Assembly (NCBI GenBank): GCA_025362295.1 | Contig: JANYGX010000001.1 | Location: forward strand, 1-64,000 | Source: Sphingomonadales bacterium | GTDB lineage: Bacteria; Pseudomonadota; Alphaproteobacteria; Sphingomonadales; Sphingomonadaceae | DNA: 64,000 bases | Direction: 5' to 3' | Shown: positions 1 to 64,000 of the stretch, piece by piece | Numbering within the stretch: the stretch's first letter is position 1 | Layout: each line of letters opens with the position of its first letter | Notes under the pieces: model-generated | Seen by the model: only the letters and a program-made list of their open reading frames with translations | The model's database searches: none | Told to the model about the DNA's origin: nothing | Position numbers and translations under genes: made by a program

Positions 1-20
1 ATGTTGATGAATGGATAACT

Positions 21-1461
21 TTAATGCTTGATCATGATGTGCCGGATGACTGTGTAATCATCAAGGCTGTAGGCGGACAAGTCTTTGCCGTAGCCGGATT
101 TTTTCACCCCGCCATGGGGCATTTCGCTGACAAACATAAAGTGGGTGTTGATCCAGGTGATGCCGTACTGAAGCTCGGCGGTCATGCGCATGGCCTTGCT
201 GATGTCGGCTGTCCAAGCCGACGATGACAGGCCGTAGGTGGAATCATTGGCATAGGCAATCGCCTGATCGATCCCATCAAAGCGGGTGATGGTGGTGACC
301 GGCCCAAAAATTTCGTTTTGCACCACCTCATCTTTTTGCTGAGCATTGGCGAGCACGGTTGGTGCGTAGAAATAGCCGGCACGGTCAAGCGATTGACCGC
401 CGCATGCGACCTCGATGCTGCCGCGCTCGACAGCGCGTTGGACAAAGCTTGCCACACGGCCGCGCTGGCGCTCGCTGATCAACGGCCCCATTTCCACTTG
501 ATCATCATGCGGTGCGCCAACTTTTATTTTGGCGACAGACGCCGCAAAATCAGCAACGAATTTATCATAGATTTTACTTTCGACATAAAGCCTGCAAGCG
601 GCGGTGCAATCTTGCCCCGCGTTGTAATAGCCAAAACTGCGCAAGCCCTCAATGGCTGCCGGAATGTCCGCATCGTTGAAGATGACCACAGGGGCCTTGC
701 CGCCAAGTTCCAGATGGGTGCGCTTGATGCCCTGGGCGGCGCGCTCCAATATGCTTTGGCCGGTCAGTATGTCGCCGGTCACAGAAATCATGCCGACCTG
801 CGGCTGACTGATGAGCGGAATGCCAACGCTCTCACCGCGCCCGATCACCATGTTCGCAACGCCTGCCGGAAAAATATCGGCGATATACTCAAACAGTTTG
901 ACAGCGGTGAGCGGCGTTTGCTCGGAGGGTTTAAACACGCAGCAGTTGCCAGCAGCAAGTGCAGGGGCCAGTTTCCAGGCTGCCATCATCAGCGGGTAAT
1001 TCCACGGCGCAATCGAGGCAATCACGCCAACCGGATCACGTCTTATATAGCTGGTATACCCTTCCATATACTCACCCGCTGCAAGGCTGTGCTGCGCGCG
1101 CACGGCACCAGCGAAATAGCGAAACACATCCGCCACGGCTGGCAGTTCATCCTGCAGCATGGCCGTGTAGGGCTTCCCGCAATTCAGCGATTCAAGTTCG
1201 GCAATCAGGGTGTTGTCGCTCTCAATCCGGTCAGCCAGAGCCAGCAGCATTTCGGCACGTTCACGCGGCACGCGCTTCGACCACGACGGGAATGCTCGTG
1301 CCGCCGCTTCAGCAGCACTCTGCACCTGACGCGGCGAAGCCTCACGCACACGGGTTATTTTTTTCGCCTGTTGCCGGGTTGAACACATCTTCCGATGCGC
1401 CTTCGCCATCAACAAAATGACCATCGATAAACTGACGGACGGCTGGTAAAATAAATGTCAT
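21..1461 (-). CDS. gamma-aminobutyraldehyde dehydrogenase-like ALDH, frameshifted near its N-terminus
   Basis: NAD(P)-dependent aldehyde dehydrogenase, closest by motifs to the PatD/YdcW group that oxidises 4-aminobutanal in putrescine breakdown. The main frame covers 21..about 1360 and shows the cofactor-site APWNYP, the general-base Glu in HLELGGKAP and the catalytic Cys in [11 protein letters not shown]; the C-terminus [20 protein letters not shown] is typical of this group. The natural N-terminus lies in another frame: ATG at 1461 behind GGAGACC reads [16 protein letters not shown], continuing to FNPATGEK, and joins the main frame only if one A is removed from a run of seven A (plus-strand T run 1358-1364). 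Corrected length is about 479 residues, normal for the family. The frameshift may be real or a homopolymer sequencing error; an in-frame start at 1424 without the family N-terminus is unlikely to be used. Function call firm to ALDH, tentative for substrate. Confidence 0.85.
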
Positions 1462-1784
1462 AATGGTCTCCGTCGTGTTGCCGGTTAACGATTGAGCAGA
1501 TGCGCGTCACCCGCCGCAGAGGCGCTGCCTTCATAGCGGCGTACTTTCAACTTATACTGAGATCGAATAGTACTTTCAGACGTCAATATTTGATATGTAT
1601 GTTTAATATTAATCCCAAATTATTCCTTGCATTGCTGCTGATGGTTTTTGTGGTAATTATAATAAAGCTTACTTGCTAACACGATTACATATCATTTTTT
1701 CTTGAGCAAATAGTGTTTTCTGAAAAGAGCTATCTGAAATATTGATGGCCGCATCATACATTAGGTGATAAAAATAAACTTACC
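1462..1784. other. AT-rich intergenic region with possible 26-residue hydrophobic ORF
   Basis: About 320 bases without an established gene, visibly richer in A and T than the dehydrogenase genes. It must hold the promoters of the divergent dehydrogenase (minus) and metallopeptidase-like gene (plus), but I see no clear -35/-10 pair. A short plus-strand ORF at 1599..1679 reads MFNINPKLFLALLLMVFVVI followed by six more residues and a stop, that is a single predicted membrane segment with a lysine on either side. No convincing ribosome binding site precedes it, so it may be chance. Confidence 0.35.
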
Positions 1785-2405
1785 ATGCGGAACAATCTAC
1801 TTCAAAATACTGATAATAAATTAAGAAACATTGCCGGTAGTGATTTAAATTATGTAGCTTATTCTAGGTACGATGCTAATGCCAGACGGTTAACCTTAGG
1901 TGAAACTAAATTGCTTAGGAATGCCTTTGGCAACTCAATCGACTTGAGCAATGTCAGGATTGTCAATGGCGCAGGCAAGAATCTCGATGCTATTGCGGCA
2001 TTCAACTTAGCCGGAAAACCAGCTATTACGGAAGGCAACACTGTTTATATTAACCCCGCCGTTAAGAATGGCACTTCAAAATATTATTCAGCTGATTTTT
2101 CATCCAGCAGCAATGGTACAAGCACATTGCTGCATGAATTTACACATGTTTTGCAATTTCAAAGACTGGGTTTTTCGGGTTTCGAAATAAAATATGCTAC
2201 CGATTTTGCAAACAATGATTTTAATAATGCTAAAGTTTATGATTATCTATCAAGAAATACGACCTTTCTCACAGAAACTTTGGAAGGTCAGGCACAAATG
2301 GTTGGAGACTATGCGCGATATAAATCCCAAAATATTCCATCAAGCACGCCTGAAATGCAGTCTTTAGAGAAAAAACTTAAGGGGTCAGGCATCTATGGCT
2401 TTTAA
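1785..2405 (+). CDS. HExxH metallopeptidase-like protein (Vgr-related/DUF4157-like)
   Basis: 206-residue protein without a signal peptide. The core LLHEFTHVLQ contains the zinc-peptidase motif HExxH, and a downstream LEGQAQMVGDY may give a third ligand (Glu). The segment RRLTLGETKLLRNAFGNSID resembles the start of Vgr-related or DUF4157-type metallopeptidase domains, which are often attached to toxins or contractile injection systems; that family link is from memory of the pattern, not a search. The stop overlaps the start of the next gene by 11 bases, so the two are probably co-translated. Base composition is more AT-rich than the flanking dehydrogenases, which hints at acquisition. Substrate and location unknown. 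Confidence 0.6.
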   Translation: MRNNLLQNTDNKLRNIAGSDLNYVAYSRYDANARRLTLGETKLLRNAFGNSIDLSNVRIVNGAGKNLDAIAAFNLAGKPAITEGNTVYINPAVKNGTSKYYSADFSSSSNGTSTLLHEFTHVLQFQRLGFSGFEIKYATDFANNDFNNAKVYDYLSRNTTFLTETLEGQAQMVGDYARYKSQNIPSSTPEMQSLEKKLKGSGIYGF

Positions 2406-2787
2406 TAGGCTTAATGCAAACTTGTTAATGCTCACATCACCTTTGTTTCTTGGTGGCTGCCAGTATGCCGCACTAGTTGAGCTGACTCAAACACATGACA
2501 ATAACATTCAAATTGACGTTACTCGAAAAGGAAATGCCTCACCCTGTGTGTACGGCTTGTCCATAAATCACACATTGGGTGGCAAGCAAGACGTTGTCTG
2601 GAATATCTATCTTGATACAGGGTACAGGAATTTTTGCGTAAGCCGATTTATATATCCAAATGTTCCACCACATTATCATCTCTTGCAGCCGACCATTGCA
2701 CTTGCGGCAGGGCAAAAATACACTGTAAGTATCACAGGTGTAGGTTTTGGAATTGAAGAGGGGTTTGTTCGAGCCGCAATAAAGTAA
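2395..2787 (+). CDS. small predicted lipoprotein
   Basis: 130-residue protein with a lipoprotein signal: a hydrophobic N-terminus ending in the lipobox LFLGGC, so the mature form should start at Cys22 and be anchored in a membrane. The remainder is predicted to be beta-rich (QIDVTRKG, WNIYLDTGY, QKYTVSITGVG) with two further cysteines that could form a disulfide. It starts inside the last codons of the metallopeptidase-like gene, which suggests a functional pair, for example an enzyme and a surface partner or inhibitor. I do not recognise the family. Confidence 0.6.
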   Translation: MAFNRLNANLLMLTSPLFLGGCQYAALVELTQTHDNNIQIDVTRKGNASPCVYGLSINHTLGGKQDVVWNIYLDTGYRNFCVSRFIYPNVPPHYHLLQPTIALAAGQKYTVSITGVGFGIEEGFVRAAIK

Positions 2788-2828
2788 GAGCTTAAAGCTC
2801 ATCATTGACTCATAATAATTGTTTGGAC

Positions 2829-2853
2829 CGTCATCCCAGCGAAGGCTGCAATC
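2829..2853. repeat. dispersed repeat, half copy (GTCATCCCAGCGAAGGCTG)
   Basis: The stretch starting CGTCATCCCAGCGAAGGC matches the left arm of the complete palindromic copy at 60472-60542 and the copy at the end of tilS (16806-16833). It lies in the gap between the lipoprotein gene and the convergent aldehyde dehydrogenase. Only one arm is visible; a short T-rich run follows. Confidence 0.6.
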
Positions 2854-2948
2854 TATTTTTTTTATTCGTTATAGATTACAAAAAGGCGGTGCGCCACGAG
2901 CGCGTTTTGTTAGCCAGGCCCATCACCGTGTCTCCGGCTTGATCAAGG

Positions 2949-4391
2949 CTATGCCGCGTAAAAACCGTTCACAACCTTGATTTCAAGAAAGTCATCCAGC
3001 CCGAACTTGCCCCACTCACGACCATTGCCCGATTGTTTATAGCCACCGAAAGGTGAGCAGAAATCCTGCCCGGCACCGTTGACGTGCACACTGCCCGCGC
3101 GAATGCGCCGGGCAACGCGGCGAGCCTGTTCAAGATCAAGTGACTGCACATAGCCAGCAAGGCCATAGGGTGTATCGTTGGCAATGCGTATGGCATCATC
3201 TTCATCGGTAAAGGGGATCATCACCAGAACAGGTCCAAAAACTTCTTCCTGTGCAATCGTCATGGTGTTTTTCACCTGCGCAAAAATGGTTGGCTTGACA
3301 TAATAGCCATGCTCAAATCCGGCTGGTTTGCCAACACCGCCGGCAATGAGTTTGGCGCCTTCATCAACGCCAACCTGAATGAGTGTTTGAATTTTGTCGT
3401 ACTGAAGTTTGCTGACAACTGGGCCAAGATGCGGCCCTGGCTGCACGGGATCACCCAGTGTCACACCACTGGCCACACGCGCTGCAATTTCGATAGCCTT
3501 GTCGTAGCCTGATGCCTCCACCAGCATACGCGTTGGGGCATTGCAGGATTGGCCGCTGTTGCTGAAGCAATGCAGCACGCCGCGTGTTACAGCAGCCTCC
3601 AAACCGGCATCAGCAAAAACAACATTGGCTGATTTTCCGCCGAGCTCCTGCGACACGCGCTTGACAGTATCAGCGGCTGATTTGGCAATCTGTATGCCAG
3701 CACGGGTTGAGCCGGTAAACGAAATCATATCAACATCGGGGTGGCTGGTAAGAGCACTACCAATGCCAGCACCTGTGCCATGCACCATGTTAAAAACACC
3801 GGCTGGAAAACCAGCCTGATCAATAAACTCGGCAAACAGCTGTGCAGATAGCGGTGCCACTTCGCTGGGTTTGAGCACCATGGTGCAACCGGCAATCAGC
3901 GCAGGGCCAACTTTTGCAGCCAGCTGGTTGACCGGCCAGTTCCACGGCGTGATCAACACACACACACCAATCGGCTCATGCACAAGATTGCCATTTGCAC
4001 CAATCTTGGATTCCCACTGCATAGCTCGTGCGGCCTTCACGGTCTCCTTCAAATGGCCAGGCCCACAGGCGGCCTGCGCGTTGAATGACAAATTATAAGG
4101 TGCACCCATTTCTGTGGTGATTGCGCGCACCATTTCATCATAACGCCGCTCAAAGATTGCAATCAGTTTTTCGGTCAGCACTATGCGCTCATCCAGCGAG
4201 AGAGCGGCATAATTATTAAACGCTGCCCGCGCAGCTTTCACAGCCCGGTCTACATCGTCGGCGCCACTCAAAGCAACGTGCGCCACGACCTCCATCGTTG
4301 CTGGATTGATGGCATCAACCGTATCCTTTGATGTCATCGGCATTGTCCACTTACCGCCGACGTACGATTCAAGTGTTTTAATATCAGGCAT
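2949..4391 (-). CDS. aldehyde dehydrogenase family protein
   Basis: Oxidises an aldehyde to the acid with NAD(P)+. About 480 residues, full family length. Visible motifs: ITPWNWPVNQ in the cofactor domain, SFTGSTRAG, the general-base Glu in SQELGGKSA (about residue 249) and the nucleophile Cys in NSGQSCNAPTR (about 283), then EEVFGPV and a C-terminal SPFGGYKQSGNGREWGK. I place the start at the ATG at 4391 (MPDIKTLESYVGG), two codons after an upstream TTG. Only about 50 bases separate it from the acyl-CoA ligase upstream on the same strand, so the two probably form an operon: an aldehyde may be oxidised and an acid activated. Substrate cannot be read from sequence. Confidence 0.9.
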   Translation of the reverse strand: MPDIKTLESYVGGKWTMPMTSKDTVDAINPATMEVVAHVALSGADDVDRAVKAARAAFNNYAALSLDERIVLTEKLIAIFERRYDEMVRAITTEMGAPYNLSFNAQAACGPGHLKETVKAARAMQWESKIGANGNLVHEPIGVCVLITPWNWPVNQLAAKVGPALIAGCTMVLKPSEVAPLSAQLFAEFIDQAGFPAGVFNMVHGTGAGIGSALTSHPDVDMISFTGSTRAGIQIAKSAADTVKRVSQELGGKSANVVFADAGLEAAVTRGVLHCFSNSGQSCNAPTRMLVEASGYDKAIEIAARVASGVTLGDPVQPGPHLGPVVSKLQYDKIQTLIQVGVDEGAKLIAGGVGKPAGFEHGYYVKPTIFAQVKNTMTIAQEEVFGPVLVMIPFTDEDDAIRIANDTPYGLAGYVQSLDLEQARRVARRIRAGSVHVNGAGQDFCSPFGGYKQSGNGREWGKFGLDDFLEIKVVNGFYAA

Positions 4392-4439
4392 AACCAATGG
4401 CTCTTTTCTGTTTTTAGCTTTGAACTGAATGTATTTTAA

Positions 4440-6071
4440 TCATGACACACTCAGCACATGGTTGGCAAACTGTTTGCGGAGTTCCATCTTGTTCAATTTT
4501 CCGGTGGCGCCGTGCGGTAGTTCATCGACAAAGGCCACATCATCAGGGAGCCACCATTTGGCAACCTGTGGTGCCACCACATCAAGTATGTTCTGTTTAG
4601 TGGCACTCATTCCAGCCTTTAAAATAATGATCAGAAGTGGGCGTTCATCCCATTTGGGGTGGACAACACCGATCACGGCGGCCTCCTGCACAGCAGGGTG
4701 TGCCAGCGCTGCGTTTTCTATATCGATGGATGATATCCACTCGCCGCCGGATTTGATCACATCCTTGGCGCGATCGGTAATATGCAGAAAGCCATGCGGA
4801 TCCATCGTTGCCACGTCGCCGGAATCAAACCAGCCTTCGGCATCGAGAATATCGCCGCCTTCCCCTTTGAAGTAGCGCGCCACCACCCAGGGTCCACGCA
4901 CCTTGAGGTTGCCAAAGGCTATGCCGTCATGCGGTAACGCCTTACCATCCGGTCCGGTGATTTTGAGATCAACACCAAAAATCCGCCGACCCTGTTTGCA
5001 CTGGGCATCAAGTTGAACCTCTTTATTCATGGCGAGAATTTCTGGCGTGAGCGTTCCAATGGTTCCAAGCGGTGAAGTTTCTGTCATGCCCCACGCATGA
5101 CCAACCTTGATGCCATACTTGGTCTGAAACGTATCAATCATTATGCGCGGGGCAGCCGAGCCACCAATGGTGACAGTTTGCAAATTGCCAAGCCCGGTGC
5201 CGGTTGCCTCAAGGTGCTGCAGCATGGCCAGCCACACCGTTGGCACAGCGGCTGTGAATGTAACGCCTTCATCGATAATCAGTTGTTGCAGGGTTGCTGC
5301 ATCGAAATGCGGACCGTTGAACACCAGCTTGCAGCCAACGGCGGCCGCTCCATAAGGAATGGCCCAGGCGTTGGCGTGAAACATTGGCACAACGGGCAAT
5401 ATAACAGACGATGCTGTCATACCCATGGTATCCGCCATGCAGGCCCCGTACGTGTGCAGCACGGTCGAACGGTGCGAGTAGAGCACACCCTTGGGGTTGC
5501 CTGTGGTGCCGGAGGTGTAGCAGAGACTCGACGCGGTGTTTTCATCAAAGCTCGGCCAGGTATAGTCCCCGTTTTCGGCGGCTATCATGTCTTCGTAACA
5601 CAGCACGCCGCCGGGCACCTTTATGTCCGGCACATGTGCCCTGGGGCAAAGGGCTATGTAATGTTTAACAGTTGGCAAGTGCGGGCTGAGTTTTTCAACC
5701 AGCGGTGCAAATGTCGTGTCAAACAGCAACACACTGTCTTCCGCATGATTGATAATATAAATCAACTGATCAACAAACAGGCGTGGGTTAAGTGTGTGAC
5801 ACACCCGCTCGCTGCCCGAGGTGCCGTACCACACTTCCAGATGACGATGACCATTCCAGGCCAGTGTGGCAATGCGGTCACCTGGCTTGCAGCCCAGCCG
5901 GTTCAGCGCCTGGGCCAATTGCTTGGAACGACGTTCAATATCATGCCACGTGCAGCGATGGGTGCCGCCTTCAACAAGTTTGGTAACGATTTCGCGGTGA
6001 CCGTGGGCGGCACTGGCGTGGCTTAAAAAGCGTGACACCAGAAGTGGCCAGTTTTGCATTTGTCCAAGCAT
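4440..6071 (-). CDS. AMP-dependent fatty-acyl-CoA ligase, DmdB-like
   Basis: ANL-superfamily enzyme that activates a carboxylic acid through an acyl-adenylate to its CoA thioester. 543 residues. The phosphate-binding motif YTSGTTGNPKG lies at about residues 185-195, GMTETSPLG about 330-340, the hinge region GWFDSGDVATMDPHGFLHI, and the C-terminal catalytic Lys region PHGATGKLNKMELRKQF. The N-terminus MLGQMQNWPLLVSRFL is characteristic of the medium-chain and 3-(methylthio)propionyl-CoA ligase (DmdB) group; substrate is therefore inferred only. The start is ATG behind GGGGAG. It is first of a probable two-gene unit with the dehydrogenase at 2949. Confidence 0.88.
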   Translation of the reverse strand: MLGQMQNWPLLVSRFLSHASAAHGHREIVTKLVEGGTHRCTWHDIERRSKQLAQALNRLGCKPGDRIATLAWNGHRHLEVWYGTSGSERVCHTLNPRLFVDQLIYIINHAEDSVLLFDTTFAPLVEKLSPHLPTVKHYIALCPRAHVPDIKVPGGVLCYEDMIAAENGDYTWPSFDENTASSLCYTSGTTGNPKGVLYSHRSTVLHTYGACMADTMGMTASSVILPVVPMFHANAWAIPYGAAAVGCKLVFNGPHFDAATLQQLIIDEGVTFTAAVPTVWLAMLQHLEATGTGLGNLQTVTIGGSAAPRIMIDTFQTKYGIKVGHAWGMTETSPLGTIGTLTPEILAMNKEVQLDAQCKQGRRIFGVDLKITGPDGKALPHDGIAFGNLKVRGPWVVARYFKGEGGDILDAEGWFDSGDVATMDPHGFLHITDRAKDVIKSGGEWISSIDIENAALAHPAVQEAAVIGVVHPKWDERPLLIIILKAGMSATKQNILDVVAPQVAKWWLPDDVAFVDELPHGATGKLNKMELRKQFANHVLSVS

Positions 6072-6133
6072 AGCGATCTCCCCAATATATTTAAGGAAAA
6101 TCTAGACCACTCCTGTCAATCCAGCAAGGCAGA

Positions 6134-6571
6134 TTAAACCGAGTCGCCAAGCCAGTGCTGGATCATGACCGCATATAATTCTGGCATATTGTATTTATAA
6201 AGTTCGCTCAATGAAATCAGTTGCGCCTGATCATGTTCCGTTGAGAGCGTTAGCGCATCAATAGACAAGCCCGAAGGCAGGCGAGCGCCAAAAAAAGCTA
6301 CATAAACCGGCGACCGGGCACCCCGCAGTCGCAGATGATCTCCCAGATGCTTGATATGTGACATAGCCATGCCGGTCTCTTCCATCAGCTCACGAGAGAG
6401 TGTTGCCACAGGCGTTTCTGAAGGCGCGCAGCGACCCCCCGGCAAATCCCACAAGCCATCCGTTTTTCGAATCACAAGGGCCAAGTTACCAGAACGAATG
6501 ACCAATTTTACTCTCTCTGGCTTGAGAACCAGACGTGATGCATTAACCAAAGGGGAATAAAGTTCATTCAT
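6134..6571 (-). CDS. NUDIX hydrolase
   Basis: 145-residue single-domain protein with a complete NUDIX box: GGRCAPSE, then seven residues, then RELMEETGM (Gx5Ex7REUxEExGU), at about residues 45-67. Such enzymes hydrolyse nucleoside diphosphates linked to another group; the substrate cannot be assigned. The N-terminal part (LVLKPERVKLVIRSGNLALV) is a short beta-rich lead-in. It stands alone on the minus strand, divergent from the small membrane protein gene at 6704. Confidence 0.88.
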   Translation of the reverse strand: MNELYSPLVNASRLVLKPERVKLVIRSGNLALVIRKTDGLWDLPGGRCAPSETPVATLSRELMEETGMAMSHIKHLGDHLRLRGARSPVYVAFFGARLPSGLSIDALTLSTEHDQAQLISLSELYKYNMPELYAVMIQHWLGDSV

Positions 6572-6703
6572 TCATCTATATATAGATGTTAATAGTAAAT
6601 AATTTACTACATTTAGCAATAATCGTGAAAATAATAAAAGGTCTTGACTTTAGAATCAAAATAGTACAAATAAAGAACATTACATAAACATATGGAGACT
6701 TTT

Positions 6704-7018
6704 ATGGGGCTTATTTATACATTTATGATGGTTTTGACCTGTGTGAGCAGTGTATTATCGCTTTACAGCCTACTCGATACGTTCAGGGTTGATAAAGAAT
6801 TACATCCTTTGGCAATGGCCGTTGCTTCATCCAACATGCCGGCAACGCCCGCAATCACCGTAACTTTCTGGATAGTGTGTGGTCTTGCAATGCGGGCAGG
6901 GCGATGGATTGCCTTGCGGTTTGTAGAGTTCAAAACCCTGCCTCACATGATGAACCGCCATAGCCTCTTCACCGGTCTCAACCAAGAAAGTATAGAACAG
7001 ACTGGCTGTATCGCTTAG
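6704..7018 (+). CDS. small hypothetical membrane protein
   Basis: I do not recognise this ORF. From the ATG at 6704, which has GGAG seven bases upstream, it reads MGLIYTFMMVLTCVSSVLSL, a clear hydrophobic segment, and has a second hydrophobic stretch ITVTFWIVCGLAMRAG near residues 50-65. The C-terminal 30 residues are polar. A TTGACT at 6644-6649 could be a -35 element but no good -10 is visible at proper spacing. A minus-strand ORF overlaps most of it. Real gene status is uncertain; the Shine-Dalgarno and membrane profile favour the plus strand. Confidence 0.4.
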   Translation: MGLIYTFMMVLTCVSSVLSLYSLLDTFRVDKELHPLAMAVASSNMPATPAITVTFWIVCGLAMRAGRWIALRFVEFKTLPHMMNRHSLFTGLNQESIEQTGCIA

Positions 7019-7087
7019 CAAGCCCTGGCTGCGCAAGACAGCTACATTTTGCAGGCGCAACAGTGAGACAGAGTTGTTTGATATACC

Positions 7088-7261
7088 ATGATTAACGTAC
7101 AGCTTAGCAAAGACGACATCATACTGCTCATGCAAGCTCTAAACGAGATATGCAACGGCCCCGATGCCATCGAACATTGGGAATTCACCACACGCATGGG
7201 GGCTACGAGGGACGAAGCCATGATGCTATGGGAAAAGCTTAATAAATATTATAATGTTTGA
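7088..7261 (+). CDS. 57-residue conserved-looking small protein
   Basis: A short soluble protein starting MINVQLSKDDIILLMQALNE and containing ICNGPDAIEHWEFTTRMGAT, then RDEAMMLWEKLNKYYNV. The pattern Q-L-S..(D/E)...L..ALNE(I/V)CNG....FxTRxG(A/S)xx(D/E)EA is one I recall from small hypothetical proteins in diverse bacteria, which is why I call it a gene despite its length. It looks entirely alpha-helical with no signal peptide or membrane segment. No strong ribosome binding site is visible. Function unknown. Confidence 0.55.
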   Translation: MINVQLSKDDIILLMQALNEICNGPDAIEHWEFTTRMGATRDEAMMLWEKLNKYYNV

Positions 7262-7396
7262 TATGGTGCCATAGTGGATAATCAAACTCATGGCCTCACC
7301 TTTACCAAACGGATTTTTATCTGGCAATGTGCAATGCCATTGAACATCAAGGCCATTTAAATAGCGAATCCTCCACCATTACTGGCGGGGGCGTTT

Positions 7397-8452
7397 TTAT
7401 TTTGTCGTGACCTCAGCAACAGTCGCTACCACCCCACAAGAATGACAAAAGCGAGAAAAGGCATTCTTGCGCGTCTTGCATGATGTGCAGTGATCGAAAA
7501 CGCAAATGCCGCAGTGTGTGCAGAAGTTATTTGCTTCATCTTCATATTTGTACGGCCGCTCACAACCAGGGCAAACTTTTTTACTCATCCGGCCCAGCAC
7601 CACGTCATAGTTCAATTCTTCGCGCCGTTTGATATCAGGCTTGGCTTCTTCGATTTTCTGTCGCTCTAAGTAGCGCTGCAAGCCATTGATGGCGTAGCGA
7701 CCCACGACAAGTGTGACAATGATCCCGACGATATATCGAACGTATCCGCCGTAGTTTGGCAAATAGGGCACCAGTTCAAAGAAAAATGTGAACAGGGCAA
7801 AGAAAATGAACCCCCAGACAAATGGCCAGTAGCGATGCTTGCGCATGGCTTTGAACAGCCAGCCAGCAATGGCAAGCAGTGGCAGTGTGATGGCGAGACG
7901 GTATAGAAAGACCCGCAACTGTTGTGCCCGCAGTGCAGATTGAAGTTGCGACTGGGCAGCATCTTCAAGCGCGGTGCGCTGGCTTTGCACGCCACTCAAC
8001 CGGGCATTCAAGTCGGCAATATTCTGTTTTACGGCATCCAGTTTTGCTTCTGGTGCACGCTCAGCCTCGCGAAGATTATCGAGTTTTCTGGTGCGCGCGA
8101 TGACTTCCGGATCCTGATCGGATTTCCCTGTTACTTCGCGGGTCTGGACCCAGTTGTTGAAACTGTCCTGTTCGGCGCGCGTCGCATTGCCTGCCGAGTT
8201 AACCTGCTTTTGCAGTGGTTCAGCCTGCCGGTTCAGTTCGGTCAATTCCTGATTGATGGATTTGATCTGAACATCAAGCGGTCGCGCTTTAGTCTGATCG
8301 ACATATCTCTCCAGCGTGACTGCATTATCTACACGCGGCAGGTCTCGCACCACCAGCGACCCAAGCGCAACAAGGAAGTAAGCAAACAAAATCGCCACGA
8401 CCCAAAGGCCGCGGTTGAACACAGTCTCGGTGAAGCGAATACCTCTAGCCAT
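7397..8452 (-). CDS. membrane protein with coiled coil and C-terminal zinc ribbons
   Basis: 351 residues. Order of parts: one membrane segment near residues 15-38 (LWVVAILFAYFLVALGSLVV); a long polar, Gln/Glu/Arg-rich coiled coil at about 65-180; a cluster of membrane segments at about 182-258; and a Cys-rich tail with pairs CPGC, CTHCGIC, CTSC and CHSCG, which should bind two zinc ions. The topology suggests an inner-membrane protein with a periplasmic coiled coil and a cytoplasmic zinc-ribbon tail. I know similar uncharacterised proteins from alphaproteobacteria but no function. ATG start behind a GGGGG run. Confidence 0.7.
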   Translation of the reverse strand: MARGIRFTETVFNRGLWVVAILFAYFLVALGSLVVRDLPRVDNAVTLERYVDQTKARPLDVQIKSINQELTELNRQAEPLQKQVNSAGNATRAEQDSFNNWVQTREVTGKSDQDPEVIARTRKLDNLREAERAPEAKLDAVKQNIADLNARLSGVQSQRTALEDAAQSQLQSALRAQQLRVFLYRLAITLPLLAIAGWLFKAMRKHRYWPFVWGFIFFALFTFFFELVPYLPNYGGYVRYIVGIIVTLVVGRYAINGLQRYLERQKIEEAKPDIKRREELNYDVVLGRMSKKVCPGCERPYKYEDEANNFCTHCGICVFDHCTSCKTRKNAFSRFCHSCGVVATVAEVTTK

Positions 8453-8589
8453 ATGAACCCCCTAACAATTTGAAGGCAAGCTATGGTATGCGTTGGGGAG
8501 AGTCAAATATGGGTAGCCACAATTTCCACAGGCAGAGGGTATTTATCGGACCCCATCGGCACCATGTTGGTGAGCGCGGGTATGCCGCG

Positions 8590-8817
8590 CTACCTCGGAT
8601 TGCGCCGGGCAGCGCCCATAGTTGAAGCCCAACTGATCAAGTCACATGCGCCAATGAACAACCGTTTGGTCTTGCCACCGATCCTGTACTTCAACCGCCA
8701 CCATTTCGCGCCAGTGGGTGTAACCTCGATGACCCCCCCTCCGTCGAATAGTGTGTAAGACTTCTCAGCTGGTTTGGCTTGGCGAATCTTGGCATCTGTC
8801 AGGGCATTATGCTTCAT
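8590..8817 (-). pseudogene. remnant of P4-type tyrosine integrase (N-terminal DUF4102 domain)
   Basis: The reading frame begins MKHNALTDAKIRQAKPAEKS and continues with LFDGGGVIEVTPTGAKWWRL and KYRIGGKTKRLFIG, the signature N-terminal arm-binding domain of P4-family site-specific integrases. An intact protein has about 400 residues; this one stops after 75, with STMGAARRNPR resembling the next conserved helix just before the stop. No catalytic R-H-R-Y domain follows. It lies about 110 bases past the 3' end of tRNA-Thr and in the same orientation, the usual arrangement for an element integrated at a tRNA 3' end, so this is probably a scar of a lost island. Confidence 0.75.
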
Positions 8818-8928
8818 GTTTACACTCCATTAATCATTGGGTACCACGGCAGTGTGACAAGTTGGTAGCGAAGCCCGTAACGGAACCCAATTTTCAGCGC
8901 TGCTATGAAACGGCTCTAAATGTAGCCC

Positions 8929-9003
<75 letters not shown>

Positions 9004-9088
9004 GGATTGGGTGGTTACTTGAAAAGGTCTTGCCGTGCTGGCGTTAATTTGTCAAACCTCTTTGCTGGATGCAGAGGTCACCCAATGA

Positions 9089-9262
9089 ATGAATGATCAA
9101 GATGTCAAATTGGCAGCGCGTGACAAGCGATTGCGAGAGGCGCTGAAAACCAACTTGCGCCGCCGCAAAGCGCAGGCTCAGGTGCGGGAAGATGCCCCAC
9201 CAGAACAAACCACAGGTGTTGTTTATTCTGGTAGGGTTAAAGCAAACAAGCAGCCGGATTAG
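9089..9262 (+). CDS. small basic alphaproteobacterial-type protein
   Basis: 57-residue ORF starting MNDQDVKLAARDKRLREALK and continuing TNLRRRKAQAQVRED. The core (D/E)RL..AL+.NL+RRKAQ.R is a pattern I recall from short, highly basic conserved hypothetical proteins of alphaproteobacteria, which supports a real gene. It is strongly helical and positively charged, so RNA or DNA binding is conceivable but not shown. Its stop codon overlaps the stop of the convergent glutathione peroxidase gene by four bases. Confidence 0.6.
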   Translation: MNDQDVKLAARDKRLREALKTNLRRRKAQAQVREDAPPEQTTGVVYSGRVKANKQPD

Positions 9263-9852
9263 CTGCTGGCAAGAGCTTTTTCGATAGCACTTTTTACCTC
9301 TGGTTTATCAGGGTTGAGGCCAGCCCCAAACGACTGAACCAGCTTGCCATCCCGGCCGATAAGATATTTGTGAAAATTCCATTCCGGCGACTCACCGGTA
9401 ACATCGGCTGCCCATTTAAATACGGGAATGGCTTTGTCGCCCTTGACTACAGATTTCTCGCCCAGTGGAAACTTGATGTTGAATTTGGTGGTGCAAAAAT
9501 CTTTTATTTCCTTGTTGGTCTTGTATTCCTGACCCATGAAATCGCCTGATGGAACACCAACCACAGTGAAACCCTTGGCACCATAGGTATCCACAAGGGC
9601 TTGCAAACCAGCATATTGTGGTGTGTGGCCACAAAATGATGCGGTATTGACCAGCATCACCACTTTACCCTTGAACTGAGCAAGCGGCATCGGGTCGCCG
9701 TCAATGGCCGTGAGTGTAAAATCGTAGGCGGTGCGCTTGTCTGCGGTCATGGCAGGATCTTTCTTTGGCTTTGCATAGCTGTAAGCCGTGTAAGCAAGCG
9801 GCAGCAGGCATACGGCAGCGAGGGCAATGATGGCAGTGCGTTTTAACAACAT
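9259..9852 (-). CDS. glutathione peroxidase family protein, exported
   Basis: Thiol peroxidase that reduces hydroperoxides. 197 residues: a hydrophobic N-terminal signal or anchor (residues 5-25), then the GPx fold. The catalytic Cys sits in VNTASFCGHTPQYAGL, where the usual motif is NVASxCGxTPQY; the second motif WNFHKYLIGRDGK matches WNFxKFLIxxxG. A GDFMGQE motif, usually NQFxxQEP, is altered. The export signal places it in the periplasm. Good Shine-Dalgarno (AAAGGAG). Most bacterial homologues use thioredoxin rather than glutathione. Confidence 0.88.
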   Translation of the reverse strand: MLLKRTAIIALAAVCLLPLAYTAYSYAKPKKDPAMTADKRTAYDFTLTAIDGDPMPLAQFKGKVVMLVNTASFCGHTPQYAGLQALVDTYGAKGFTVVGVPSGDFMGQEYKTNKEIKDFCTTKFNIKFPLGEKSVVKGDKAIPVFKWAADVTGESPEWNFHKYLIGRDGKLVQSFGAGLNPDKPEVKSAIEKALASS

Positions 9853-9900
9853 AATAGTCTCCTTTGTTTAGTGATACGCTTAAAAGTCATAGGTGGATGA

Positions 9901-11685
9901 TCAGATTGGTGCCGTGGCAGTGGCCAGCCAAGTTTTTGTTTCATCCGGTAGTAGAGGCGTTAGTGTATCGCGCACCCTGGCATGATAAGCATTAAGCCAC
10001 AAGCGCTCGTGCGGGTTGAGTTGCGCGACGTCCACCAGCGTGCGGTCGATCGGCGCTAAAGTCAGCGTTTCAAATCCTAACATATCGCGTTCGTCATCAT
10101 GGTGTTTTTGTTCAGCCACCAGTACCAGATTCTCAATCCGAATACCGTAAGCGCCGGATTTGTAATAGCCGGGTTCATTCGATACAATCATGCCGGGCAT
10201 CAGCGGTATGTCAGATGAAGCTTTGGCAATGCGTTGCGGCCCTTCATGCACCGCGAGAAAACTTCCAACCCCGTGGCCAGTGCCGTGATCATAATCAAGC
10301 CCCGCCTGCCATAGCGGCATGCGGGCCAGTGTATCGAGGTTGCGGCCACTCGTGCCACTTGGAAAACGCGCTGTTGCAATGGCGATATGGCCACGCAGCA
10401 CGCGGGTAAAACGATCTTTTTCTTCTGTTCCAACCGTGCCAATCGCAATAGTGCGGGTGACATCCGTGGTGCCATCACGGTATTGTCCGCCTGAGTCGAT
10501 TAGGAACAATTCACCGTGCTGCAAGGGCCTGTTGGTCGACGGGGTTGAGCGGTAGTGCACAATTGCACCATTTGGTCCGGCACCAGAAATTGTATCGAAG
10601 CTGGTGTCGATGAGCTGGTTGGTTTCCGCGCGCAAACGATAAAGCTGATCGACAGCTTGCAGTTCATCGACTGTGCTTTTTGGCGCTTCAATACTCAGCC
10701 AGTGCAAAAAGCGCGTGAGCGCTGCCCCGTCTCGAATATGAGCAGCCTTAGTGCCAGCAATCTCTGTGGCATTTTTGCAGGCCTTGGCAAGAATGCATGG
10801 ATCAGCCGCGTCTATAATCGTTGCACCGGCACTTTCGAGGGTTGAAAATATGGCAGCTACTGTGGAATCCTTGTCAACCAGCACCGATTGCTTGCTGCGT
10901 CCGAGTGCCTGCAAAGCCTGCACAAATTCACAGCGCTCCTGAATGCTGATATGGTCACCCAAGGCGACACGAAGTGCCGGTGTGATCTTGGCGGCTTCCG
11001 TAAACAATATAGCTGTGCCATCGGCATTCAGCAGCGCGTAAGCGCGTGGCACAGGTGTGTGCTCGACATCCTGCCCGCGAATATTGAAAAGCCAGGCAAT
11101 TGAATCCAGCGCTGACACAACAGCAACCTCAGCACCAAGTGCAGCGATGGCCTTTCCCAGTTCGGTGCGTTTTTCAATCGAGGGTTTGCCAGCAAGTGCC
11201 TCTGGATGTGGATAGATTTCGGCAAGCGAAGCCTCTGGCTGATCAGGCCAGACGGCATCAACGGGATTGCCTTCAACCGCTTTCAACAGTGCGCCGACGG
11301 ATGCAAGTGCGGCACCCACAGTCTTTACCCAGCCAGTGCTGTGATACCATGGGTCGTAACCAATCACATCGCCTGCCTTCACGTGCGCCTTCAGCCAGTC
11401 CGCGTGTGTCACCTCTGGCACGGGCTCGTAACTGTAGAGCGCACCATCCACTTGTGCGCGCACCTGCAAGGTATAGCGGCCATCCGTAAACATGGCTGCG
11501 GTATCGTGGAGGACAATGGCCGAGCCAGCTGAACCGGCAAAGCCGGTCAACCATTCCAGCCGTTTGGCATAGGCGCCCACATATTCGCTCATATGCTCGT
11601 CTGTGAGTGGCACGACAAAACCAGCCATACCAAGAGTCTTCAAATGTTGGCGGAGTGCCGATAATTTTTCTTTGGAGTGAGACAT
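9901..11685 (-). CDS. pepP: M24 family Xaa-Pro aminopeptidase
   Basis: Cytosolic metallopeptidase that removes an N-terminal residue followed by proline. 594 residues, the long aminopeptidase-P1 form with two creatinase-like N-terminal domains (about 1-300) before the catalytic pita-bread domain. Metal ligands are visible: two Asp in LIDSGGQYRDGTTDVTRT, His in GTGHGVGS, Glu in SNEPGYY and Glu in YGIRIENLV. A C-terminal extension (PHERLWLNAYHARVRDTL) is typical of the P1 subgroup. Single gene, divergent from the oligopeptidase at 11763. The symbol is by family, not by orthology test. Confidence 0.9.
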   Translation of the reverse strand: MSHSKEKLSALRQHLKTLGMAGFVVPLTDEHMSEYVGAYAKRLEWLTGFAGSAGSAIVLHDTAAMFTDGRYTLQVRAQVDGALYSYEPVPEVTHADWLKAHVKAGDVIGYDPWYHSTGWVKTVGAALASVGALLKAVEGNPVDAVWPDQPEASLAEIYPHPEALAGKPSIEKRTELGKAIAALGAEVAVVSALDSIAWLFNIRGQDVEHTPVPRAYALLNADGTAILFTEAAKITPALRVALGDHISIQERCEFVQALQALGRSKQSVLVDKDSTVAAIFSTLESAGATIIDAADPCILAKACKNATEIAGTKAAHIRDGAALTRFLHWLSIEAPKSTVDELQAVDQLYRLRAETNQLIDTSFDTISGAGPNGAIVHYRSTPSTNRPLQHGELFLIDSGGQYRDGTTDVTRTIAIGTVGTEEKDRFTRVLRGHIAIATARFPSGTSGRNLDTLARMPLWQAGLDYDHGTGHGVGSFLAVHEGPQRIAKASSDIPLMPGMIVSNEPGYYKSGAYGIRIENLVLVAEQKHHDDERDMLGFETLTLAPIDRTLVDVAQLNPHERLWLNAYHARVRDTLTPLLPDETKTWLATATAPI

Positions 11686-11762
11686 TATGAGAATCTATCC
11701 GTTTGATATTTAACGCAGTCAACTATATTCTAACTATATAGATCAATTCAAAGGAACTGACA

Positions 11763-13910
11763 ATGAAGCGTCGTGCTGTTCTCAAGGCCCTGGCCGTTAC
11801 CTCAACCAGCCTTTTACCCATAACCAGTTTTGCCAAACAGATGAAAGAATTTACCTTGCCCACACCGCCCGTCGCCAACCGTATTGCACACAGCTACAGC
11901 CGTCACGGCTACACAATTACTGACCCTTATTTCTGGCTGAAAGACCAAGGTTACCCAAAGGTCACCGAGAAGCCGGTGCTGGACTATCTCAAAGCCGAAA
12001 ACAGCTACCGCGAGGCCATTATGGCACCGAATCAAGCGGTGACGGATCAGCTTTTTGCTGAATTGAAGGCTCGGGTCAAAGACGACGATGCCAGTGTGCC
12101 ACAGAAAGACGGCGCGTTCATCTATCAGTCACGCTTTGCGCCGCAGTCGCAATACCGTACCTGGGTGCGCTGGCCGGTTGGCAAAACGGCGGCCGATGAA
12201 GCCATCATTCTCGATGAACCAACACTGGCCAAGGGCCATGAGTATTTTCGCCTTGGCGGCCACAGTGTGTCCGAAGACGGACGGTTGATCGCTTATTCTA
12301 CCGACACAAATGGCAGTGAGCGTTTCACAATCAGGGTGCGGGATTTGGTGAGTGGCCGCGACCTGGACGATACGATTGATGGCAGTATTGGTGCGCCGGT
12401 CTGGCAGACCGATGGAAAGGCTTTTGTCTGGCAGGAGCTGTCACCAGAATGGCGCTCTTTCCGCACACGCCTGCATGTGCTTGGCACCGATCCCAAAAAC
12501 GATGCTGTACTCTACGAGGAAAAAGACACGGGCTTTTCTGTGGGCGTTGGGCTTACGACTTCAAAAAAATGGCTGGTGCTGAACACTGGCGACAACATCA
12601 CATCAGAGGTGCGGTTGATACCGGCAGATAATTTCAAGGCAGCGCCGCGATTGGTATCCGCACGACGCGAGGGCCACCAATATGAGGTTGATGAGCGGGA
12701 GGCTGTGCTTTATATTCGGACCAACGATCATCATATCAATTTTCGGGTGGCGACAGCGCCGGTGGCAACACCGGAAGAAACTCACTGGCAAGATTTGATT
12801 GCCGGCAGCGACGATCATTATATTACGGGTCTTGAGTCGCATAAAAATGTGCTGGTTATCGAGGAGAAGATTGCCGGCCTCGAACACGTGCGCTTGCGCG
12901 GCTATGATGGTCACGAACACCGCATTGCTTTTCCTGAACCAGCCTACACAACCAGCGTTTCAAACAATCCGGATTATGAAATTGTCCAGCTGCGCCTGAG
13001 TTATGCCTCGATGATCACGCCGACAACGGTCTATGATTATGATTTGATGACACGCACACTTGTAAGCCGCAAGGTTCAGGAAATTCCGTCCGGCTACGAT
13101 AAAACACAATACGCAACTGAACGCCTGCAAGCACCAGGCCGCGATGGTAAACTGGTGCCGGTTTCGATTGTGTATAAAAAAACGCGTGGCACCAAAGCGG
13201 GGCCACTGCATCTTTATGCCTACGGCTCTTATGGGTATGCGGTGCCACCGAATTTTTCAGCCAGCCGATTGTCACTGCTTGATCGCGGCTTTGCCTATGC
13301 CATTGCCCATGTGCGCGGCGGCGATGACCTTGGCTACGGCTGGTATCTGCAAGGCAAAACCCACAACCGAAAAAATACCTTCAACGATTATGTGGATGTC
13401 GCAAAATTCCTGATTGAAAAAGGGTACACAAAAGCTGGTGATATCAGTTGCGAAGGCCGCTCGGCAGGTGGTCAGGTGATGGGGGCCATCACCAACATGG
13501 CACCAGAACTGTGGCGGGCGGTGATTGCCGACGTGCCGTTTGTCGATGTGATGAACACCATGCAGGATGAAAGCTTGCCACTAACGCCCGGTGAGTGGCC
13601 GGAGTGGGGCAATCCGATCAAAAACAAAGCTGACTTTGATTATATGATGAGCTATTCGCCCTATGAAAACGTGTCGGCCAAGGCCTATCCAAACATGTGG
13701 ATTTCTGGTGGCCTCAACGACCCGCGCGTGACGTATTGGGAACCTGCAAAGTGGGCCGCGAAGTTGCGCCATGACAAGACCGATCACAACCTGTTGCTGG
13801 TCAAAATCAATATGGGTGCCGGGCACGGCGGCAAATCCGGCCGTTATGACAGTCTGCTGGAGACTGCACAAGAATACACCTTTTTGCTCAAAAGTTTTCA
13901 TATGATCTGA
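11763..13910 (+). CDS. S9 prolyl oligopeptidase family protease (oligopeptidase B-like), exported
   Basis: Serine peptidase cleaving short peptides, in the oligopeptidase B group usually after basic residues. 715 residues: an N-terminal MKRRAVLKALAV twin-arginine-like signal, a seven-bladed propeller (about 90-440), and the alpha/beta-hydrolase domain. The catalytic Ser is in CEGRSAGGQVMG, Asp in SGGLNDPRVTYWEPAKW and His in GAGHGGKSGRYD. The conserved YGSYGYAVPPNFS and AHVRGGDDLGYGWY are present. Start ATG with AAAGGA upstream. It is followed after 34 bases by the KDPG aldolase gene on the same strand. Confidence 0.9.
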   Translation: MKRRAVLKALAVTSTSLLPITSFAKQMKEFTLPTPPVANRIAHSYSRHGYTITDPYFWLKDQGYPKVTEKPVLDYLKAENSYREAIMAPNQAVTDQLFAELKARVKDDDASVPQKDGAFIYQSRFAPQSQYRTWVRWPVGKTAADEAIILDEPTLAKGHEYFRLGGHSVSEDGRLIAYSTDTNGSERFTIRVRDLVSGRDLDDTIDGSIGAPVWQTDGKAFVWQELSPEWRSFRTRLHVLGTDPKNDAVLYEEKDTGFSVGVGLTTSKKWLVLNTGDNITSEVRLIPADNFKAAPRLVSARREGHQYEVDEREAVLYIRTNDHHINFRVATAPVATPEETHWQDLIAGSDDHYITGLESHKNVLVIEEKIAGLEHVRLRGYDGHEHRIAFPEPAYTTSVSNNPDYEIVQLRLSYASMITPTTVYDYDLMTRTLVSRKVQEIPSGYDKTQYATERLQAPGRDGKLVPVSIVYKKTRGTKAGPLHLYAYGSYGYAVPPNFSASRLSLLDRGFAYAIAHVRGGDDLGYGWYLQGKTHNRKNTFNDYVDVAKFLIEKGYTKAGDISCEGRSAGGQVMGAITNMAPELWRAVIADVPFVDVMNTMQDESLPLTPGEWPEWGNPIKNKADFDYMMSYSPYENVSAKAYPNMWISGGLNDPRVTYWEPAKWAAKLRHDKTDHNLLLVKINMGAGHGGKSGRYDSLLETAQEYTFLLKSFHMI

Positions 13911-13944
13911 TTACGACGACCACAATAACGAAAGACAAAAATTC

Positions 13945-14565
13945 ATGACATACCTTGCTGATATTCTGATGCGTGCCCGGGTGATGCCCGTGCTTGCCAT
14001 CAAAACTCTTGCCGATGCCGTGCCAATGGCTGAGGCATTGATGCGCGGTGGTGCAACGGCTATTGAGGTCACATTGCGCACGCCTGTCGCTCTTGATGCC
14101 ATCACGGCCATCAGAAAAGCCTTGCCCGGCTTGTGTGTGGGATCAGGGACTGTGCTCAACCCCCACGATCTGAAGGCATCAGCGGATGCAGGGGCTGCAT
14201 TTGCTGTGTCTCCTGGGCTCACGCTGTCGTTGCTGCAAGCAGGATCAACTTCAATCACGCCGCTGTTGCCGGGCATCGCCTCGGCATCCGAGCTCATGCT
14301 TGGACTTGAAGCAGGCTATACGGTTTTCAAGCTTTTCCCAGCGGAGGCGGCAGGCGGTATACCCATGCTTAAATCACTGGCCGGGCCATTTGCCAGCGCG
14401 CGGTTTTGCCCGACGGGTGGCATCACCATCAGCAATGCGCCACAGTATCTTGCACTTTCCAATGTGTTGTGTGTGGGTGGTTCGTGGCTGGTTGATGACC
14501 GAATTGTAGCCGACCGGCAATGGGACGTCGTGAGCGAACGCATGCGCCTGGCATTGGCTCAATAA
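13945..14565 (+). CDS. eda: 2-dehydro-3-deoxy-phosphogluconate aldolase
   Basis: Class I aldolase that splits KDPG to pyruvate and glyceraldehyde 3-phosphate in the Entner-Doudoroff pathway; many also act on 4-hydroxy-2-oxoglutarate. 206 residues, usual length. Motifs: IEVTLRTPVAL with the catalytic Glu, GSGTVLNP, and the Schiff-base Lys in YTVFKLFPAE, followed by FCPTGGIT for phosphate binding. No other Entner-Doudoroff gene is nearby; pgi lies about 13 kb away. It could be co-transcribed with the oligopeptidase upstream. Confidence 0.9.
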   Translation: MTYLADILMRARVMPVLAIKTLADAVPMAEALMRGGATAIEVTLRTPVALDAITAIRKALPGLCVGSGTVLNPHDLKASADAGAAFAVSPGLTLSLLQAGSTSITPLLPGIASASELMLGLEAGYTVFKLFPAEAAGGIPMLKSLAGPFASARFCPTGGITISNAPQYLALSNVLCVGGSWLVDDRIVADRQWDVVSERMRLALAQ

Positions 14566-14662
14566 TTCAATACAACTTTAGATTGAAAATAATATTCAAA
14601 TAAAACAATAAAAAATAGTGTTATATTTTTTATTTTAACCTTTCTTTAACTATTAAACCCGT

Positions 14663-14807
14663 ATAGGTTGTTACAGGAAGCTTGATACAACTGCCCTCCT
14701 GAACGTCAGACCCTCACATCCCACCACGAGACGTGGTTGGTCAGGCTTCCACCCAGCCGGCACAAACACTTACAGGCCGCGATGCTTAAAAACATCGCGG
14801 CTTTTTT
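14663..14807 (+). ncRNA. candidate small RNA ending in a strong intrinsic terminator
   Basis: The 300-base gap between eda and thpR has an AT-rich left half, a possible -10 TATAGG at about 14662, then about 135 GC-richer bases containing ACTGCCCTCCTGAACG (with an anti-Shine-Dalgarno CCTCC), a small hairpin ACCACG-AGA-CGTGGT, and at the end a perfect 9-bp stem GCCGCGATG/CATCGCGGC (14776-14784, 14793-14801) followed by six T. No ORF fits. This shape (promoter, exposed CCUCC, rho-independent terminator) is that of Hfq-type small RNAs. The terminator alone could belong to eda, about 210 bases upstream. Start point is a guess. Confidence 0.5.
14776..14807 (+). terminator. rho-independent terminator
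   Basis: Perfect 9-bp stem GCCGCGATG with CATCGCGGC, an 8-base loop CTTAAAAA, then TTTTTT. It ends the candidate small RNA and also insulates thpR from eda. Confidence 0.85.
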
Positions 14808-14866
14808 ATTTCACAAAATCTGTTTAGGCTGATCTGCATATATTTTACCAACACCGGGAGCATGCC

Positions 14867-15400
14867 ATGATCAGACTGTTTGTTGGTATCGACCCGCCGG
14901 ATCGAATCAAAACAGCTTTGGTTTCACTAATGGGCAACATTGCTGGTGCGCGCTGGCAAAGTTACGAGCAACTGCATATCACCCTCAGATTTATCGGCGA
15001 AGTTGATCATCATAGTGCCAATGACGTGGTGGCGGCACTCGGCAGCCTTCATCATCCAGGCTTTGAGGTGGCGGTCGCTGGCACCGGCAGTTTTGATAAA
15101 CGTGGACGGTTACATACCTTGTGGGCTGGCGTTGAGCCGGAAGCGTTGCTGCGCACACTCCACAACAAGGTTGATCAAAGTCTTAAATATATCGGCATGA
15201 AGCCGGATACACGACAGTTTCGCCCACACATAACATTGGCACGCCTTGGGAGTTTGACCGGGCCGCTGCACGGATTTTTGGAGACCAATGGCGGGCTATC
15301 ATTGCCACCATTTACAGTGGATGCTGTGTGTCTGTACGAAAGCCAGCTCACAAGTGCTGGGCCGGTTTATGCCATTGTAGAGCGCTACACCCTGGATTGA
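14867..15400 (+). CDS. thpR: RNA 2',3'-cyclic phosphodiesterase
   Basis: 2H-phosphoesterase that opens 2',3'-cyclic phosphates at RNA ends (LigT/ThpR family). 177 residues. It has the two HxTx motifs: HITL in QLHITLRFIGEVD (about residue 41) and HITL in FRPHITLARLG (about 124), and the typical start MIRLFVGIDPP. ATG start behind GGGAG. Its last 16 bases overlap the convergent phosphatase gene. Confidence 0.9.
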   Translation: MIRLFVGIDPPDRIKTALVSLMGNIAGARWQSYEQLHITLRFIGEVDHHSANDVVAALGSLHHPGFEVAVAGTGSFDKRGRLHTLWAGVEPEALLRTLHNKVDQSLKYIGMKPDTRQFRPHITLARLGSLTGPLHGFLETNGGLSLPPFTVDAVCLYESQLTSAGPVYAIVERYTLD

Positions 15401-15840
15401 AGGCTTGCCAGAAACGCCTTCGCACCGGTGTTAACTAAATCCCATGTCTCATCAAACGCACTGTCCGGTCCGTAGTAGGGGTCAGGCACCTCATGGTCTC
15501 CAAGCAGCATTGCAATCTTAGCCGTTGCATCTGCTGGTGCCAAGGCTTTAACATTGGCGAGGTTGCTTTTGTCCATCACTATAATATGGCTGAACTTATA
15601 AAAATCATCGGGTTCCACCAGCCGCGCCTTAAGGCCGCTGATATCGATGCCATGGTGTTTGGCGACCGCAATCGATCGTGGGTCTGGCGCGCGACCGAGA
15701 TGCCAATCACCAGTGCCTGCGGAATCGATGTCCATAGCAACGCCAGCCTCAGCGGCTGCTTGGCGCAAAGCCGCCTCTGCTAATGGAGAACGGCAAATAT
15801 TGCCAAGGCAAACGCAGAGAACAGCTGGTATTTTTGTCAT
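15385..15840 (-). CDS. low molecular weight protein-tyrosine phosphatase
   Basis: Dephosphorylates phosphotyrosine. About 151 residues from the ATG at 15840, which has GGAT eight bases upstream; an ATG at 15870 would add ten residues with no Shine-Dalgarno. The P-loop CLGNICRSP (C-x5-R-S) is at the N-terminus and the general-acid Asp is in VPDPYYG near residue 120, as in the family. In bacteria such enzymes often act on polysaccharide tyrosine kinases or on arsenate; a polysaccharide gene group lies about 8 kb away but no kinase is seen in the window. Confidence 0.9.
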   Translation of the reverse strand: MTKIPAVLCVCLGNICRSPLAEAALRQAAAEAGVAMDIDSAGTGDWHLGRAPDPRSIAVAKHHGIDISGLKARLVEPDDFYKFSHIIVMDKSNLANVKALAPADATAKIAMLLGDHEVPDPYYGPDSAFDETWDLVNTGAKAFLASLQSRV

Positions 15841-15927
15841 GAGTTCATCCAATTGATTTGGTGATGACATAGCAACATGCTAACGTTGCGCCAACAGACG
15901 ATTTGTGACAGCCAAAAAGGATATGCC

Positions 15928-16710
15928 ATGAGCCTTAAAATTGAGGAGTTGTTTTCCGTTCGCGGCAAGGTGGCTTTGATCACTGGCGGTTCGCGCGGCA
16001 TTGGTGAGATGATCGCACGTGGCTATGTAGAAAATGGGGCTAAAGTCTATATTTCATCGCGCAAGGCTGCGGTCTGCAATGAGATCGCAACCGAGCTTTC
16101 AAAACATGGCACCTGCATTGCCTTGCCAGTTGACTTGAGCGGCATGGCTGGTGTTGAGGCGCTTGCAGCAGAGATGGCAAAACATGAGAGCAAACTGGAT
16201 ATTCTAGTTAACAATGCTGGTGCCAGCTGGGGTGCTGGCTTTGCCGACTTCCCGGAAAGTGGCTGGGACAAGGTGATGGACCTTAATGTGAAATCTGTTT
16301 TCTTTCTAAGCCAGAAACTGCTGCCGTTATTGCAGGCGGCGGGCAGTGCTGATAATTTTGCGCGGATCATCAATATTGGATCGATCGACGGCATGCATGT
16401 CAGTGGCATTGAAACCTACAGCTATGCCGCTTCAAAAGCCGCTGTGCTTCATATGACTAAAATGATGGCGAAATATCTTGCAAAACATCATATTGCCGTG
16501 AATGCCATTGCACCCGGCTATTTTCCATCACAGATGACAGCGGGCATCAGTGATGAGCAAAAAACCGCATCGCTTGCACACACGCCAATGCATCGTATGG
16601 GAGCGGCTCATGATATGGCAGGCTTGGCGATTTATCTTGGCTCAAAAGCGTCGAGCTTTGTCTGTGGCAGTGTGATCGCTTGCGACGGCGGCTACGCAAC
16701 GACAGCTTAA
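15928..16710 (+). CDS. short-chain dehydrogenase/reductase
   Basis: NAD(P)-dependent oxidoreductase, 260 residues from the ATG at 15928, which has AAGGA at good spacing (an ATG 17 codons upstream is less likely). Rossmann motif TGGSRGIG near residue 17, NNAG near 90, and catalytic Ser, Tyr, Lys in INIGSIDG and YSYAASK. The C-terminus GSVIACDGGYAT is typical of classical SDRs close to 3-oxoacyl-ACP reductase or polyol/gluconate dehydrogenases. Substrate unknown. Single gene. Confidence 0.88.
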   Translation: MSLKIEELFSVRGKVALITGGSRGIGEMIARGYVENGAKVYISSRKAAVCNEIATELSKHGTCIALPVDLSGMAGVEALAAEMAKHESKLDILVNNAGASWGAGFADFPESGWDKVMDLNVKSVFFLSQKLLPLLQAAGSADNFARIINIGSIDGMHVSGIETYSYAASKAAVLHMTKMMAKYLAKHHIAVNAIAPGYFPSQMTAGISDEQKTASLAHTPMHRMGAAHDMAGLAIYLGSKASSFVCGSVIACDGGYATTA

Positions 16711-16805
16711 ATGAAAGGTTTTTAGCGTAAAAATAGCTTGTGATCTTCCCTTGTCGGAGAGGATATACAGATTTATTCTTGCAGCCTTTTAGATTGGTTC
16801 ACCAT

Positions 16806-16833
16806 CGTCATCCTAGCAAAGGCTTGTATCCAC
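16806..16833. repeat. dispersed repeat copy inside the 3' end of tilS
   Basis: CGTCATCCTAGCAAAGGCTT is a diverged copy of the repeat at 60472 and 2829. Read on the minus strand it encodes the last residues of TilS (GYKPLLG) and contains its stop codon, so the element is part of the coding sequence. Confidence 0.6.
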
Positions 16834-18100
16834 TTTCGTCAAAACCGATAAAACGGGCAGCGCAATCAGCACGGCCAAGCCCAAGCGTCGGCGCGGCCAG
16901 CACGTCGTTTTCATGCCAAAGTGCCGGTTGGGTTTGAGCCAGCGTTGCATGTATTTTTGCTGGCAGGTGTTTGTGAATAGACAATCGGCCGGTTTCGCCA
17001 AGCATTGCAATAAAGCTGCCTGTCGGCATATTCTTGGCAGTGATGTGAAAGCGTCCATCCCAAATAATGCTGTGCTGATTCTGAACAAGGTGCACCACGT
17101 GCTTGATCGCTCTTGGTTCGCGCAGTAACACCAGATCATCCCCCTGTGCTGCAAGCATAGCGCCGCCAAGTGTGGCCGCTTTAAATTCAGTATTGCAAAC
17201 TTCAGTCATCAGCCGCAGCGTATCGGCGCGGCGCGGCACGGTAACGGCACCAGAGGCCGCCTGCAAAGCGGCCAGCACCACACGGCGCGCCAGTTCGTCT
17301 GGCCATGCAGCGAGGTTCAGCCGATTATGCAACACGATTTTACCGTAATTGTCCCATGTCATATGCGCATGAATTTTTTCCAGGGTCCATGCTTCAAGTG
17401 CCGCGTGCGCGGATGCAAGCGCCGTGGCTGACTGAATGATCGTCTCATGTGTCAAGCCCGGCAGCGGCGGGTTGGCCAGCAGGGTGCGCACCTTAATACG
17501 GTCAAAGCGCACATCTTGATTGGAAGGGTCTTCGATCCACGCCTGATTGTTTGCGGTAAGATAGGTGCGCAGGTCGTCCCGTGGTGTGTCCAGCAAGGGC
17601 CGCACCAGCAAAAGGTCAAGCCCGGCAAGCAAATGCCTGACGGGCTTCATCGCTGACAATCCTGGAAGCCCAGCGCCGCGTGCCAGGCGAAGCAGCACAG
17701 TTTCAGCCTGATCTTCCTTGTGGTGGGCCGTGAGCAGAACTGTTGCACCAATCTCGGCACACGCAGCGGACAGTAATTGGTAGCGTGCGGCGCGGGCTTC
17801 TGCCTGAATGTTGGTGGCGGGTTTGGGCCCATTCCAGACCAGTGTTCTGTGCGGGATCCCGTGCTTGGCCAGCCACGTGCCCACCTGAACCGCCTCGGCA
17901 ACGCTGCCCTGACGCAGGCCGTGATCGACAGTCAAGGCATGCACACGTCCTGGAAAAACAGCGGCCACTAGCAAGGTAAGCGCCATGCTGTCTGCACCGC
18001 CGGAAACGGCAACAGCAAGAATGCGTGTGTTTGCATCGGGCACAAGGCTCAGAATGCGTTTTTTTATGTCGTTTAGAACAGTCGAATTTTTATCTGCCAT
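16808..18100 (-). CDS. tilS: tRNA(Ile)-lysidine synthase
   Basis: Joins lysine to cytidine 34 of the CAU-anticodon tRNA-Ile with ATP. 430 residues. The N-type ATP pyrophosphatase P-loop SGGADSMALTLL is at about residues 33-44; TAHHKEDQAETVLLRLARG and the substrate-binding DPSNQDVRFDRIKVR follow. The C-terminal domain is present but weakly conserved. The final residues and stop lie in a dispersed repeat, so the natural C-terminus may have been altered. It begins two bases after the HD-domain gene, likely an operon. Confidence 0.92.
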   Translation of the reverse strand: MADKNSTVLNDIKKRILSLVPDANTRILAVAVSGGADSMALTLLVAAVFPGRVHALTVDHGLRQGSVAEAVQVGTWLAKHGIPHRTLVWNGPKPATNIQAEARAARYQLLSAACAEIGATVLLTAHHKEDQAETVLLRLARGAGLPGLSAMKPVRHLLAGLDLLLVRPLLDTPRDDLRTYLTANNQAWIEDPSNQDVRFDRIKVRTLLANPPLPGLTHETIIQSATALASAHAALEAWTLEKIHAHMTWDNYGKIVLHNRLNLAAWPDELARRVVLAALQAASGAVTVPRRADTLRLMTEVCNTEFKAATLGGAMLAAQGDDLVLLREPRAIKHVVHLVQNQHSIIWDGRFHITAKNMPTGSFIAMLGETGRLSIHKHLPAKIHATLAQTQPALWHENDVLAAPTLGLGRADCAARFIGFDESGYKPLLG

Positions 18101-18102
18101 GT

Positions 18103-18849
18103 TTACAAAAAGTTATTCGGCCAAATCATTGTCCGCCACATATGGGCCACTGGCGAGCGATCAAAACCGAGGCCTTCAACGGGCTGCCTGAAGTTGCGGC
18201 CTATAACATCAGCGAGCTCTTCAGGGTCATGGTCGGTTGTGTCATCAAAGAAATAAAGATCGTTAAGCGTAACCTGTCGGGCGGTCATATACCATTTATG
18301 CTGGCGGGCATAAGCCGCATCTTCCTGAATATAATTCGGAATTTTATAGTCTTTGCCAAAAAATTTATGATAGCTTTCAGGGTAGGCATAACCAACATCA
18401 GGATCGGCAACATAGCGCAACGCTTGATGATACTGCACGGCCCACGCCACCTCCTCGCTCACGTAGGGCGCAATCATCTGGGCACTCCAGTAACCGTGAT
18501 CCGCGCGTATAAAACAGCCATTGGAAATATCATGAAGCAGGCAGGCCATAATAATTTTTTCATCCTGCCCAGCATCAAGCGCGCGCTTGGCACTGCCCAG
18601 CAGGTGCCGTCGGGTGATGCTCTCAAACCGGTATTTGAAAAAATCGATAAGTGTGGGGCGCTCGGTCATTGGTGGCAAGGCCGGATTATCCCCCATCATC
18701 ATAACTGTATTGGCATCAAGCTGCTTCAGTTGCTCCATTTCTGTATTGGGCACACCTGTACCTATGCGGCCAATCGGCGATGAAAACACTAAGCGTGTGT
18801 AGCCCTGCTGCGGGTTGCCCATATTGGGTGCTGCATCATCCATGCACAT
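18103..18849 (-). CDS. HD-domain protein
   Basis: About 248 residues. The HD signature is CLLHDISNG near the middle, with an earlier RRHLLGSAKRAL and later ADHGYWSA and VQYHQALRY that can supply metal-binding His. Proteins of this kind are metal-dependent phosphohydrolases of unknown substrate; there is no linked sensory domain. The ATG at 18849 (or 18843) overlaps the end of the upstream esterase-like gene; an upstream TTG at 18864 is less likely. Sits in a tight minus-strand series cobT, phytase-like, HD, tilS. Confidence 0.75.
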   Translation of the reverse strand: MCMDDAAPNMGNPQQGYTRLVFSSPIGRIGTGVPNTEMEQLKQLDANTVMMMGDNPALPPMTERPTLIDFFKYRFESITRRHLLGSAKRALDAGQDEKIIMACLLHDISNGCFIRADHGYWSAQMIAPYVSEEVAWAVQYHQALRYVADPDVGYAYPESYHKFFGKDYKIPNYIQEDAAYARQHKWYMTARQVTLNDLYFFDDTTDHDPEELADVIGRNFRQPVEGLGFDRSPVAHMWRTMIWPNNFL

Positions 18850-19882
18850 GTTTTGTCCATTCAAATTTCATCAGCAACGTGCGCTGCAAGCCGGAAAAAT
18901 TATCGTCTGAAATAATATAGAGAAAGGTGCGGCCAGATTTTTCAATAACCGCAAGCCCTTCCATGTTGTCAATCGACATTGGCGGTGCCCAGCTTGCCAG
19001 TGTTGCGCCGTCGACAATTTCACCTTTACGCACATGCGAAAGATCATAATGCTGAAGTGCGGCACCGACGCCGCCAAGTATGGAGAAACGTCGCTCTAGC
19101 ACCAGTAATGTGCCGTCTGCAAGCCAATGCGCATCGGTCGCTTTAAAACCGGCAGGCGGACGAATGGCAAAATCGATCACTTCGCCGCTGGAACGAACCA
19201 TACGCGCCGCTTTGCCAAGACCCTTGCCATCCGGTGATGCCACATCACCTTCTTCCGATACGGCGAGAAATGAATCCGGATTTTCTGCCAGTGCCTCTAC
19301 GCCGCCATTCAGCGGTAGTTTGGCAAAAAAATCTGCAAAATCTTCGTGCAAAGGCTTTCCAGGTGCGTTCAGAAGGTTTTCGATGGGTGCATCAGCGGTC
19401 CAAGCATAACGCAGAAACCGGTGATGATGTTCAAAGCTGATATCAACTGCATTATCAAAAGGCGCCAGTTCTACGCTTTCACAGTCGGTTTCAAATTTGG
19501 TTGATAGTGCCTCACCCTTGTCATCACGAAACGGCGCTATCAGGCCTGAATGAACAGCCACAAGCTGATCATCTTTTTCAGTTAAATCAAACACGCCCCA
19601 GTTGCCCTCGTCGCTGATTGCAAGCAACCGTTTGCCGTCCGGCAGCATCCGCAAGCCAGACCAGCCGCCAAAGTTTTTGTGCTGAGATTTAAGCTCCAGC
19701 CCGCCACGATACACCAATGCGCCAACTGTATTTCTGCGCGTATCGTCAGGATATAGCGAGATAGGCTTTGAAGCTATCACCAATGGCTCAATCGATTTTA
19801 TGGCGACTTTAACCGTGCTTTCTGCGCCCGCTGTGGCTGACGCAACGATAGCGGCAAACAGCAAAGCCATAGCCACGCGCAT
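18836..19882 (-). CDS. phytase-like esterase domain protein, exported
   Basis: 348 residues with a cleavable signal peptide ([20 protein letters not shown]). The body matches the esterase-like activity of phytase family (beta-propeller): GGWSGLRMLPDGKRLLAISD, GGVEALAENPDSFLAVSEEG, DAHWLADGTLLVLERRF and IDNMEGLAVIE repeat the blade pattern. Its substrate in bacteria is unknown. The ATG overlaps the cobT stop by one base (TGATG), so it is translationally coupled to cobT, an arrangement I recall from other alphaproteobacteria. Confidence 0.82.
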   Translation of the reverse strand: MRVAMALLFAAIVASATAGAESTVKVAIKSIEPLVIASKPISLYPDDTRRNTVGALVYRGGLELKSQHKNFGGWSGLRMLPDGKRLLAISDEGNWGVFDLTEKDDQLVAVHSGLIAPFRDDKGEALSTKFETDCESVELAPFDNAVDISFEHHHRFLRYAWTADAPIENLLNAPGKPLHEDFADFFAKLPLNGGVEALAENPDSFLAVSEEGDVASPDGKGLGKAARMVRSSGEVIDFAIRPPAGFKATDAHWLADGTLLVLERRFSILGGVGAALQHYDLSHVRKGEIVDGATLASWAPPMSIDNMEGLAVIEKSGRTFLYIISDDNFSGLQRTLLMKFEWTKHVHG

Positions 19883-21747
19883 CAGGCGGCCCGCTTCTTT
19901 TGAGCGCGGTGCGGCAAGCGTGCCGTGTCCTCAAACAATTTTGCCAGCTGCTCGGTCATCACGCCGCCCAGCTGTTCAGCATCCATAATGGTGACAGCGC
20001 GCTTGTAATATCGGGTAACGTCATGGCCAATGCCAATGGCAATAAGTTCAACCGGTGAGCGGGTTTCAATCCAGCCGATCACCTGCCGCAAATGCCGCTC
20101 CAGATAAGTGCCGGAATTCACCGACAGTGTGCTGTCGTCCACAGGAGCGCCATCGGATATCACCATCAGAATACGACGATCTTCCGGCCGAGCCACCAGC
20201 CTGCTGTGTGCCCATAACAGCGCTTCGCCGTCTATGTTTTCTTTGAGCAAACCCTCGCGCATCATCAGGCCAAGATTTTTGCGCGCCCGCCGCCACGGTG
20301 CGTCGGCTGTTTTATAGATGATGTGGCGAAGATCATTGAGACGGCCAGGCTTGGCTGGTCGACCACTGCCAAGCCATTTCTCTCGCGACTGGCCGCCTTT
20401 CCAGGCGCGCGTGGTAAAGCCAAGAATTTCAACCTTCACATTGCAGCGCTCCAGCGTGCGCGCCAGAATGTCGCCGCAAATTGCAGCAATCGAAATGGGT
20501 CGGCCGCGCATGGAGCCTGAATTATCGATAAGCAGTGTGACGACTGTATCGCGAAACTCGGTTTCCTGTTCCATTTTGTAACTCAGCGCATGGGAGGGTT
20601 CGGTGATGATGCGCGACAGCCGTGCCGGATCAAGCACGCCTTCCTCCAGATCAAATTCCCAGGCCCGGTTCTGCTGGGCCATCAAGCGGCGTTGCAAGCG
20701 GTTGGCAAGTTTTGTAACAGCGCCTTGCAAGTGCAGAAGTTGCTGATCAAGATAGGCGCGCAGTCGTGTCAGCTCGTCATCATCACATAAATCAGCAGCA
20801 CTCACCACTTCATCATGGTCCGTTGTGTAGGCGTTGTAATCAAAGCCGGGTGGCAAATCGCTTAATGGGCTGTTGGGCCTAAACGGTGTGCGGCCTTCAG
20901 TGCCATCTTCACCAAGCTCGGACTCCATAACCTCGTCGGATTCCATATCGGTGCTGGTTTCATCGGAAGTCTCACTCTCTTCCTGACGGGTATTCTGGTC
21001 CTGATCATCACTCGCCTCGTTGCCGCTGTCTTCATCGTCGCCCCCCTCATCCTTTGGGGTATCATCCTCGCGCTCTTCGTCAGTGTCATCCTTGCTGTCA
21101 TCACTATCGTCCGCAGGTTCATCAGCAAGCGCAAGGTCTGCCAGAATGTGCCGCGTCAACCTGGCGAACGCTGCCTGATCGTCAACAGCGCCTTTGAGCG
21201 CCTGCATATGCACGCCAGCGTCTGTTTCTATCCAGCGCCGCACCAGATCAACCGCTGCGGCTGCCACCTGCGGCGGTTTCTCGGCTGTGAGTTGCTCACG
21301 AACCAGGAGACCGATAGCTGTAGCCAGAGGCACCTCATCTTTGGCGCGGGCACGGGTTATCGGGTCAATCCGGCAACGTGCCTCGGTCATTGCGGCAAGG
21401 TTCGTCGCGACACCTGCCATGCTGCGTGTGCCAATAGCCTCAATCCGCGCTTGTTCAACAGCATTGTAGACATCACGCGCAAGTCCTGAGGCTGGTTGTT
21501 GCAGCGTGTGCAGTGCCTCATTGTGAAAGCGCTTGCGCAAAGCCAATGTGTCGCACCAGCCGCGCGCCTCCTGCACCTGAGCGTCTGGCAGAGTGCGTTG
21601 CGGTTGCAATACCCGGGCATGGGTGCCAGTGGATGATGGCTTATCGGATGTGTAAGCCACATCGAACGCAGCGTCCTGACCTAGGGCACGCATTGTCGCT
21701 GTCAGCGCCAAACGGAAATCTTCAAGAGGGTTGCCAGAAGTGCTCAT
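19882..21747 (-). CDS. cobT: cobaltochelatase subunit CobT
   Basis: AAA-associated subunit of the aerobic cobaltochelatase CobNST, which inserts cobalt into hydrogenobyrinate a,c-diamide in B12 synthesis. About 621 residues from the ATG at 21747 ([11 protein letters not shown]). It has an N-terminal helical domain, a long acidic Asp/Glu/Ser linker at about 205-300, and a C-terminal von Willebrand A domain with the metal-binding [10 protein letters not shown] at about 400 and the CobT-specific [10 protein letters not shown] and GRLNDLRHI. Neither cobS, its usual upstream neighbour, nor cobN is in the window. Confidence 0.93.
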
Positions 21748-21779
21748 ACACAATCAAATGTTGCGTTGCAGCCGCCAAG

Positions 21780-22397
21780 TCAAATGTTAGTTTTTGGTTG
21801 GTGCATTTTTTCCGGTAGACCTTTTTTCCACATGAGCACATACAGCCCGCCACTGGCTGCGGCTAGCGAAACCATCGTCACTTTCAGGGGCATGATCAGC
21901 GCGACGGCCCAATTATGTTCTCCAGCGGCCAGCAAAATTGCCAGCATCAAGGCCATTTGCGATACTGTCGAGGCTTTGCCCAGCAGCAGCGGCAAAAGCG
22001 CATGGCCAAGTCGAAACATCCAACTTGCCAGTGCCCCTGCCAGTATCATCAAGTCCCTCACCAGCACGACAAGGGCCAACCACCATGCCATTTGACCAAC
22101 ATTAGCAAGCGCGAGTGCAGTGGTTACCAATAATGCTTTATCAGCCAGTGGATCGAGTATTTCCCCCACTGTGCTCCGGGCGTTATAAAATCGCGCAATT
22201 GTTCCATCGGCCATGTCCGAAAGCGCTGCAATAACAAATATAAACGTTGCCAGCGGCCAATGCTCGCTCTCGATGGCATCCGCAATGGGTATAACCAGCA
22301 ACAATCGAAGCACACTGAGCACATTGGGGACATGCCTGATCCAGCCGACAGCAGCTGGTCGCACCCGATTTTCCATGGCAACCTCAGACATCATCAT
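21780..22397 (-). CDS. CDP-alcohol phosphatidyltransferase family protein
   Basis: Inner-membrane enzyme of phospholipid synthesis. 205 residues with about five membrane segments. The full family motif DGx2ARx8Gx3Dx3D is present: DMADGTIARFYNARSTVG then EILDPLADK (about residues 60-90). Closest in size and layout to phosphatidylglycerophosphate synthase (PgsA) or a CDP-type cardiolipin synthase; I cannot separate these. Start within ATGATGATG at 22397. Confidence 0.87.
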   Translation of the reverse strand: MMMSEVAMENRVRPAAVGWIRHVPNVLSVLRLLLVIPIADAIESEHWPLATFIFVIAALSDMADGTIARFYNARSTVGEILDPLADKALLVTTALALANVGQMAWWLALVVLVRDLMILAGALASWMFRLGHALLPLLLGKASTVSQMALMLAILLAAGEHNWAVALIMPLKVTMVSLAAASGGLYVLMWKKGLPEKMHQPKTNI

Positions 22398-22473
22398 GGA
22401 CCTTCCACATTTTTAAACGCTAGAAGTGGGGCTTCAAATTTGTTACGTCAAGCACCCAAGCGGAGAATAGTCT

Positions 22474-22926
22474 ATGTTTCATCAACTTAACTCACATTTT
22501 TCTGTCGCCGGGCAGCTATCAGTGGCGGATATGACGACTGTTGCAGCGGCTGGCTACAAAGTGGTTATCAACAACCGGCCAGACAATGAGGAGCCGGGCC
22601 AGCCCTCCCACGCTGATATGGCAGCGGCGGCTAGGGCGGCTGGGTTGCTGTACAGCCATATACCGGTCGGTCGTGCCGGGCTCGACGGCACTATGATTGC
22701 CACTATGGTCGCCGTGCTGGCTGCTGCAGATAAAGGTCCGGTACTTGCGTTTTGTCGTTCTGGTGCCCGTTCAACCATGCTCTGGTCAGTGGCAAGAGCG
22801 GCAACCGGGGCCGATGTGGATGTGCTGATGGCTGAAGCCGCTCGTGCCGGACAGGACATCAGTGGGATGGCGGAGATGCTGCGCAGCATGAAGCACGATA
22901 GTCCAAATGCGATAAATCACGGATAG
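22474..22926 (+). CDS. TIGR01244-type phosphatase/sulfurtransferase domain (Blh-like)
   Basis: 150 residues. A dual-specificity-phosphatase-like domain with the active loop CRSGARSTMLW near residue 90 and the conserved KVVINNRPDNEEPGQP near the N-terminus, as in the beta-lactamase hydrolase-like (DUF442) family, which elsewhere is fused to a persulfide dioxygenase domain and linked to sulfide handling. Here the domain stands alone. ATG with GGAG upstream. Divergent from the phosphatidyltransferase. Confidence 0.82.
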   Translation: MFHQLNSHFSVAGQLSVADMTTVAAAGYKVVINNRPDNEEPGQPSHADMAAAARAAGLLYSHIPVGRAGLDGTMIATMVAVLAAADKGPVLAFCRSGARSTMLWSVARAATGADVDVLMAEAARAGQDISGMAEMLRSMKHDSPNAINHG

Positions 22927-22981
22927 CGAGATACGTGCTTAACATTGCGAATAAATATTAACTGTATCTTACCCATTGATA

Positions 22982-22994
22982 TGTACGTCGTACA
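22982..22994. promoter_or_regulatory. possible operator palindrome before the glycosylation genes
   Basis: TGTACG-T-CGTACA is a perfect 13-base palindrome 55 bases before the O-antigen-ligase-like gene, in an AT-rich leader. It has the size of a dimeric repressor or activator site. No regulator gene lies next to it. Confidence 0.35.
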
Positions 22995-23048
22995 AAGACA
23001 ATAAGATGATCAAAGTATATAATAAATAAACGGATGTCCGGATAACAT

Positions 23049-24317
23049 ATGCGTGATCTTTTTCTGTCTGCACTGTTGCTTTTCAGCATTCCGATCATAC
23101 TCCTTTATCCTCACATTGGTATTCTTGTGTGGTCTTGGGTATCGTATTTTAACCCGCACCGCCTGTCCTTTGGTTTTATGACCGATATGCCACTCTTGGT
23201 GGTTATTGGCGGCTTCACAATATTTTCCTGGATTATTTCAAGCGAACCCAAATTGCCGCCTAATCATCCGATTTTATGGTCTATATTGCTGTTTTTGACA
23301 TGGACTCTGGTGACCACGGCATTTTCGCAAAACCTGAACCTGTCACTGGATAAGCTGAATACTTTTTATAAAATAATATTGTTCACGGTTCTGACAATTG
23401 TGATGATCAACAAGCGATACCGTGTCGAACATCTTATGCTCATTATTTGCGTATCTCTTGGCTTTTTTGCCCTCAAAGGGGCTTTTGGCACCATAGTGTC
23501 AGCTGGTAAATATTCATTTGAAGGTCCGCCGGCAACATTTTTGCAGGACCGCAACGATTTGGCCCTGGCGTTTGTCATGATGTTGCCAATGCTGCGTTAT
23601 TTTCAGATCCATTCCAAGGTGGTGTTGATAAAACTTGCAGCAATTGCAGCGTTTCCGGTTACAATCATTGCCATTCTCGGGACTCAATCAAGGGGAGGGG
23701 TGCTGGCATTGGCAGCGACCGGGCTCTGGCTCATCTGGAAATCAAGACGACGCGCTGTAACCCTGCTAACTGTTGCAGCCATTTCGTTGATGGCCGTTAG
23801 CTTTGTGCCAGCGAACTGGACAGAACGCATAAAAGGCATACAATCTGCAGCCGACAAAGACACATCAGCTGAAGGGCGATTGCAGATGTGGCGATTTGCC
23901 CTCGATCTGACTGCCGATCATCCGATAGTGGGCGGCGGATTCAAGACTTTTGGCAATCGCAGTTTTTCGAGCACTTACCTGCCGCAAGGCATCCCGCTGC
24001 GGGCATCCCACTCGATGTATTTCGAAGCTCTGGGGGAACACGGTTATGTCGGGCTATTTTTATTGCTGATGGTGTTCAGCACCTCGTTCTTAACGTCCAG
24101 TCAAACCGCCCGATTGTGTAAAAATCAGCCTGATCTCAAATGGGCGGCTGACATGAATACGGCCTTTCAAGCTGGAATACTGGGTTTTATTGTCGGCGGT
24201 GCCTTTCTTGAATTGATCGTGTTTGATCTCAGTTACCATATCTGCGCGTTAATCCTGATTCTCAATATACTGGTCAAATCAAGCCTTAAAGGGGATAAGC
24301 AGGGGGTAGCGGCCTAA
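23049..24317 (+). CDS. O-antigen ligase-like protein (exosortase-A-associated O-glycosylation ligase type)
   Basis: Polytopic membrane protein of 422 residues with about ten membrane segments and a large periplasmic loop containing TSAEGRLQMWRFALDLTADH and PIVGGGFKTFG, the Wzy/WaaL-type hallmark, with H in LRASHSMYFEALGEHG. The N-terminus (YPHIGILVWSWVSYFNPHRL) matches the group annotated as putative O-glycosylation ligase associated with exosortase A. Such enzymes transfer or polymerise glycans on the periplasmic side. Exosortase itself is not in the window. First of three plus-strand genes, followed by two glycosyltransferases. Confidence 0.85.
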   Translation: MRDLFLSALLLFSIPIILLYPHIGILVWSWVSYFNPHRLSFGFMTDMPLLVVIGGFTIFSWIISSEPKLPPNHPILWSILLFLTWTLVTTAFSQNLNLSLDKLNTFYKIILFTVLTIVMINKRYRVEHLMLIICVSLGFFALKGAFGTIVSAGKYSFEGPPATFLQDRNDLALAFVMMLPMLRYFQIHSKVVLIKLAAIAAFPVTIIAILGTQSRGGVLALAATGLWLIWKSRRRAVTLLTVAAISLMAVSFVPANWTERIKGIQSAADKDTSAEGRLQMWRFALDLTADHPIVGGGFKTFGNRSFSSTYLPQGIPLRASHSMYFEALGEHGYVGLFLLLMVFSTSFLTSSQTARLCKNQPDLKWAADMNTAFQAGILGFIVGGAFLELIVFDLSYHICALILILNILVKSSLKGDKQGVAA

Positions 24318-24370
24318 AATCGCCATGATTGCACCGTTAAAAGCAATCAATGAATTGGCGAGGTCGCACT

Positions 24371-25639
24371 ATGGCAGCATCACATTTTTTACCAGCGCAG
24401 CGCAATGAACCATTGTCACCGTTGAGGCTGGCTTTGTTTTCGGGTAATTATAACTACGTTACAGACGGTGCCAACCGGGCGCTTAACCGGCTTGTTGCCT
24501 ATCTGGAACGGCAAGGTGTGGCTGTCAGGGTGTATTCACCAACCACGGCAACGCCGGCCTTCAAACCGCAGGGCACACTGGTATCTGTACCTTCTATCGG
24601 CATTCCGACACGGCCTGATTACCGCCTAGCAACCGGTCTGCCCAAAGCTATTGTTGCGGATATCGAGGCTTTCAAGCCCAACCTGTTTCATCTCTCTGCG
24701 CCGGACATGCTTGGTCACGCTGCCCTCAAACTGGCAGAAAAGTCGCACATACCTGCCGTCGCCTCTGTGCACACGCGTTTCGATACCTACATGCAATACT
24801 ATAACCTAAAGTGGGTTGATGCCATTTTCAGCGGCATTCTCAAACGGTTTTACAAGCGGTGTGCACATGTCTACGCACCGTCCCGATGCATGGCCGACTT
24901 ACTGGAGGCGGACGGTCTGGCGAAGGATGTGCATTTGTGGACACGCGGTGTTGATTGCCAGCGTTTCAACCCGCAGCATCGCAACCAAGCGTGGCGGCAA
25001 TCCCACGGCGTTTCAGGCCATGATGTGGTGATAGCGTTTGCCGGTCGTCTGGTGCGCGAAAAAGGCCTGGATACATTTGTCAGTATCATCAGAGTCCTTA
25101 AGCAACGGGGTCTGCATCATAAAGTTGTGGTGATGGGTGACGGGCCTGAACGGGCATGGTTTGGCGATCGTTTACCAGAAGCCATATTTTTGGGTCACTT
25201 GAACGATGCCGAGCTGGCAACGGCCTATGCCAGCAGCGATATATTTCTAAATCCAAGTATGACGGAATCGTTTGGCAATGTGACACTGGAGGCGATGGCA
25301 TCAGGCCTGCCCGCCGTGTGTGCCAACGCAACCGGCAGCAACTCACTGGTGATGCATGGCCAGACTGGTTATCTTGCTGATGCGCTCGATCCCGATAGCT
25401 ATGCCGATTGTCTGGCACCACTCATCACCAGCACCGTTTTGCGACAGCAGATTGGTCAGGCCGGACGCAAACGCAGCCTCGGGTTTGAATGGGACGCTGT
25501 GATGGCTGATCTCTATACCCGTTATCTTGAGGTTCTGGAGCAACAAAGCAGCCCGGTTCGTCAATCATCATCTGTGATACACAGTGTTCCCAGACCGCGA
25601 TTGCGGGCAATATCCGAGGCGCCCATTGAAGCTGGTTGA
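24371..25639 (+). CDS. glycosyltransferase family 4
   Basis: GT-B retaining glycosyltransferase. About 422 residues from the ATG at 24371, preceded by GCGAGG; an ATG seven codons upstream is possible. N-terminal acceptor domain with GNYNYVTDGANRALNRLV, and the C-terminal donor domain with VIAFAGRLVREKGLDTF, VVMGDGPER, and the nucleotide-sugar motif SMTESFGNVTLEAMASGLP. Sequence style is that of mannosyl- or glucosyltransferases acting on lipids or polysaccharides; donor and acceptor cannot be read. Its 3' end overlaps the next glycosyltransferase. Confidence 0.9.
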   Translation: MAASHFLPAQRNEPLSPLRLALFSGNYNYVTDGANRALNRLVAYLERQGVAVRVYSPTTATPAFKPQGTLVSVPSIGIPTRPDYRLATGLPKAIVADIEAFKPNLFHLSAPDMLGHAALKLAEKSHIPAVASVHTRFDTYMQYYNLKWVDAIFSGILKRFYKRCAHVYAPSRCMADLLEADGLAKDVHLWTRGVDCQRFNPQHRNQAWRQSHGVSGHDVVIAFAGRLVREKGLDTFVSIIRVLKQRGLHHKVVVMGDGPERAWFGDRLPEAIFLGHLNDAELATAYASSDIFLNPSMTESFGNVTLEAMASGLPAVCANATGSNSLVMHGQTGYLADALDPDSYADCLAPLITSTVLRQQIGQAGRKRSLGFEWDAVMADLYTRYLEVLEQQSSPVRQSSSVIHSVPRPRLRAISEAPIEAG

Positions 25640-26825
25640 TGTCGCCGAGTTTTACAGCGAGCAAGGTGGCGGTGTACGCACCTATATTCATCAGAAACTA
25701 AAAGCCGCCAATGCCACGGGTCATGATCTGGTGATTATAGCCCCTGGCCCAGACGACCGGCACGAGGTGCGCGACGGTGGCAAAATAATCTGGATAAAAT
25801 CCCCTTACGAGCGATTTGACAAACGGTATCACCGGTTCAGTGACGCCGCTGCAATTCACCAACACCTCAATAGCGAACAACCAGATGTGGTGGAGGCCTC
25901 CTCACCCTGGATGGGAGCAAGAGCGGTTGCTAGCTGGCCGACGCAAGTCAGTCACCGCAGAGTTCTTAAATCATTTATTTTTCATCAGGATCCTGTGGCG
26001 GTATACCCGCAAACCCTGCTGGGCGGCATATTGGGTGAAAAAGCCGTGGATACATTGTTCGGCTGGTTCTGGACGTATCTGCGAACGCTGGCAGCGCAGT
26101 TTGATACAACCATTGTGGCCAGCCACTGGCTTGAAAAACGCTTGCAAAGTTTTGGTGTCGGCAAGCCGCATGCTGTCCCTTTTGGTATCGAGAAGTTGCT
26201 TTTCTCGCCTGCTTTGCAAAGTGACACCAAACGTCAGGCCATGCTGAAAATGTGTGGCATAGCCGATGTCAGTGCCAGGCTTCTGATCTCGGTGAGCCGC
26301 CATCACCCGGAAAAGCGCCTTGGCACGGTGCTTGGTGCGTTTGCCGAGGCTGCCAAGGCCACCCCGATGGGATTGGTTGTCGTTGGTGACGGGCCGACCC
26401 GACGGTTTGTGCGTCGGCATGCAGCGCGTATTCCTGGTGTTTGTATAGCCGGCCGAATCAACGATCAGGCAGAAGTGGCCACGATGCTGGCGAGCTGTGA
26501 TGCTCTGGTGCACGGGGGTGCGGCTGAAACCTATGGTTTGGTGATTGCGGAAGCGTTATGTTCTGGCTTGCCTGTGGTGGTGCCGGACCGGGGCGGGGCG
26601 GCTGATTTTGCGGATCCGCACTATAGCGAAATCTATAAAACCGGCGACAAGCATGCCTGTGCTAGGGCCATACAGCGGTTGCTGGCGAGACCCGCTGAGG
26701 CTTTGCACCATGCTGCAAGATCAGCCGGGATTGCCCGCGTCTGGACACCATCTGACCATTTTAATGCTCTATTTAATCATTATGACACAAGATTGCGCGA
26801 AAACGTCCGCAATGTGAACAGGTGA
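25626..26825 (+). CDS. glycosyltransferase family 4
   Basis: Second GT-B enzyme of the cluster, about 399 residues. The likely start is TTG at 25626 (reading KLVDVAEFYSEQGGGVRTYI) with GAGG six bases upstream, inside the end of the preceding gene; an ATG at 25584 would add a 14-residue unrelated head. Motifs: LLISVSRHHPEKRLGTVL, VVVGDGPTRR, and the EX7E region AAETYGLVIAEALCSGLP. Overlap implies translational coupling. Substrates unknown; it should act in the same glycan pathway as its neighbours. Confidence 0.88.
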   Translation: MKLVDVAEFYSEQGGGVRTYIHQKLKAANATGHDLVIIAPGPDDRHEVRDGGKIIWIKSPYERFDKRYHRFSDAAAIHQHLNSEQPDVVEASSPWMGARAVASWPTQVSHRRVLKSFIFHQDPVAVYPQTLLGGILGEKAVDTLFGWFWTYLRTLAAQFDTTIVASHWLEKRLQSFGVGKPHAVPFGIEKLLFSPALQSDTKRQAMLKMCGIADVSARLLISVSRHHPEKRLGTVLGAFAEAAKATPMGLVVVGDGPTRRFVRRHAARIPGVCIAGRINDQAEVATMLASCDALVHGGAAETYGLVIAEALCSGLPVVVPDRGGAADFADPHYSEIYKTGDKHACARAIQRLLARPAEALHHAARSAGIARVWTPSDHFNALFNHYDTRLRENVRNVNR

Positions 26826-26830
26826 ATGCC

Positions 26831-27421
26831 ATGAGAGTATTATTTTTATCGAGCCTTGTGTGTCTTGCATGTGTTGTGCCGCTGACCGGCGCTGTTGCAA
26901 AACCCTCAGCTGTGGCGAAGCCCGCAACGCCTACTGAACAAAAAATGGCCGCTATACTGGGACCAGACGCAGCAACCTGCGCGCCTGATTCCATGTCCGT
27001 CGCCGTGCTGGTGCACGTGCGGGGCCTGAAAGACACGCGTGGCCGCGTGCGACTGGAACTCTATTCTGACCACGCTGAAGATTTTCTGAAATCCGGTGCA
27101 GCGCTGGAAGCCCAGCACCGGGTGTTCCGGCGGATTGATGTCCCAACGCCGGCTGGCGGGCAAGCTTACATCTGCATGGCACTGCCAGAGCCCGGACGCT
27201 ATTCCATGGCGGTGCTGCATGACCGCAATAACAATGGCAAACTTGACATCATGAATGATGGTTTTGGTTTTCCTGGAAATCCCAAACTGAGTTGGGCAAA
27301 GCCAAAAGTACAACAGGCCATGTTTGCTGTTGACAGTGGCGTTGGCCATCTGGACGTACTATTGAATTACGTCGCCGGCCTGTCTGTCAAACCGATTGGC
27401 GGCCGCCACACCAAAGAGTAA
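26831..27421 (+). CDS. DUF2141 exported protein
   Basis: About 196 residues with a signal peptide (MRVLFLSSLVCLACVVPLTG). The DUF2141 domain is recognised by VRGLKDTRGRVRLELYSD, PEPGRYSMAVLHDRNNNGKL and DGFGFPGNP. Periplasmic or outer-membrane-associated, function unknown. The ATG at 26831 has AGGTG upstream; a GTG at 26822 overlaps the previous stop. Likely part of the same transcript as the glycosyltransferases and pgi. Confidence 0.85.
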   Translation: MRVLFLSSLVCLACVVPLTGAVAKPSAVAKPATPTEQKMAAILGPDAATCAPDSMSVAVLVHVRGLKDTRGRVRLELYSDHAEDFLKSGAALEAQHRVFRRIDVPTPAGGQAYICMALPEPGRYSMAVLHDRNNNGKLDIMNDGFGFPGNPKLSWAKPKVQQAMFAVDSGVGHLDVLLNYVAGLSVKPIGGRHTKE

Positions 27422-27435
27422 AAGGAATATCCACA

Positions 27436-28968
27436 ATGCATGATGCTCAGCATGATTTTGAGGCACATTGGCAGGCCGCGAGCCTGGTACCGCTGAAAGA
27501 GCATTTCAACCATGATACAGCGCGCGCTGCAAAACTCTCTCACAGTGTCGGCTCCATCCGTTTTGACTTCTCAAAAACCCACTTGACAGACGCCGTGATT
27601 GCCGCCGGAAGCCGCTGGGCAAAAGAACTTGATGTTTCCAAAGATATTGCAGCGCTTTTTAATGGTGCCATTGTTAATGCCTCAGAGACACTGCCTGCGC
27701 TGCACCCGGCTATGCGCAGCAGGCATCAACTGCCAGAGCAAGATGGTCGCGGCCTGCCACTGGCAGCAGCGCTAATGGACATGGATGCCAAACTTCAGGC
27801 TTTTGTTGCGCGAATCCTCAGCGCAGATCATTTTGATGCCATTCTCCATATCGGTATTGGTGGGTCGATTCTTGGGCCACAGCTGGTGACGGATGCGCTG
27901 CGGGCCCAAAATGTTGGCAAGCTCACGTTGCGCTATCTGGGCAGCATCGACCCGAGTGCGTTCGATCATGCGATTGTCGGGCTTGACCCGGCGACAACGC
28001 TGGTGATTGTTACATCGAAAAGTTGGACAACACTGGAAACGCAAATCAATGCCAGCCGCGCCAAAGCCTGGCTTGAGGCGGCGGGCGCAAAAGACATTGC
28101 AAACCACCTTGTGGCGGTGACCTGCAAACCTGACGCGGCGGCCAAACAAGGGATTGCCGCAGAGAATATCCTGCCCATCCCTGATGCACTCGGGGGTCGG
28201 TTTTCCACCTGGTCCGCGGTTGGTCTGCCGATCCCGCTAACTTGTGGTTGGAACAGCTTTGCAGCGCTCCGTGCTGGTGCTGCCACGATGGATCAGCATT
28301 TTCGCAATACCCCGTTTGATAAAAATGTTGTCTGGCTGGCGGCACTCGCTGGTTATGGATATGCGGAACTCAGCAATGTGCGCACACGCAGTGTGTTTGC
28401 CTACGATCACCGGTTGCAATATCTGCCAAGTTATCTTCAGCAGGTGGAGCTGGAGAGCAACGGCAAAAGTGTGACACGTGGCGGCCAGAAAGCAAAAACG
28501 AAAACGGCCCCGATTGTCTGGGGTGGGCTTGGCACGGACAGCCAGCACAGCGTGTTTCAATTGCTGCACCAAGGCACGGAATGGTCGCCGATTGATTTTA
28601 TCGCCTGCTTGGACCGCACGACGACGGACGAAGGCGCTCGTGTGCTGGTAGGCAACGCCATTGCCCAGGCAGCCGCGTTGATGACAGGCACAGAAGGCAC
28701 GTATGAAAGCGAGGGGGCTGCCCACTATCCTGGCAACCGGCCGTCCATCTTCATGATGCTTGATGCGCTCACACCCGAAGCCTTGGGTGCACTCATGGCT
28801 TTTTATGAACACCGGACCTATGCACAAAGCCTGCTCTGGGACATCAACGCCTTTGACCAGCCTGGCGTTGAGTTTGGCAAAATCATGGCACGGGATTTGT
28901 TGGCCGGGGGTGATGAAAAAAATGTTGATGGTTCAACGAAAGATCTACTGGCGCGACTTAGGGGATGA
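27436..28968 (+). CDS. pgi: glucose-6-phosphate isomerase
   Basis: Interconverts glucose 6-phosphate and fructose 6-phosphate in the cytosol; here it could also feed sugar precursors to the polysaccharide genes just upstream. 510 residues. Motifs: IGIGGSILGPQLV, TSKSWTTLET, GGRFSTWSAVGLP, the catalytic Glu region QVELESNGKS, and the signature FDQPGVEFGK near the C-terminus. ATG with AAAGGAA 15 bases after the DUF2141 stop. Convergent with nadE, ending three bases apart. Confidence 0.95.
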   Translation: MHDAQHDFEAHWQAASLVPLKEHFNHDTARAAKLSHSVGSIRFDFSKTHLTDAVIAAGSRWAKELDVSKDIAALFNGAIVNASETLPALHPAMRSRHQLPEQDGRGLPLAAALMDMDAKLQAFVARILSADHFDAILHIGIGGSILGPQLVTDALRAQNVGKLTLRYLGSIDPSAFDHAIVGLDPATTLVIVTSKSWTTLETQINASRAKAWLEAAGAKDIANHLVAVTCKPDAAAKQGIAAENILPIPDALGGRFSTWSAVGLPIPLTCGWNSFAALRAGAATMDQHFRNTPFDKNVVWLAALAGYGYAELSNVRTRSVFAYDHRLQYLPSYLQQVELESNGKSVTRGGQKAKTKTAPIVWGGLGTDSQHSVFQLLHQGTEWSPIDFIACLDRTTTDEGARVLVGNAIAQAAALMTGTEGTYESEGAAHYPGNRPSIFMMLDALTPEALGALMAFYEHRTYAQSLLWDINAFDQPGVEFGKIMARDLLAGGDEKNVDGSTKDLLARLRG

Positions 28969-28971
28969 GCG

Positions 28972-30624
28972 CTAACCTGTCCTGAAGCCATTCGTAATTG
29001 GATAGCGCCTGTCGCGCCCGAAATTCCGTGCGCCTATTTTCACACCTGGCGGTGCCTGGCGGCGTTTGTATTCGGCAACATACAGCAAGCGTTCCATGCG
29101 CGCGACCGTGGCCTGATCATATCCCTTAGCGACCACTTCGGCGACTGAAAGTTCATTCTCCACCAACCCTTGCAGTATGGCATCGAGCTCTGCATACGCT
29201 GGCAGACTGTCTTCATCTTTCTGGTTATCACGCAATTCTGCTGATGGTGGCTTGACGATAACGCGGATCGGCATAACAGCACCCTCTGGGCCTTTGCCGG
29301 TCACTGGCTGATTTGCATTGCGCCATGTGCAGAGTTCAAATACTGTCGTTTTGTAAACATCTTTCAGCACAGAAAATCCACCGCACATATCGCCGTAAAG
29401 CGTTGCATAGCCGGTGGACATTTCTGACTTGTTGCCAGTGGTCAGCACCATATGGCCAAACTTGTTGGAGAGCGCCATCAGGGTTGTGCCGCGCGCACGC
29501 GACTGGATGTTTTCCTCGGTGATGTCAGGCGAACGTTCAGCAAATATACTCAGAAACATCTGCTCATAAGCGTTCACAGCCGGCGCAATGCTGATGGTAT
29601 CGAGTTTAACACCCAGCAATTTTGCACAACTCGCGGCATCATCCAGGCTTTCCTTCGATGTGTATTTCGACGGCATCATCACACACCACACCCGCTCAGG
29701 TCCAAGCGCATCGACAGCAACGGCAGCCGATAAGGCACTGTCGATACCACCGGACAGGCCCAGCACCACACCCGGAAAATTGTTGCGGTTTACATAATCG
29801 CGGAGGCCCATCATCATGGCGTGGTAAATGCCTTCGATATCCGTATCGAGCGGTTCATGCTGGCCGGGGGCACACATCCAGCCACTGTCGCCGCGCGTCC
29901 AGTGGGTAAGCACAATCCTCTCCTCCCAATCGGCCAGTTGCATGGCGACCGTGCAATCGTGGTTCATGATGAACGATGCGCCGTCGAACACCAGCTCATC
30001 CTGCCCACCAATGCGATTGAGATAGACCAGCGGCAAATTGGTTTCCTGCACCCGCGCAATCACCAGTTGCAGTCGCCTGTCATCCTTGCCCACTTCAAAC
30101 GGCGAGCCGTTGGGCACCAGTAAAATCTCTGCACCGGTCTCCTTCAGGCACTCGCACACATCTGCAAACCATATATCCTCGCAGATCGGCACACCCAACC
30201 GCACCCCCCGGAAATTGATCGGCCCAGGCATCGGCCCAGCTGTAAACACGCGCTTTTCATCGAACACACCGTAGTTGGGGAGATCATGCTTGCGGGTAAT
30301 GGCTTTAATTTCGCCGCCATCAAGCAAAGCCATAGCATTAAAATGCTGCCCATTTTCTGTAACGATGGTGCCGACAAGCATGGCCGGGCCGCCATCGGCA
30401 GTGGCTGTGGCCAGCGCCAGCAGTGCCGCATCGGCCGCTTTTTGGAGCGCAGGTTTCAGCACCAAATCTTCCGGTGGATAACCGATCAACGACAGTTCTG
30501 GAAACAGGATGAGATCAGCCGTTGGGTGCACAACACGCGCAGCGAGCATGGCGGCACAGTTTGCCGGCAAATCACCGACCGATTGGTTGATCTGGGCAAG
30601 AGCAATGGTCAGACTATCTTTCAT
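28972..30624 (-). CDS. nadE: glutamine-dependent NAD+ synthase
   Basis: Amidates nicotinic acid adenine dinucleotide to NAD using ammonia from its own glutaminase. About 550 residues from the ATG at 30624 (GGAAAGAG upstream). N-terminal nitrilase domain (1-260) with Glu in FPELSLIGYPPED, Lys in TRKHDLPNYGVFDE and Cys in GVPICEDIW; C-terminal synthetase domain with the ATP loop LGLSGGIDSALSA and LTTGNKSEMSTGYATLYGD. Complete and ordinary. Confidence 0.94.
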   Translation of the reverse strand: MKDSLTIALAQINQSVGDLPANCAAMLAARVVHPTADLILFPELSLIGYPPEDLVLKPALQKAADAALLALATATADGGPAMLVGTIVTENGQHFNAMALLDGGEIKAITRKHDLPNYGVFDEKRVFTAGPMPGPINFRGVRLGVPICEDIWFADVCECLKETGAEILLVPNGSPFEVGKDDRRLQLVIARVQETNLPLVYLNRIGGQDELVFDGASFIMNHDCTVAMQLADWEERIVLTHWTRGDSGWMCAPGQHEPLDTDIEGIYHAMMMGLRDYVNRNNFPGVVLGLSGGIDSALSAAVAVDALGPERVWCVMMPSKYTSKESLDDAASCAKLLGVKLDTISIAPAVNAYEQMFLSIFAERSPDITEENIQSRARGTTLMALSNKFGHMVLTTGNKSEMSTGYATLYGDMCGGFSVLKDVYKTTVFELCTWRNANQPVTGKGPEGAVMPIRVIVKPPSAELRDNQKDEDSLPAYAELDAILQGLVENELSVAEVVAKGYDQATVARMERLLYVAEYKRRQAPPGVKIGARNFGRDRRYPITNGFRTG

Positions 30625-30747
30625 ACATCTCTTTCCAGGCAAACATTATCAAAGTCCTCTCCTCCACCATTTTGCAAACAAGAGCACAAAAGTCCCCAGC
30701 CCTTGCAGGGTAGGATTTTTAGATTATTAATTATTGTATAGCGAGCC

Positions 30748-30776
30748 CCCGATAAAATGAGCTTCATTTTATCGGG
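30748..30776. repeat. perfect 13-bp inverted repeat with 3-base loop
   Basis: CCCGATAAAATGA-GCT-TCATTTTATCGGG, between nadE and the SDR gene. It could be a hairpin in an RNA leader, a bidirectional terminator-like structure (no T tract), or a mobile palindrome. It lies about 110 bases before the SDR start. Confidence 0.7.
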
Positions 30777-30799
30777 ACAAGGCGAACGATAACATAGAG

Positions 30800-30844
30800 C
30801 TATAGTGAAGTTCATATGATCAATTTATATGTACTTCACTATAG
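30800..30844. promoter_or_regulatory. 12-bp inverted repeat, possible operator of the SDR gene
   Basis: CTATAGTGAAGT (30800-30811) is repeated in reverse complement as ACTTCACTATAG (30833-30844), separated by 21 bases. Arm length, AT content and position 44 bases before the SDR start codon suggest a binding site for a dimeric regulator or two tandem sites. Confidence 0.5.
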
Positions 30845-30887
30845 TACGCTTCACTTAGCGCGAAACATTGCAAATAAGGAGATAAAA

Positions 30888-31646
30888 ATGGAATTCCACA
30901 ATACCGCTGCCATTGTCACAGGTGGAGCTTCGGGCCTTGGTGGCGCGACCGCCGCGCTGTTCGCCAGTCTTGGTGCAAAGGTGACCATTTTTGACATGAA
31001 CGAGGCGCTTGGCGCCAGCCATGCAAGCGCCATCGGCGGGCGCTTTGAGAAGGTGGATGTGGCGCATGATGAAGCGGTGACGCAGGCGATTGCCAACGCT
31101 GAAGCTGCCCACGGCATTGCTCGCATTCTGGTCAACTGTGCCGGTATTGGGCTTGCCATGAAAACAGTGTCGCGCGGTGCCAGCCATCCGCTCGATCAGT
31201 TTTGCAAGGTCATCGGGGTCAATCTCATTGGCAGTTTCAACTGTATATCGAAGTTTGCCGTGCGTGCAGCAGAGGCTGGTCTTGTTGCTGAAGAGCGCGG
31301 CGTTATTATCAATACGGCATCCATTGCTGCCTTTGATGGCCAGATCGGTCAGGCGGCTTATGCGGCATCAAAAGGTGGCATTGTCGGCATGACCCTGCCA
31401 ATCGCGCGCGATCTCGCCGACAAGGCGATACGGGTGTGCACTATTGCGCCCGGCCTGTTTCTGACCCCACTGCTGATGGGTTTGCCAGAGGCAGCGCGCG
31501 AGTCTCTGGGCAAACAAGTGCCGTTCCCCAGCCGCCTTGGCCAGCCATCCGAATATGCCATGCTGGCAAGATCGATTGTTGAAAACCCTATGCTGAACGG
31601 TGAAACCATTCGGCTTGACGGGGCTATCCGCATGGCACCGCGCTAG
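30888..31646 (+). CDS. SDR family 3-hydroxyacyl-CoA dehydrogenase (HSD10-like)
   Basis: NAD-dependent dehydrogenase, 252 residues from the ATG at 30888 with AAGGAG nine bases upstream. Motifs: [20 protein letters not shown], a D at the end of strand two (VTIFDMNE) indicating [24 protein letters not shown] and YAASKGG. The segment [20 protein letters not shown] with [11 protein letters not shown] is typical of the type-2 3-hydroxyacyl-CoA / 17-beta-hydroxysteroid dehydrogenase 10 group that works in beta-oxidation of branched or short acyl-CoA. Two strong inverted repeats precede it. Confidence 0.87.
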
Positions 31647-31933
31647 AAAGCCGCATCGATTGCCGTTGCCAGTTTGATATCCCGTTGAGACAGCCCATCA
31701 GCATCGTGGGTGGTCAACGTTATCTCAACGCGATTATAGACATTGAACCATTCAGGGTGATGGTCATGCTTTTCAGCGAGCAACGCCACGCGGCTCATAA
31801 AGCCAAAGGCGGCAACAAAATCAGCAAAGCGAAAGGTCTTGACGATGGCATCACGACCCTCAACCAAGTGCCAATCCTTTAAAGTCGCAAGCAGTACGCT
31901 GCGTTCCTGATTGTTTAATCGGGCTATGCTCAT
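31643..31933 (-). CDS. phhB: 4a-hydroxytetrahydrobiopterin dehydratase
   Basis: Pterin-4a-carbinolamine dehydratase, which recycles the pterin cofactor of aromatic amino acid hydroxylases. 96 residues from the ATG at 31933. The family signature is [19 protein letters not shown] with later [15 protein letters not shown]. The start overlaps the cobB stop (ATGA), so it is coupled to the sirtuin. No phenylalanine hydroxylase gene is in the window. Confidence 0.92.
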
Positions 31934-32643
31934 GGGTGCTCTCCTAAAAGTTGATGAACACAATCTGGCACGGTTTGAGTGGCAGGGCCGTGGCGATGTT
32001 CGTGAAACTGCGCGCTGCAGTCGGACGCATCGAGGTTGAATTCAATGGTGTGCGCTTTGCCAAGGCGGCGCACGGCACTGACAAAACCCGCTGCCGGATA
32101 GACTGTGCCGGATGTGCCAATCGACAGGAACAAATCGCACCCGGCAAGCGCATCATCAATCATCTCCATGTAATAAGGCATTTCGCCAAACCAAACGATA
32201 TCCGGTCGCGTGGTGCCGATGGCACGGCAAAAGGCGCAAATGTGATCAACACTCAAATCCCCCTGCCAACCAGTGGTTTTATCGCAAGCTGTGCAAAACA
32301 CCTGCCGGTGCTGGCCGTGCATGTGGATGAGGTTGTGCGTGCCCGCGCGTTCATGCAGATCATCGACATTCTGGGTGATGACGACAACACGGCCAGCATA
32401 ACCCTTTTCAAGTTTTGCCAACGCATCATGCGCCGCGTTGGGTTCAACCGTATCAAGAAAGCGGCGGCGCATATTATAAAAATCCTGCACCAGCTGCGGG
32501 TTGCGCTTGTAGGCTTCAGGTGTGGCGACATCCTCGATTTTATGCTGCTCCCACAAGCCACCGGAATCGCGAAAGGTTGCAACGCCGGATTCCGCCGACA
32601 CACCCGCACCCGTTAATATCACGATCGATCTGTACTTTGTCAT
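31930..32643 (-). CDS. cobB: NAD-dependent protein deacylase, sirtuin
   Basis: Removes acyl groups from lysines using NAD+. 237 residues, class III sirtuin. NAD motifs [15 protein letters not shown] and [12 protein letters not shown], catalytic His in [12 protein letters not shown], zinc Cys pairs CTAC and CAFC, and [12 protein letters not shown]. The Tyr and Arg of DFYNMRRR correspond to the residues that give desuccinylase and demalonylase activity in E. coli CobB and SIRT5. Upstream of phhB with an ATGA overlap; divergent from dapB. Confidence 0.93.
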
Positions 32644-32679
32644 CCGGCTCTTTTACCCATGTTGTGCAAGGAGAAATAT

Positions 32680-33462
32680 ATGACTATCAGATTGGGCATT
32701 ACCGGCGCAACAGGCCGTATGGGCCAGGCGCTCATCGAGGCCATCACCGTTCTTAAAAACGTGGAACTTGTCGCCGCCACAGAACATAGCGGACATCCAG
32801 CGTTGGGTGACAGGCTTGGCAAGACCGGCATAATACTAGACGATGATATCGATGCGCTATGCGCCGCTACGGATGTAATGATCGATTTCACCACGCCTGT
32901 TGCCCTCAAGCGCCATCTTGATGCCGCTGTAGCGCACCGCACTGCGGTTGTCATAGGCACCACCGGGCTAGAGCCTCATCATATGGCGTACATTGATGAG
33001 GCGGCTGAGGCCATTGCCGTGCTGCATTCCGCCAACATGTCGCTGGGCGTTAATATTCTGGCCGCACTGGTGCAACAGACGGCGGCGCGGCTTGCGGATG
33101 ACTGGGATATCGAAATTCTTGACATGCACCACCGCCACAAGGTCGATGCCCCCTCTGGCACAGCATTGCTGCTGGGCCGGGCGGCAGCCGAGGGCAGGGG
33201 GGTGTCGCTGGCTGAGCGGGCGGTGCGGCAACGCGACGGGATCACCGGTGCCAGAAAAGCCGGTGATATCGGTTTTGCAACCCTGCGCGGCGGCTCGGTG
33301 GCCGGTGATCACACGGTGGTTTTTGCCGGCGAGCAGGAGCGCATAGAACTCACCCACCGCGCCGAATCCCGCGCCGTTTTTGCCCACGGCGCCCTCCATG
33401 CCGCGCTGTGGCTCGCAACGCAAAAGCCTGGGCGCTACGCCATGGCAGATATGGTCGCATAG
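32680..33462 (+). CDS. dapB: 4-hydroxy-tetrahydrodipicolinate reductase
   Basis: Second committed step of the diaminopimelate/lysine pathway. 260 residues from the ATG at 32680 (AAGGAG upstream); an ATG seven codons earlier is spurious. Motifs: GITGATGRMGQALI for NAD(P)H, GTTGLEPHH, the catalytic DMHHRHKVDAPSGTAL, and FATLRGGSVAGDHTVVFAG. dapA, its pathway partner, is 20 kb away on the other strand. Confidence 0.95.
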   Translation: MTIRLGITGATGRMGQALIEAITVLKNVELVAATEHSGHPALGDRLGKTGIILDDDIDALCAATDVMIDFTTPVALKRHLDAAVAHRTAVVIGTTGLEPHHMAYIDEAAEAIAVLHSANMSLGVNILAALVQQTAARLADDWDIEILDMHHRHKVDAPSGTALLLGRAAAEGRGVSLAERAVRQRDGITGARKAGDIGFATLRGGSVAGDHTVVFAGEQERIELTHRAESRAVFAHGALHAALWLATQKPGRYAMADMVA

Positions 33463-33543
33463 GGATTCATAGGTATTAATCTGGGGTTACGGCTCGTAGC
33501 GAGCAGGTTTATTGTAATTGAATAATTTACAATGGATTTATAT

Positions 33544-35049
33544 ATGAACGCCGTCACACCAAGCACTGGTATTTCTTATTCTGCCTATCCGGCGACCACG
33601 GAAGGCAATAATACAGACACAACGACAAACTCTGGGGATCAAAACACTCGGATTGCGGACGGCAGTGGCGGACCTGGCGGCGGCGCAAAAGTTGGCGGCG
33701 GCGGCACACGTTCTTTGGCACCTGTTATACTGCCAACGGGCGGTGCGTTAACCAGAGTGAGTGCAAGCACACTCACCTCAACGCAATTCAACAGGCTTCG
33801 CCAAGTCATGACAGTTGGGCAAAATTTCAAGGATTACAGCAAGTTCGAGTCTAATGGTGTTTTTATAACAGCCACAAATCCAAAAACGGGAGATATAAAG
33901 GCTGTAGGTTTTGCGTCGGGTGTTAATACAATCGAGTTTGCAAGGCAGTTATACAACAAAACGGCGGATTCAAGTGCACCGAACAGCCAGAAATGGTTTG
34001 GCAATTACACGCATGGCGATCTTCGCTCTATGTTAACAAGCGTTAACGAATTCAATAATTCGACCGACGAGGTTCGTCAGCGCAGTTTTGATCCGGCCAA
34101 GAAGAAAATAGAAAAATTCGAGGATGCAGCTATCAAGCTAAAGAATGATGCACTCAAATTTGAACAAAGTCAGCCTGGGCCGGAATGGCAAAAGTTCGTC
34201 GGCAAGAAATATGGTGTATTTCAGAACCCTGTAACAAAAGAAACAGTTGAAAAAGCTGCAACACAGCAGCTCAACAAAATAGAGGAACGATCGAGCCCGC
34301 CAGTTTCTCGAAGTTGCCAGTTGCGATCAAGCGCAAGTGCTGTAACCAATCCTGGCCTCACAGACATAACGCAAACCAACTCTGCAACGGTTCGAGCAGT
34401 CGTTTCGCAAGTTGTGCCAGACGGCAAAGGTGGCATAACAACTATCGAAGTAAATGATCCTAAAGCCATTACATTTGTTAATCAAGAAAGACGGTCGGTT
34501 GATGAAACTGTAAAACGCACGTTTTCAATTCTATCTACCGCGACGAAATTAACACAAAATGAATCATTAATATTTACACCACAACAAATTGTAGACCCTG
34601 TCAAAACTACAAAAATGTTAAAATTTGGTCAACCCTCGACGATCCGTTCAGTCACATCTGAAAAACCAAAAAGTAAAGATGAACTTATAAAAGGTGAAGT
34701 GCGTTTTTGGGTTAACGAAGATGGTGGATCCTCTTCAGTTGAAAGTGTTAAAATCACACCAGAAAAAGTTGAAGGTGGCACAACAGCTATAACAAATCGC
34801 ATCTCTCAAACTGAGAACACGGGTGGCTGCATTTACCTAGACGAAAAAACGGGTGTTCCTTATAAAGTTAAAGCTGTACCTGTTCTCAAAGGCGTTGGGA
34901 GCAGCGCAGCCACCAACCCTACAACGCACATGGACACACTTCGTAACGGGGTATCAAACGTACTTCGGTCTACTCAAGGGGTGGCGCCAAACCGTGCTGG
35001 CGCAGTGCCTGTTGCCGAAGGCCAATCCAGTAAATTTGGTCGGCCATAG
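33544..35049 (+). CDS. hypothetical protein, paralogue A of a tandem pair
   Basis: 501 residues from the ATG at 33544; this start is chosen because it aligns with the paralogue downstream (MNAV against MNAI). I recognise no family. No signal peptide or membrane segment. Layout: a disordered Asn/Thr/Gly-rich head (1-70, with GGPGGGAKVGGGG); a domain with SASTLTSTQFNRL (about 73), NTIEFARQL (128) and GNYTHGDLRSMLTSVNEFNN (153-172); PGPEWQKFVG at 211; then a longer variable region; and a conserved end GGCIYLDEKTGVPYKVKAVP (427-446). It has exactly two cysteines, 258 and 429, both matched in the paralogue. More AT-rich than dapB and recA on either side, mostly in its second half. Confidence 0.75.
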   Translation: MNAVTPSTGISYSAYPATTEGNNTDTTTNSGDQNTRIADGSGGPGGGAKVGGGGTRSLAPVILPTGGALTRVSASTLTSTQFNRLRQVMTVGQNFKDYSKFESNGVFITATNPKTGDIKAVGFASGVNTIEFARQLYNKTADSSAPNSQKWFGNYTHGDLRSMLTSVNEFNNSTDEVRQRSFDPAKKKIEKFEDAAIKLKNDALKFEQSQPGPEWQKFVGKKYGVFQNPVTKETVEKAATQQLNKIEERSSPPVSRSCQLRSSASAVTNPGLTDITQTNSATVRAVVSQVVPDGKGGITTIEVNDPKAITFVNQERRSVDETVKRTFSILSTATKLTQNESLIFTPQQIVDPVKTTKMLKFGQPSTIRSVTSEKPKSKDELIKGEVRFWVNEDGGSSSVESVKITPEKVEGGTTAITNRISQTENTGGCIYLDEKTGVPYKVKAVPVLKGVGSSAATNPTTHMDTLRNGVSNVLRSTQGVAPNRAGAVPVAEGQSSKFGRP

Positions 35050-35063
35050 TTGAGGATGTTGTC

Positions 35064-36602
35064 ATGAATGCAATATCTTCAATTACGGCAAGCTCAGGTT
35101 ATAATTACCAAATTGCGACGGACGCAGATGTTCCAGCCTCAACCGCAAACGCATCATCCCAAGACACTCGCCTTGCATTTGGTGAAGGCGGTAAAATTGG
35201 CGGAGCAGCCAATGGATCGCGCCCTATACTGCCAAGGCCAAATCCACGATTAACACCAATTAAAACCATAACACCGTTCAGGCCGACCACGTCTGGTGCC
35301 AGCACGCTCACACCTCAGCAATTCAGAGTGTTGCAGCAAGCGACGGGTGGCAAAGCCAGAAGCGTTTCTCTTGAAACAAATGGACAATTTATATTTGCCC
35401 GTGATGAAGCCGGCAAAAAATATGTTGTTAGCTTTGCACCTGGCATGGACACAATTGAGTTTGCTCGTAATCTTGGCTCAGGCTTGATCAAATCCAACCA
35501 GCCAAACAGCACAAAAATAATCGGGAATTTTACTCAGGGTGATTTTTACAAATTAATGACCGCAGTTAATGAATTTAACAACACGGATGATCATCATAAC
35601 AGGCTACCCAACGATATTAAGGAACTGTCAGAGAAATTTGAAACTGAATATCTCAAAGTTGTCAATGTCGCACTGAAAAAAGTTGGTAACCAGCCTGGGC
35701 CGGAATGGCAAAAAACTGTTGGTGAAGGGCTTTTCGGGATTGGTAAAACCGACCTTGATGCTAAAAATCTGACCAGAACCATTTCAAAAAAATTGCCTAA
35801 AATCGAGCGCAGAGAAACTGGCCCTGAAGGCACCCGTTGCGTTCTGCAATCCGCCGCAACGGCATCCAGACAAAATGGCATTGTGACAGCACAAAAAAAT
35901 GCCACTGTCATTCCGATGAAAACAGTTGATGGCAAACTGGTTGTTGATCCCAATGCTATTGCAATTGCAAAAGTAAGTGGAACGCAAACCACTCAAATGA
36001 ATAGAACACGAGAATTGACAAATGGCACTGTTGGTCCCGAAGCTGGCAAAGTGTTTACCATTGACCGCGATAAAATGCCGGGTGATGGCCGATCAGGCAG
36101 CACTTGGACAGCGCCGCAAAAAAATATTTCTACTCCTGTTACAACACAACAAAATATCGTTTTTCGTGGGGCAGCATCGGTCACAAAAGTATTAAATGTA
36201 AATCCGGTGAGCCTTGATAGAATGTTGTCAGGCAAAGCTACCATTCAAGTGCGCAGTGCAGACCCGAGTCGGCAAGGTCAATATAATACGGAAACCATGA
36301 CGATAACGCCTTATGTTTTGAATCGCCAACAGGTGAACCGCGTGCAGCGGGTTGGCAAAACCCAGCTCGAATCCAGCGGCAGTTGTGTGTATGTGGACAA
36401 TAGTTCAGGCTTGCCCTATGCCGTACCCGCTAGAGAAACAGGCGCAAAAAACGTGCGAGGCAGAACAGGCACCGGTGGTGTGGATACACCCGTTACCCAT
36501 ACCATTGTAACCGAATCAAAAATACTTAGCGGTTACAATGGTGAAAACAGCACAACCAATGTTAGATCGACACCAGCTCTTCCTGGTCCGTTACCGCGAT
36601 AA
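35064..36602 (+). CDS. hypothetical protein, paralogue B of a tandem pair
   Basis: 512 residues, ATG with GAGGA upstream, 14 bases after paralogue A, so surely one transcript. Family unknown. It shares with paralogue A the blocks GASTLTPQQFRVLQQ (about 78), DTIEFARNL (129), GNFTQGDFYKLMTAVNEFNN (154-173), PGPEWQKTVG (211, the same residue number), GTRCVLQSAATA (256) and GSCVYVDNSSGLPYAVPA (439). Between about 270 and 430 the two differ strongly. Only two cysteines, 259 and 441, aligned with those of A, suggesting a conserved disulfide or a metal site. No export signal. Possible roles (secreted effector, surface or structural protein) cannot be chosen from sequence. Confidence 0.75.
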   Translation: MNAISSITASSGYNYQIATDADVPASTANASSQDTRLAFGEGGKIGGAANGSRPILPRPNPRLTPIKTITPFRPTTSGASTLTPQQFRVLQQATGGKARSVSLETNGQFIFARDEAGKKYVVSFAPGMDTIEFARNLGSGLIKSNQPNSTKIIGNFTQGDFYKLMTAVNEFNNTDDHHNRLPNDIKELSEKFETEYLKVVNVALKKVGNQPGPEWQKTVGEGLFGIGKTDLDAKNLTRTISKKLPKIERRETGPEGTRCVLQSAATASRQNGIVTAQKNATVIPMKTVDGKLVVDPNAIAIAKVSGTQTTQMNRTRELTNGTVGPEAGKVFTIDRDKMPGDGRSGSTWTAPQKNISTPVTTQQNIVFRGAASVTKVLNVNPVSLDRMLSGKATIQVRSADPSRQGQYNTETMTITPYVLNRQQVNRVQRVGKTQLESSGSCVYVDNSSGLPYAVPARETGAKNVRGRTGTGGVDTPVTHTIVTESKILSGYNGENSTTNVRSTPALPGPLPR

Positions 36603-36729
36603 TGCTTTAAACAATGTGGTTTGATGTTTTGTGAGATAGCCCCACTCAACCTTGAGGGTGGTCTCGTCTTTACGGTGTCCCTCAGGCTGGTGGTGTGTGG
36701 AAATTCTACCAATAGATTTAAATCTATGA

Positions 36730-36764
36730 CTCGTCATCCTCGCCTTTTGCGCGAGGATGACGAG
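36730..36764. terminator. perfect 14-bp hairpin between paralogue B and recA
   Basis: CTCGTCATCCTCGC and GCGAGGATGACGAG flank a 7-base loop. It sits between two convergent genes and could terminate both, although no long T tract follows on either strand. It begins with GTCATCC like the dispersed repeats, so it may instead be a mobile palindrome. Confidence 0.55.
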
Positions 36765-36772
36765 CTTTCCAA

Positions 36773-37846
36773 TCACATATCGCTATCACTGTCATCGCCG
36801 GGGTCAACCATTAAGGCATCAGAGACGGCGCTGATATTTTTGCGAATTGCCTGTTCGATGATATCAGCCGTTTCCGGATTTTCATTCAAAAACTTCTTGG
36901 CGTTTTCGCGACCCTGGCCTATGCGCTGGCTATCGTAGCTATACCAAGAGCCTGACTTCTCAACGATACCTGCCTTAACACCAAGATCGAGAATTTCGCC
37001 GGTTTTGGAGATACCCTCGCCGTACATAATGTCAAATTCCACCTGTTTGAACGGTGGCGCCAGCTTGTTCTTCACCACTTTTACTTTTGTGGTGTTGCCA
37101 ACAATTTCCTCACCTTGCTTGATCTGGGCGCTGCGACGAATATCAATCCGTTGCGATGCATAAAATTTTAGCGCATTGCCACCGGTTGTGGTTTCCGGAT
37201 TGCCATACATAACGCCAATTTTCATGCGCACCTGATTAATAAAAACGACGATGCATTTGGATTTTGAAATTGAGCCGGTGAGCTTGCGCAGCGCCTGACT
37301 CATCAAGCGCGCTTGCAGTCCGACATGGGTATCGCCCATTTCACCTTCAAGCTCGGCGCGCGGTGTCAGGGCGGCAACAGAATCGACAACCAAGATATCA
37401 ATCGCCCCCGAGCGCACCAGTGTGTCACAAATTTCGAGGGCTTGTTCACCTGTATCCGGCTGCGAAATCAGCAATTCATCAATATTCACTTTAAGTTTGC
37501 GGGCGTAGATTGGATCTAGCGCATGCTCAGCGTCAATAAATGCGGCAATACCACCGGCTTTCTGCGCCTCTGCAATGCAATGCAAAGCCAGGGTTGTCTT
37601 GCCAGAAGATTCAGGCCCATAAATCTCGACAATTCGACCACATGGCAACCCGCCAATACCAAGCGCTATATCCAAACCAAGGGAGCCCGTCGAAATCGAT
37701 TCAATTTCAATGCCGGTTTTAGCACCCAGCTTCATCACCGAACCCTTACCGAAAGCCCGGTCAATCTGGGCTAGGGCTGCATCCAGCGCTTTTTGACGCT
37801 CGTTATTGCCAGTCATCGGTTCTACCACTTTCAGATTTGCCGCCAT
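36773..37846 (-). CDS. recA: recombinase RecA
   Basis: DNA-dependent ATPase for strand exchange, recombination repair and LexA cleavage. 357 residues. Walker [11 protein letters not shown] at 77-86, [11 protein letters not shown] (Walker B region), [19 protein letters not shown], and [19 protein letters not shown]. The acidic tail [10 protein letters not shown] is normal. ATG with AAAGGA upstream. A possible SOS box lies about 90 bases upstream. Sequence fully ordinary and useful as a taxonomic marker. Confidence 0.97.
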
Positions 37847-37932
37847 TTAAAAATTCCTTTTAATCACAATGTGTTCGGTGTTACAAGCCATCGTTGGTTA
37901 AATATGCCGTCGAATCACCTTGTCATACTTAT

Positions 37933-37947
37933 GTACTCTTTTTGTTC
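37933..37947 (-). promoter_or_regulatory. possible LexA (SOS) box of recA within its promoter
   Basis: GTAC-TCTTTTT-GTTC on the plus strand differs by one base from the alphaproteobacterial LexA site GTTC-N7-GTTC. On the minus strand it falls between a TTGCAA (-35 like) and CATAAG (-10 like) spaced by 17 bases, pointing toward recA, where a repressor would block transcription. Confidence 0.5.
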
Positions 37948-38032
37948 TCGTTGCAAGTGCTATTTTAAAGTTTAATATATTCAATAATTTATCTCCGCTG
38001 TTTGCACCCCCCCGCTGTTTGCAGCCAAGTGC

Positions 38033-38740
38033 TTATTTGAGCCCTTGCGCCGCTTGCTTTTGTTGGGCGGCGCACTGGGTTGTCGTCACAGAAGCTGCGC
38101 ACAGTGCGACCGGATAAAAATAATTGACCAACCGCTGCGCCGTTTCAACTGGTAGCGGCAATGCGCCGGCGGCAAAGCCTTTGCCTCTCAAAATAACATC
38201 AACGGTAAACATATCATGCAGCCCCTGCACAATTAGCACAACATGCACCTCACCGGCCCCGGCTATGGCACCGGCGTATTCTCCCATGCGCATGGATCCG
38301 CAGCCGGTCATAACAGCATGGGCATCATAGCCATCAACGGAGCGCGCACCCAGATCACGTGCTAGCCAAAACGCTTTGCAGTTTTCTCCAGGCTTCAATA
38401 TATTTTTGGCAAAAGTGTTGGCTGTGACATTTTCAATGTCGGCTGCATCGCGATAACCTGTTATGACCAAACGTGCTTTCCAGTCAGTCGCTTGATAGTC
38501 ACTGGGCAACAGCTCGACACTGTAAGCCTGACCATCATCAAAATCCTTTCCGGGAATAAATCCCCTGGGCAACATGTAGGCAATTTTTTGATTGTAAACT
38601 TCGGCAATGCCGCGCACTTTTGGTAAGGTAAGAATTGAGTTTGCAATGAAACTTTGTGGGAGTAGCCCTGCATCAAGTGCATGCGCAACCGGTGCAGAGA
38701 GCAAAACAATGGCCAACACAGACAATATAAAACAACGCAT
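38033..38740 (-). CDS. exported hypothetical protein
   Basis: 235 residues with a clear signal peptide (MRCFILSVLAIVLLSAPVAH, cut near ALDA). The mature part has Cys residues near 121, 148, 213 and 222 that could pair in the periplasm. I do not recognise a domain. Its start codon follows the rppH stop immediately (TAGATG), so it is the last gene of a minus-strand series sel1-hydrolase-rppH. Function unknown. Confidence 0.7.
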   Translation of the reverse strand: MRCFILSVLAIVLLSAPVAHALDAGLLPQSFIANSILTLPKVRGIAEVYNQKIAYMLPRGFIPGKDFDDGQAYSVELLPSDYQATDWKARLVITGYRDAADIENVTANTFAKNILKPGENCKAFWLARDLGARSVDGYDAHAVMTGCGSMRMGEYAGAIAGAGEVHVVLIVQGLHDMFTVDVILRGKGFAAGALPLPVETAQRLVNYFYPVALCAASVTTTQCAAQQKQAAQGLK

Positions 38741-39223
38741 CTATTTCACTCCCAAGTAAGCAAACTCAGTCAATATTTTTTCATACAAGTCACGCTTGAA
38801 TGGCACGATAAGGCGCATGATTTCGGCTGGTGTTTGCCAGCGCCATTCACTAAATTCTGGATGATGATGTGTGAGATTGATGTCCGCATCGTCCCCGAGG
38901 AACCGCATGGCAAACCATTTCATCCGCTGGCCGCGATATCGACCTTTCCAGGCAACACCAATCAGATGTTCCGGCAAATCATAGCTGAGCCAGTTTTTGC
39001 TCTCGGCAATAATTTCAGCGTTGTCGGTGCCAACCTCTTCCTTGAGTTCGCGCAACGCCGTCACCTTTGGGTCCTCACCAGCATCAATACCGCCTTGCGG
39101 CATTTGCCAGGCTTCGATCACTGTATCAATACGTTTGCCAACAAATATTTTGTTTTCATGATTGAGCAATAGGATACCAACGCAAGGGCGGTAAGGTAAA
39201 TTTTCCAAAATAGATGAGGTCAT
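38741..39223 (-). CDS. rppH: RNA pyrophosphohydrolase
   Basis: NUDIX enzyme that removes pyrophosphate from the 5' end of mRNA and starts decay; in alphaproteobacteria of this type also described as diadenosine polyphosphate hydrolase (IalA). 160 residues. Start YRPCVGILLLNHENKIFVGK, WQMPQGGIDAGEDP and the NUDIX core RELKEEVGT, then RFLGDDADINL, all as in RppH. The ATG overlaps the hydrolase stop (ATGA). Confidence 0.93.
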   Translation of the reverse strand: MTSSILENLPYRPCVGILLLNHENKIFVGKRIDTVIEAWQMPQGGIDAGEDPKVTALRELKEEVGTDNAEIIAESKNWLSYDLPEHLIGVAWKGRYRGQRMKWFAMRFLGDDADINLTHHHPEFSEWRWQTPAEIMRLIVPFKRDLYEKILTEFAYLGVK

Positions 39224-40140
39224 GCCAATAATTTATTAAGCTGCCGCAAGGCTTCAGCAAGCGCGTCCTGTGCCAGCGGCATAACGGCGCGAAACTGAAA
39301 ACATCCATGCGGATGGCCTTTGACCTCATCATAATGAACGGCAACACCGGCGGCTTTCAACTTAGCGGCATAGGCTTTGCCTTGATCTCGTAACGGATCA
39401 AGACCGCATGTTATAATGACAGCAGGCGGAGCCCCTTGCAGGTCTCCAAAAATTGGCGAGAGTCTACTATCATTGCGGGCAACATCAGCCGGAACGTAGC
39501 AATGTTCAAACCACTTCATGTCAGCGTCTTCAAGCACAAAGCCAGTGGCAAATTCGGCCCCGGAGGGATAGGAAGCCGCAAAATCAACTGCGGGATAAAG
39601 CAGCAATTGTGCCTTCACTTTATCCTTCATCACCAAGGAAATGGCGGCCGCAAGGTTACCGCCAGCACTGTCACCCGCCAGTGTTAAACCGCTAACAGGG
39701 TGGTGTATGGCCGACGGCTGATCGGCAATGGCTTTTGCCACAGCCAGACAATCATCATAGGCCGCAGGAAATTGATGCTCAGGCGCCAGACGATAATCAA
39801 CGGCCACCACAGTCATCTGCAGGAGGTGAGCAATTTCCGATACTAGACTGTTATGGGTCGCAAGATCGCCAATCACAAACCCTCCACCATGAAAATAAAT
39901 CAGCACTGGTTTTGCTGATACATCATTTGGTTGTGGTTGATAGAGGCAGCAGGCAATGCCTGCGATAGTCAAATCCTCCTGCCGGGCAATTGATTGCGCT
40001 GGCCTGTCCATCATTTGCGCCATGCCGACAAACATTTGCCTTGCCATATCCGGCGGCACGTCACGCATTTTTGGCACCGCTGCGGCCATGGCCGCAACCT
40101 GTTCAAGAAACGCTGCAACATGTGTTTCGATATACGGCAT
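39220..40140 (-). CDS. alpha/beta hydrolase, hormone-sensitive lipase family
   Basis: Esterase or lipase of the HSL (family IV) group, about 306 residues from the ATG at 40140 (AAGGT upstream). The oxyanion-hole motif HGGGFVIGD, nucleophile Ser in LAGDSAGGNLAAA, Asp in CGLDPLRDQG and His in KGHPHGCFQF are all present. Cytosolic, no signal peptide. Translationally coupled to rppH by an ATGA overlap. Natural substrate unknown. Confidence 0.9.
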   Translation of the reverse strand: MPYIETHVAAFLEQVAAMAAAVPKMRDVPPDMARQMFVGMAQMMDRPAQSIARQEDLTIAGIACCLYQPQPNDVSAKPVLIYFHGGGFVIGDLATHNSLVSEIAHLLQMTVVAVDYRLAPEHQFPAAYDDCLAVAKAIADQPSAIHHPVSGLTLAGDSAGGNLAAAISLVMKDKVKAQLLLYPAVDFAASYPSGAEFATGFVLEDADMKWFEHCYVPADVARNDSRLSPIFGDLQGAPPAVIITCGLDPLRDQGKAYAAKLKAAGVAVHYDEVKGHPHGCFQFRAVMPLAQDALAEALRQLNKLLA

Positions 40141-40156
40141 GGATTTTACCTTATGA

Positions 40157-41299
40157 TTATTGTGTATCGGCAATGATCGATATGCGGGGCTTTACTTCAG
40201 TGATGCTGTTGCTTTTTTTCCACGCATCATACCGCTGCTCTGCATCTGCAATTTGTAACGCACCTAGTCCTATACGCAATTTCTTCACCTGATCGTCGGC
40301 TTTCGAAGATCCGAGTAAAGCCCCGGTCAAGGCATAGGCATAGGCTTGTACTGGATCAGGAGCGCCAGCCTTTGCATCCATCGCCATATCGGAAAGTTCA
40401 GCAAAGGCAGAGCCGATGCGCTTTTGCCCAGCGTATAAATACAATTCTCTGGCTTTATTAAAATTGAGCGGAACCCCTTTACCTGTCTGATAGAGCTTTG
40501 CCAGCGTCACTGGAGCTTCAGGATTCCCCAAACTTCCTGCACTGTTCAGCAACGCTACGGCTTTATCTGTGTTGATTGCCGTTCCGAGGCCCAGCAAATA
40601 AGACATACCGGCTTCATACGATGCATTTGCATGATTTTGTTTGGCGGCGTGCTCAAACCAGTACAACGCCAGCTTTGGATCAGGATCTGATTTTGGCAGA
40701 CCGCGGCGATAGAGCAATGCGAGATCGTACTGAGCGTTGCGATAGCCTGCCTGAGCCGAATCTTTCAGCAGTTGCAAACCAACATCTAGGTTTCTAACAC
40801 CCAGTAGCCCTTCCAGAAAATATTTACTGGCATAGTACATACCAACAGGGTCGCGTTTTGTTGCCAGCGGATCGACATATTTATACGCTTCAGAATATTG
40901 CGGAATGCCGTTGGTAAACCCGCCAAGAAAATAAAGCTGTGCAAGATTGCGCTGCGCTCCAATATCATTTTGCAAGGCTGCCGTTTCCAGCAATTTTCGG
41001 CCCTGTTCCACATCGGGTTTATGACCGTCAACACCGCGCAAGATCATCATGCCGAGTAAGCCTTTGGCCTCTGCATCACCACCCGCGATAAGCTGCTCAA
41101 GACCAGTGTGCGCTTCGGTCCAGCGTTTTTCGGCGATAGCTTTTGCAACAGTGTCGGGCAAATGCGATGGCAGCGGTGCGAGTGTTTTGACACTGTCAAC
41201 AACGGGCGCATGGCGCATGGGCTTTGCGCACAGCATTGCTGGCAGCAGAAACGCGATCAGGGCAGCAAGCCATTGGCAAGAGCGCGACATCAAAGGCAT
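40157..41299 (-). CDS. Sel1-repeat protein, exported
   Basis: About 380 residues. N-terminal signal peptide (WLAALIAFLLPAMLCA), then about six Sel1-like TPR repeats, for example AEAKGLLGMMILRG, AQYDLALLYRRGLPKS, ASYEAGMSYLLGLGTA and APVTLAKLYQTGKGVP. Such periplasmic proteins are protein-binding scaffolds, partner unknown. The ATG at 41299 overlaps the cyclophilin stop by one base, so the two are co-expressed. Confidence 0.87.
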   Translation of the reverse strand: MPLMSRSCQWLAALIAFLLPAMLCAKPMRHAPVVDSVKTLAPLPSHLPDTVAKAIAEKRWTEAHTGLEQLIAGGDAEAKGLLGMMILRGVDGHKPDVEQGRKLLETAALQNDIGAQRNLAQLYFLGGFTNGIPQYSEAYKYVDPLATKRDPVGMYYASKYFLEGLLGVRNLDVGLQLLKDSAQAGYRNAQYDLALLYRRGLPKSDPDPKLALYWFEHAAKQNHANASYEAGMSYLLGLGTAINTDKAVALLNSAGSLGNPEAPVTLAKLYQTGKGVPLNFNKARELYLYAGQKRIGSAFAELSDMAMDAKAGAPDPVQAYAYALTGALLGSSKADDQVKKLRIGLGALQIADAEQRYDAWKKSNSITEVKPRISIIADTQ

Positions 41300-41889
41300 C
41301 ACTTTGTATCAGCCAAAATGCTGGCCTTGATAATTTTTGTTGGTTTGGCTGGTGGTTCGCCGCGCTCAATTGTGTCAACAACATCCATGCCGTCAATCAC
41401 ACGGCCCCAAACTGTGTATTGGCCGTCAAGCCACTGAGAAGGGGCAAACACAATAAAGAACTGGCTATTGGCTGAATCAGGATCACCCGTTCGCGCCATG
41501 GACAACGTGCCGCGTACATGCGGCAGATCATTGAATTCGGCCTTGAGGTTCGGCAACTTCGATCCACTGGTGCCTGTGCCCGTTGGGTCACCCCCTTGCG
41601 CCATAAAGCCGTCAATCACCCGGTGAAAAACAGTGCCATCATAAAAGCCCTGTCTCACCAGCGCCATAATGCGCTCGACATGTTTGGGGGCTTTATCCGG
41701 TCGCATGCCGATTTTCACCGTGCCGCCGTTTGACAGCGTGAGAACCAGGGTATTTTCAGGATCAGAAACAGCAGGTGAAGCGGTTTCATCTTGGGTAACA
41801 GCTTTATCTTGAGCCATGGCTATAGTCTCCATTTGAAATAAGCTGGCAGCAATCACCATAAAAGCCATCAGCACTGATCTGCGTAACAT
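41299..41889 (-). CDS. ppi: periplasmic peptidyl-prolyl cis-trans isomerase, cyclophilin type
   Basis: Speeds proline isomerisation in folding of exported proteins. 196 residues with a signal peptide (MLRRSVLMAFMVIAASLFQM). Cyclophilin motifs: FYDGTVFHRVIDGFMAQGGD with the catalytic Arg, GTLSMARTGDPDSANSQFFI, and VWGRVIDGMDVVD. ATG with GGAG upstream. Two-gene unit with the Sel1 protein. Confidence 0.93.
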   Translation of the reverse strand: MLRRSVLMAFMVIAASLFQMETIAMAQDKAVTQDETASPAVSDPENTLVLTLSNGGTVKIGMRPDKAPKHVERIMALVRQGFYDGTVFHRVIDGFMAQGGDPTGTGTSGSKLPNLKAEFNDLPHVRGTLSMARTGDPDSANSQFFIVFAPSQWLDGQYTVWGRVIDGMDVVDTIERGEPPAKPTKIIKASILADTK

Positions 41890-41936
41890 AATTGACTCCG
41901 TTCATGACAGGCTTTGTGACCAAAGCCATGAAAATT

Positions 41937-42431
41937 TTATCTCTTGTTCAAATTAACCTTTAGTTGAACATCATGGGCAATTTGTGACGTTACGAAGGCT
42001 GTAATAGGCCCACCATAAATGGCGATTTCCTTCACCAGTTTGGATGCAATGGCCTGCAAAGCCACATCGGCCATTAAAAATACCGTTTCAATGGTTGCGT
42101 TGATCTGCTGGTTCATGCCAGCCATCTGAAACTCATATTCGAAGTCAGACACCGCCCTAAGTCCGCGAATGATAATGCTGGCCTTCTGGGATTCAGCAAA
42201 ATCCATCAGCAGGCTGTCAAATGCCACCACCTCGATTATCGTGCCGCGCACATCAGCGGTTTCACGCAGCACTTGCGACACCCGCTCCTCAAGGTTGAAC
42301 ATCGGGTTTTTCGATGGGTTGGTCGCAACCCCGATCACGAGCTTGTCAACCAATTTCGCACCGCGCCGGATGATATCCATATGGCCGTGCGTGATGGGAT
42401 CAAATGTGCCAGGATAAACGCCGATACGCAT
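41937..42431 (-). CDS. coaD: pantetheine-phosphate adenylyltransferase
   Basis: Fourth step of coenzyme A synthesis: ATP plus 4'-phosphopantetheine to dephospho-CoA. 164 residues. Nucleotidyltransferase motif PGTFDPITHGHMDII at the N-terminus, IIRGLRAVSDFEYEFQMAGM and IASKLVKEIAIYGG are family hallmarks. Start ATG behind GGGGGAAA, 11 bases after ispA. Confidence 0.95.
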   Translation of the reverse strand: MRIGVYPGTFDPITHGHMDIIRRGAKLVDKLVIGVATNPSKNPMFNLEERVSQVLRETADVRGTIIEVVAFDSLLMDFAESQKASIIIRGLRAVSDFEYEFQMAGMNQQINATIETVFLMADVALQAIASKLVKEIAIYGGPITAFVTSQIAHDVQLKVNLNKR

Positions 42432-42442
42432 GAGTTTCCCCC

Positions 42443-43339
42443 TTAATGGTCGCGTGCAATGGTAAAACGGGCAATAGCACGCAACACATTGGCACTCTCG
42501 CCGAAACTGGCCAGATGAGCAATGGCTTGATCAACCAGCATCCCAGCCTGCTGGCGGGCCCTGTCATTGCCGAGAAGCGAGACAAAAGTGGATTTGCCGG
42601 CGGCGGCATCTTTTTGAAGTTTTTTACCAGCGGTGGCCGAATCGCCCTCGGCATCAAGCAGATCATCAGCGATCTGAAATGCCAAGCCAAGATCATGGGC
42701 ATAGCCTTTCAGGTGCAGCCGGACATCAGGGCTGGCTTTGCCCATAATGCCGCCAGCCTCCAGGCAAAAACTGATCAACGCGCCGGTTTTCAGTTGTTGC
42801 AGCCGAGTTGTGGCCTGCAAGTCAAATGTGCTGGTTTCCGCTGCAATATCCATCGCTTGCCCACCGACCATGCCTTGCAAGCCGGAACATTGTGCAAGTG
42901 CTGTCACCAGGTCAACGCGAACACGCGGATCTTCGTGGGTAGCATCATCGGCTAGGATTTCGAATGCCAGTGTGAGCAACGCATCACCAGCCAGCACGGC
43001 CGTTGCTTCGTTATAAGCCTTGTGTGTGGTAGGTCGACCGCGCCTGAGGTCGTCATCATCCATGCACGGCAAATCATCGTGCACCAGCGAATAACAGTGC
43101 ACCGCCTCAACCGCCAGTGCCACCCGCACAGAGCGCTCCCGATCAACATTAAAAAGATCGCACGCTGACATCACGAGCAAGGGCCGCAGCCGTTTGCCGC
43201 CGCCGGTCACCGCATAGCGTGTGGCATCGTAAAGAATTCTGCGCGCATCATCAGGCGACTCCAGCAACCTGTCGAACCGCTCATCAATAAGCTCGGCAGT
43301 CGCCTTCAACGCGGGCTGAATATCAACATGTGCATGCAT
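42443..43339 (-). CDS. ispA: polyprenyl synthetase, farnesyl/geranylgeranyl diphosphate synthase type
   Basis: Chain-elongating isoprenyl diphosphate synthase. 298 residues. First Asp-rich motif SLVHDDLPCMDDDDLRRG and second AFQIADDLLDAEGD; GGKRLRPLLV at the N-terminus binds diphosphate. The insertion of two residues inside the first motif is typical of bacterial type FPP synthase. Adjacent to xseB, a very common arrangement in proteobacteria. Confidence 0.92.
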   Translation of the reverse strand: MHAHVDIQPALKATAELIDERFDRLLESPDDARRILYDATRYAVTGGGKRLRPLLVMSACDLFNVDRERSVRVALAVEAVHCYSLVHDDLPCMDDDDLRRGRPTTHKAYNEATAVLAGDALLTLAFEILADDATHEDPRVRVDLVTALAQCSGLQGMVGGQAMDIAAETSTFDLQATTRLQQLKTGALISFCLEAGGIMGKASPDVRLHLKGYAHDLGLAFQIADDLLDAEGDSATAGKKLQKDAAAGKSTFVSLLGNDRARQQAGMLVDQAIAHLASFGESANVLRAIARFTIARDH

Positions 43340-43348
43340 AAGGCAGTT

Positions 43349-43594
43349 TTAGGCAGACTTGGGATCGAGCGCAACTGTGCCCACGGCCAAACCATCCGCT
43401 CCAACCTGGATTTTTTCGATTCGCGCTTGCGCATCGGCCAGTTTAGCTTCGCAATAGGCTTTAAGGGTCTGGCCTTCGGTATAAAGCCCAATTGAATCCT
43501 CAAGGCTCGCCGAACCGGTTTCCAGCTGGTGAACGATAGTTTCGAGGCGCGCGAGGGCTTGCTCGAAACTTTGGGGGGTGGTGTCTTTGGCCAT
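43349..43594 (-). CDS. xseB: exodeoxyribonuclease VII small subunit
   Basis: 81 residues. Family core SFEQALARLETIVHQLETG, SLEDSIGLYTEGQTL and CEAKLADAQARIEKI. Partner of XseA in single-strand DNA degradation; xseA is not in the window. Nine bases upstream of ispA. Confidence 0.93.
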   Translation of the reverse strand: MAKDTTPQSFEQALARLETIVHQLETGSASLEDSIGLYTEGQTLKAYCEAKLADAQARIEKIQVGADGLAVGTVALDPKSA

Positions 43595-43731
43595 GCCAGT
43601 GTTTAGGGCGGATGGGGGTTGGCGGTCAAGGGAGCAGATGCTTCAACTGGATATTGTGGCTGATTAGGGCCAAGATTTTTTTGATCAAAGTTTCGGGCAT
43701 TTTATTCCAGATTGCTTAACGTGGTGAGGCC

Positions 43732-44646
43732 TTACCCCTCACCATGTGGCCGCCCGAAATCATCCGCATCAGTATCTTGTCCGGCATCGATAATCTGGCG
43801 TCTGATGGCGCGGGTGCGGGTGAAGAGGGCGTGGAGCTTGTCACCTTCATCCCAGCGGATGGCACGCTGGAGCATTGAAATGTCTTCGGTTAATCGTTGT
43901 AACACTTCCAGCACCGCCATCTTATTATTGAGGAACACATCGCGCCACATGGTTGGGTCGCTGGCTGCAATACGGGTGAAATCACGAAAGCCACCAGCAG
44001 AAAATTTGATCACTTCGGAGTTGGTCACATCCTCGAGGTCGCTCGCAGTGCCAACAATTGTATAGGCAATCAGGTGTGGCACATGGGAGGTGACCGCAAG
44101 CACCAGATCGTGATGTTCGGCGTCCATGATCTCAACCATTGAACCCAGGCTCTGCCAAAAATGCGACACCTTTTCGACGGCTTGCGCATCGGTATCCGCC
44201 AGCGGCGTGATGATGCACCAGCGCTTTTGAAACAGCGATGCAAACCCTGCATCAGGCCCTGAATTTTCTGTGCCAGCCACAGGATGCGCTGGAACGAGAT
44301 GCACATTTTTTGGCAAATGCGGTGCAATGGCGGCTATGGCACTGGCTTTCACCGAGCCGACGTCTGAAACAATTGCCCCTGCTTTCAGAGTTGGCGCTAT
44401 GGCTTTAGCAATATCGGCATACGTGCCAACGGGCGAGCAGAGTATGACAAAATCGGCATCCCCTACGGCTGCTGACATATCATCAGGCACAGCATCAGCG
44501 AGCGCAAGCGTGCGCAACCGACTGCGCACTGTTTCGTTGCTATCATAAATAGAAATTTTGCTTTGCAGTAAATAGCATTTTGCAGCACGCGCAATTGATG
44601 ATCCAATCAGCCCGGCGCCAATGATGCAGATGTTCTGGAAGGCCAT
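43732..44646 (-). CDS. tyrC: prephenate/arogenate dehydrogenase
   Basis: NAD(P)-dependent oxidative decarboxylase of tyrosine synthesis; also called tyrA. 304 residues. N-terminal Rossmann motif ICIIGAGLIGSSIARAAK, then ILCSPVGTY, SDVGSVKA, HLVPAHPVAGTENSGPDAG, the substrate region TSHVPHLIAYTIVG and SAGGFRDFTRIAASDPTMWRD. No ACT or chorismate mutase domain. It lies 15 bases behind hisC, the usual pairing, since HisC-type aminotransferases can also act on aromatic keto acids. Confidence 0.92.
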   Translation of the reverse strand: MAFQNICIIGAGLIGSSIARAAKCYLLQSKISIYDSNETVRSRLRTLALADAVPDDMSAAVGDADFVILCSPVGTYADIAKAIAPTLKAGAIVSDVGSVKASAIAAIAPHLPKNVHLVPAHPVAGTENSGPDAGFASLFQKRWCIITPLADTDAQAVEKVSHFWQSLGSMVEIMDAEHHDLVLAVTSHVPHLIAYTIVGTASDLEDVTNSEVIKFSAGGFRDFTRIAASDPTMWRDVFLNNKMAVLEVLQRLTEDISMLQRAIRWDEGDKLHALFTRTRAIRRQIIDAGQDTDADDFGRPHGEG

Positions 44647-44661
44647 GCTAAATAATCATGC

Positions 44662-45771
44662 TTATTGTTTTGCCTGCGCTAAAAACATCCGAAGGCTGGC
44701 GACCAAGCCCGTGCACTGGTCCTCAGTGCCTACGGTGATCCGCAAACAATCACCAAGCCCTTGACCAGGCAACCAACGCACAATGTAATCATGCTCCAAG
44801 AGCCAGGTGTTTGCAGCTTCTGCCGTGCAATCACCCAACTGCGGAAAGCGCACCAGAATAAAGTTGCAAACAGACGGCACGACCGCCAGCCCATAATTGC
44901 CAAGCCCGTTAATTTCAGCCGTCAACCACTTCAGCCAGATGTCGTTATGAGCTTTGGCGCGGGCAATCCAATCCTGATCATCCAGTGCGGCCAGCGCACC
45001 AACCTGCCCGGTTGAGCACACATTGAACGGCGCGCGGGTGCGGTTTAGGATATCGATGATCGGGAGAGGGCCGTAAGCCCACCCCACGCGCTCAGCGGCA
45101 AGGCCATAAATTTTTGAGAAAGTGCGCGTGGTGACAACATTCGATTCAGTTTTTGCAAGCTTCAGGCCACACATATAATCAGGGGTATCGATATATTCCG
45201 CATAGGCTGCATCCAGCACCAGCACGATGTCCGTCCGCAACCCAGCGTGGAGACGCCGCACGTCACCCTCATCGATATATGTGCCGGTCGGATTGTTGGG
45301 ATTGGCCAGGAACACCACGCGTGTGCGCGGTGTCACGCTCTGAAGCACGGCATCCACATCGCAGCGGTAATTGCGATCTGGTGCGGCTATGGGTGTCGCC
45401 CCCACACGATGTGATGCAATCGGGTATACGGAAAAGCCGTGGCGCACGTACAAAATTTCATCACCAACAGTTGCATAGCCCCCCGCCAGCAAATGCAGCA
45501 GCTCGTCCGATCCGGTGCCGCAGACTACACGCTCGGGATCAAGGCCGTGCCGCTCAGCGATTTTGTGCCGGAGTTTGGTGGATGCCGGATCAGGGTAGCG
45601 ATGCGCCTGGCCCTGAATATCAGCCATGGCCGCAATTGCCTTCGGGCTTGGCCCGAGTGGTGATTCGTTGGCCGATAGCTTAATTGGCTGGCGGCCCGAA
45701 CGGGTGCTGGCTTTGCCAGGCACATAGGCTTCAATGCCAGCGATCCAGGGTTTGGGCTTTGGAATAGACAT
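44662..45771 (-). CDS. hisC: histidinol-phosphate aminotransferase
   Basis: PLP enzyme of histidine synthesis, 369 residues. Motifs: KLSANESPLGPSPKA, the conserved FLANPNNPTGT, DAAYAEYID, and the Schiff-base Lys in RTFSKIYGLAAERVGWAYG. Next to the prephenate dehydrogenase, so it may serve tyrosine and phenylalanine synthesis as well. Divergent from metX across about 57 bases. Confidence 0.92.
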   Translation of the reverse strand: MSIPKPKPWIAGIEAYVPGKASTRSGRQPIKLSANESPLGPSPKAIAAMADIQGQAHRYPDPASTKLRHKIAERHGLDPERVVCGTGSDELLHLLAGGYATVGDEILYVRHGFSVYPIASHRVGATPIAAPDRNYRCDVDAVLQSVTPRTRVVFLANPNNPTGTYIDEGDVRRLHAGLRTDIVLVLDAAYAEYIDTPDYMCGLKLAKTESNVVTTRTFSKIYGLAAERVGWAYGPLPIIDILNRTRAPFNVCSTGQVGALAALDDQDWIARAKAHNDIWLKWLTAEINGLGNYGLAVVPSVCNFILVRFPQLGDCTAEAANTWLLEHDYIVRWLPGQGLGDCLRITVGTEDQCTGLVASLRMFLAQAKQ

Positions 45772-45828
45772 GAAAATCCTTGGTTTCCTGATTGACGGCG
45801 TAAGCCTCTCCCTCTAGCGCCTTCATCT

Positions 45829-46974
45829 ATGATGATAAACCCCCATGATGACCGCTACGGCCTCAATCGCACTGTTGCGTTTGGCCCGGACCAACCACTG
45901 GAGCTCGATTGTGGTGTGCGCCTGTCGCCGTTGACCATTGCCTATGAAACCTATGGAACGCTTAACAGTGACGCCTCCAATGCTGTTTTGATTTGCCATG
46001 CGCTCACCGGCGATCATTATGTGGCAAGCAAACATCCGATCACCGGCAAAGCGGGCTGGTGGGACCGGATGGTGGGACCAGGCAAAATCATCGACACGAG
46101 CAAACTTTGTGTTATTTGCGCGAATGTGCTGGGGAGTTGCATGGGAACAACCGGCCCCACAAGCCTCGCACCCGACGGCAGGGCCTGGGCGCTGCGACTG
46201 CCTGTAATCACTATCCGCGATATGGTAAAAGCACAGGCAATGCTGCTTGATTATCTTGGGGTTAATAGCGTGCTGGCTGTCATCGGCGGCTCAATGGGCG
46301 GGATGCAGGTGCTGGAGTGGGCAGCAACATATCCTGAGCGCATCAAAAATGCCGCCGTCATTGCCTCGGCAGCGCGCCACTCGGCTCAAAATATCGCGTT
46401 TCATGAAGTTGGCAGGCAAGCGATTATGGCAGACCCGAACTGGCGCGGTGGTGCTTATTATGAAACCGGATCAGCACCCTTGGCAGGGCTTGCCGTCGCG
46501 CGTATGGCCGCCCACATCACATATTTGTCAGAGGCAGGCCTCACCGAGAAATTCGGTCGCCGTTTGCAAAACCGTGATGCGGTTTCATTTGGCTTTGATG
46601 CGGACTTTCAGGTGGAAAGTTATTTGCGCCATCAGGGCCTAAGCTTTGTCGAACGCTTTGATGCCAATTCTTATTTATACATTACCCGCGCTATGGATTA
46701 TTTTGATATCACTGGCTCGCGCGGGATGAAACTAGCGGAAGTTCTGAGGTCGGTGCGGGCGCGTTTCTGCGTTGTGTCCTTTACCAGCGACTGGCTCTAC
46801 CCGACACTTGAATCCCGTCATATTGTGCATGCTCTGACAGCGGCAGGTGCCCCAGTCAGCTTTGTTGAAATCGACAGCCCATTTGGCCACGATTCGTTTC
46901 TGCTCGATGTGCCGGCGTTTGATGACGTGATGCGCGGCTTCATGACATCTGTGCTGAGGGAGGCCGGAGTATGA
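45829..46974 (+). CDS. metX: homoserine O-acetyltransferase
   Basis: Acylates homoserine in methionine synthesis (alpha/beta-hydrolase fold). 381 residues. Nucleophile Ser in [16 protein letters not shown], oxyanion region [24 protein letters not shown], and the Asp/His in TSDWLYPT and [11 protein letters not shown]. Acyl donor (acetyl or succinyl) cannot be decided by eye. Its stop overlaps metW by ATGA. I see no SAM-II riboswitch in the short leader. Confidence 0.94.
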
Positions 46975-47579
46975 AACAGCTGCGGCCAGATCTTGCCATT
47001 ATCGCGAATGCCATCACTTCAGGCAGCCGGGTGCTTGATATCGGTTGCGGCGATGGTGCTTTGCTTGAACATCTCGCGTCGCACAAGAACGTCGATGCGC
47101 GCGGCATTGAAATCAGCCGCGAGGGCGTTAGTGCCGCCGTGGCGCGCGGCCTCTCTGTTATTCAAGGCAATGCGGATACGGATTTGGCGGATTACCCGAC
47201 AGCCAGCTTTGATGTGGTGGTGCTTAGCCAAACCCTGCAGGCAACACAAAGGCCAGATGCTGTGCTGCGTGAAATGCTGCGCATTGGCAAGCGCGTGATC
47301 GTCTCATTCCCAAATTTTGGCCACTGGCGCGCCAGGCTTTCCGTTGCCATTCATGGCCGGATGCCGGTGACGGCCGCCATGCCGGTGGAATGGTATGAAA
47401 CCGCGAACATTCACCTCTGTACAATTGCGGATTTTGAAGCGCTTTGCGGGTTACGGCAGTACCAAATCGCTAAGGCCATCTATCTAATTGGCGGCCAGCC
47501 ATCACAGCGGCGGTTTATGGCTAACGTGTTGGCTGAACAAGGTTTATTTGTTTTATCTGCGTTAGTGTCTGATAGTTGA
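46971..47579 (+). CDS. metW: methionine biosynthesis protein MetW
   Basis: 202-residue methyltransferase-fold protein, partner of MetX in proteobacteria. [15 protein letters not shown] is the SAM motif; [34 protein letters not shown] and [11 protein letters not shown] are MetW hallmarks. Shares ATGA with metX, so they are co-translated. Confidence 0.94.
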
Positions 47580-47699
47580 CCTTAGGTCTTGTCAAAGGCA
47601 GTAATTTCGTTCAACCTGCGACAATCTGGTTTAAAGCAGCCAGTACTCACTGACCATGCGAGTTGTTCAATACCTAGAAATTCATAAAAGGAGAGTATC

Positions 47700-47963
47700 A
47701 TGTTTCATTATATCGGTATGTTAATAGTTGGCATTATTGTCGGCGTGATTGCACGTTATGTGTATCCGGGCGCCGTTCATATGTCTTTACTGATGAGCGG
47801 CGTTCTTGGTATTGCCGGTTCATTTCTTGGTGGCACAATCATGGGCTTAATTAACAAGCCAGCTGACGGTTCTGTAGTTCATCCTGCGGGCATTGTGACA
47901 TCAGTGCTGGGAGCTATGCTGTTGATTTTCATCTGTCGCACGGTCTTGCACCTGAACTTCTGA
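47700..47963 (+). CDS. GlsB/YeaQ/YmgE family membrane protein
   Basis: 87 residues with three hydrophobic segments. The family signature is present in GIIVGVIARYVYPG, GVLGIAGSFLGG and GIVTSVLGAMLLI. Small inner-membrane protein (transglycosylase-associated family), often induced by general stress; no stress sigma-factor promoter can be seen in the leader. Strong ribosome binding site AAAGGAGAG. Confidence 0.9.
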   Translation: MFHYIGMLIVGIIVGVIARYVYPGAVHMSLLMSGVLGIAGSFLGGTIMGLINKPADGSVVHPAGIVTSVLGAMLLIFICRTVLHLNF

Positions 47964-47968
47964 TATTC

Positions 47969-48009
47969 ATCAAGCCGTCGTTGTGGTGACGCCATGATGA
48001 CGGCTTGAT
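47969..48009. terminator. 11-bp hairpin between convergent genes
   Basis: ATCAAGCCGTC and GACGGCTTGAT with a 19-base loop, between the membrane protein gene and the lipoprotein gene that end toward each other. Possible two-way terminator; no T tract. Confidence 0.5.
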
Positions 48010-48010
48010 A

Positions 48011-48619
48011 TCAAAGTCTGCGGCGCGCTCCCGTATTTGCAGCAATTGCCTCTTTTTGTGCGGTCTCGATAATTTTAATGAGCTTGCCTGCTGCTGCAAG
48101 TGGTTTGGTCACAGTTGCACCTTCGGCTGACACCACCGCCAACTGTCCGGTTACAGTGTTTACAACGTTGAGCGCATCGTCAAATTCGCCTGCAATCTGA
48201 TTAAGACGCGTGAGCTCCGTTTGAGCTTTTGACCAATTGATATCAGTTGGCCCCTTTTTTTTGACAGCGGCAAGCGCTGCGGCAAGCACGGTTTGCTGTT
48301 TGTGCCAGCGCTCATTAATGAAATTCACCGAACGCCGTTCCTGCTCAATACGGCTGGCCAAGGGCTGCACTCTGGCCTCGGTAGCGGCGTCCGGTATGGC
48401 TTCAACTGGTGTTACCGCAACAGGCTGTGTCAACGTTGCGACAGGCGCTGGAATAGGGGCATCGACATGCCGCTCGGCACGGGTGCGCAGGCTGGGCCAA
48501 TCGCCACCTGCGCTGGCACAACTGCACAAAGCTGCCATGAGCATCAGGCTTATACCTCTTCTTATTTGAAGAAACAGGTGAATGGTTGCACCTAATTCCT
48601 CCCCCGATTGATCAGCCAT
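48011..48619 (-). CDS. hypothetical lipoprotein with coiled-coil helix
   Basis: About 202 residues from the ATG at 48619 (GGGGTGAG upstream). A positively charged head is followed by ISLMLMAALCSCASAG, which fits a lipobox LCSC. The mature protein is helical (RIEQERRSVNFINERWHKQQ and NWSKAQTELTRLNQIAGEF). Family unknown. The start lies three bases after the gatB stop, so it shares its transcript. Confidence 0.6.
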   Translation of the reverse strand: MADQSGEELGATIHLFLQIRRGISLMLMAALCSCASAGGDWPSLRTRAERHVDAPIPAPVATLTQPVAVTPVEAIPDAATEARVQPLASRIEQERRSVNFINERWHKQQTVLAAALAAVKKKGPTDINWSKAQTELTRLNQIAGEFDDALNVVNTVTGQLAVVSAEGATVTKPLAAAGKLIKIIETAQKEAIAANTGARRRL

Positions 48620-48621
48620 TC

Positions 48622-50121
48622 TCACCCCAACATCCGCTTCAGAATATCATTGACCACTGCTGGATTGCCCTTGCCAGCCATGGCCTTCATCACTTGTCCG
48701 ACAAAGAAGCTGAACAGTTTATCCTTGCCAGCCTTGTATCCTGCCAGTTGCTCCGGGTTGTCAGCAATTACCTTGGCAATAACGGCTTCAATCGCCCCTG
48801 TGTCGCTCACCTGTTTTAAGCCGCGCTCTTCCACCAGTGCGCTTGCTGATTTGCCGGTTTCGAGCATCAAGGCAAACACCTCCTTACCAAGGCGGCCCGA
48901 GAGTGTGCCGTCAGCAACCAGCGATAACAATTCTGCACCGGCTAGCGGCGATATGGGACTTTCCGTGATGGCTTTACCCTGTGCGTTGAGCGCACCAAAT
49001 AAATCCGACAGCACCCAGTTAGAGGCACTGCGCGCGAGTTCTGCCGCCGGTTTGTTTTGAGTTTTCACACACACGCTCAACAGCTCTTCAAAATAATCCG
49101 CATTGGCCTTTTCAGTGATCAATACCGATGCATTATAATCAGACACGCCAAGATCATGAATCAGTCGATGTTTTTTTGCATCAGGCAGTTCTGGGAGTGA
49201 CGCTTGAGCGTCCGCAAGAAAGGCTTCATCCAGCTCCAGTGGCAACAAATCAGGATCGGGAAAATAGCGGTAGTCGTGTGCATCTTCCTTCGAGCGCAGC
49301 GAGCGCGTCTCGTTTTTCACATTGTCATAGGTGCGGGTTTCCTGGTGGATTGTGCCGCCGTCTTCAATCACCTCGATCTGACGGCGGGCTTCAACTTCAA
49401 TCGCAGCCATCACAAAGCGCACCGAGTTTACATTCTTGATTTCACAACGCGTGCCAAATTCGGCACCGGCCTTGCGCACGGACACATTCACATCCGCGCG
49501 CATTGAACCCTCTTCCATATTGCCGTCACAACTGCCCACATATTGGAGGATGGTGCGGAGTTTCCGCACATAGGCGCCCGCTTCTTCCGGTGAGCGCATG
49601 TCTGGCTTCGAGACGATTTCCATGAGGGCAACGCCAGAGCGGTTCAAATCTACATAAGTGCGTGTTGGGTGCTGGTCATGCAACGATTTTCCCGCGTCCT
49701 GTTCCAGGTGCAAGCGTTCGATGCCAATGGTTTTTGTGCCACCGCTTTCCAAATCAACGGTGATTTCACCCTCACCAACAATCGGATACTGAAACTGGCT
49801 GATCTGATAGCCTTGCGGTAAATCTGCGTAAAAATAATTCTTGCGGTCAAACCGCGACCAGTTATTGATTTTGGCGCCAAGCGCCATGCCGGTGCGTACG
49901 GCCTGATGCACACATTCGCTGTTGATCACGGGCAGCATCCCCGGCATGGCGGCATCAACAAAGCTAACCTGCGTGTTTGGCTCAGCACCAAAGCTGGTGT
50001 CTGACGATGAGAACAACTTAGCCTTTGATGTGACTTGTGCATGGACTTCAAGGCCAACAACGATTTCCCACGGGCCGGTTGTGCCGGTGAGGGTGTAGGG
50101 GGTGGTGTTTGTGTCGCTCAT
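48622..50121 (-). CDS. gatB: aspartyl/glutamyl-tRNA amidotransferase subunit B
   Basis: Part of GatCAB, which converts Glu-tRNA-Gln and Asp-tRNA-Asn to the amidated forms. 499 residues. Hallmarks: [39 protein letters not shown] in altered form, [33 protein letters not shown], and the C-terminal YqeY-like domain. gatC and gatA are not adjacent and not in the window. Confidence 0.96.
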
Positions 50122-50185
50122 CAGTATGCTTTCTTATCAAAGTGTTTTACCCTCTCTCGCAAAGGGAGAGATAAACGAATAGCCT

Positions 50186-51430
50186 CTACCCCACCACTTG
50201 CGTTTTTCCAAGCACCCCTTCAAACTTCGCGATCACAGCAGTCGCAATCGAATTCCCGACCACATTTGTGCCGCTTCGCCCCATATCGAGAAATTGGTCA
50301 ACCGCCAAAATCAGCAGTAGTCCCGCATCAGGAATTTTGAACACCGGCAAGGTGGCTGCAATCACCACCAAAGAGGCGCGCGGCACAGATGCAATACCCT
50401 TGCTGGTGATCAGCAATAGCCCAAGCATGGTCGCAAGCTGGCCTGCGGTCAGCACAATGCCATAGGCTTGGGCAATAAACAGGGTGGCAAAGGTGCAATA
50501 CATCATCGAGCCGTCAAGATTAAAGGAATAGCCCAGTGGCAACACGAAGCTGGCAATGGGCTTTGGCACACCAAATTTTTCAACCGCTGCCAGTGTGCTT
50601 GGGTAGGCGGCTTCAGAACTTGCTGTTGAAAACGCAATCAACACCGGCTCTCGAATGGCTTTGATCAGACGGAGAATGGGTTTGCCAAGCACCAGATAGC
50701 CTGCAAACAACAATATAAGCCACAGCAACGCCAGAGAGAAATAAAACTCTGCCATAAAGGTAAGATAGGTAACGAGGATGCCAAGGCCTTTACTGGTTAC
50801 CGTGGCCGCCACAGCGGCAAAGACGGCAAGTGGTGCGACCTTCATGACCATGCCGGTCACCAGCAGCATGACCCGCGTGATCTGTTCGGCAAAATCTGTG
50901 AGCATACTGCCCTGCTTGCCAAGCTTTGCCAAGGCCACACCAACAAACACCGAGAACACAACGATTTGCAAAATTTCGTTATTGGCCATCGCCTCTACAA
51001 TTGATTTCGGCACAAGATGGGTGATAAAATCTTTGAGATTGATTGATGTGGCATTGACAGTGCTGGCTGCATCAGCTGCAGGTAACGGAATGCCAAGCCC
51101 GACGCCGGGCTTGAACAGGCTCACCATCATCATGCCAAACAACAGCGATGTGATCGAAGCGCCGAGAAACCATGCCATGGTTTTGAGACCAATGCGACCA
51201 ACGGCACCGTGCTCGCCCATATTGGCTATGCCGACCACAAGCGTGGAAAACACCAGCGGTGCAATAATCATCTTAATCAGGCGAAGGAAAATATCTGTGA
51301 TTACTGAGAAATAGCCGACCAGAGATTTGAGTGCATTGGCGTTGGTGATTTCGGCATGGCATATAGCGCCTATCAGAATGCCCAGCACCATTCCGATGAT
51401 GATATAGAGTGTGAAATGTTTTGACATCAT
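50186..51430 (-). CDS. dicarboxylate/amino acid:cation symporter
   Basis: Inner-membrane transporter of the DAACS family (GltP/DctA type), 414 residues with eight membrane segments and two hairpins. Motifs: AFSTASSEAAYPSTL (serine-rich hairpin), NLDGSMMYCTFATLF, SVPRASLVVIAATL and DQFLDMGRSGTNVVGNSIAT. Cargo is likely glutamate, aspartate or C4-dicarboxylates. The altered SVPRAS in place of SIGAAG-type sequence marks a subgroup. Lies between hemB and gatB on the same strand. Confidence 0.92.
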   Translation of the reverse strand: MMSKHFTLYIIIGMVLGILIGAICHAEITNANALKSLVGYFSVITDIFLRLIKMIIAPLVFSTLVVGIANMGEHGAVGRIGLKTMAWFLGASITSLLFGMMMVSLFKPGVGLGIPLPAADAASTVNATSINLKDFITHLVPKSIVEAMANNEILQIVVFSVFVGVALAKLGKQGSMLTDFAEQITRVMLLVTGMVMKVAPLAVFAAVAATVTSKGLGILVTYLTFMAEFYFSLALLWLILLFAGYLVLGKPILRLIKAIREPVLIAFSTASSEAAYPSTLAAVEKFGVPKPIASFVLPLGYSFNLDGSMMYCTFATLFIAQAYGIVLTAGQLATMLGLLLITSKGIASVPRASLVVIAATLPVFKIPDAGLLLILAVDQFLDMGRSGTNVVGNSIATAVIAKFEGVLGKTQVVG

Positions 51431-51449
51431 ATTTTCCTTCTCACCACCA

Positions 51450-53329
<1,880 letters not shown>

Positions 53330-53399
53330 GATAAGGTTGACCTAGTGAATGCCGAGCGATTAAGCCTGTTCTTATACTAGAGCTTAAAGGTTGCGCCAA

Positions 53400-55448
53400 G
53401 TGAATGTGATAAAATTTTTAGCCGTTGCGGTCTATTCCCTGCATGTTTGTGCAACCTGTGCAGATGCCGGACAGTTGAGCAGTGAACAGCTGAACTGGTA
53501 TCGTGCGCGACTTGATGATCAGAGCCACAGCGTCTTTTCGACCACGACTGCGGTAGCCGCCAATGCGCCGCACCCAGATTCACTGGCTGAATCATTGCTG
53601 CTCTGGAACCGGCTGAAAAATGAGGATTACAACCCAAATTTTGCTGAACTATCACGTTTTTTGATCAACAATCCAGGCTGGCCGCAAGAAAAATCTTTGC
53701 GCATCAAAGCTGAGCAAGCTATCATAAGTTCAGTTGATCGACCGCAGGATATCATCAAATTTTTTGGTGCTTTTCCAGTGATTACGGCAACGGGCAGAGT
53801 GCGCCTTGCTGAAGCCTTGACGCAAACTGGCCAACCGCAAGCCGGTGCGTCGCTGATACGAGAAGCATGGGCCAGCGGCGGCTTATCTTTGCCGGATGAA
53901 ACGCTGGTTATCAGCACTTATGCAACGAGTCTGACACACGCCGATCATATCCGCCGGGCTGATCAGCTGCTGTGGCAGGATCAGGCAACCGCTGCACGGC
54001 GGGTGCTGCCATATCTCGATCCCGATTATCGGCTGTTGGCGGAAGCGCGGCTTGCACTTAAACTGCGCAGCAATGATGTTGATGCAAAGATTGCCGCTGT
54101 ACCAAAAAGTTTACAGAACACATCCGGCCTGATTTACGATCGAGCACGTTGGCTTTTGCGTACGCGCAGTGATGACACGGCCGCGACGGCTTTTTTGCTG
54201 GCCAGTGCTGTCGATAGTCAAGAGGGTATCAAAGCCTCAGCGTGGGTGAAGCTACGCCAAACACTGGCCCGAAGCGCGGTGGATCGTGGTGCCTATGAGG
54301 ATGGTTATCATCTGTTGGCCGATCATCATCTGGCTGGCAATATTGCCACAATCAGCGACGATAACGAAACAGACCGCGTGGCCTATGTGGAAACCGAATG
54401 GCGCGCTGGCTGGATTGCGCTGCGCTATTTGCGAAAGCCCGCTGACGCCATAAAACATTTTCAGGCCATGCAGGCGGTGGCGCAAAGCCCGATTACATTA
54501 TCGCGCGCTGCCTATTGGGCCGGCCGTTCAGCCGAAGCACTCAACAACGGCGCACTCGCCCAGCAGTGGTATGGACGTGCGGCACAGTTCCCTGATTTTT
54601 TCTATGGTCAATTGGCTGTGGAAAAACTCGGACGACCAATTCTGCCGCCTGATCTGACGCCGCCCGTGGTATCAGCCGAGGCCATGCAGGCCTATCAAGC
54701 GCGGAATATCGTGCAAGCTGCACGCTTGCTGGGTCAGTTGGGTGAGCCGGAGCTGCAAACACAGTTCATCAACACCATTGCGGCGCGCGCTGATACACCA
54801 GAGGAAAAACGAGTGGCGGCTGATCTGGCTGTCGAGATCAAACGGCCAGACCTCGGGGTGCGCATTGGCAAGCTTGCCCGCAACAAAGGGATGAGCCTAG
54901 CGTACGCTGCCTACCCGCGCCTGACATTGCCAGAGGGGCTCAGCAACATATGGAGTATGGCCCATGCCATCACCAGACAGGAATCCGTTTTCAATGCCAG
55001 TGCTCGCAGTCGTGCCGGGGCACGAGGCCTAATGCAGTTGATGCCCGGCACAGCACGGGGCGTCAGTGCAAAGCTTGGGCTGCCTTATGCACTCGACAAA
55101 CTCACCAGCGATCCAGTGTACAACATGACACTTGGCGCAACTTATATTCAGGACCGGCTCGACAGCTACGGTGGCAATGCTGTGCTAGCCGTAGCGTCCT
55201 ATAATGCCGGCCCGGGCAATGTCTCCAAATGGCTGAACCGCAACGGCGACCCGCGCAGTCCTAATGTCGATGTGATCGACTGGATCGAGCAAATTCCGTT
55301 CACTGAAACCCGCGATTATGTTATGCGGGTTTTGGAGAATGCTGTGGTCTATTCCCTGATTGAACCCGGTCGCAGCAAAGTCAATGGCTACGGGCTGCTG
55401 TCTGGTTACCTTGGGCGCACGCCAAATACAAACCGCGTTGATAAATGA
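53400..55448 (+). CDS. slt: soluble lytic murein transglycosylase
   Basis: Periplasmic enzyme cutting peptidoglycan glycan strands with 1,6-anhydro ends. About 682 residues from the GTG at 53400, nine bases after AAAGG; a TTG at 53391 is possible. Signal peptide (VIKFLAVAVYSLHVCATCAD), a long alpha-superhelical U-domain (about 50-480), and a C-terminal SLT domain with catalytic Glu in AITRQESVFNASARSRAG, then GLMQLMPGTARGV and AVASYNAGPGNVSKWL. The stop overlaps greB. Confidence 0.93.
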   Translation: MNVIKFLAVAVYSLHVCATCADAGQLSSEQLNWYRARLDDQSHSVFSTTTAVAANAPHPDSLAESLLLWNRLKNEDYNPNFAELSRFLINNPGWPQEKSLRIKAEQAIISSVDRPQDIIKFFGAFPVITATGRVRLAEALTQTGQPQAGASLIREAWASGGLSLPDETLVISTYATSLTHADHIRRADQLLWQDQATAARRVLPYLDPDYRLLAEARLALKLRSNDVDAKIAAVPKSLQNTSGLIYDRARWLLRTRSDDTAATAFLLASAVDSQEGIKASAWVKLRQTLARSAVDRGAYEDGYHLLADHHLAGNIATISDDNETDRVAYVETEWRAGWIALRYLRKPADAIKHFQAMQAVAQSPITLSRAAYWAGRSAEALNNGALAQQWYGRAAQFPDFFYGQLAVEKLGRPILPPDLTPPVVSAEAMQAYQARNIVQAARLLGQLGEPELQTQFINTIAARADTPEEKRVAADLAVEIKRPDLGVRIGKLARNKGMSLAYAAYPRLTLPEGLSNIWSMAHAITRQESVFNASARSRAGARGLMQLMPGTARGVSAKLGLPYALDKLTSDPVYNMTLGATYIQDRLDSYGGNAVLAVASYNAGPGNVSKWLNRNGDPRSPNVDVIDWIEQIPFTETRDYVMRVLENAVVYSLIEPGRSKVNGYGLLSGYLGRTPNTNRVDK

Positions 55449-55987
55449 GCAAGGCATTCACCAAAGAAATTGATGACGCGGATGATGATGATCTTGACCA
55501 TGTGTTGCCGTCTGGTAAAAATTATATAACACCTGTCGGCTTTGCAAAACTCAAAACTGAATATGATGCACTGTTCTTTGTTGAACGGCCGCATGTGGTC
55601 GAAACTGTTTCGTGGGCGGCTGGCAACGGTGATCGGTCTGAAAATGGTGATTATCTTTACGGCAAGAAGCGGATGCGCGAAATCGACAGGCGCATGCGCT
55701 TTTTGAACGTGCGCATGAAAGCCGCAGTGGTTGTCGATGCACGCGATCAACCCCATAAAGATCAGGTGTTCTTTGGCTGCACTGTCACTTATGCCGCTGA
55801 AGATGACAATCACAGAACAGTTTGCATTGTCGGTCAGGATGAAGTGGATGCCAGCCTTGGCAACATCAGTTGGATATCACCGGTTGCCAAAGCCTTGGTG
55901 AAGGCCCGGGTTGGTGATGTGGTAACACTGGTCACACCCAGCGGCCTGCAGGAGATCGAGGTAATGGAGATTATTTATCCGGAATGA
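55445..55987 (+). CDS. greB: transcription elongation factor GreB
   Basis: Rescues backtracked RNA polymerase. 180 residues: N-terminal coiled coil with the tip acidic pair in GNGDRSENGDYLYGKKR, and the FKBP-like C-terminal domain with GQDEVDASLGNISWISPVAK. The tip sequence GDRSENGDYLYGKKRLREIDRR is the GreB form. It shares ATGA with the transglycosylase gene. Confidence 0.92.
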   Translation: MSKAFTKEIDDADDDDLDHVLPSGKNYITPVGFAKLKTEYDALFFVERPHVVETVSWAAGNGDRSENGDYLYGKKRMREIDRRMRFLNVRMKAAVVVDARDQPHKDQVFFGCTVTYAAEDDNHRTVCIVGQDEVDASLGNISWISPVAKALVKARVGDVVTLVTPSGLQEIEVMEIIYPE

Positions 55988-56079
55988 CGGTGGAGATGTA
56001 AACTCGCACCTAAACATTTCTCTATCTTATGCAGGATAACGAGGATGGGTCAGTTCATAATATATATTGGTGAAAAATC

Positions 56080-57894
56080 CTAAACCGCAGGATGATCAGC
56101 CGCCACACCCATTGCCGTTTCAAGTGCTATACCAATGTTGAGCAATCTCTCTTCGTTATATAATCTGCCCGTCAAACTGATCGATACGGGCACCTTATGC
56201 AGCGGCAAACCCTTTATCTGCTTAGCAGTTGGCACATAATCGACATCCTGCGCGCGGGTTTGCTGAGAGAGAAACCCCGCTTTGATGGCAAGCGTTGGAT
56301 GGCCGGTAACATTGCCGATGGTGAGCAGGCCAGCAGCGTAATTGGGATGAATAAGCGCATCGCATTTGCTCATAACTTCGGCGAATGCCGTCATCCATTG
56401 GCGGCGCAAGCGCTGGGCTTGCACGTAGGAGACAGCGGGGAAGAAACGCGCTGCCCGAAATATGTTCGGCCATGCCTGATCGTCCTGCGCCGAGAGTTGA
56501 TCAACCGCGCCGGATGTGGTGAGCTCTTCAAAGGCAGCCGCAGCTTCAACAGTGACAATAGCATTCATGGGATCGATAGGAAGATCGGGCAATGAAAGTT
56601 TTACAAGATTGAAGCCTGCTCGGCTCGCAGCCTCTAGCGCAGCCCTTTCAACAGGTGAGACGCTGTCGCCTTCAAACCACTTTGGATCATAGCCGAGTGT
56701 TGCACCTGCAATGGTTGACTTGTGATTATACTCAATACGGGCCGTGTTGCCGGCAGCCAAATCATGACCATCAGCACCGGCAATAACAGCCATTACAGCC
56801 CCAAGATCTGCCACCGAGCGTGCCATAACGCCGGTCTTGTCGAGTGACCAGCACAGTGCCATGGCACCTGTGCGCGGCACCAGCCCGAATGATGGCCGCA
56901 GGCCAGCGCAGCCATTGCGGCTGCTGGGCGAGACGATGGAACCCATGGTTTCCGTACCTATGCCAAACGACATCAGGCCACCGCCAACGCCGGACCCTGT
57001 GCCAGCCGATGAGCCGCTGGAGCCTTCCTCTATATTCCACGGGTTGCGGGTGAACCCACCGAACCATATGTCGCCGTTGGCAAGCGCCCCGCACGCGGTT
57101 TTCCCAAGCAGTACGCAGCCTGCCTCGCGCAAACGTGTCACGACAGTTGCATCAGTTGTCGGTATACGGTTGCGTGTGGTTTCAGCCCCCCATGTGGTTG
57201 GGATGCCTGCCGTATCGAATAAATCTTTTACACCGTAAGGTAAGCCATGCAGCGGTGAGCGAATTTTCCCAGCCTTGCGTTCGGCATCCGCTTGATCAGC
57301 CTGCGCGCGCGCAATGTCAGCTGTGACGGTGATGAATGCCAGAAGTTTTGGATTGAGCTTGGCAATTCGCGCCAGATAAATATCCGTTAAGCGCCTTGAT
57401 GTGAGAACGCCTTTAGTCATCCAGGCAGCGTGCAGCCAAGCCGGTGCATAGGCGATGGCATCATCGGATTTTGGCAAAGCAGGCGCTGCACTATCCGGCC
57501 ATACACCGCGCGTGCTGCTTGGCACGCTAGGAATGGATGCAGCTGATTTATCATAAGGCTTGAACAGTTCCGCCGGTGATAAACTATTCACCGGTTTGAA
57601 CGCTTTTAACTGCTTGATTGCATCCAGCTGGTCGCCCAATACATTCAAAACCTGCGCGCGTTTTTTGGCATCGAGCGGCAGGCCGTTCAGCTTCTCGGCA
57701 CTGGCCACATCGGCAAGCGTTACCCCCTGAGATTTTGCCGTGGGTGCTGTTGCCATGGTTACCGGCGATGATGCCGCCGGGTCAGCAGCCACTTGCGCAA
57801 CCGCTGTTTTATCCTGGCCAAGAAATCCGATTGTCGAAGCACCGACGGCCAGGGTTTTCAGCGCATCGCGGCGGCTATGATTTCTTGTGGCCAC
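56080..57894 (-). CDS. amidase signature family protein, Tat-exported
   Basis: 604 residues from a GTG start with GGGGGAAAG upstream. N-terminal twin-arginine signal (NHSRRDALKTLAVGAS). The Ser-cisSer-Lys machinery is visible: Lys in YGVKDLFDTAG, the signature EEGSSGSSAGTGSGV, and the nucleophile region GTETMGSIVSPSSRNG. Hydrolyses an amide bond; substrate unknown. Its size and Tat signal differ from GatA, so it is not the missing Gat subunit. Starts about 20 bases after ssb. Confidence 0.9.
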   Translation of the reverse strand: MATRNHSRRDALKTLAVGASTIGFLGQDKTAVAQVAADPAASSPVTMATAPTAKSQGVTLADVASAEKLNGLPLDAKKRAQVLNVLGDQLDAIKQLKAFKPVNSLSPAELFKPYDKSAASIPSVPSSTRGVWPDSAAPALPKSDDAIAYAPAWLHAAWMTKGVLTSRRLTDIYLARIAKLNPKLLAFITVTADIARAQADQADAERKAGKIRSPLHGLPYGVKDLFDTAGIPTTWGAETTRNRIPTTDATVVTRLREAGCVLLGKTACGALANGDIWFGGFTRNPWNIEEGSSGSSAGTGSGVGGGLMSFGIGTETMGSIVSPSSRNGCAGLRPSFGLVPRTGAMALCWSLDKTGVMARSVADLGAVMAVIAGADGHDLAAGNTARIEYNHKSTIAGATLGYDPKWFEGDSVSPVERAALEAASRAGFNLVKLSLPDLPIDPMNAIVTVEAAAAFEELTTSGAVDQLSAQDDQAWPNIFRAARFFPAVSYVQAQRLRRQWMTAFAEVMSKCDALIHPNYAAGLLTIGNVTGHPTLAIKAGFLSQQTRAQDVDYVPTAKQIKGLPLHKVPVSISLTGRLYNEERLLNIGIALETAMGVAADHPAV

Positions 57895-57914
57895 TTACTT
57901 TCCCCCACTGATTG

Positions 57915-58436
57915 TTAAAACGGAATTTCGTCATCCATGTCGTTGCCGCCGCCAAAGCCGCCACTGTCACCGCGACTGCTGCTGCCAGCATTGCCAGCAT
58001 AGCTTGAGGTTGGCTTACCGCCGCCGCCAGATTTATAGCCACTGCTGCTTTCGCCATCCCGATCGCCAGACATGCCGCCGCCATCACTCTTGCCGTCCAG
58101 CATGGTAAGCTCACCACGGAACTTTTGCAGCACCACTTCGGTGGTGTATTTTGTCTGGCCTTCCTTGTCGGTCCATTTGCGGGTTGAGAGCTGGCCTTCC
58201 AGATAGACCTGCGAGCCTTTGCGCAGATACTGCTCCGAAATCTTGCCAAGCGCTTCATTGAAAATCACGATATTATGCCACTCCGTGCGCTCGCGGCGTT
58301 CACCGGACATTTTGTCTTTCCACGATTCGGATGTGGCTACAGAAAAACTGACAATCTTGCCGCCGTCGTTGGTGGTCCGAATTTCAGGGTCTTTGCCCAG
58401 TCTGCCCACCAATATAACTTTGTTTACGCCAGCCAT
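57915..58436 (-). CDS. ssb: single-stranded DNA-binding protein
   Basis: 173 residues: OB-fold (1-110) with [17 protein letters not shown] and [19 protein letters not shown], a Gly/Ser-rich linker with repeated SGGGG-like runs, and the acidic partner-binding tip DMDDEIPF. Ordinary. Confidence 0.95.
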
Positions 58437-58540
58437 ATGTTCCTCATTCTATATAAAATTTAATATTAATAGATAAGGTTGATGCATACAAGCAAACTGT
58501 TCTTCCCTCTTTATTTCTTAACTCTATGCGCCTATATCGG

Positions 58541-58893
58541 ATATGTCAGGGCAACCTGGCTATGGTGATAAATGTTGGCGTGGAATACCCATCACGGACC
58601 CGGGGGCAGTACCCGGCGCCTCCACCACCAGCTGTTTTCAGACACAAAACAGCTGCTGTGGGGGCGAACCAGGATCGACGGGTGGCTAAAGACGTTAATT
58701 TTGCCCGGCCCCGCTGTACGCCGTAAAACTGCACATAATCTTAGATGCCAACGATAACGAGGCATTTGCTATCGCCGCGTAACGAACGCCCTTAGGGGCT
58801 AAAGTTATCCGGTTCTAGCGGGGTTCGGAATGCACCCGGCAACAGAAGCAAAATCCGCGGTCCGGAGGGCACCGGGTAACAGAAGCCCTCCAA
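58541..58893 (+). ncRNA. ssrA: permuted two-piece tmRNA
   Basis: Rescues stalled ribosomes by trans-translation. Gene order is permuted: first the acceptor piece ending CGCCTCC-A-CCA (58617-58627), then a spacer holding a perfect hairpin AGCTGTTTT/AAAACAGCT, then the coding piece beginning GGGGGCG (58660-58666), which pairs with CGCCTCC to make the acceptor stem. CCAGGATCGACGGGTGG follows as the D-like region. The tag reading frame GCC...TAA (58747-58782) encodes ANDNEAFAIAA. The T stem CCGGG/CCCGG has a loop GGCAGTA without the normal TTC, as known for permuted tmRNAs. Outer ends are approximate; a GGAGGGC/GCCCTCC hairpin closes the 3' side. Confidence 0.92.
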
Positions 58894-58969
58894 CATAGAC
58901 TGCAACTCTTCTCTTGACCTTGGCGTGACTTCGGTTGATCTTAGAATTTCATTAATCTGAAGTAAGCTG

Positions 58970-59452
58970 ATGACAACCGAGAGCCTGATTCCCTATGATG
59001 AGATCGTGCAGGAGGCCCTGCGTGCGGTGATTGGCCGTGTGCTGACACAAGTGAAGACAGAGGGGCTGCTGGGTGACCATCATTTTTATATTGGCTATAA
59101 AACTAAGCATGAAGGCGTGGTGATGCCAAAGTGGCTGGCGGCGAAATACCCCGAAGAAATCACCATTGTTATCCAGCACCGCTATTGGGATTTGAAGGTT
59201 GAGCCGCTGCATTTTGAGGTCGGGCTCTCTTTCAACCAGCGCTCGGAAAAACTGGTGGTGCCTTATGCCGCTGTCACCAGCTTCGTTGACCCTTCGGTGG
59301 ATTTTGCCTTGCAATTTCAGGTTCAAAACAGTGAGCAGGACTTAGAACCACTGGAAAGCCACGCTGAACCTGAGCAGGATACCCCGCCAGTTGAACCCAA
59401 AGAACCCGGCGCCAACGTGGTATCGTTAGACCGATTTCGCAAAAAAACATAA
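58970..59452 (+). CDS. sspB: ClpXP adaptor protein SspB
   Basis: Binds the tmRNA tag and delivers tagged proteins to ClpXP. 160 residues. Alphaproteobacterial SspB pattern: IPYDEIVQEALRAVIGRVL, HFYIGYKTKHEGVVMP, PEEITIVIQHRYWDLKV, LSFNQRSEKLVVPYAAVTSF; a flexible Glu/Pro linker; and the ClpX-binding tail NVVSLDRFRKK. It begins about 75 bases after the tmRNA and ten bases before gmk. Confidence 0.94.
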   Translation: MTTESLIPYDEIVQEALRAVIGRVLTQVKTEGLLGDHHFYIGYKTKHEGVVMPKWLAAKYPEEITIVIQHRYWDLKVEPLHFEVGLSFNQRSEKLVVPYAAVTSFVDPSVDFALQFQVQNSEQDLEPLESHAEPEQDTPPVEPKEPGANVVSLDRFRKKT

Positions 59453-59462
59453 ATATATTAAT

Positions 59463-60095
59463 ATGTTGGATAAAGACCCCAGCCGTCGAGGCTTGCTGAT
59501 GATTATATCGTCGCCGTCCGGTGCCGGGAAAACCAGCCTGTCCCAGCGTTTGCTCATCGACGATCCTGGCCTTAGCATGTCCGTATCCGCCACCACACGG
59601 CCGCCACGACCTGGCGAAGTTGATGGCAAGGATTATCATTTCGTCAGTGACGCCAGATTTGATGCTATGGTGTCCGATCATGCTTTTCTTGAGCATGCCC
59701 AAGTGTTCGACCATCGCTATGGCACGCCGCGTGCCGGTGTCGAGATCAACCTCGGCCACGGTCAGGATGTGTTGTTCGATATCGATTGGCAGGGCACCCA
59801 GCAACTGCGCGACCGGGTTGAGCAGGATGTGGTCGCGGTGTTCATATTGCCGCCGTCGATGACGGTGTTGCAGGAGCGCCTGACCAGTCGCGCCAAAGAT
59901 AGCCCGGATGTTATCGCGCGCCGCATGGCCAAAGCCGCCAGTGAAATCAGCCATTATGCCGAATATGAGTATGTGCTGATCAATCAGGCTCTTGAAGCTT
60001 GCCTGGCGCAACTGAAGCATATTCTGGCAGGCGAGCGCTTGAAACGAAAGCGGCAAACCGCATTATCAGAATTTGTACAAGGGTTACTGGAGTAG
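59463..60095 (+). CDS. gmk: guanylate kinase
   Basis: Phosphorylates GMP to GDP. 210 residues. P-loop SSPSGAGKTSLSQRLL at about 17-32, the GMP-binding SVSATTRPPRPGEVDGKDYHF, and DVLFDIDWQGTQQL. Start ATG 10 bases after sspB, so probably co-transcribed; the usual upstream partner yicC is not here. Confidence 0.95.
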   Translation: MLDKDPSRRGLLMIISSPSGAGKTSLSQRLLIDDPGLSMSVSATTRPPRPGEVDGKDYHFVSDARFDAMVSDHAFLEHAQVFDHRYGTPRAGVEINLGHGQDVLFDIDWQGTQQLRDRVEQDVVAVFILPPSMTVLQERLTSRAKDSPDVIARRMAKAASEISHYAEYEYVLINQALEACLAQLKHILAGERLKRKRQTALSEFVQGLLE

Positions 60096-60384
60096 GCTGG
60101 AATGTCGATGTCATCTGAAACATTTGCTTCTATTTCAGCCGTTGTTTCCATCCGGATCGGCGATCCGACGCCATCACTTCAAGGTGATCGGTGGCTTTGA
60201 CATTCGGATGCGTGGTCAGCAAACTGAGGATTTTGAATTTCTCATTTCAGAAATGGAGGTGTATGAATTCGTCATGAACACAAAACAGAAACTGAAAGCC
60301 ACTATTGCCGCCTTGCCGAGGCCGGTTGTACATTTGATGGCATCAGCTTTAATCCGGTAATAAAATAAATATTACATTTTTTTC

Positions 60385-60414
60385 TTGACTTTTAATATCC
60401 ATAAAGGTTATATG
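60385..60414 (+). promoter_or_regulatory. sigma-70 type promoter, probably of the DegP gene
   Basis: TTGACT at 60385-60390 and TATATG at 60409-60414, spaced by 18 bases (or TTATAT, 17). Transcription would run through the palindromic repeat into the protease gene 175 bases on. Confidence 0.5.
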
Positions 60415-60471
60415 AACTTTCTTACATCTTAAATATATATCGCAGTGATTCGGTTAAACACAGAGCATTGC

Positions 60472-60542
60472 GTCATTCCAGCGAAGGCTGGAATCCACCT
60501 TTTTCACGCAAAAAGATGGTTCCCAGCCTTCGCTAGGGTGAC
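60472..60542. repeat. dispersed palindromic element, complete copy
   Basis: Left arm begins GTCATTCCAGCGAAGGCTGG, and the right arm (60510-60542) is its imperfect reverse complement (CCCAGCCTTCGCTAGGGTGA), arms about 33 bases with about seven mismatches, centre CACGC. Half copies are at 2829 and 16806. In the leader of the DegP gene it would fold into a long RNA hairpin. Confidence 0.8.
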
Positions 60543-60588
60543 AACAATCCAGTAAGCAATTTCAAATTAAAACGAGGCACGACGCACT

Positions 60589-62109
60589 ATGAATAAATCT
60601 TGGCTATTGATCATCATCGGCATAATATTGGGCGTTATGGGTGTTTCCCGGCTGGGCTCTCACGTGTCGGCAAATAGCCGTAATGCTCCAGCCACCATGG
60701 CAATAATCACCGAAGCCGCCGCTGAAGCCGCGCCATCAGCTGTAAAAATCAGTCGTGTGGTCCCCAATGCCGGACAAGTCAGCCTGTCTTACGCCAGCAT
60801 TGTGGAAAAAGCGGCACCGTCTGTTGTCAATATTTACACCAAAAAAACGGTCAAACGGGCACCGATGATGGACGATCCGTTTTTTAAATTCTTTTTTAAC
60901 GACGGCGGCGGTGGTGGTGGCGCTCTGGGCCGCGACAGGGTTGAGCAATCGCTTGGTTCCGGCGTTGTTGTGCGCGGCAGCGGCATGATCATCACCAACA
61001 ACCATGTGGTTGAGGGGGCCGATGAGGTGCAGGTGGTGACGCCGGACAAACGCGAGTTCACTGCCAAGGTTGTGCTGGCTGATCCGCGTGTCGATCTGGC
61101 GGTGCTCAGCATCAATCCCGGTGCGCGTCCGTTACCCGCCATCCGGCTCGGTGATTCAGACAGCCTTAAAGTTGGTGATCTTGTCTTTGCCATTGGCAAC
61201 CCTTTCGGGGTTGGCCAGACCACCACGCATGGTATTATTTCAGCGCTTGCGCGCACGGCTGTCGGCATATCGGATTACCAGTTTTTCATCCAGACTGATG
61301 CTGCGGTTAACCCCGGCAATTCAGGCGGGGCTTTGGTTGGGGCAGGGGGTGAACTGATTGGCATCAACACTGCAATTTATTCACGCTCTGGCGGCTCAAA
61401 TGGCATAGGTTTTGCCATTCCAGTGAGCATGGTGCGCGCCATGATCAACTCCGCAGCGGTTGGAAAAATTGTGCGACCATGGCTTGGATTGGAAGGTCAA
61501 CAAGTGACAGCCGAACTTGCTAAAACCTTGCGCATGGAACGACCAGCCGGCATTCTCATCAACAATGTCAGTGGCAATTCACCGGGTGGCCGTGCCGGCA
61601 TCAAAGCTGGTGATGTGGTGTTTGCCGTTGACGGCAAGGAAGTGGCGGATTCAGAATCGCTACGCTTTCGTGTGGCCACCAAAAAACCCGGCGACACGGC
61701 TGTGCTCACGCTCATCCGTTCTGGGGCTGCCAAAAATATAACCGTTATATTGCAGGCCCCGCCAGAAACACCGGCCCGCTCGATCACTGTGCTGCGTGGC
61801 AACCATCTGTTTGCCGGCGTTCAGGTGGCCAATCTTTCACCCGCATTTGCCCAAGAACTTGGCGGTGCTTTTCCTGATCGCGGCGTCGTCGTCACCGGCT
61901 TGGTCGGCGACAGTGCGGCTGCGCGTTTTGGCCTCTTGCAGCAAGGTGATATCATTGAGGCCGTGAACAATCAGGTGATCAACACCATCGGCGACATGCA
62001 GGGGCAACTGGCGCGATCAGCGTCCGGCATGTCCTACCGCATCAACCGGCAGGGTCAGCGCAATGACTGCACATTCAGGGCACCAAGCCAGTTTTTCTGT
62101 CGACAGTGA
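60589..62109 (+). CDS. degP: DegP/DegQ (Do) family periplasmic serine protease
   Basis: Quality-control protease for exported proteins. 506 residues: N-terminal signal or anchor (WLLIIIGIILGVMGVS), a trypsin-like domain with catalytic His139 (ITNNHVVEG), Asp169 (DPRVDLAVL) and Ser245 (NPGNSGGALV), and two PDZ domains (about 285-375 and 405-490). Gly-rich loop after FFFNDGG. A sigma-70-like promoter and a palindromic repeat precede it. DegP versus DegQ cannot be separated. Confidence 0.93.
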   Translation: MNKSWLLIIIGIILGVMGVSRLGSHVSANSRNAPATMAIITEAAAEAAPSAVKISRVVPNAGQVSLSYASIVEKAAPSVVNIYTKKTVKRAPMMDDPFFKFFFNDGGGGGGALGRDRVEQSLGSGVVVRGSGMIITNNHVVEGADEVQVVTPDKREFTAKVVLADPRVDLAVLSINPGARPLPAIRLGDSDSLKVGDLVFAIGNPFGVGQTTTHGIISALARTAVGISDYQFFIQTDAAVNPGNSGGALVGAGGELIGINTAIYSRSGGSNGIGFAIPVSMVRAMINSAAVGKIVRPWLGLEGQQVTAELAKTLRMERPAGILINNVSGNSPGGRAGIKAGDVVFAVDGKEVADSESLRFRVATKKPGDTAVLTLIRSGAAKNITVILQAPPETPARSITVLRGNHLFAGVQVANLSPAFAQELGGAFPDRGVVVTGLVGDSAAARFGLLQQGDIIEAVNNQVINTIGDMQGQLARSASGMSYRINRQGQRNDCTFRAPSQFFCRQ

Positions 62110-62212
62110 TGGGGAAATATTCAGCAAATAAGATAATACGACGGCTCTCTCCCCCATTGCCAAGCAAGTGCCGTGCAGGTCCCTCCCTCTCCCTCAAGGG
62201 GAGAGGATCATT

Positions 62213-63064
62213 ATGACCACTCTCACACCGCTCCTCACCCGCATCGCGGACGCGCTTGACCGGCTTGCGCCACCAAAAACTGGAAAGATCACGCTCAGTG
62301 ATTCGACCGCTTACGTGTGGGATAAGGCAGCTGAACGTTTGCGCGCTGTTGATCCTGTCAACCGCGTTGATCTTGGCCTTCTCATTGGCATTGATCAGCA
62401 AAAACAAACCCTGTTTGACAACACTGAACGATTCGCGCGTGGCCTGCCAGCCAATAACGCTTTGTTGTGGGGTGCGCGCGGGATGGGAAAATCATCGCTG
62501 ATCAAAGCTATACACGGCAATCTCACTGGCCAGCATAAAAACGTGTTGCTGATAGAAATCCACCGTGAAGATATCGACACGTTGCCGCTGTTGATGCGCG
62601 CGCTTAAAACCGTCCGCCACCAGATTATTCTGTTTTGTGACGATCTCGCCTTTGATGCCGCTGACAGCAGTTACAAGGCGCTGAAGGCTGTGCTGGAAGG
62701 CGGGCTGGAAGGCCGGTCTGCCAATATTCTGTTTTATGCCACATCAAATCGTCGCCACCTGTTGCCGCGTGATCTGATGGAAAACGAGCAGGCAACCGCG
62801 ATTCACGGTCGTGACGTCATCGATGACAAGCTGGCCTTGTCAGACCGTTTTGGTTTGTGGATTGGCTTTCACCCCTGCACACAAGATGATTATTTTCAAA
62901 TGATCGAAGCCTATATTCAAGCGTATCATTTACCGGTTCAGTGGCTGGAGGTGAAGCCAAACGCGATCGAATGGTCTGTCACACGCGGTGCTCGTTCTGG
63001 CCGGGTGGCGTGGCAGTTTGTGCAGGATTTGGCAGGCAGGTTAGGTGTATCAATGCATCACTAA
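62213..63064 (+). CDS. DUF815 family ATPase
   Basis: AAA-type ATP-binding protein, 283 residues from the ATG at 62213 (GAGAGG upstream). Walker A LLWGARGMGKSSLIKAIHG, Walker B region ILFCDDLAFD, sensor-type ILFYATSNRRHLLPRDL, and GLWIGFHPCTQDDYF are DUF815 hallmarks. Function unknown. Its stop codon (TAA, 63062-63064) is the first three bases of the inverted repeat of the MITE-like element, so the C-terminus has probably been truncated or set by insertion. Confidence 0.88.
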   Translation: MTTLTPLLTRIADALDRLAPPKTGKITLSDSTAYVWDKAAERLRAVDPVNRVDLGLLIGIDQQKQTLFDNTERFARGLPANNALLWGARGMGKSSLIKAIHGNLTGQHKNVLLIEIHREDIDTLPLLMRALKTVRHQIILFCDDLAFDAADSSYKALKAVLEGGLEGRSANILFYATSNRRHLLPRDLMENEQATAIHGRDVIDDKLALSDRFGLWIGFHPCTQDDYFQMIEAYIQAYHLPVQWLEVKPNAIEWSVTRGARSGRVAWQFVQDLAGRLGVSMHH

Positions 63065-63310
63065 TACCAATCGCCCTATGGGTTGACTCACATGGAATGC
63101 CGTCGGCAGGCATCTGCGCACAGCACCATTCGTGGGAAGATGATTGCTATCACCCGTCATGCCGAAGCATGTCGGCATCCATGATATATGCAATTGATAA
63201 ATATTGGTGTTTTGCACAACCCATGAATGCCAACCTACGTCAGCATGATGAAGGGAGGTGTATATCAATCACTTCCCAAACCAAGTCACGTCATTGGGCG
63301 GTTGGTATTA
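63062..63310. mobile_element. MITE-like element with terminal inverted repeats
   Basis: The ends TAATACCAATCGCCCTATG (from 63062) and, in reverse complement, TAATACCAACCGCCCAATG (to 63310) match at 17 of 19 positions, and some similarity continues to TGACT. The 249-base interior has no gene but carries a further palindromic motif (CGTCATGCCGAAGCATGTCG at about 63163). Non-coding, short and TIR-bounded, it looks like a miniature element moved by a transposase elsewhere in the genome. No target duplication is clear. Confidence 0.65.
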
Positions 63311-63332
63311 TCTGATCTTGGGTTTAGCGATC

Positions 63333-64000
63333 CTACAACCCCAACGCGCGTTGCAGCTCACCCTTGCACCCATCTATCATGGACAGATAATCCGCACTTG
63401 CCATCATATGATCAGCCAGGATGATGCCAGCCTTTTTTCCGGCCTCAATATCGCTTTGATAATGTATACCGCCAATAATGCGTTGGTTGGCATAGTCATC
63501 CGCGCGTGCAAACAAAACATCACGTTTTTCTGGCAACAGGCGAGACAAAATCACGGCAATCGTGTAACCCCACATTGGATGACCCGCTGGATATGTTGTG
63601 TTTGGCCCCAGAGTGATGCACGGCACAATCGCCGGATTTGTCTCATAAGGTCGCGGACGTTTGTAAAACGCTTTAGCTTTGTTTGTCAGGCTCATTTGAA
63701 CCTCGCTGATGGTTGCGACCAGCGCCTCCATTTTGGGTGCAAGTGTCGGTTCGTAGGTCAGGCCTGTGCCCCGAAAAAATTGCTTAAGGTTGAAGGCGAC
63801 ATCAGCCTCAGCCCGGTCGCACATAGCTTGCGTGCGACTGTGCTGCACATCAAGCACATATTGACGTTCGGCCACGTCGCTCTCTGAATTGAGGGCCGGT
63901 GGTGGCGGCAGCAGAGCAGTAAGATCAATCGATTCCAGTACGGCAACCGGCGGCGCTGCCATCACCATCGGAGGCTCCTGAAGACGGGGCGCGTGAGAGC
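63333..64000 (-). CDS. class A non-specific acid phosphatase, partial (5' end outside window)
   Basis: PAP2-superfamily phosphatase. The three active-site motifs are present: KAFYKRPRPY (Kx6RP), YPAGHPMWGY (PSGH) and RIIGGIHYQSDIEAGKKAG (SRx5Hx3D, with Arg, His and Asp). 211 residues can be read from an ATG at 63968, but the frame stays open to the window edge, and a periplasmic signal peptide expected for the family is not in the visible part, so the gene most likely starts upstream of 64000 on the minus strand. Convergent with the DUF815 gene and MITE. Confidence 0.85.
   Translation of the reverse strand, partial: SHAPRLQEPPMVMAAPPVAVLESIDLTALLPPPPALNSESDVAERQYVLDVQHSRTQAMCDRAEADVAFNLKQFFRGTGLTYEPTLAPKMEALVATISEVQMSLTNKAKAFYKRPRPYETNPAIVPCITLGPNTTYPAGHPMWGYTIAVILSRLLPEKRDVLFARADDYANQRIIGGIHYQSDIEAGKKAGIILADHMMASADYLSMIDGCKGELQRALGL

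Follow-up and report, generated by a model that had tools for sequence, protein, structure and literature searches.

The closest described relative of the RNA discussed here is the two-piece tmRNA of Caulobacter crescentus (Rfam family RF01849), which is characterized by a permuted gene order, an encoded CCA, a spacer, a coding piece that carries the tag, the T loop GGC[A/G]GTA and a terminal pseudoknot with the loop AACAGAA. In the accessible portions of PMC1168896, this tmRNA is modelled with the pseudoknots PK1 to PK3, pk2 and pk3 included (chain A, 213 residues), and helix 5 of other tmRNAs is described as containing the stop codon. According to the available part of PMC3985003, the coding RNAs of two-piece tmRNAs have, as a rule, no more than two pseudoknots, one on either side of the tag. 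Replacement of one pseudoknot by two small tandem ones, PK4a and PK4b, is described in the same portions of PMC1168896 for the one-piece tmRNA of cyanobacteria. The pseudoknots that follow the tag in the E. coli tmRNA are reported, in excerpts of PMC3985003 and PMC1168896, to be dispensable in vitro and interchangeable, and to help folding and processing.

We analysed a window of 64,000 nucleotides, located on contig 19 of a 2.59 Mb Sphingomonadales genome (G000), probably of the Sphingomonadaceae as delimited by GTDB, that carries a tmRNA gene (ssrA) followed by sspB. The tmRNA encoded in this window has the gene order, encoded CCA, spacer, tag-bearing coding piece, T loop and terminal pseudoknot of its C. 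crescentus counterpart but differs from it in that this pseudoknot appears to be present twice. The cyanobacterial PK4a/PK4b pair, as presented in that source, is likewise a tandem but belongs to another lineage, to a one-piece RNA and to the PK4 position, whereas the pseudoknots in the window lie directly after the tag hairpin. We consider it likely that the locus encodes an ordinary alphaproteobacterial two-piece tmRNA, with presumed processing and predicted mature ends, in the ancestral ssrA-sspB order and with a tandem terminal pseudoknot of Sphingomonadales, for which the parts, conservation and covariation are read from the sequence and a duplication and a role are proposed.

The initial annotation of the locus recognized a permuted tmRNA directly followed by sspB, and both genes are present. 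ARAGORN calls a permuted tmRNA with the tag ANDNEAFAIAA at 58532-58873, RF01849 matches 58506-58856 (210.3 bits against a gathering score of 50, E = 1.9e-59), RF04321 matches the same RNA with 118.5 bits, and the sspB product matches PF04386 (E = 1.5e-40, 139.2 bits against a cut-off of 27). On the forward strand, the initial, conserved portion of the RF01849 alignment (58506..58540), a putative leader or promoter region, precedes the acceptor piece (58541..58627, from the RF01849 and RF04321 alignments, 5' end approximate), which includes a T arm (58600-58616, loop GGCAGTA) and, as read from the sequence, the acceptor strand (58617-58623) and an encoded ACCA at its 3' end (58624-58627). A spacer of 32 bases (58628..58659), presumably removed in processing, separates it from the coding piece, which starts at 58660 and is traced as far as the last paired base at 58891. 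The acceptor half comes first and the coding half follows, as in other permuted tmRNAs. Across the two pieces, 58617-58623 and 58660-58666 form an acceptor stem of seven pairs, the third of which is G-U, the alanine identity pair. The tag reading frame identified by ARAGORN (58747..58782, GCC...GCG TAA) begins with the resume alanine codon and its tag ends in AA, as expected of an alphaproteobacterial permuted tmRNA, and the stop codon opens a hairpin resembling helix 5 (58780..58807, TAAC/GTTA and GCCC/GGGC). The divergent upstream neighbour, on the reverse strand, is ssb (57915..58436; PF00436, TIGR00621 above cut-off). Downstream, on the forward strand, sspB (58970..59452, ATG at 58970) encodes a protein of the alphaproteobacterial type with 160 amino acids and is followed by gmk, the guanylate kinase gene (59463..60095; PF00625, TIGR03263 above cut-off), with only 10 bases between the two genes. 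The genome contains one SmpB gene, on another contig (C3; PF01668, E = 1.4e-57).

The permuted gene, judging by its sequence, presumably yields two RNA pieces: the precursor would be cut around the spacer, and the resulting acceptor and coding pieces would re-pair. The alanyl-tmRNA would then, together with SmpB, rescue stalled ribosomes and append AANDNEAFAIAA to the nascent protein, and SspB, by analogy, would tether the tagged proteins to ClpXP.

For comparison, we assembled a family and order set, in which 57 of the 59 genomes searched contain the RNA (the window's own included), and a class set, in which 143 of 152 searched genomes matched and 141 passed the cut-off, giving 139 alphaproteobacterial loci. 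The class set omits the window itself, one partial match (G182), the second match in G154 and all matches below the cut-off. In 22 of the 139 class loci the tmRNA escaped ARAGORN, and in L150 it was misplaced; Rfam coordinates were used to score adjacency in these 23. ARAGORN also overlooked the tmRNA in L023 and L047.

Several properties that the initial annotation had singled out are common among relatives. The tag was described as short, yet 11 codons is a usual length: 91 of the 116 class tags have 9-13 codons, and the commonest lengths are 12, 10 or 11 codons. The AIAA ending, noted as unusual, is indeed rare in the class set (only 7 of 116) but prevails in the window's family, where 25 of 34 tags end in AIAA, with ANDNEALAIAA in 17 genomes and ANDNEAFAIAA in eight, the window's own included. 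The T loop, noted as lacking its usual bases, has the consensus of the class: GGC[A/G]GTA was found in 39 of the 46 loci compared, including the window, and the RF01849 consensus is GGCgGUA; the seven exceptions are three wrong regular-expression matches, one offset match and three variants. The perfect hairpin in the spacer exists and, at 10 bp (58629-58638/58646-58655), exceeds by one pair the nine originally assigned to it; for 58626-58662, the folding energy is -13.6 kcal/mol, and 6 of 200 shuffles are equally good. There is little remarkable about such a hairpin: 45 of the 46 spacers compared, dissimilar in sequence, fold into some hairpin, scored when four or more opening brackets stood in succession, with L043 the only one without a fold. 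The spacer hairpin thus seems to be a general feature that may help expose the processing sites. Much longer tags, of 20-32 codons, some with internal ANDN-like repeats, are predicted in seven loci (L096, L105, L163, L165, L182, L190, L195), in genomes of about 0.7-2.0 Mb.

All the elements named in the initial annotation are there, but the list omitted the most unusual one. Instead of a single terminal pseudoknot, two abutting pseudoknots that share the loop AACAGAA close the predicted coding piece (58821-58891, forward strand); they were delineated by pattern matches and stem fits across relatives, and by a swap test of the stem strands. In copy 1 (58821-58857), stem 1 is GGGT/ACCC (58821-58824/58834-58837), stem 2 is CGGA-A-TGC/GCA-AAA-TCCG (58826-58833/58848-58857), interrupted by a 1x3 internal loop, and the loop is GGCAACAGAA (58841-58847). 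In copy 2 (58858-58891), stem 1 is CGGT/ACCG (58858-58861/58871-58874), stem 2 is an uninterrupted GGAGGGC/GCCCTCC (58864-58870/58885-58891), and the loop is GGTAACAGAA (58878-58884). The RF01849 match ends inside copy 1 (58856), so that copy 2 lies past it, and the ARAGORN call ends inside copy 2 (58873). Measured in 10 loci of the family, the two stop 34-35 and 16-18 bases short of the end of copy 2, respectively. The trinucleotide CAC follows the terminal pseudoknot in 27 of 34 family genomes and also in many relatives with a single pseudoknot; it is absent in seven of the 34, the window among these.

ViennaRNA, which does not allow pseudoknots, folds this stretch of the window otherwise, at -43.2 kcal/mol (z -3.16), which 1 of 200 shuffles matched. 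This minimum-energy fold uses a competing perfect helix of 10 bp, 58804-58813/58871-58880, in which the base of the stop-codon hairpin pairs with copy 2, so an alternative fold is possible in the window. We rejected a long hairpin without pseudoknots (58795-58889) as a general structure: its key 10-bp helix is found in the window only, the next best being 8 bp (L055), with 4-6 bp in the other 32 genomes.

Both copies show conserved, covarying pairing. With the 5' strand of stem 1 chosen among seven offsets, all four pairs of this stem form in each copy in 34 of 34 family genomes. In copy 1, the stem is CGGT/ACCG in 29 genomes, GGGT/ACCC in two (the window included), CGGC/GCCG in two and CGGT/GCCG in one; copy 2 shows seven pair combinations across the family. 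The changes affect both sides of the stem, for example, C-G to G-C in copy 1 of the window. When the strands of stem 2 were exchanged between genomes, the native combinations in copy 2 averaged -14.33 compared with -9.9 kcal/mol for the swapped ones, and none of 20000 permutations was as good (33 distinct sequences). For copy 1, covariation is weaker, with -7.52 native versus -6.21 kcal/mol swapped and 4 of 20000 permutations as good (25 distinct sequences). In this test, kinship among the genera was taken into account only through the use of distinct sequences. Under the best simple model, which has some freedom in the fitted loop of stem 2, this stem is interrupted in 32 of 35 cases in copy 1 and continuous in 33 of 35 in copy 2. 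Taken together, the pairing, the swap test and the form of stem 2 indicate that the two copies are distinct and that both appear to be maintained.

The tandem arrangement was found in every tmRNA compared from the window's family. RF01849 matches 33 of 35 family genomes in the order set, and two further family genomes came from the class search; all 35 genomes with the RNA (34 parsed plus L047), each of a different genus, contain both copies, and in all 34 parsed genomes copy 2 sits 34-39 bases after copy 1. The two family genomes without an RF01849 match, G017 and G025, are each 96% complete. Elsewhere in the order, where the single or double state was judged by eye and stems were fitted only in the tandem cases, the tandem is present in 7 of 24 genomes: three of five in f2, three of four in f6, one of two in f7, none in the single f3 genome, and none of four in each of f4, f5 and f8. 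The f3 genome has a single pseudoknot with decayed copies downstream. In the f6 loci L017 and L054, copy 2 retains its stems with a changed loop, a type of case that pattern counts would miss.

The loop motif occurs somewhere in 138 of the 139 class loci, and all 116 class tmRNAs correctly placed by ARAGORN have AACAGA no more than 135 bases away from the stop codon. A tandem by the strict loop pattern was detected in two of the 139 loci, both from the window's family, and in none of the 137 class loci outside it. Relaxing the pattern for the 116 loci recovered the same two plus L137 and L170, both of which we attribute to chance, the stems being absent on inspection by eye. A search for the tandem pattern in named genomes returned at least 119 stretches. 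Of these, 110 are tmRNAs in which the tag is followed by two copies, and eight more lie within about 250 bases of the locus edge, with no tmRNA call; the match in L248 (Lachnospiraceae) contains no Rfam tmRNA and was discarded as a chance match. Among the 80 stretches with titles listed, 76 come from Sphingomonadales or from genera that we assume to belong there, the rest being L208, L232, L248 and L276. The pseudoknot does not behave as a dispersed repeat: in the window genome, the pattern GGYAACAGAAGCN{0,8}CC hits the two tmRNA copies and one site on contig C30.

We mapped the tandem state onto an rpoB tree of 28 genomes, with two outgroup genomes as its root. Of the 33 family genomes that carry the RNA, 6 are in the tree; it omits G036, which gave no match, and G054, which gave 70 positions, and G046 and G048 are partial. 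The tandem state is confined to a group of 20 genomes (SH-aLRT 97), and f4, f8 and the outgroup have no tandem. The f5 genomes fall inside the tandem-bearing group, yet carry no tandem. The state requires five changes across the 28 rows, with at least two forced by well-supported branches, so that a single gain would need losses. One gain followed by several losses is a plausible scenario.

The terminal pseudoknot was probably duplicated in the window's family and in some members of sister families, after which the upstream copy took the place of PK2 and evolved its interrupted stem 2. Copy 2 would then correspond to the usual terminal pseudoknot, called PK3 in PMC1168896, and copy 1 would occupy a place that in other alphaproteobacteria holds PK2 or nothing, having most likely originated by tandem duplication. 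The common stem 1 and loop, not seen by eye in the matching region of other alphaproteobacteria, favour duplication. It is unlikely, in our assessment, that there was no duplication and that copies 1 and 2 are simply the canonical PK2 and PK3 with converged loops. The order of elements, namely, the stop-codon hairpin and two pseudoknots, does coincide with the tag-helix 5-PK2-PK3 succession given for Caulobacter in the accessible part of PMC1168896, and copy 1 has a structure of its own, with the interrupted stem 2. Set against this canonical assignment are the stem 1 (most often CGGT/ACCG) and loop shared by the two copies, the confinement of the strict tandem to two family loci in the class set, with only chance matches added by the relaxed scan, and the short hairpin without an AACAGAA loop that long-form alphaproteobacteria show, by eye, before the terminal pseudoknot.

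Under the duplication scenario, the twin pseudoknots would give the coding piece a longer structured 3' end, and they might stiffen and protect this end and aid folding, as reported for the E. coli tmRNA pseudoknots. By this analogy, we tentatively suggest a role in stability and 3'-end protection; the main alternative is a near-neutral duplication, with the copies retained for folding only. In the open-licence literature, where most subscription journals are absent, we found no report of this pseudoknot duplication, and the tandem pseudoknot is an apparently undescribed, well-supported variant of a known RNA. The permuted gene is already known, and an sspB neighbour is common in the class. 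If this duplication reading holds, tmRNA pseudoknots would be spare, copyable modules that a single order can gain and lose, and RF01849 would place the 3' ends of these tmRNAs about 35 bases too early. A corrected tmRNA 3' end in a large, well-sequenced group would bear on the mapping of islands integrated at tmRNA genes. Furthermore, the occurrence of one or two copies within one order offers a natural comparative series for the role of the post-tag pseudoknots, in RNAs whose 3' terminus is an exposed pseudoknot rather than a tRNA end.

The ssrA-sspB linkage, which the initial annotation highlighted, is widespread. In the window, 78 bases lie between position 58891, where pairing in the RNA ends, and the sspB ATG, close to the approximately 75 originally given. 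We scored sspB as adjacent when its profile match lay downstream on the same strand at less than 600 bases, or slightly overlapped the RNA end, with distances measured to the start of the profile match rather than to the start codon; L142, L158 and L170, with less than 600 bases downstream in the locus, were scored as not adjacent. By this measure, adjacency holds in 91 of the 139 class loci (76 of 116 placed by ARAGORN and 15 of 23 placed via Rfam), with a median gap of 59.5 bases in the 76 adjacent loci placed by ARAGORN, so the linkage is probably inherited. In the order set, sspB lies within 400 bases in 14 of the 57 genomes, that is, in 3 of 33 from the window's family (G000, G003, G030) and in 11 of 24 from the other families, and within about 3.3 kb in ten more genomes. 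Common in the class and rare in the family, the adjacency looks like a retained ancestral order; most simply, it was the original state of the class, and most of the window's family has lost it. An operon-like neighbourhood of this kind is unsurprising. No paper on the ssrA-sspB linkage was found in the open-licence literature, to which most subscription journals do not belong.

The SspB protein itself is an ordinary member of the SspB-alpha adaptors, with nothing notably different. Its structural relatives in PDB are 2nys, 2qas and 2qaz, the last of which ('SspB Protein') aligns with E = 2.2e-29, and all share the PF04386 domain; no NCBIfam model matched the window protein at E = 0.001. The C-terminal tail VVSLDRFRKK aligns to 2nys, which has the same VVSLDxFRKK tail, and we presume, by analogy, that it is the ClpX-docking tail.

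The initial annotation proposed that the adjacency would allow the tag and its adaptor to evolve jointly, so that ssrA and sspB would be selected as a unit. The frequency and tightness of the adjacency in the class are in line with this proposal. No terminator-like site was found in 58430-59480, though shuffles average just 1.0, so co-transcription is possible. However, the gap also contains a promoter-like site (58920-58947, score 9 of 12; the region has three such sites against 1.0 expected), and sspB may accordingly have its own promoter. Moreover, tight adjacency is kept in so few family genomes, yet all 33 carry both genes and a much similar tag. We calculated the mutual information of tag position -5, the counterpart of the tyrosine that SspB contacts in the E. 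coli tag, with every SspB column in 135 genomes. Among these 135 tag/SspB pairs, no column clearly stands out in the whole set (114 usable rows; top value 0.15, median 0.05). For the 57 rows of the order set, the highest value is 0.35 versus a median of 0.11; a block of about 25 of 34 rows recurs there, which suggests that this signal comes from one clade. Within the family, close linkage accompanies phenylalanine at position -5, which is present in all seven genomes with sspB at 2 kb or less and in one (G007) of the 26 with sspB farther away or on another contig. Striking as this pattern is, it may reflect a single lineage split, and we did not count it as evidence of coevolution. Joint evolution of tag and adaptor as the reason for the adjacency is improbable.

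Finally, it is very improbable that copy 2 is an integration scar, that is, a 3' end duplicated by a genomic island outside the functional RNA, because, even though tmRNA genes are known island targets (as stated in the accessible part of PMC11915505) and six loci (L021, L025, L026, L036, L037, L051) contain extra tmRNA 3'-end fragments farther downstream, copy 2 keeps its constant placement across 34 genomes of as many genera, has a continuous and strongly covarying stem 2 where a scar would decay, and is followed by the same CAC as the pseudoknot of many single-pseudoknot relatives. The downstream fragments in these six loci are possibly themselves island-integration scars or a small repeat. 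They are spaced mostly at about 94-98 bases (43 in L051), and, in several loci, the segments between them have similar cores that read GGTCCTCGCCCC or nearly so.
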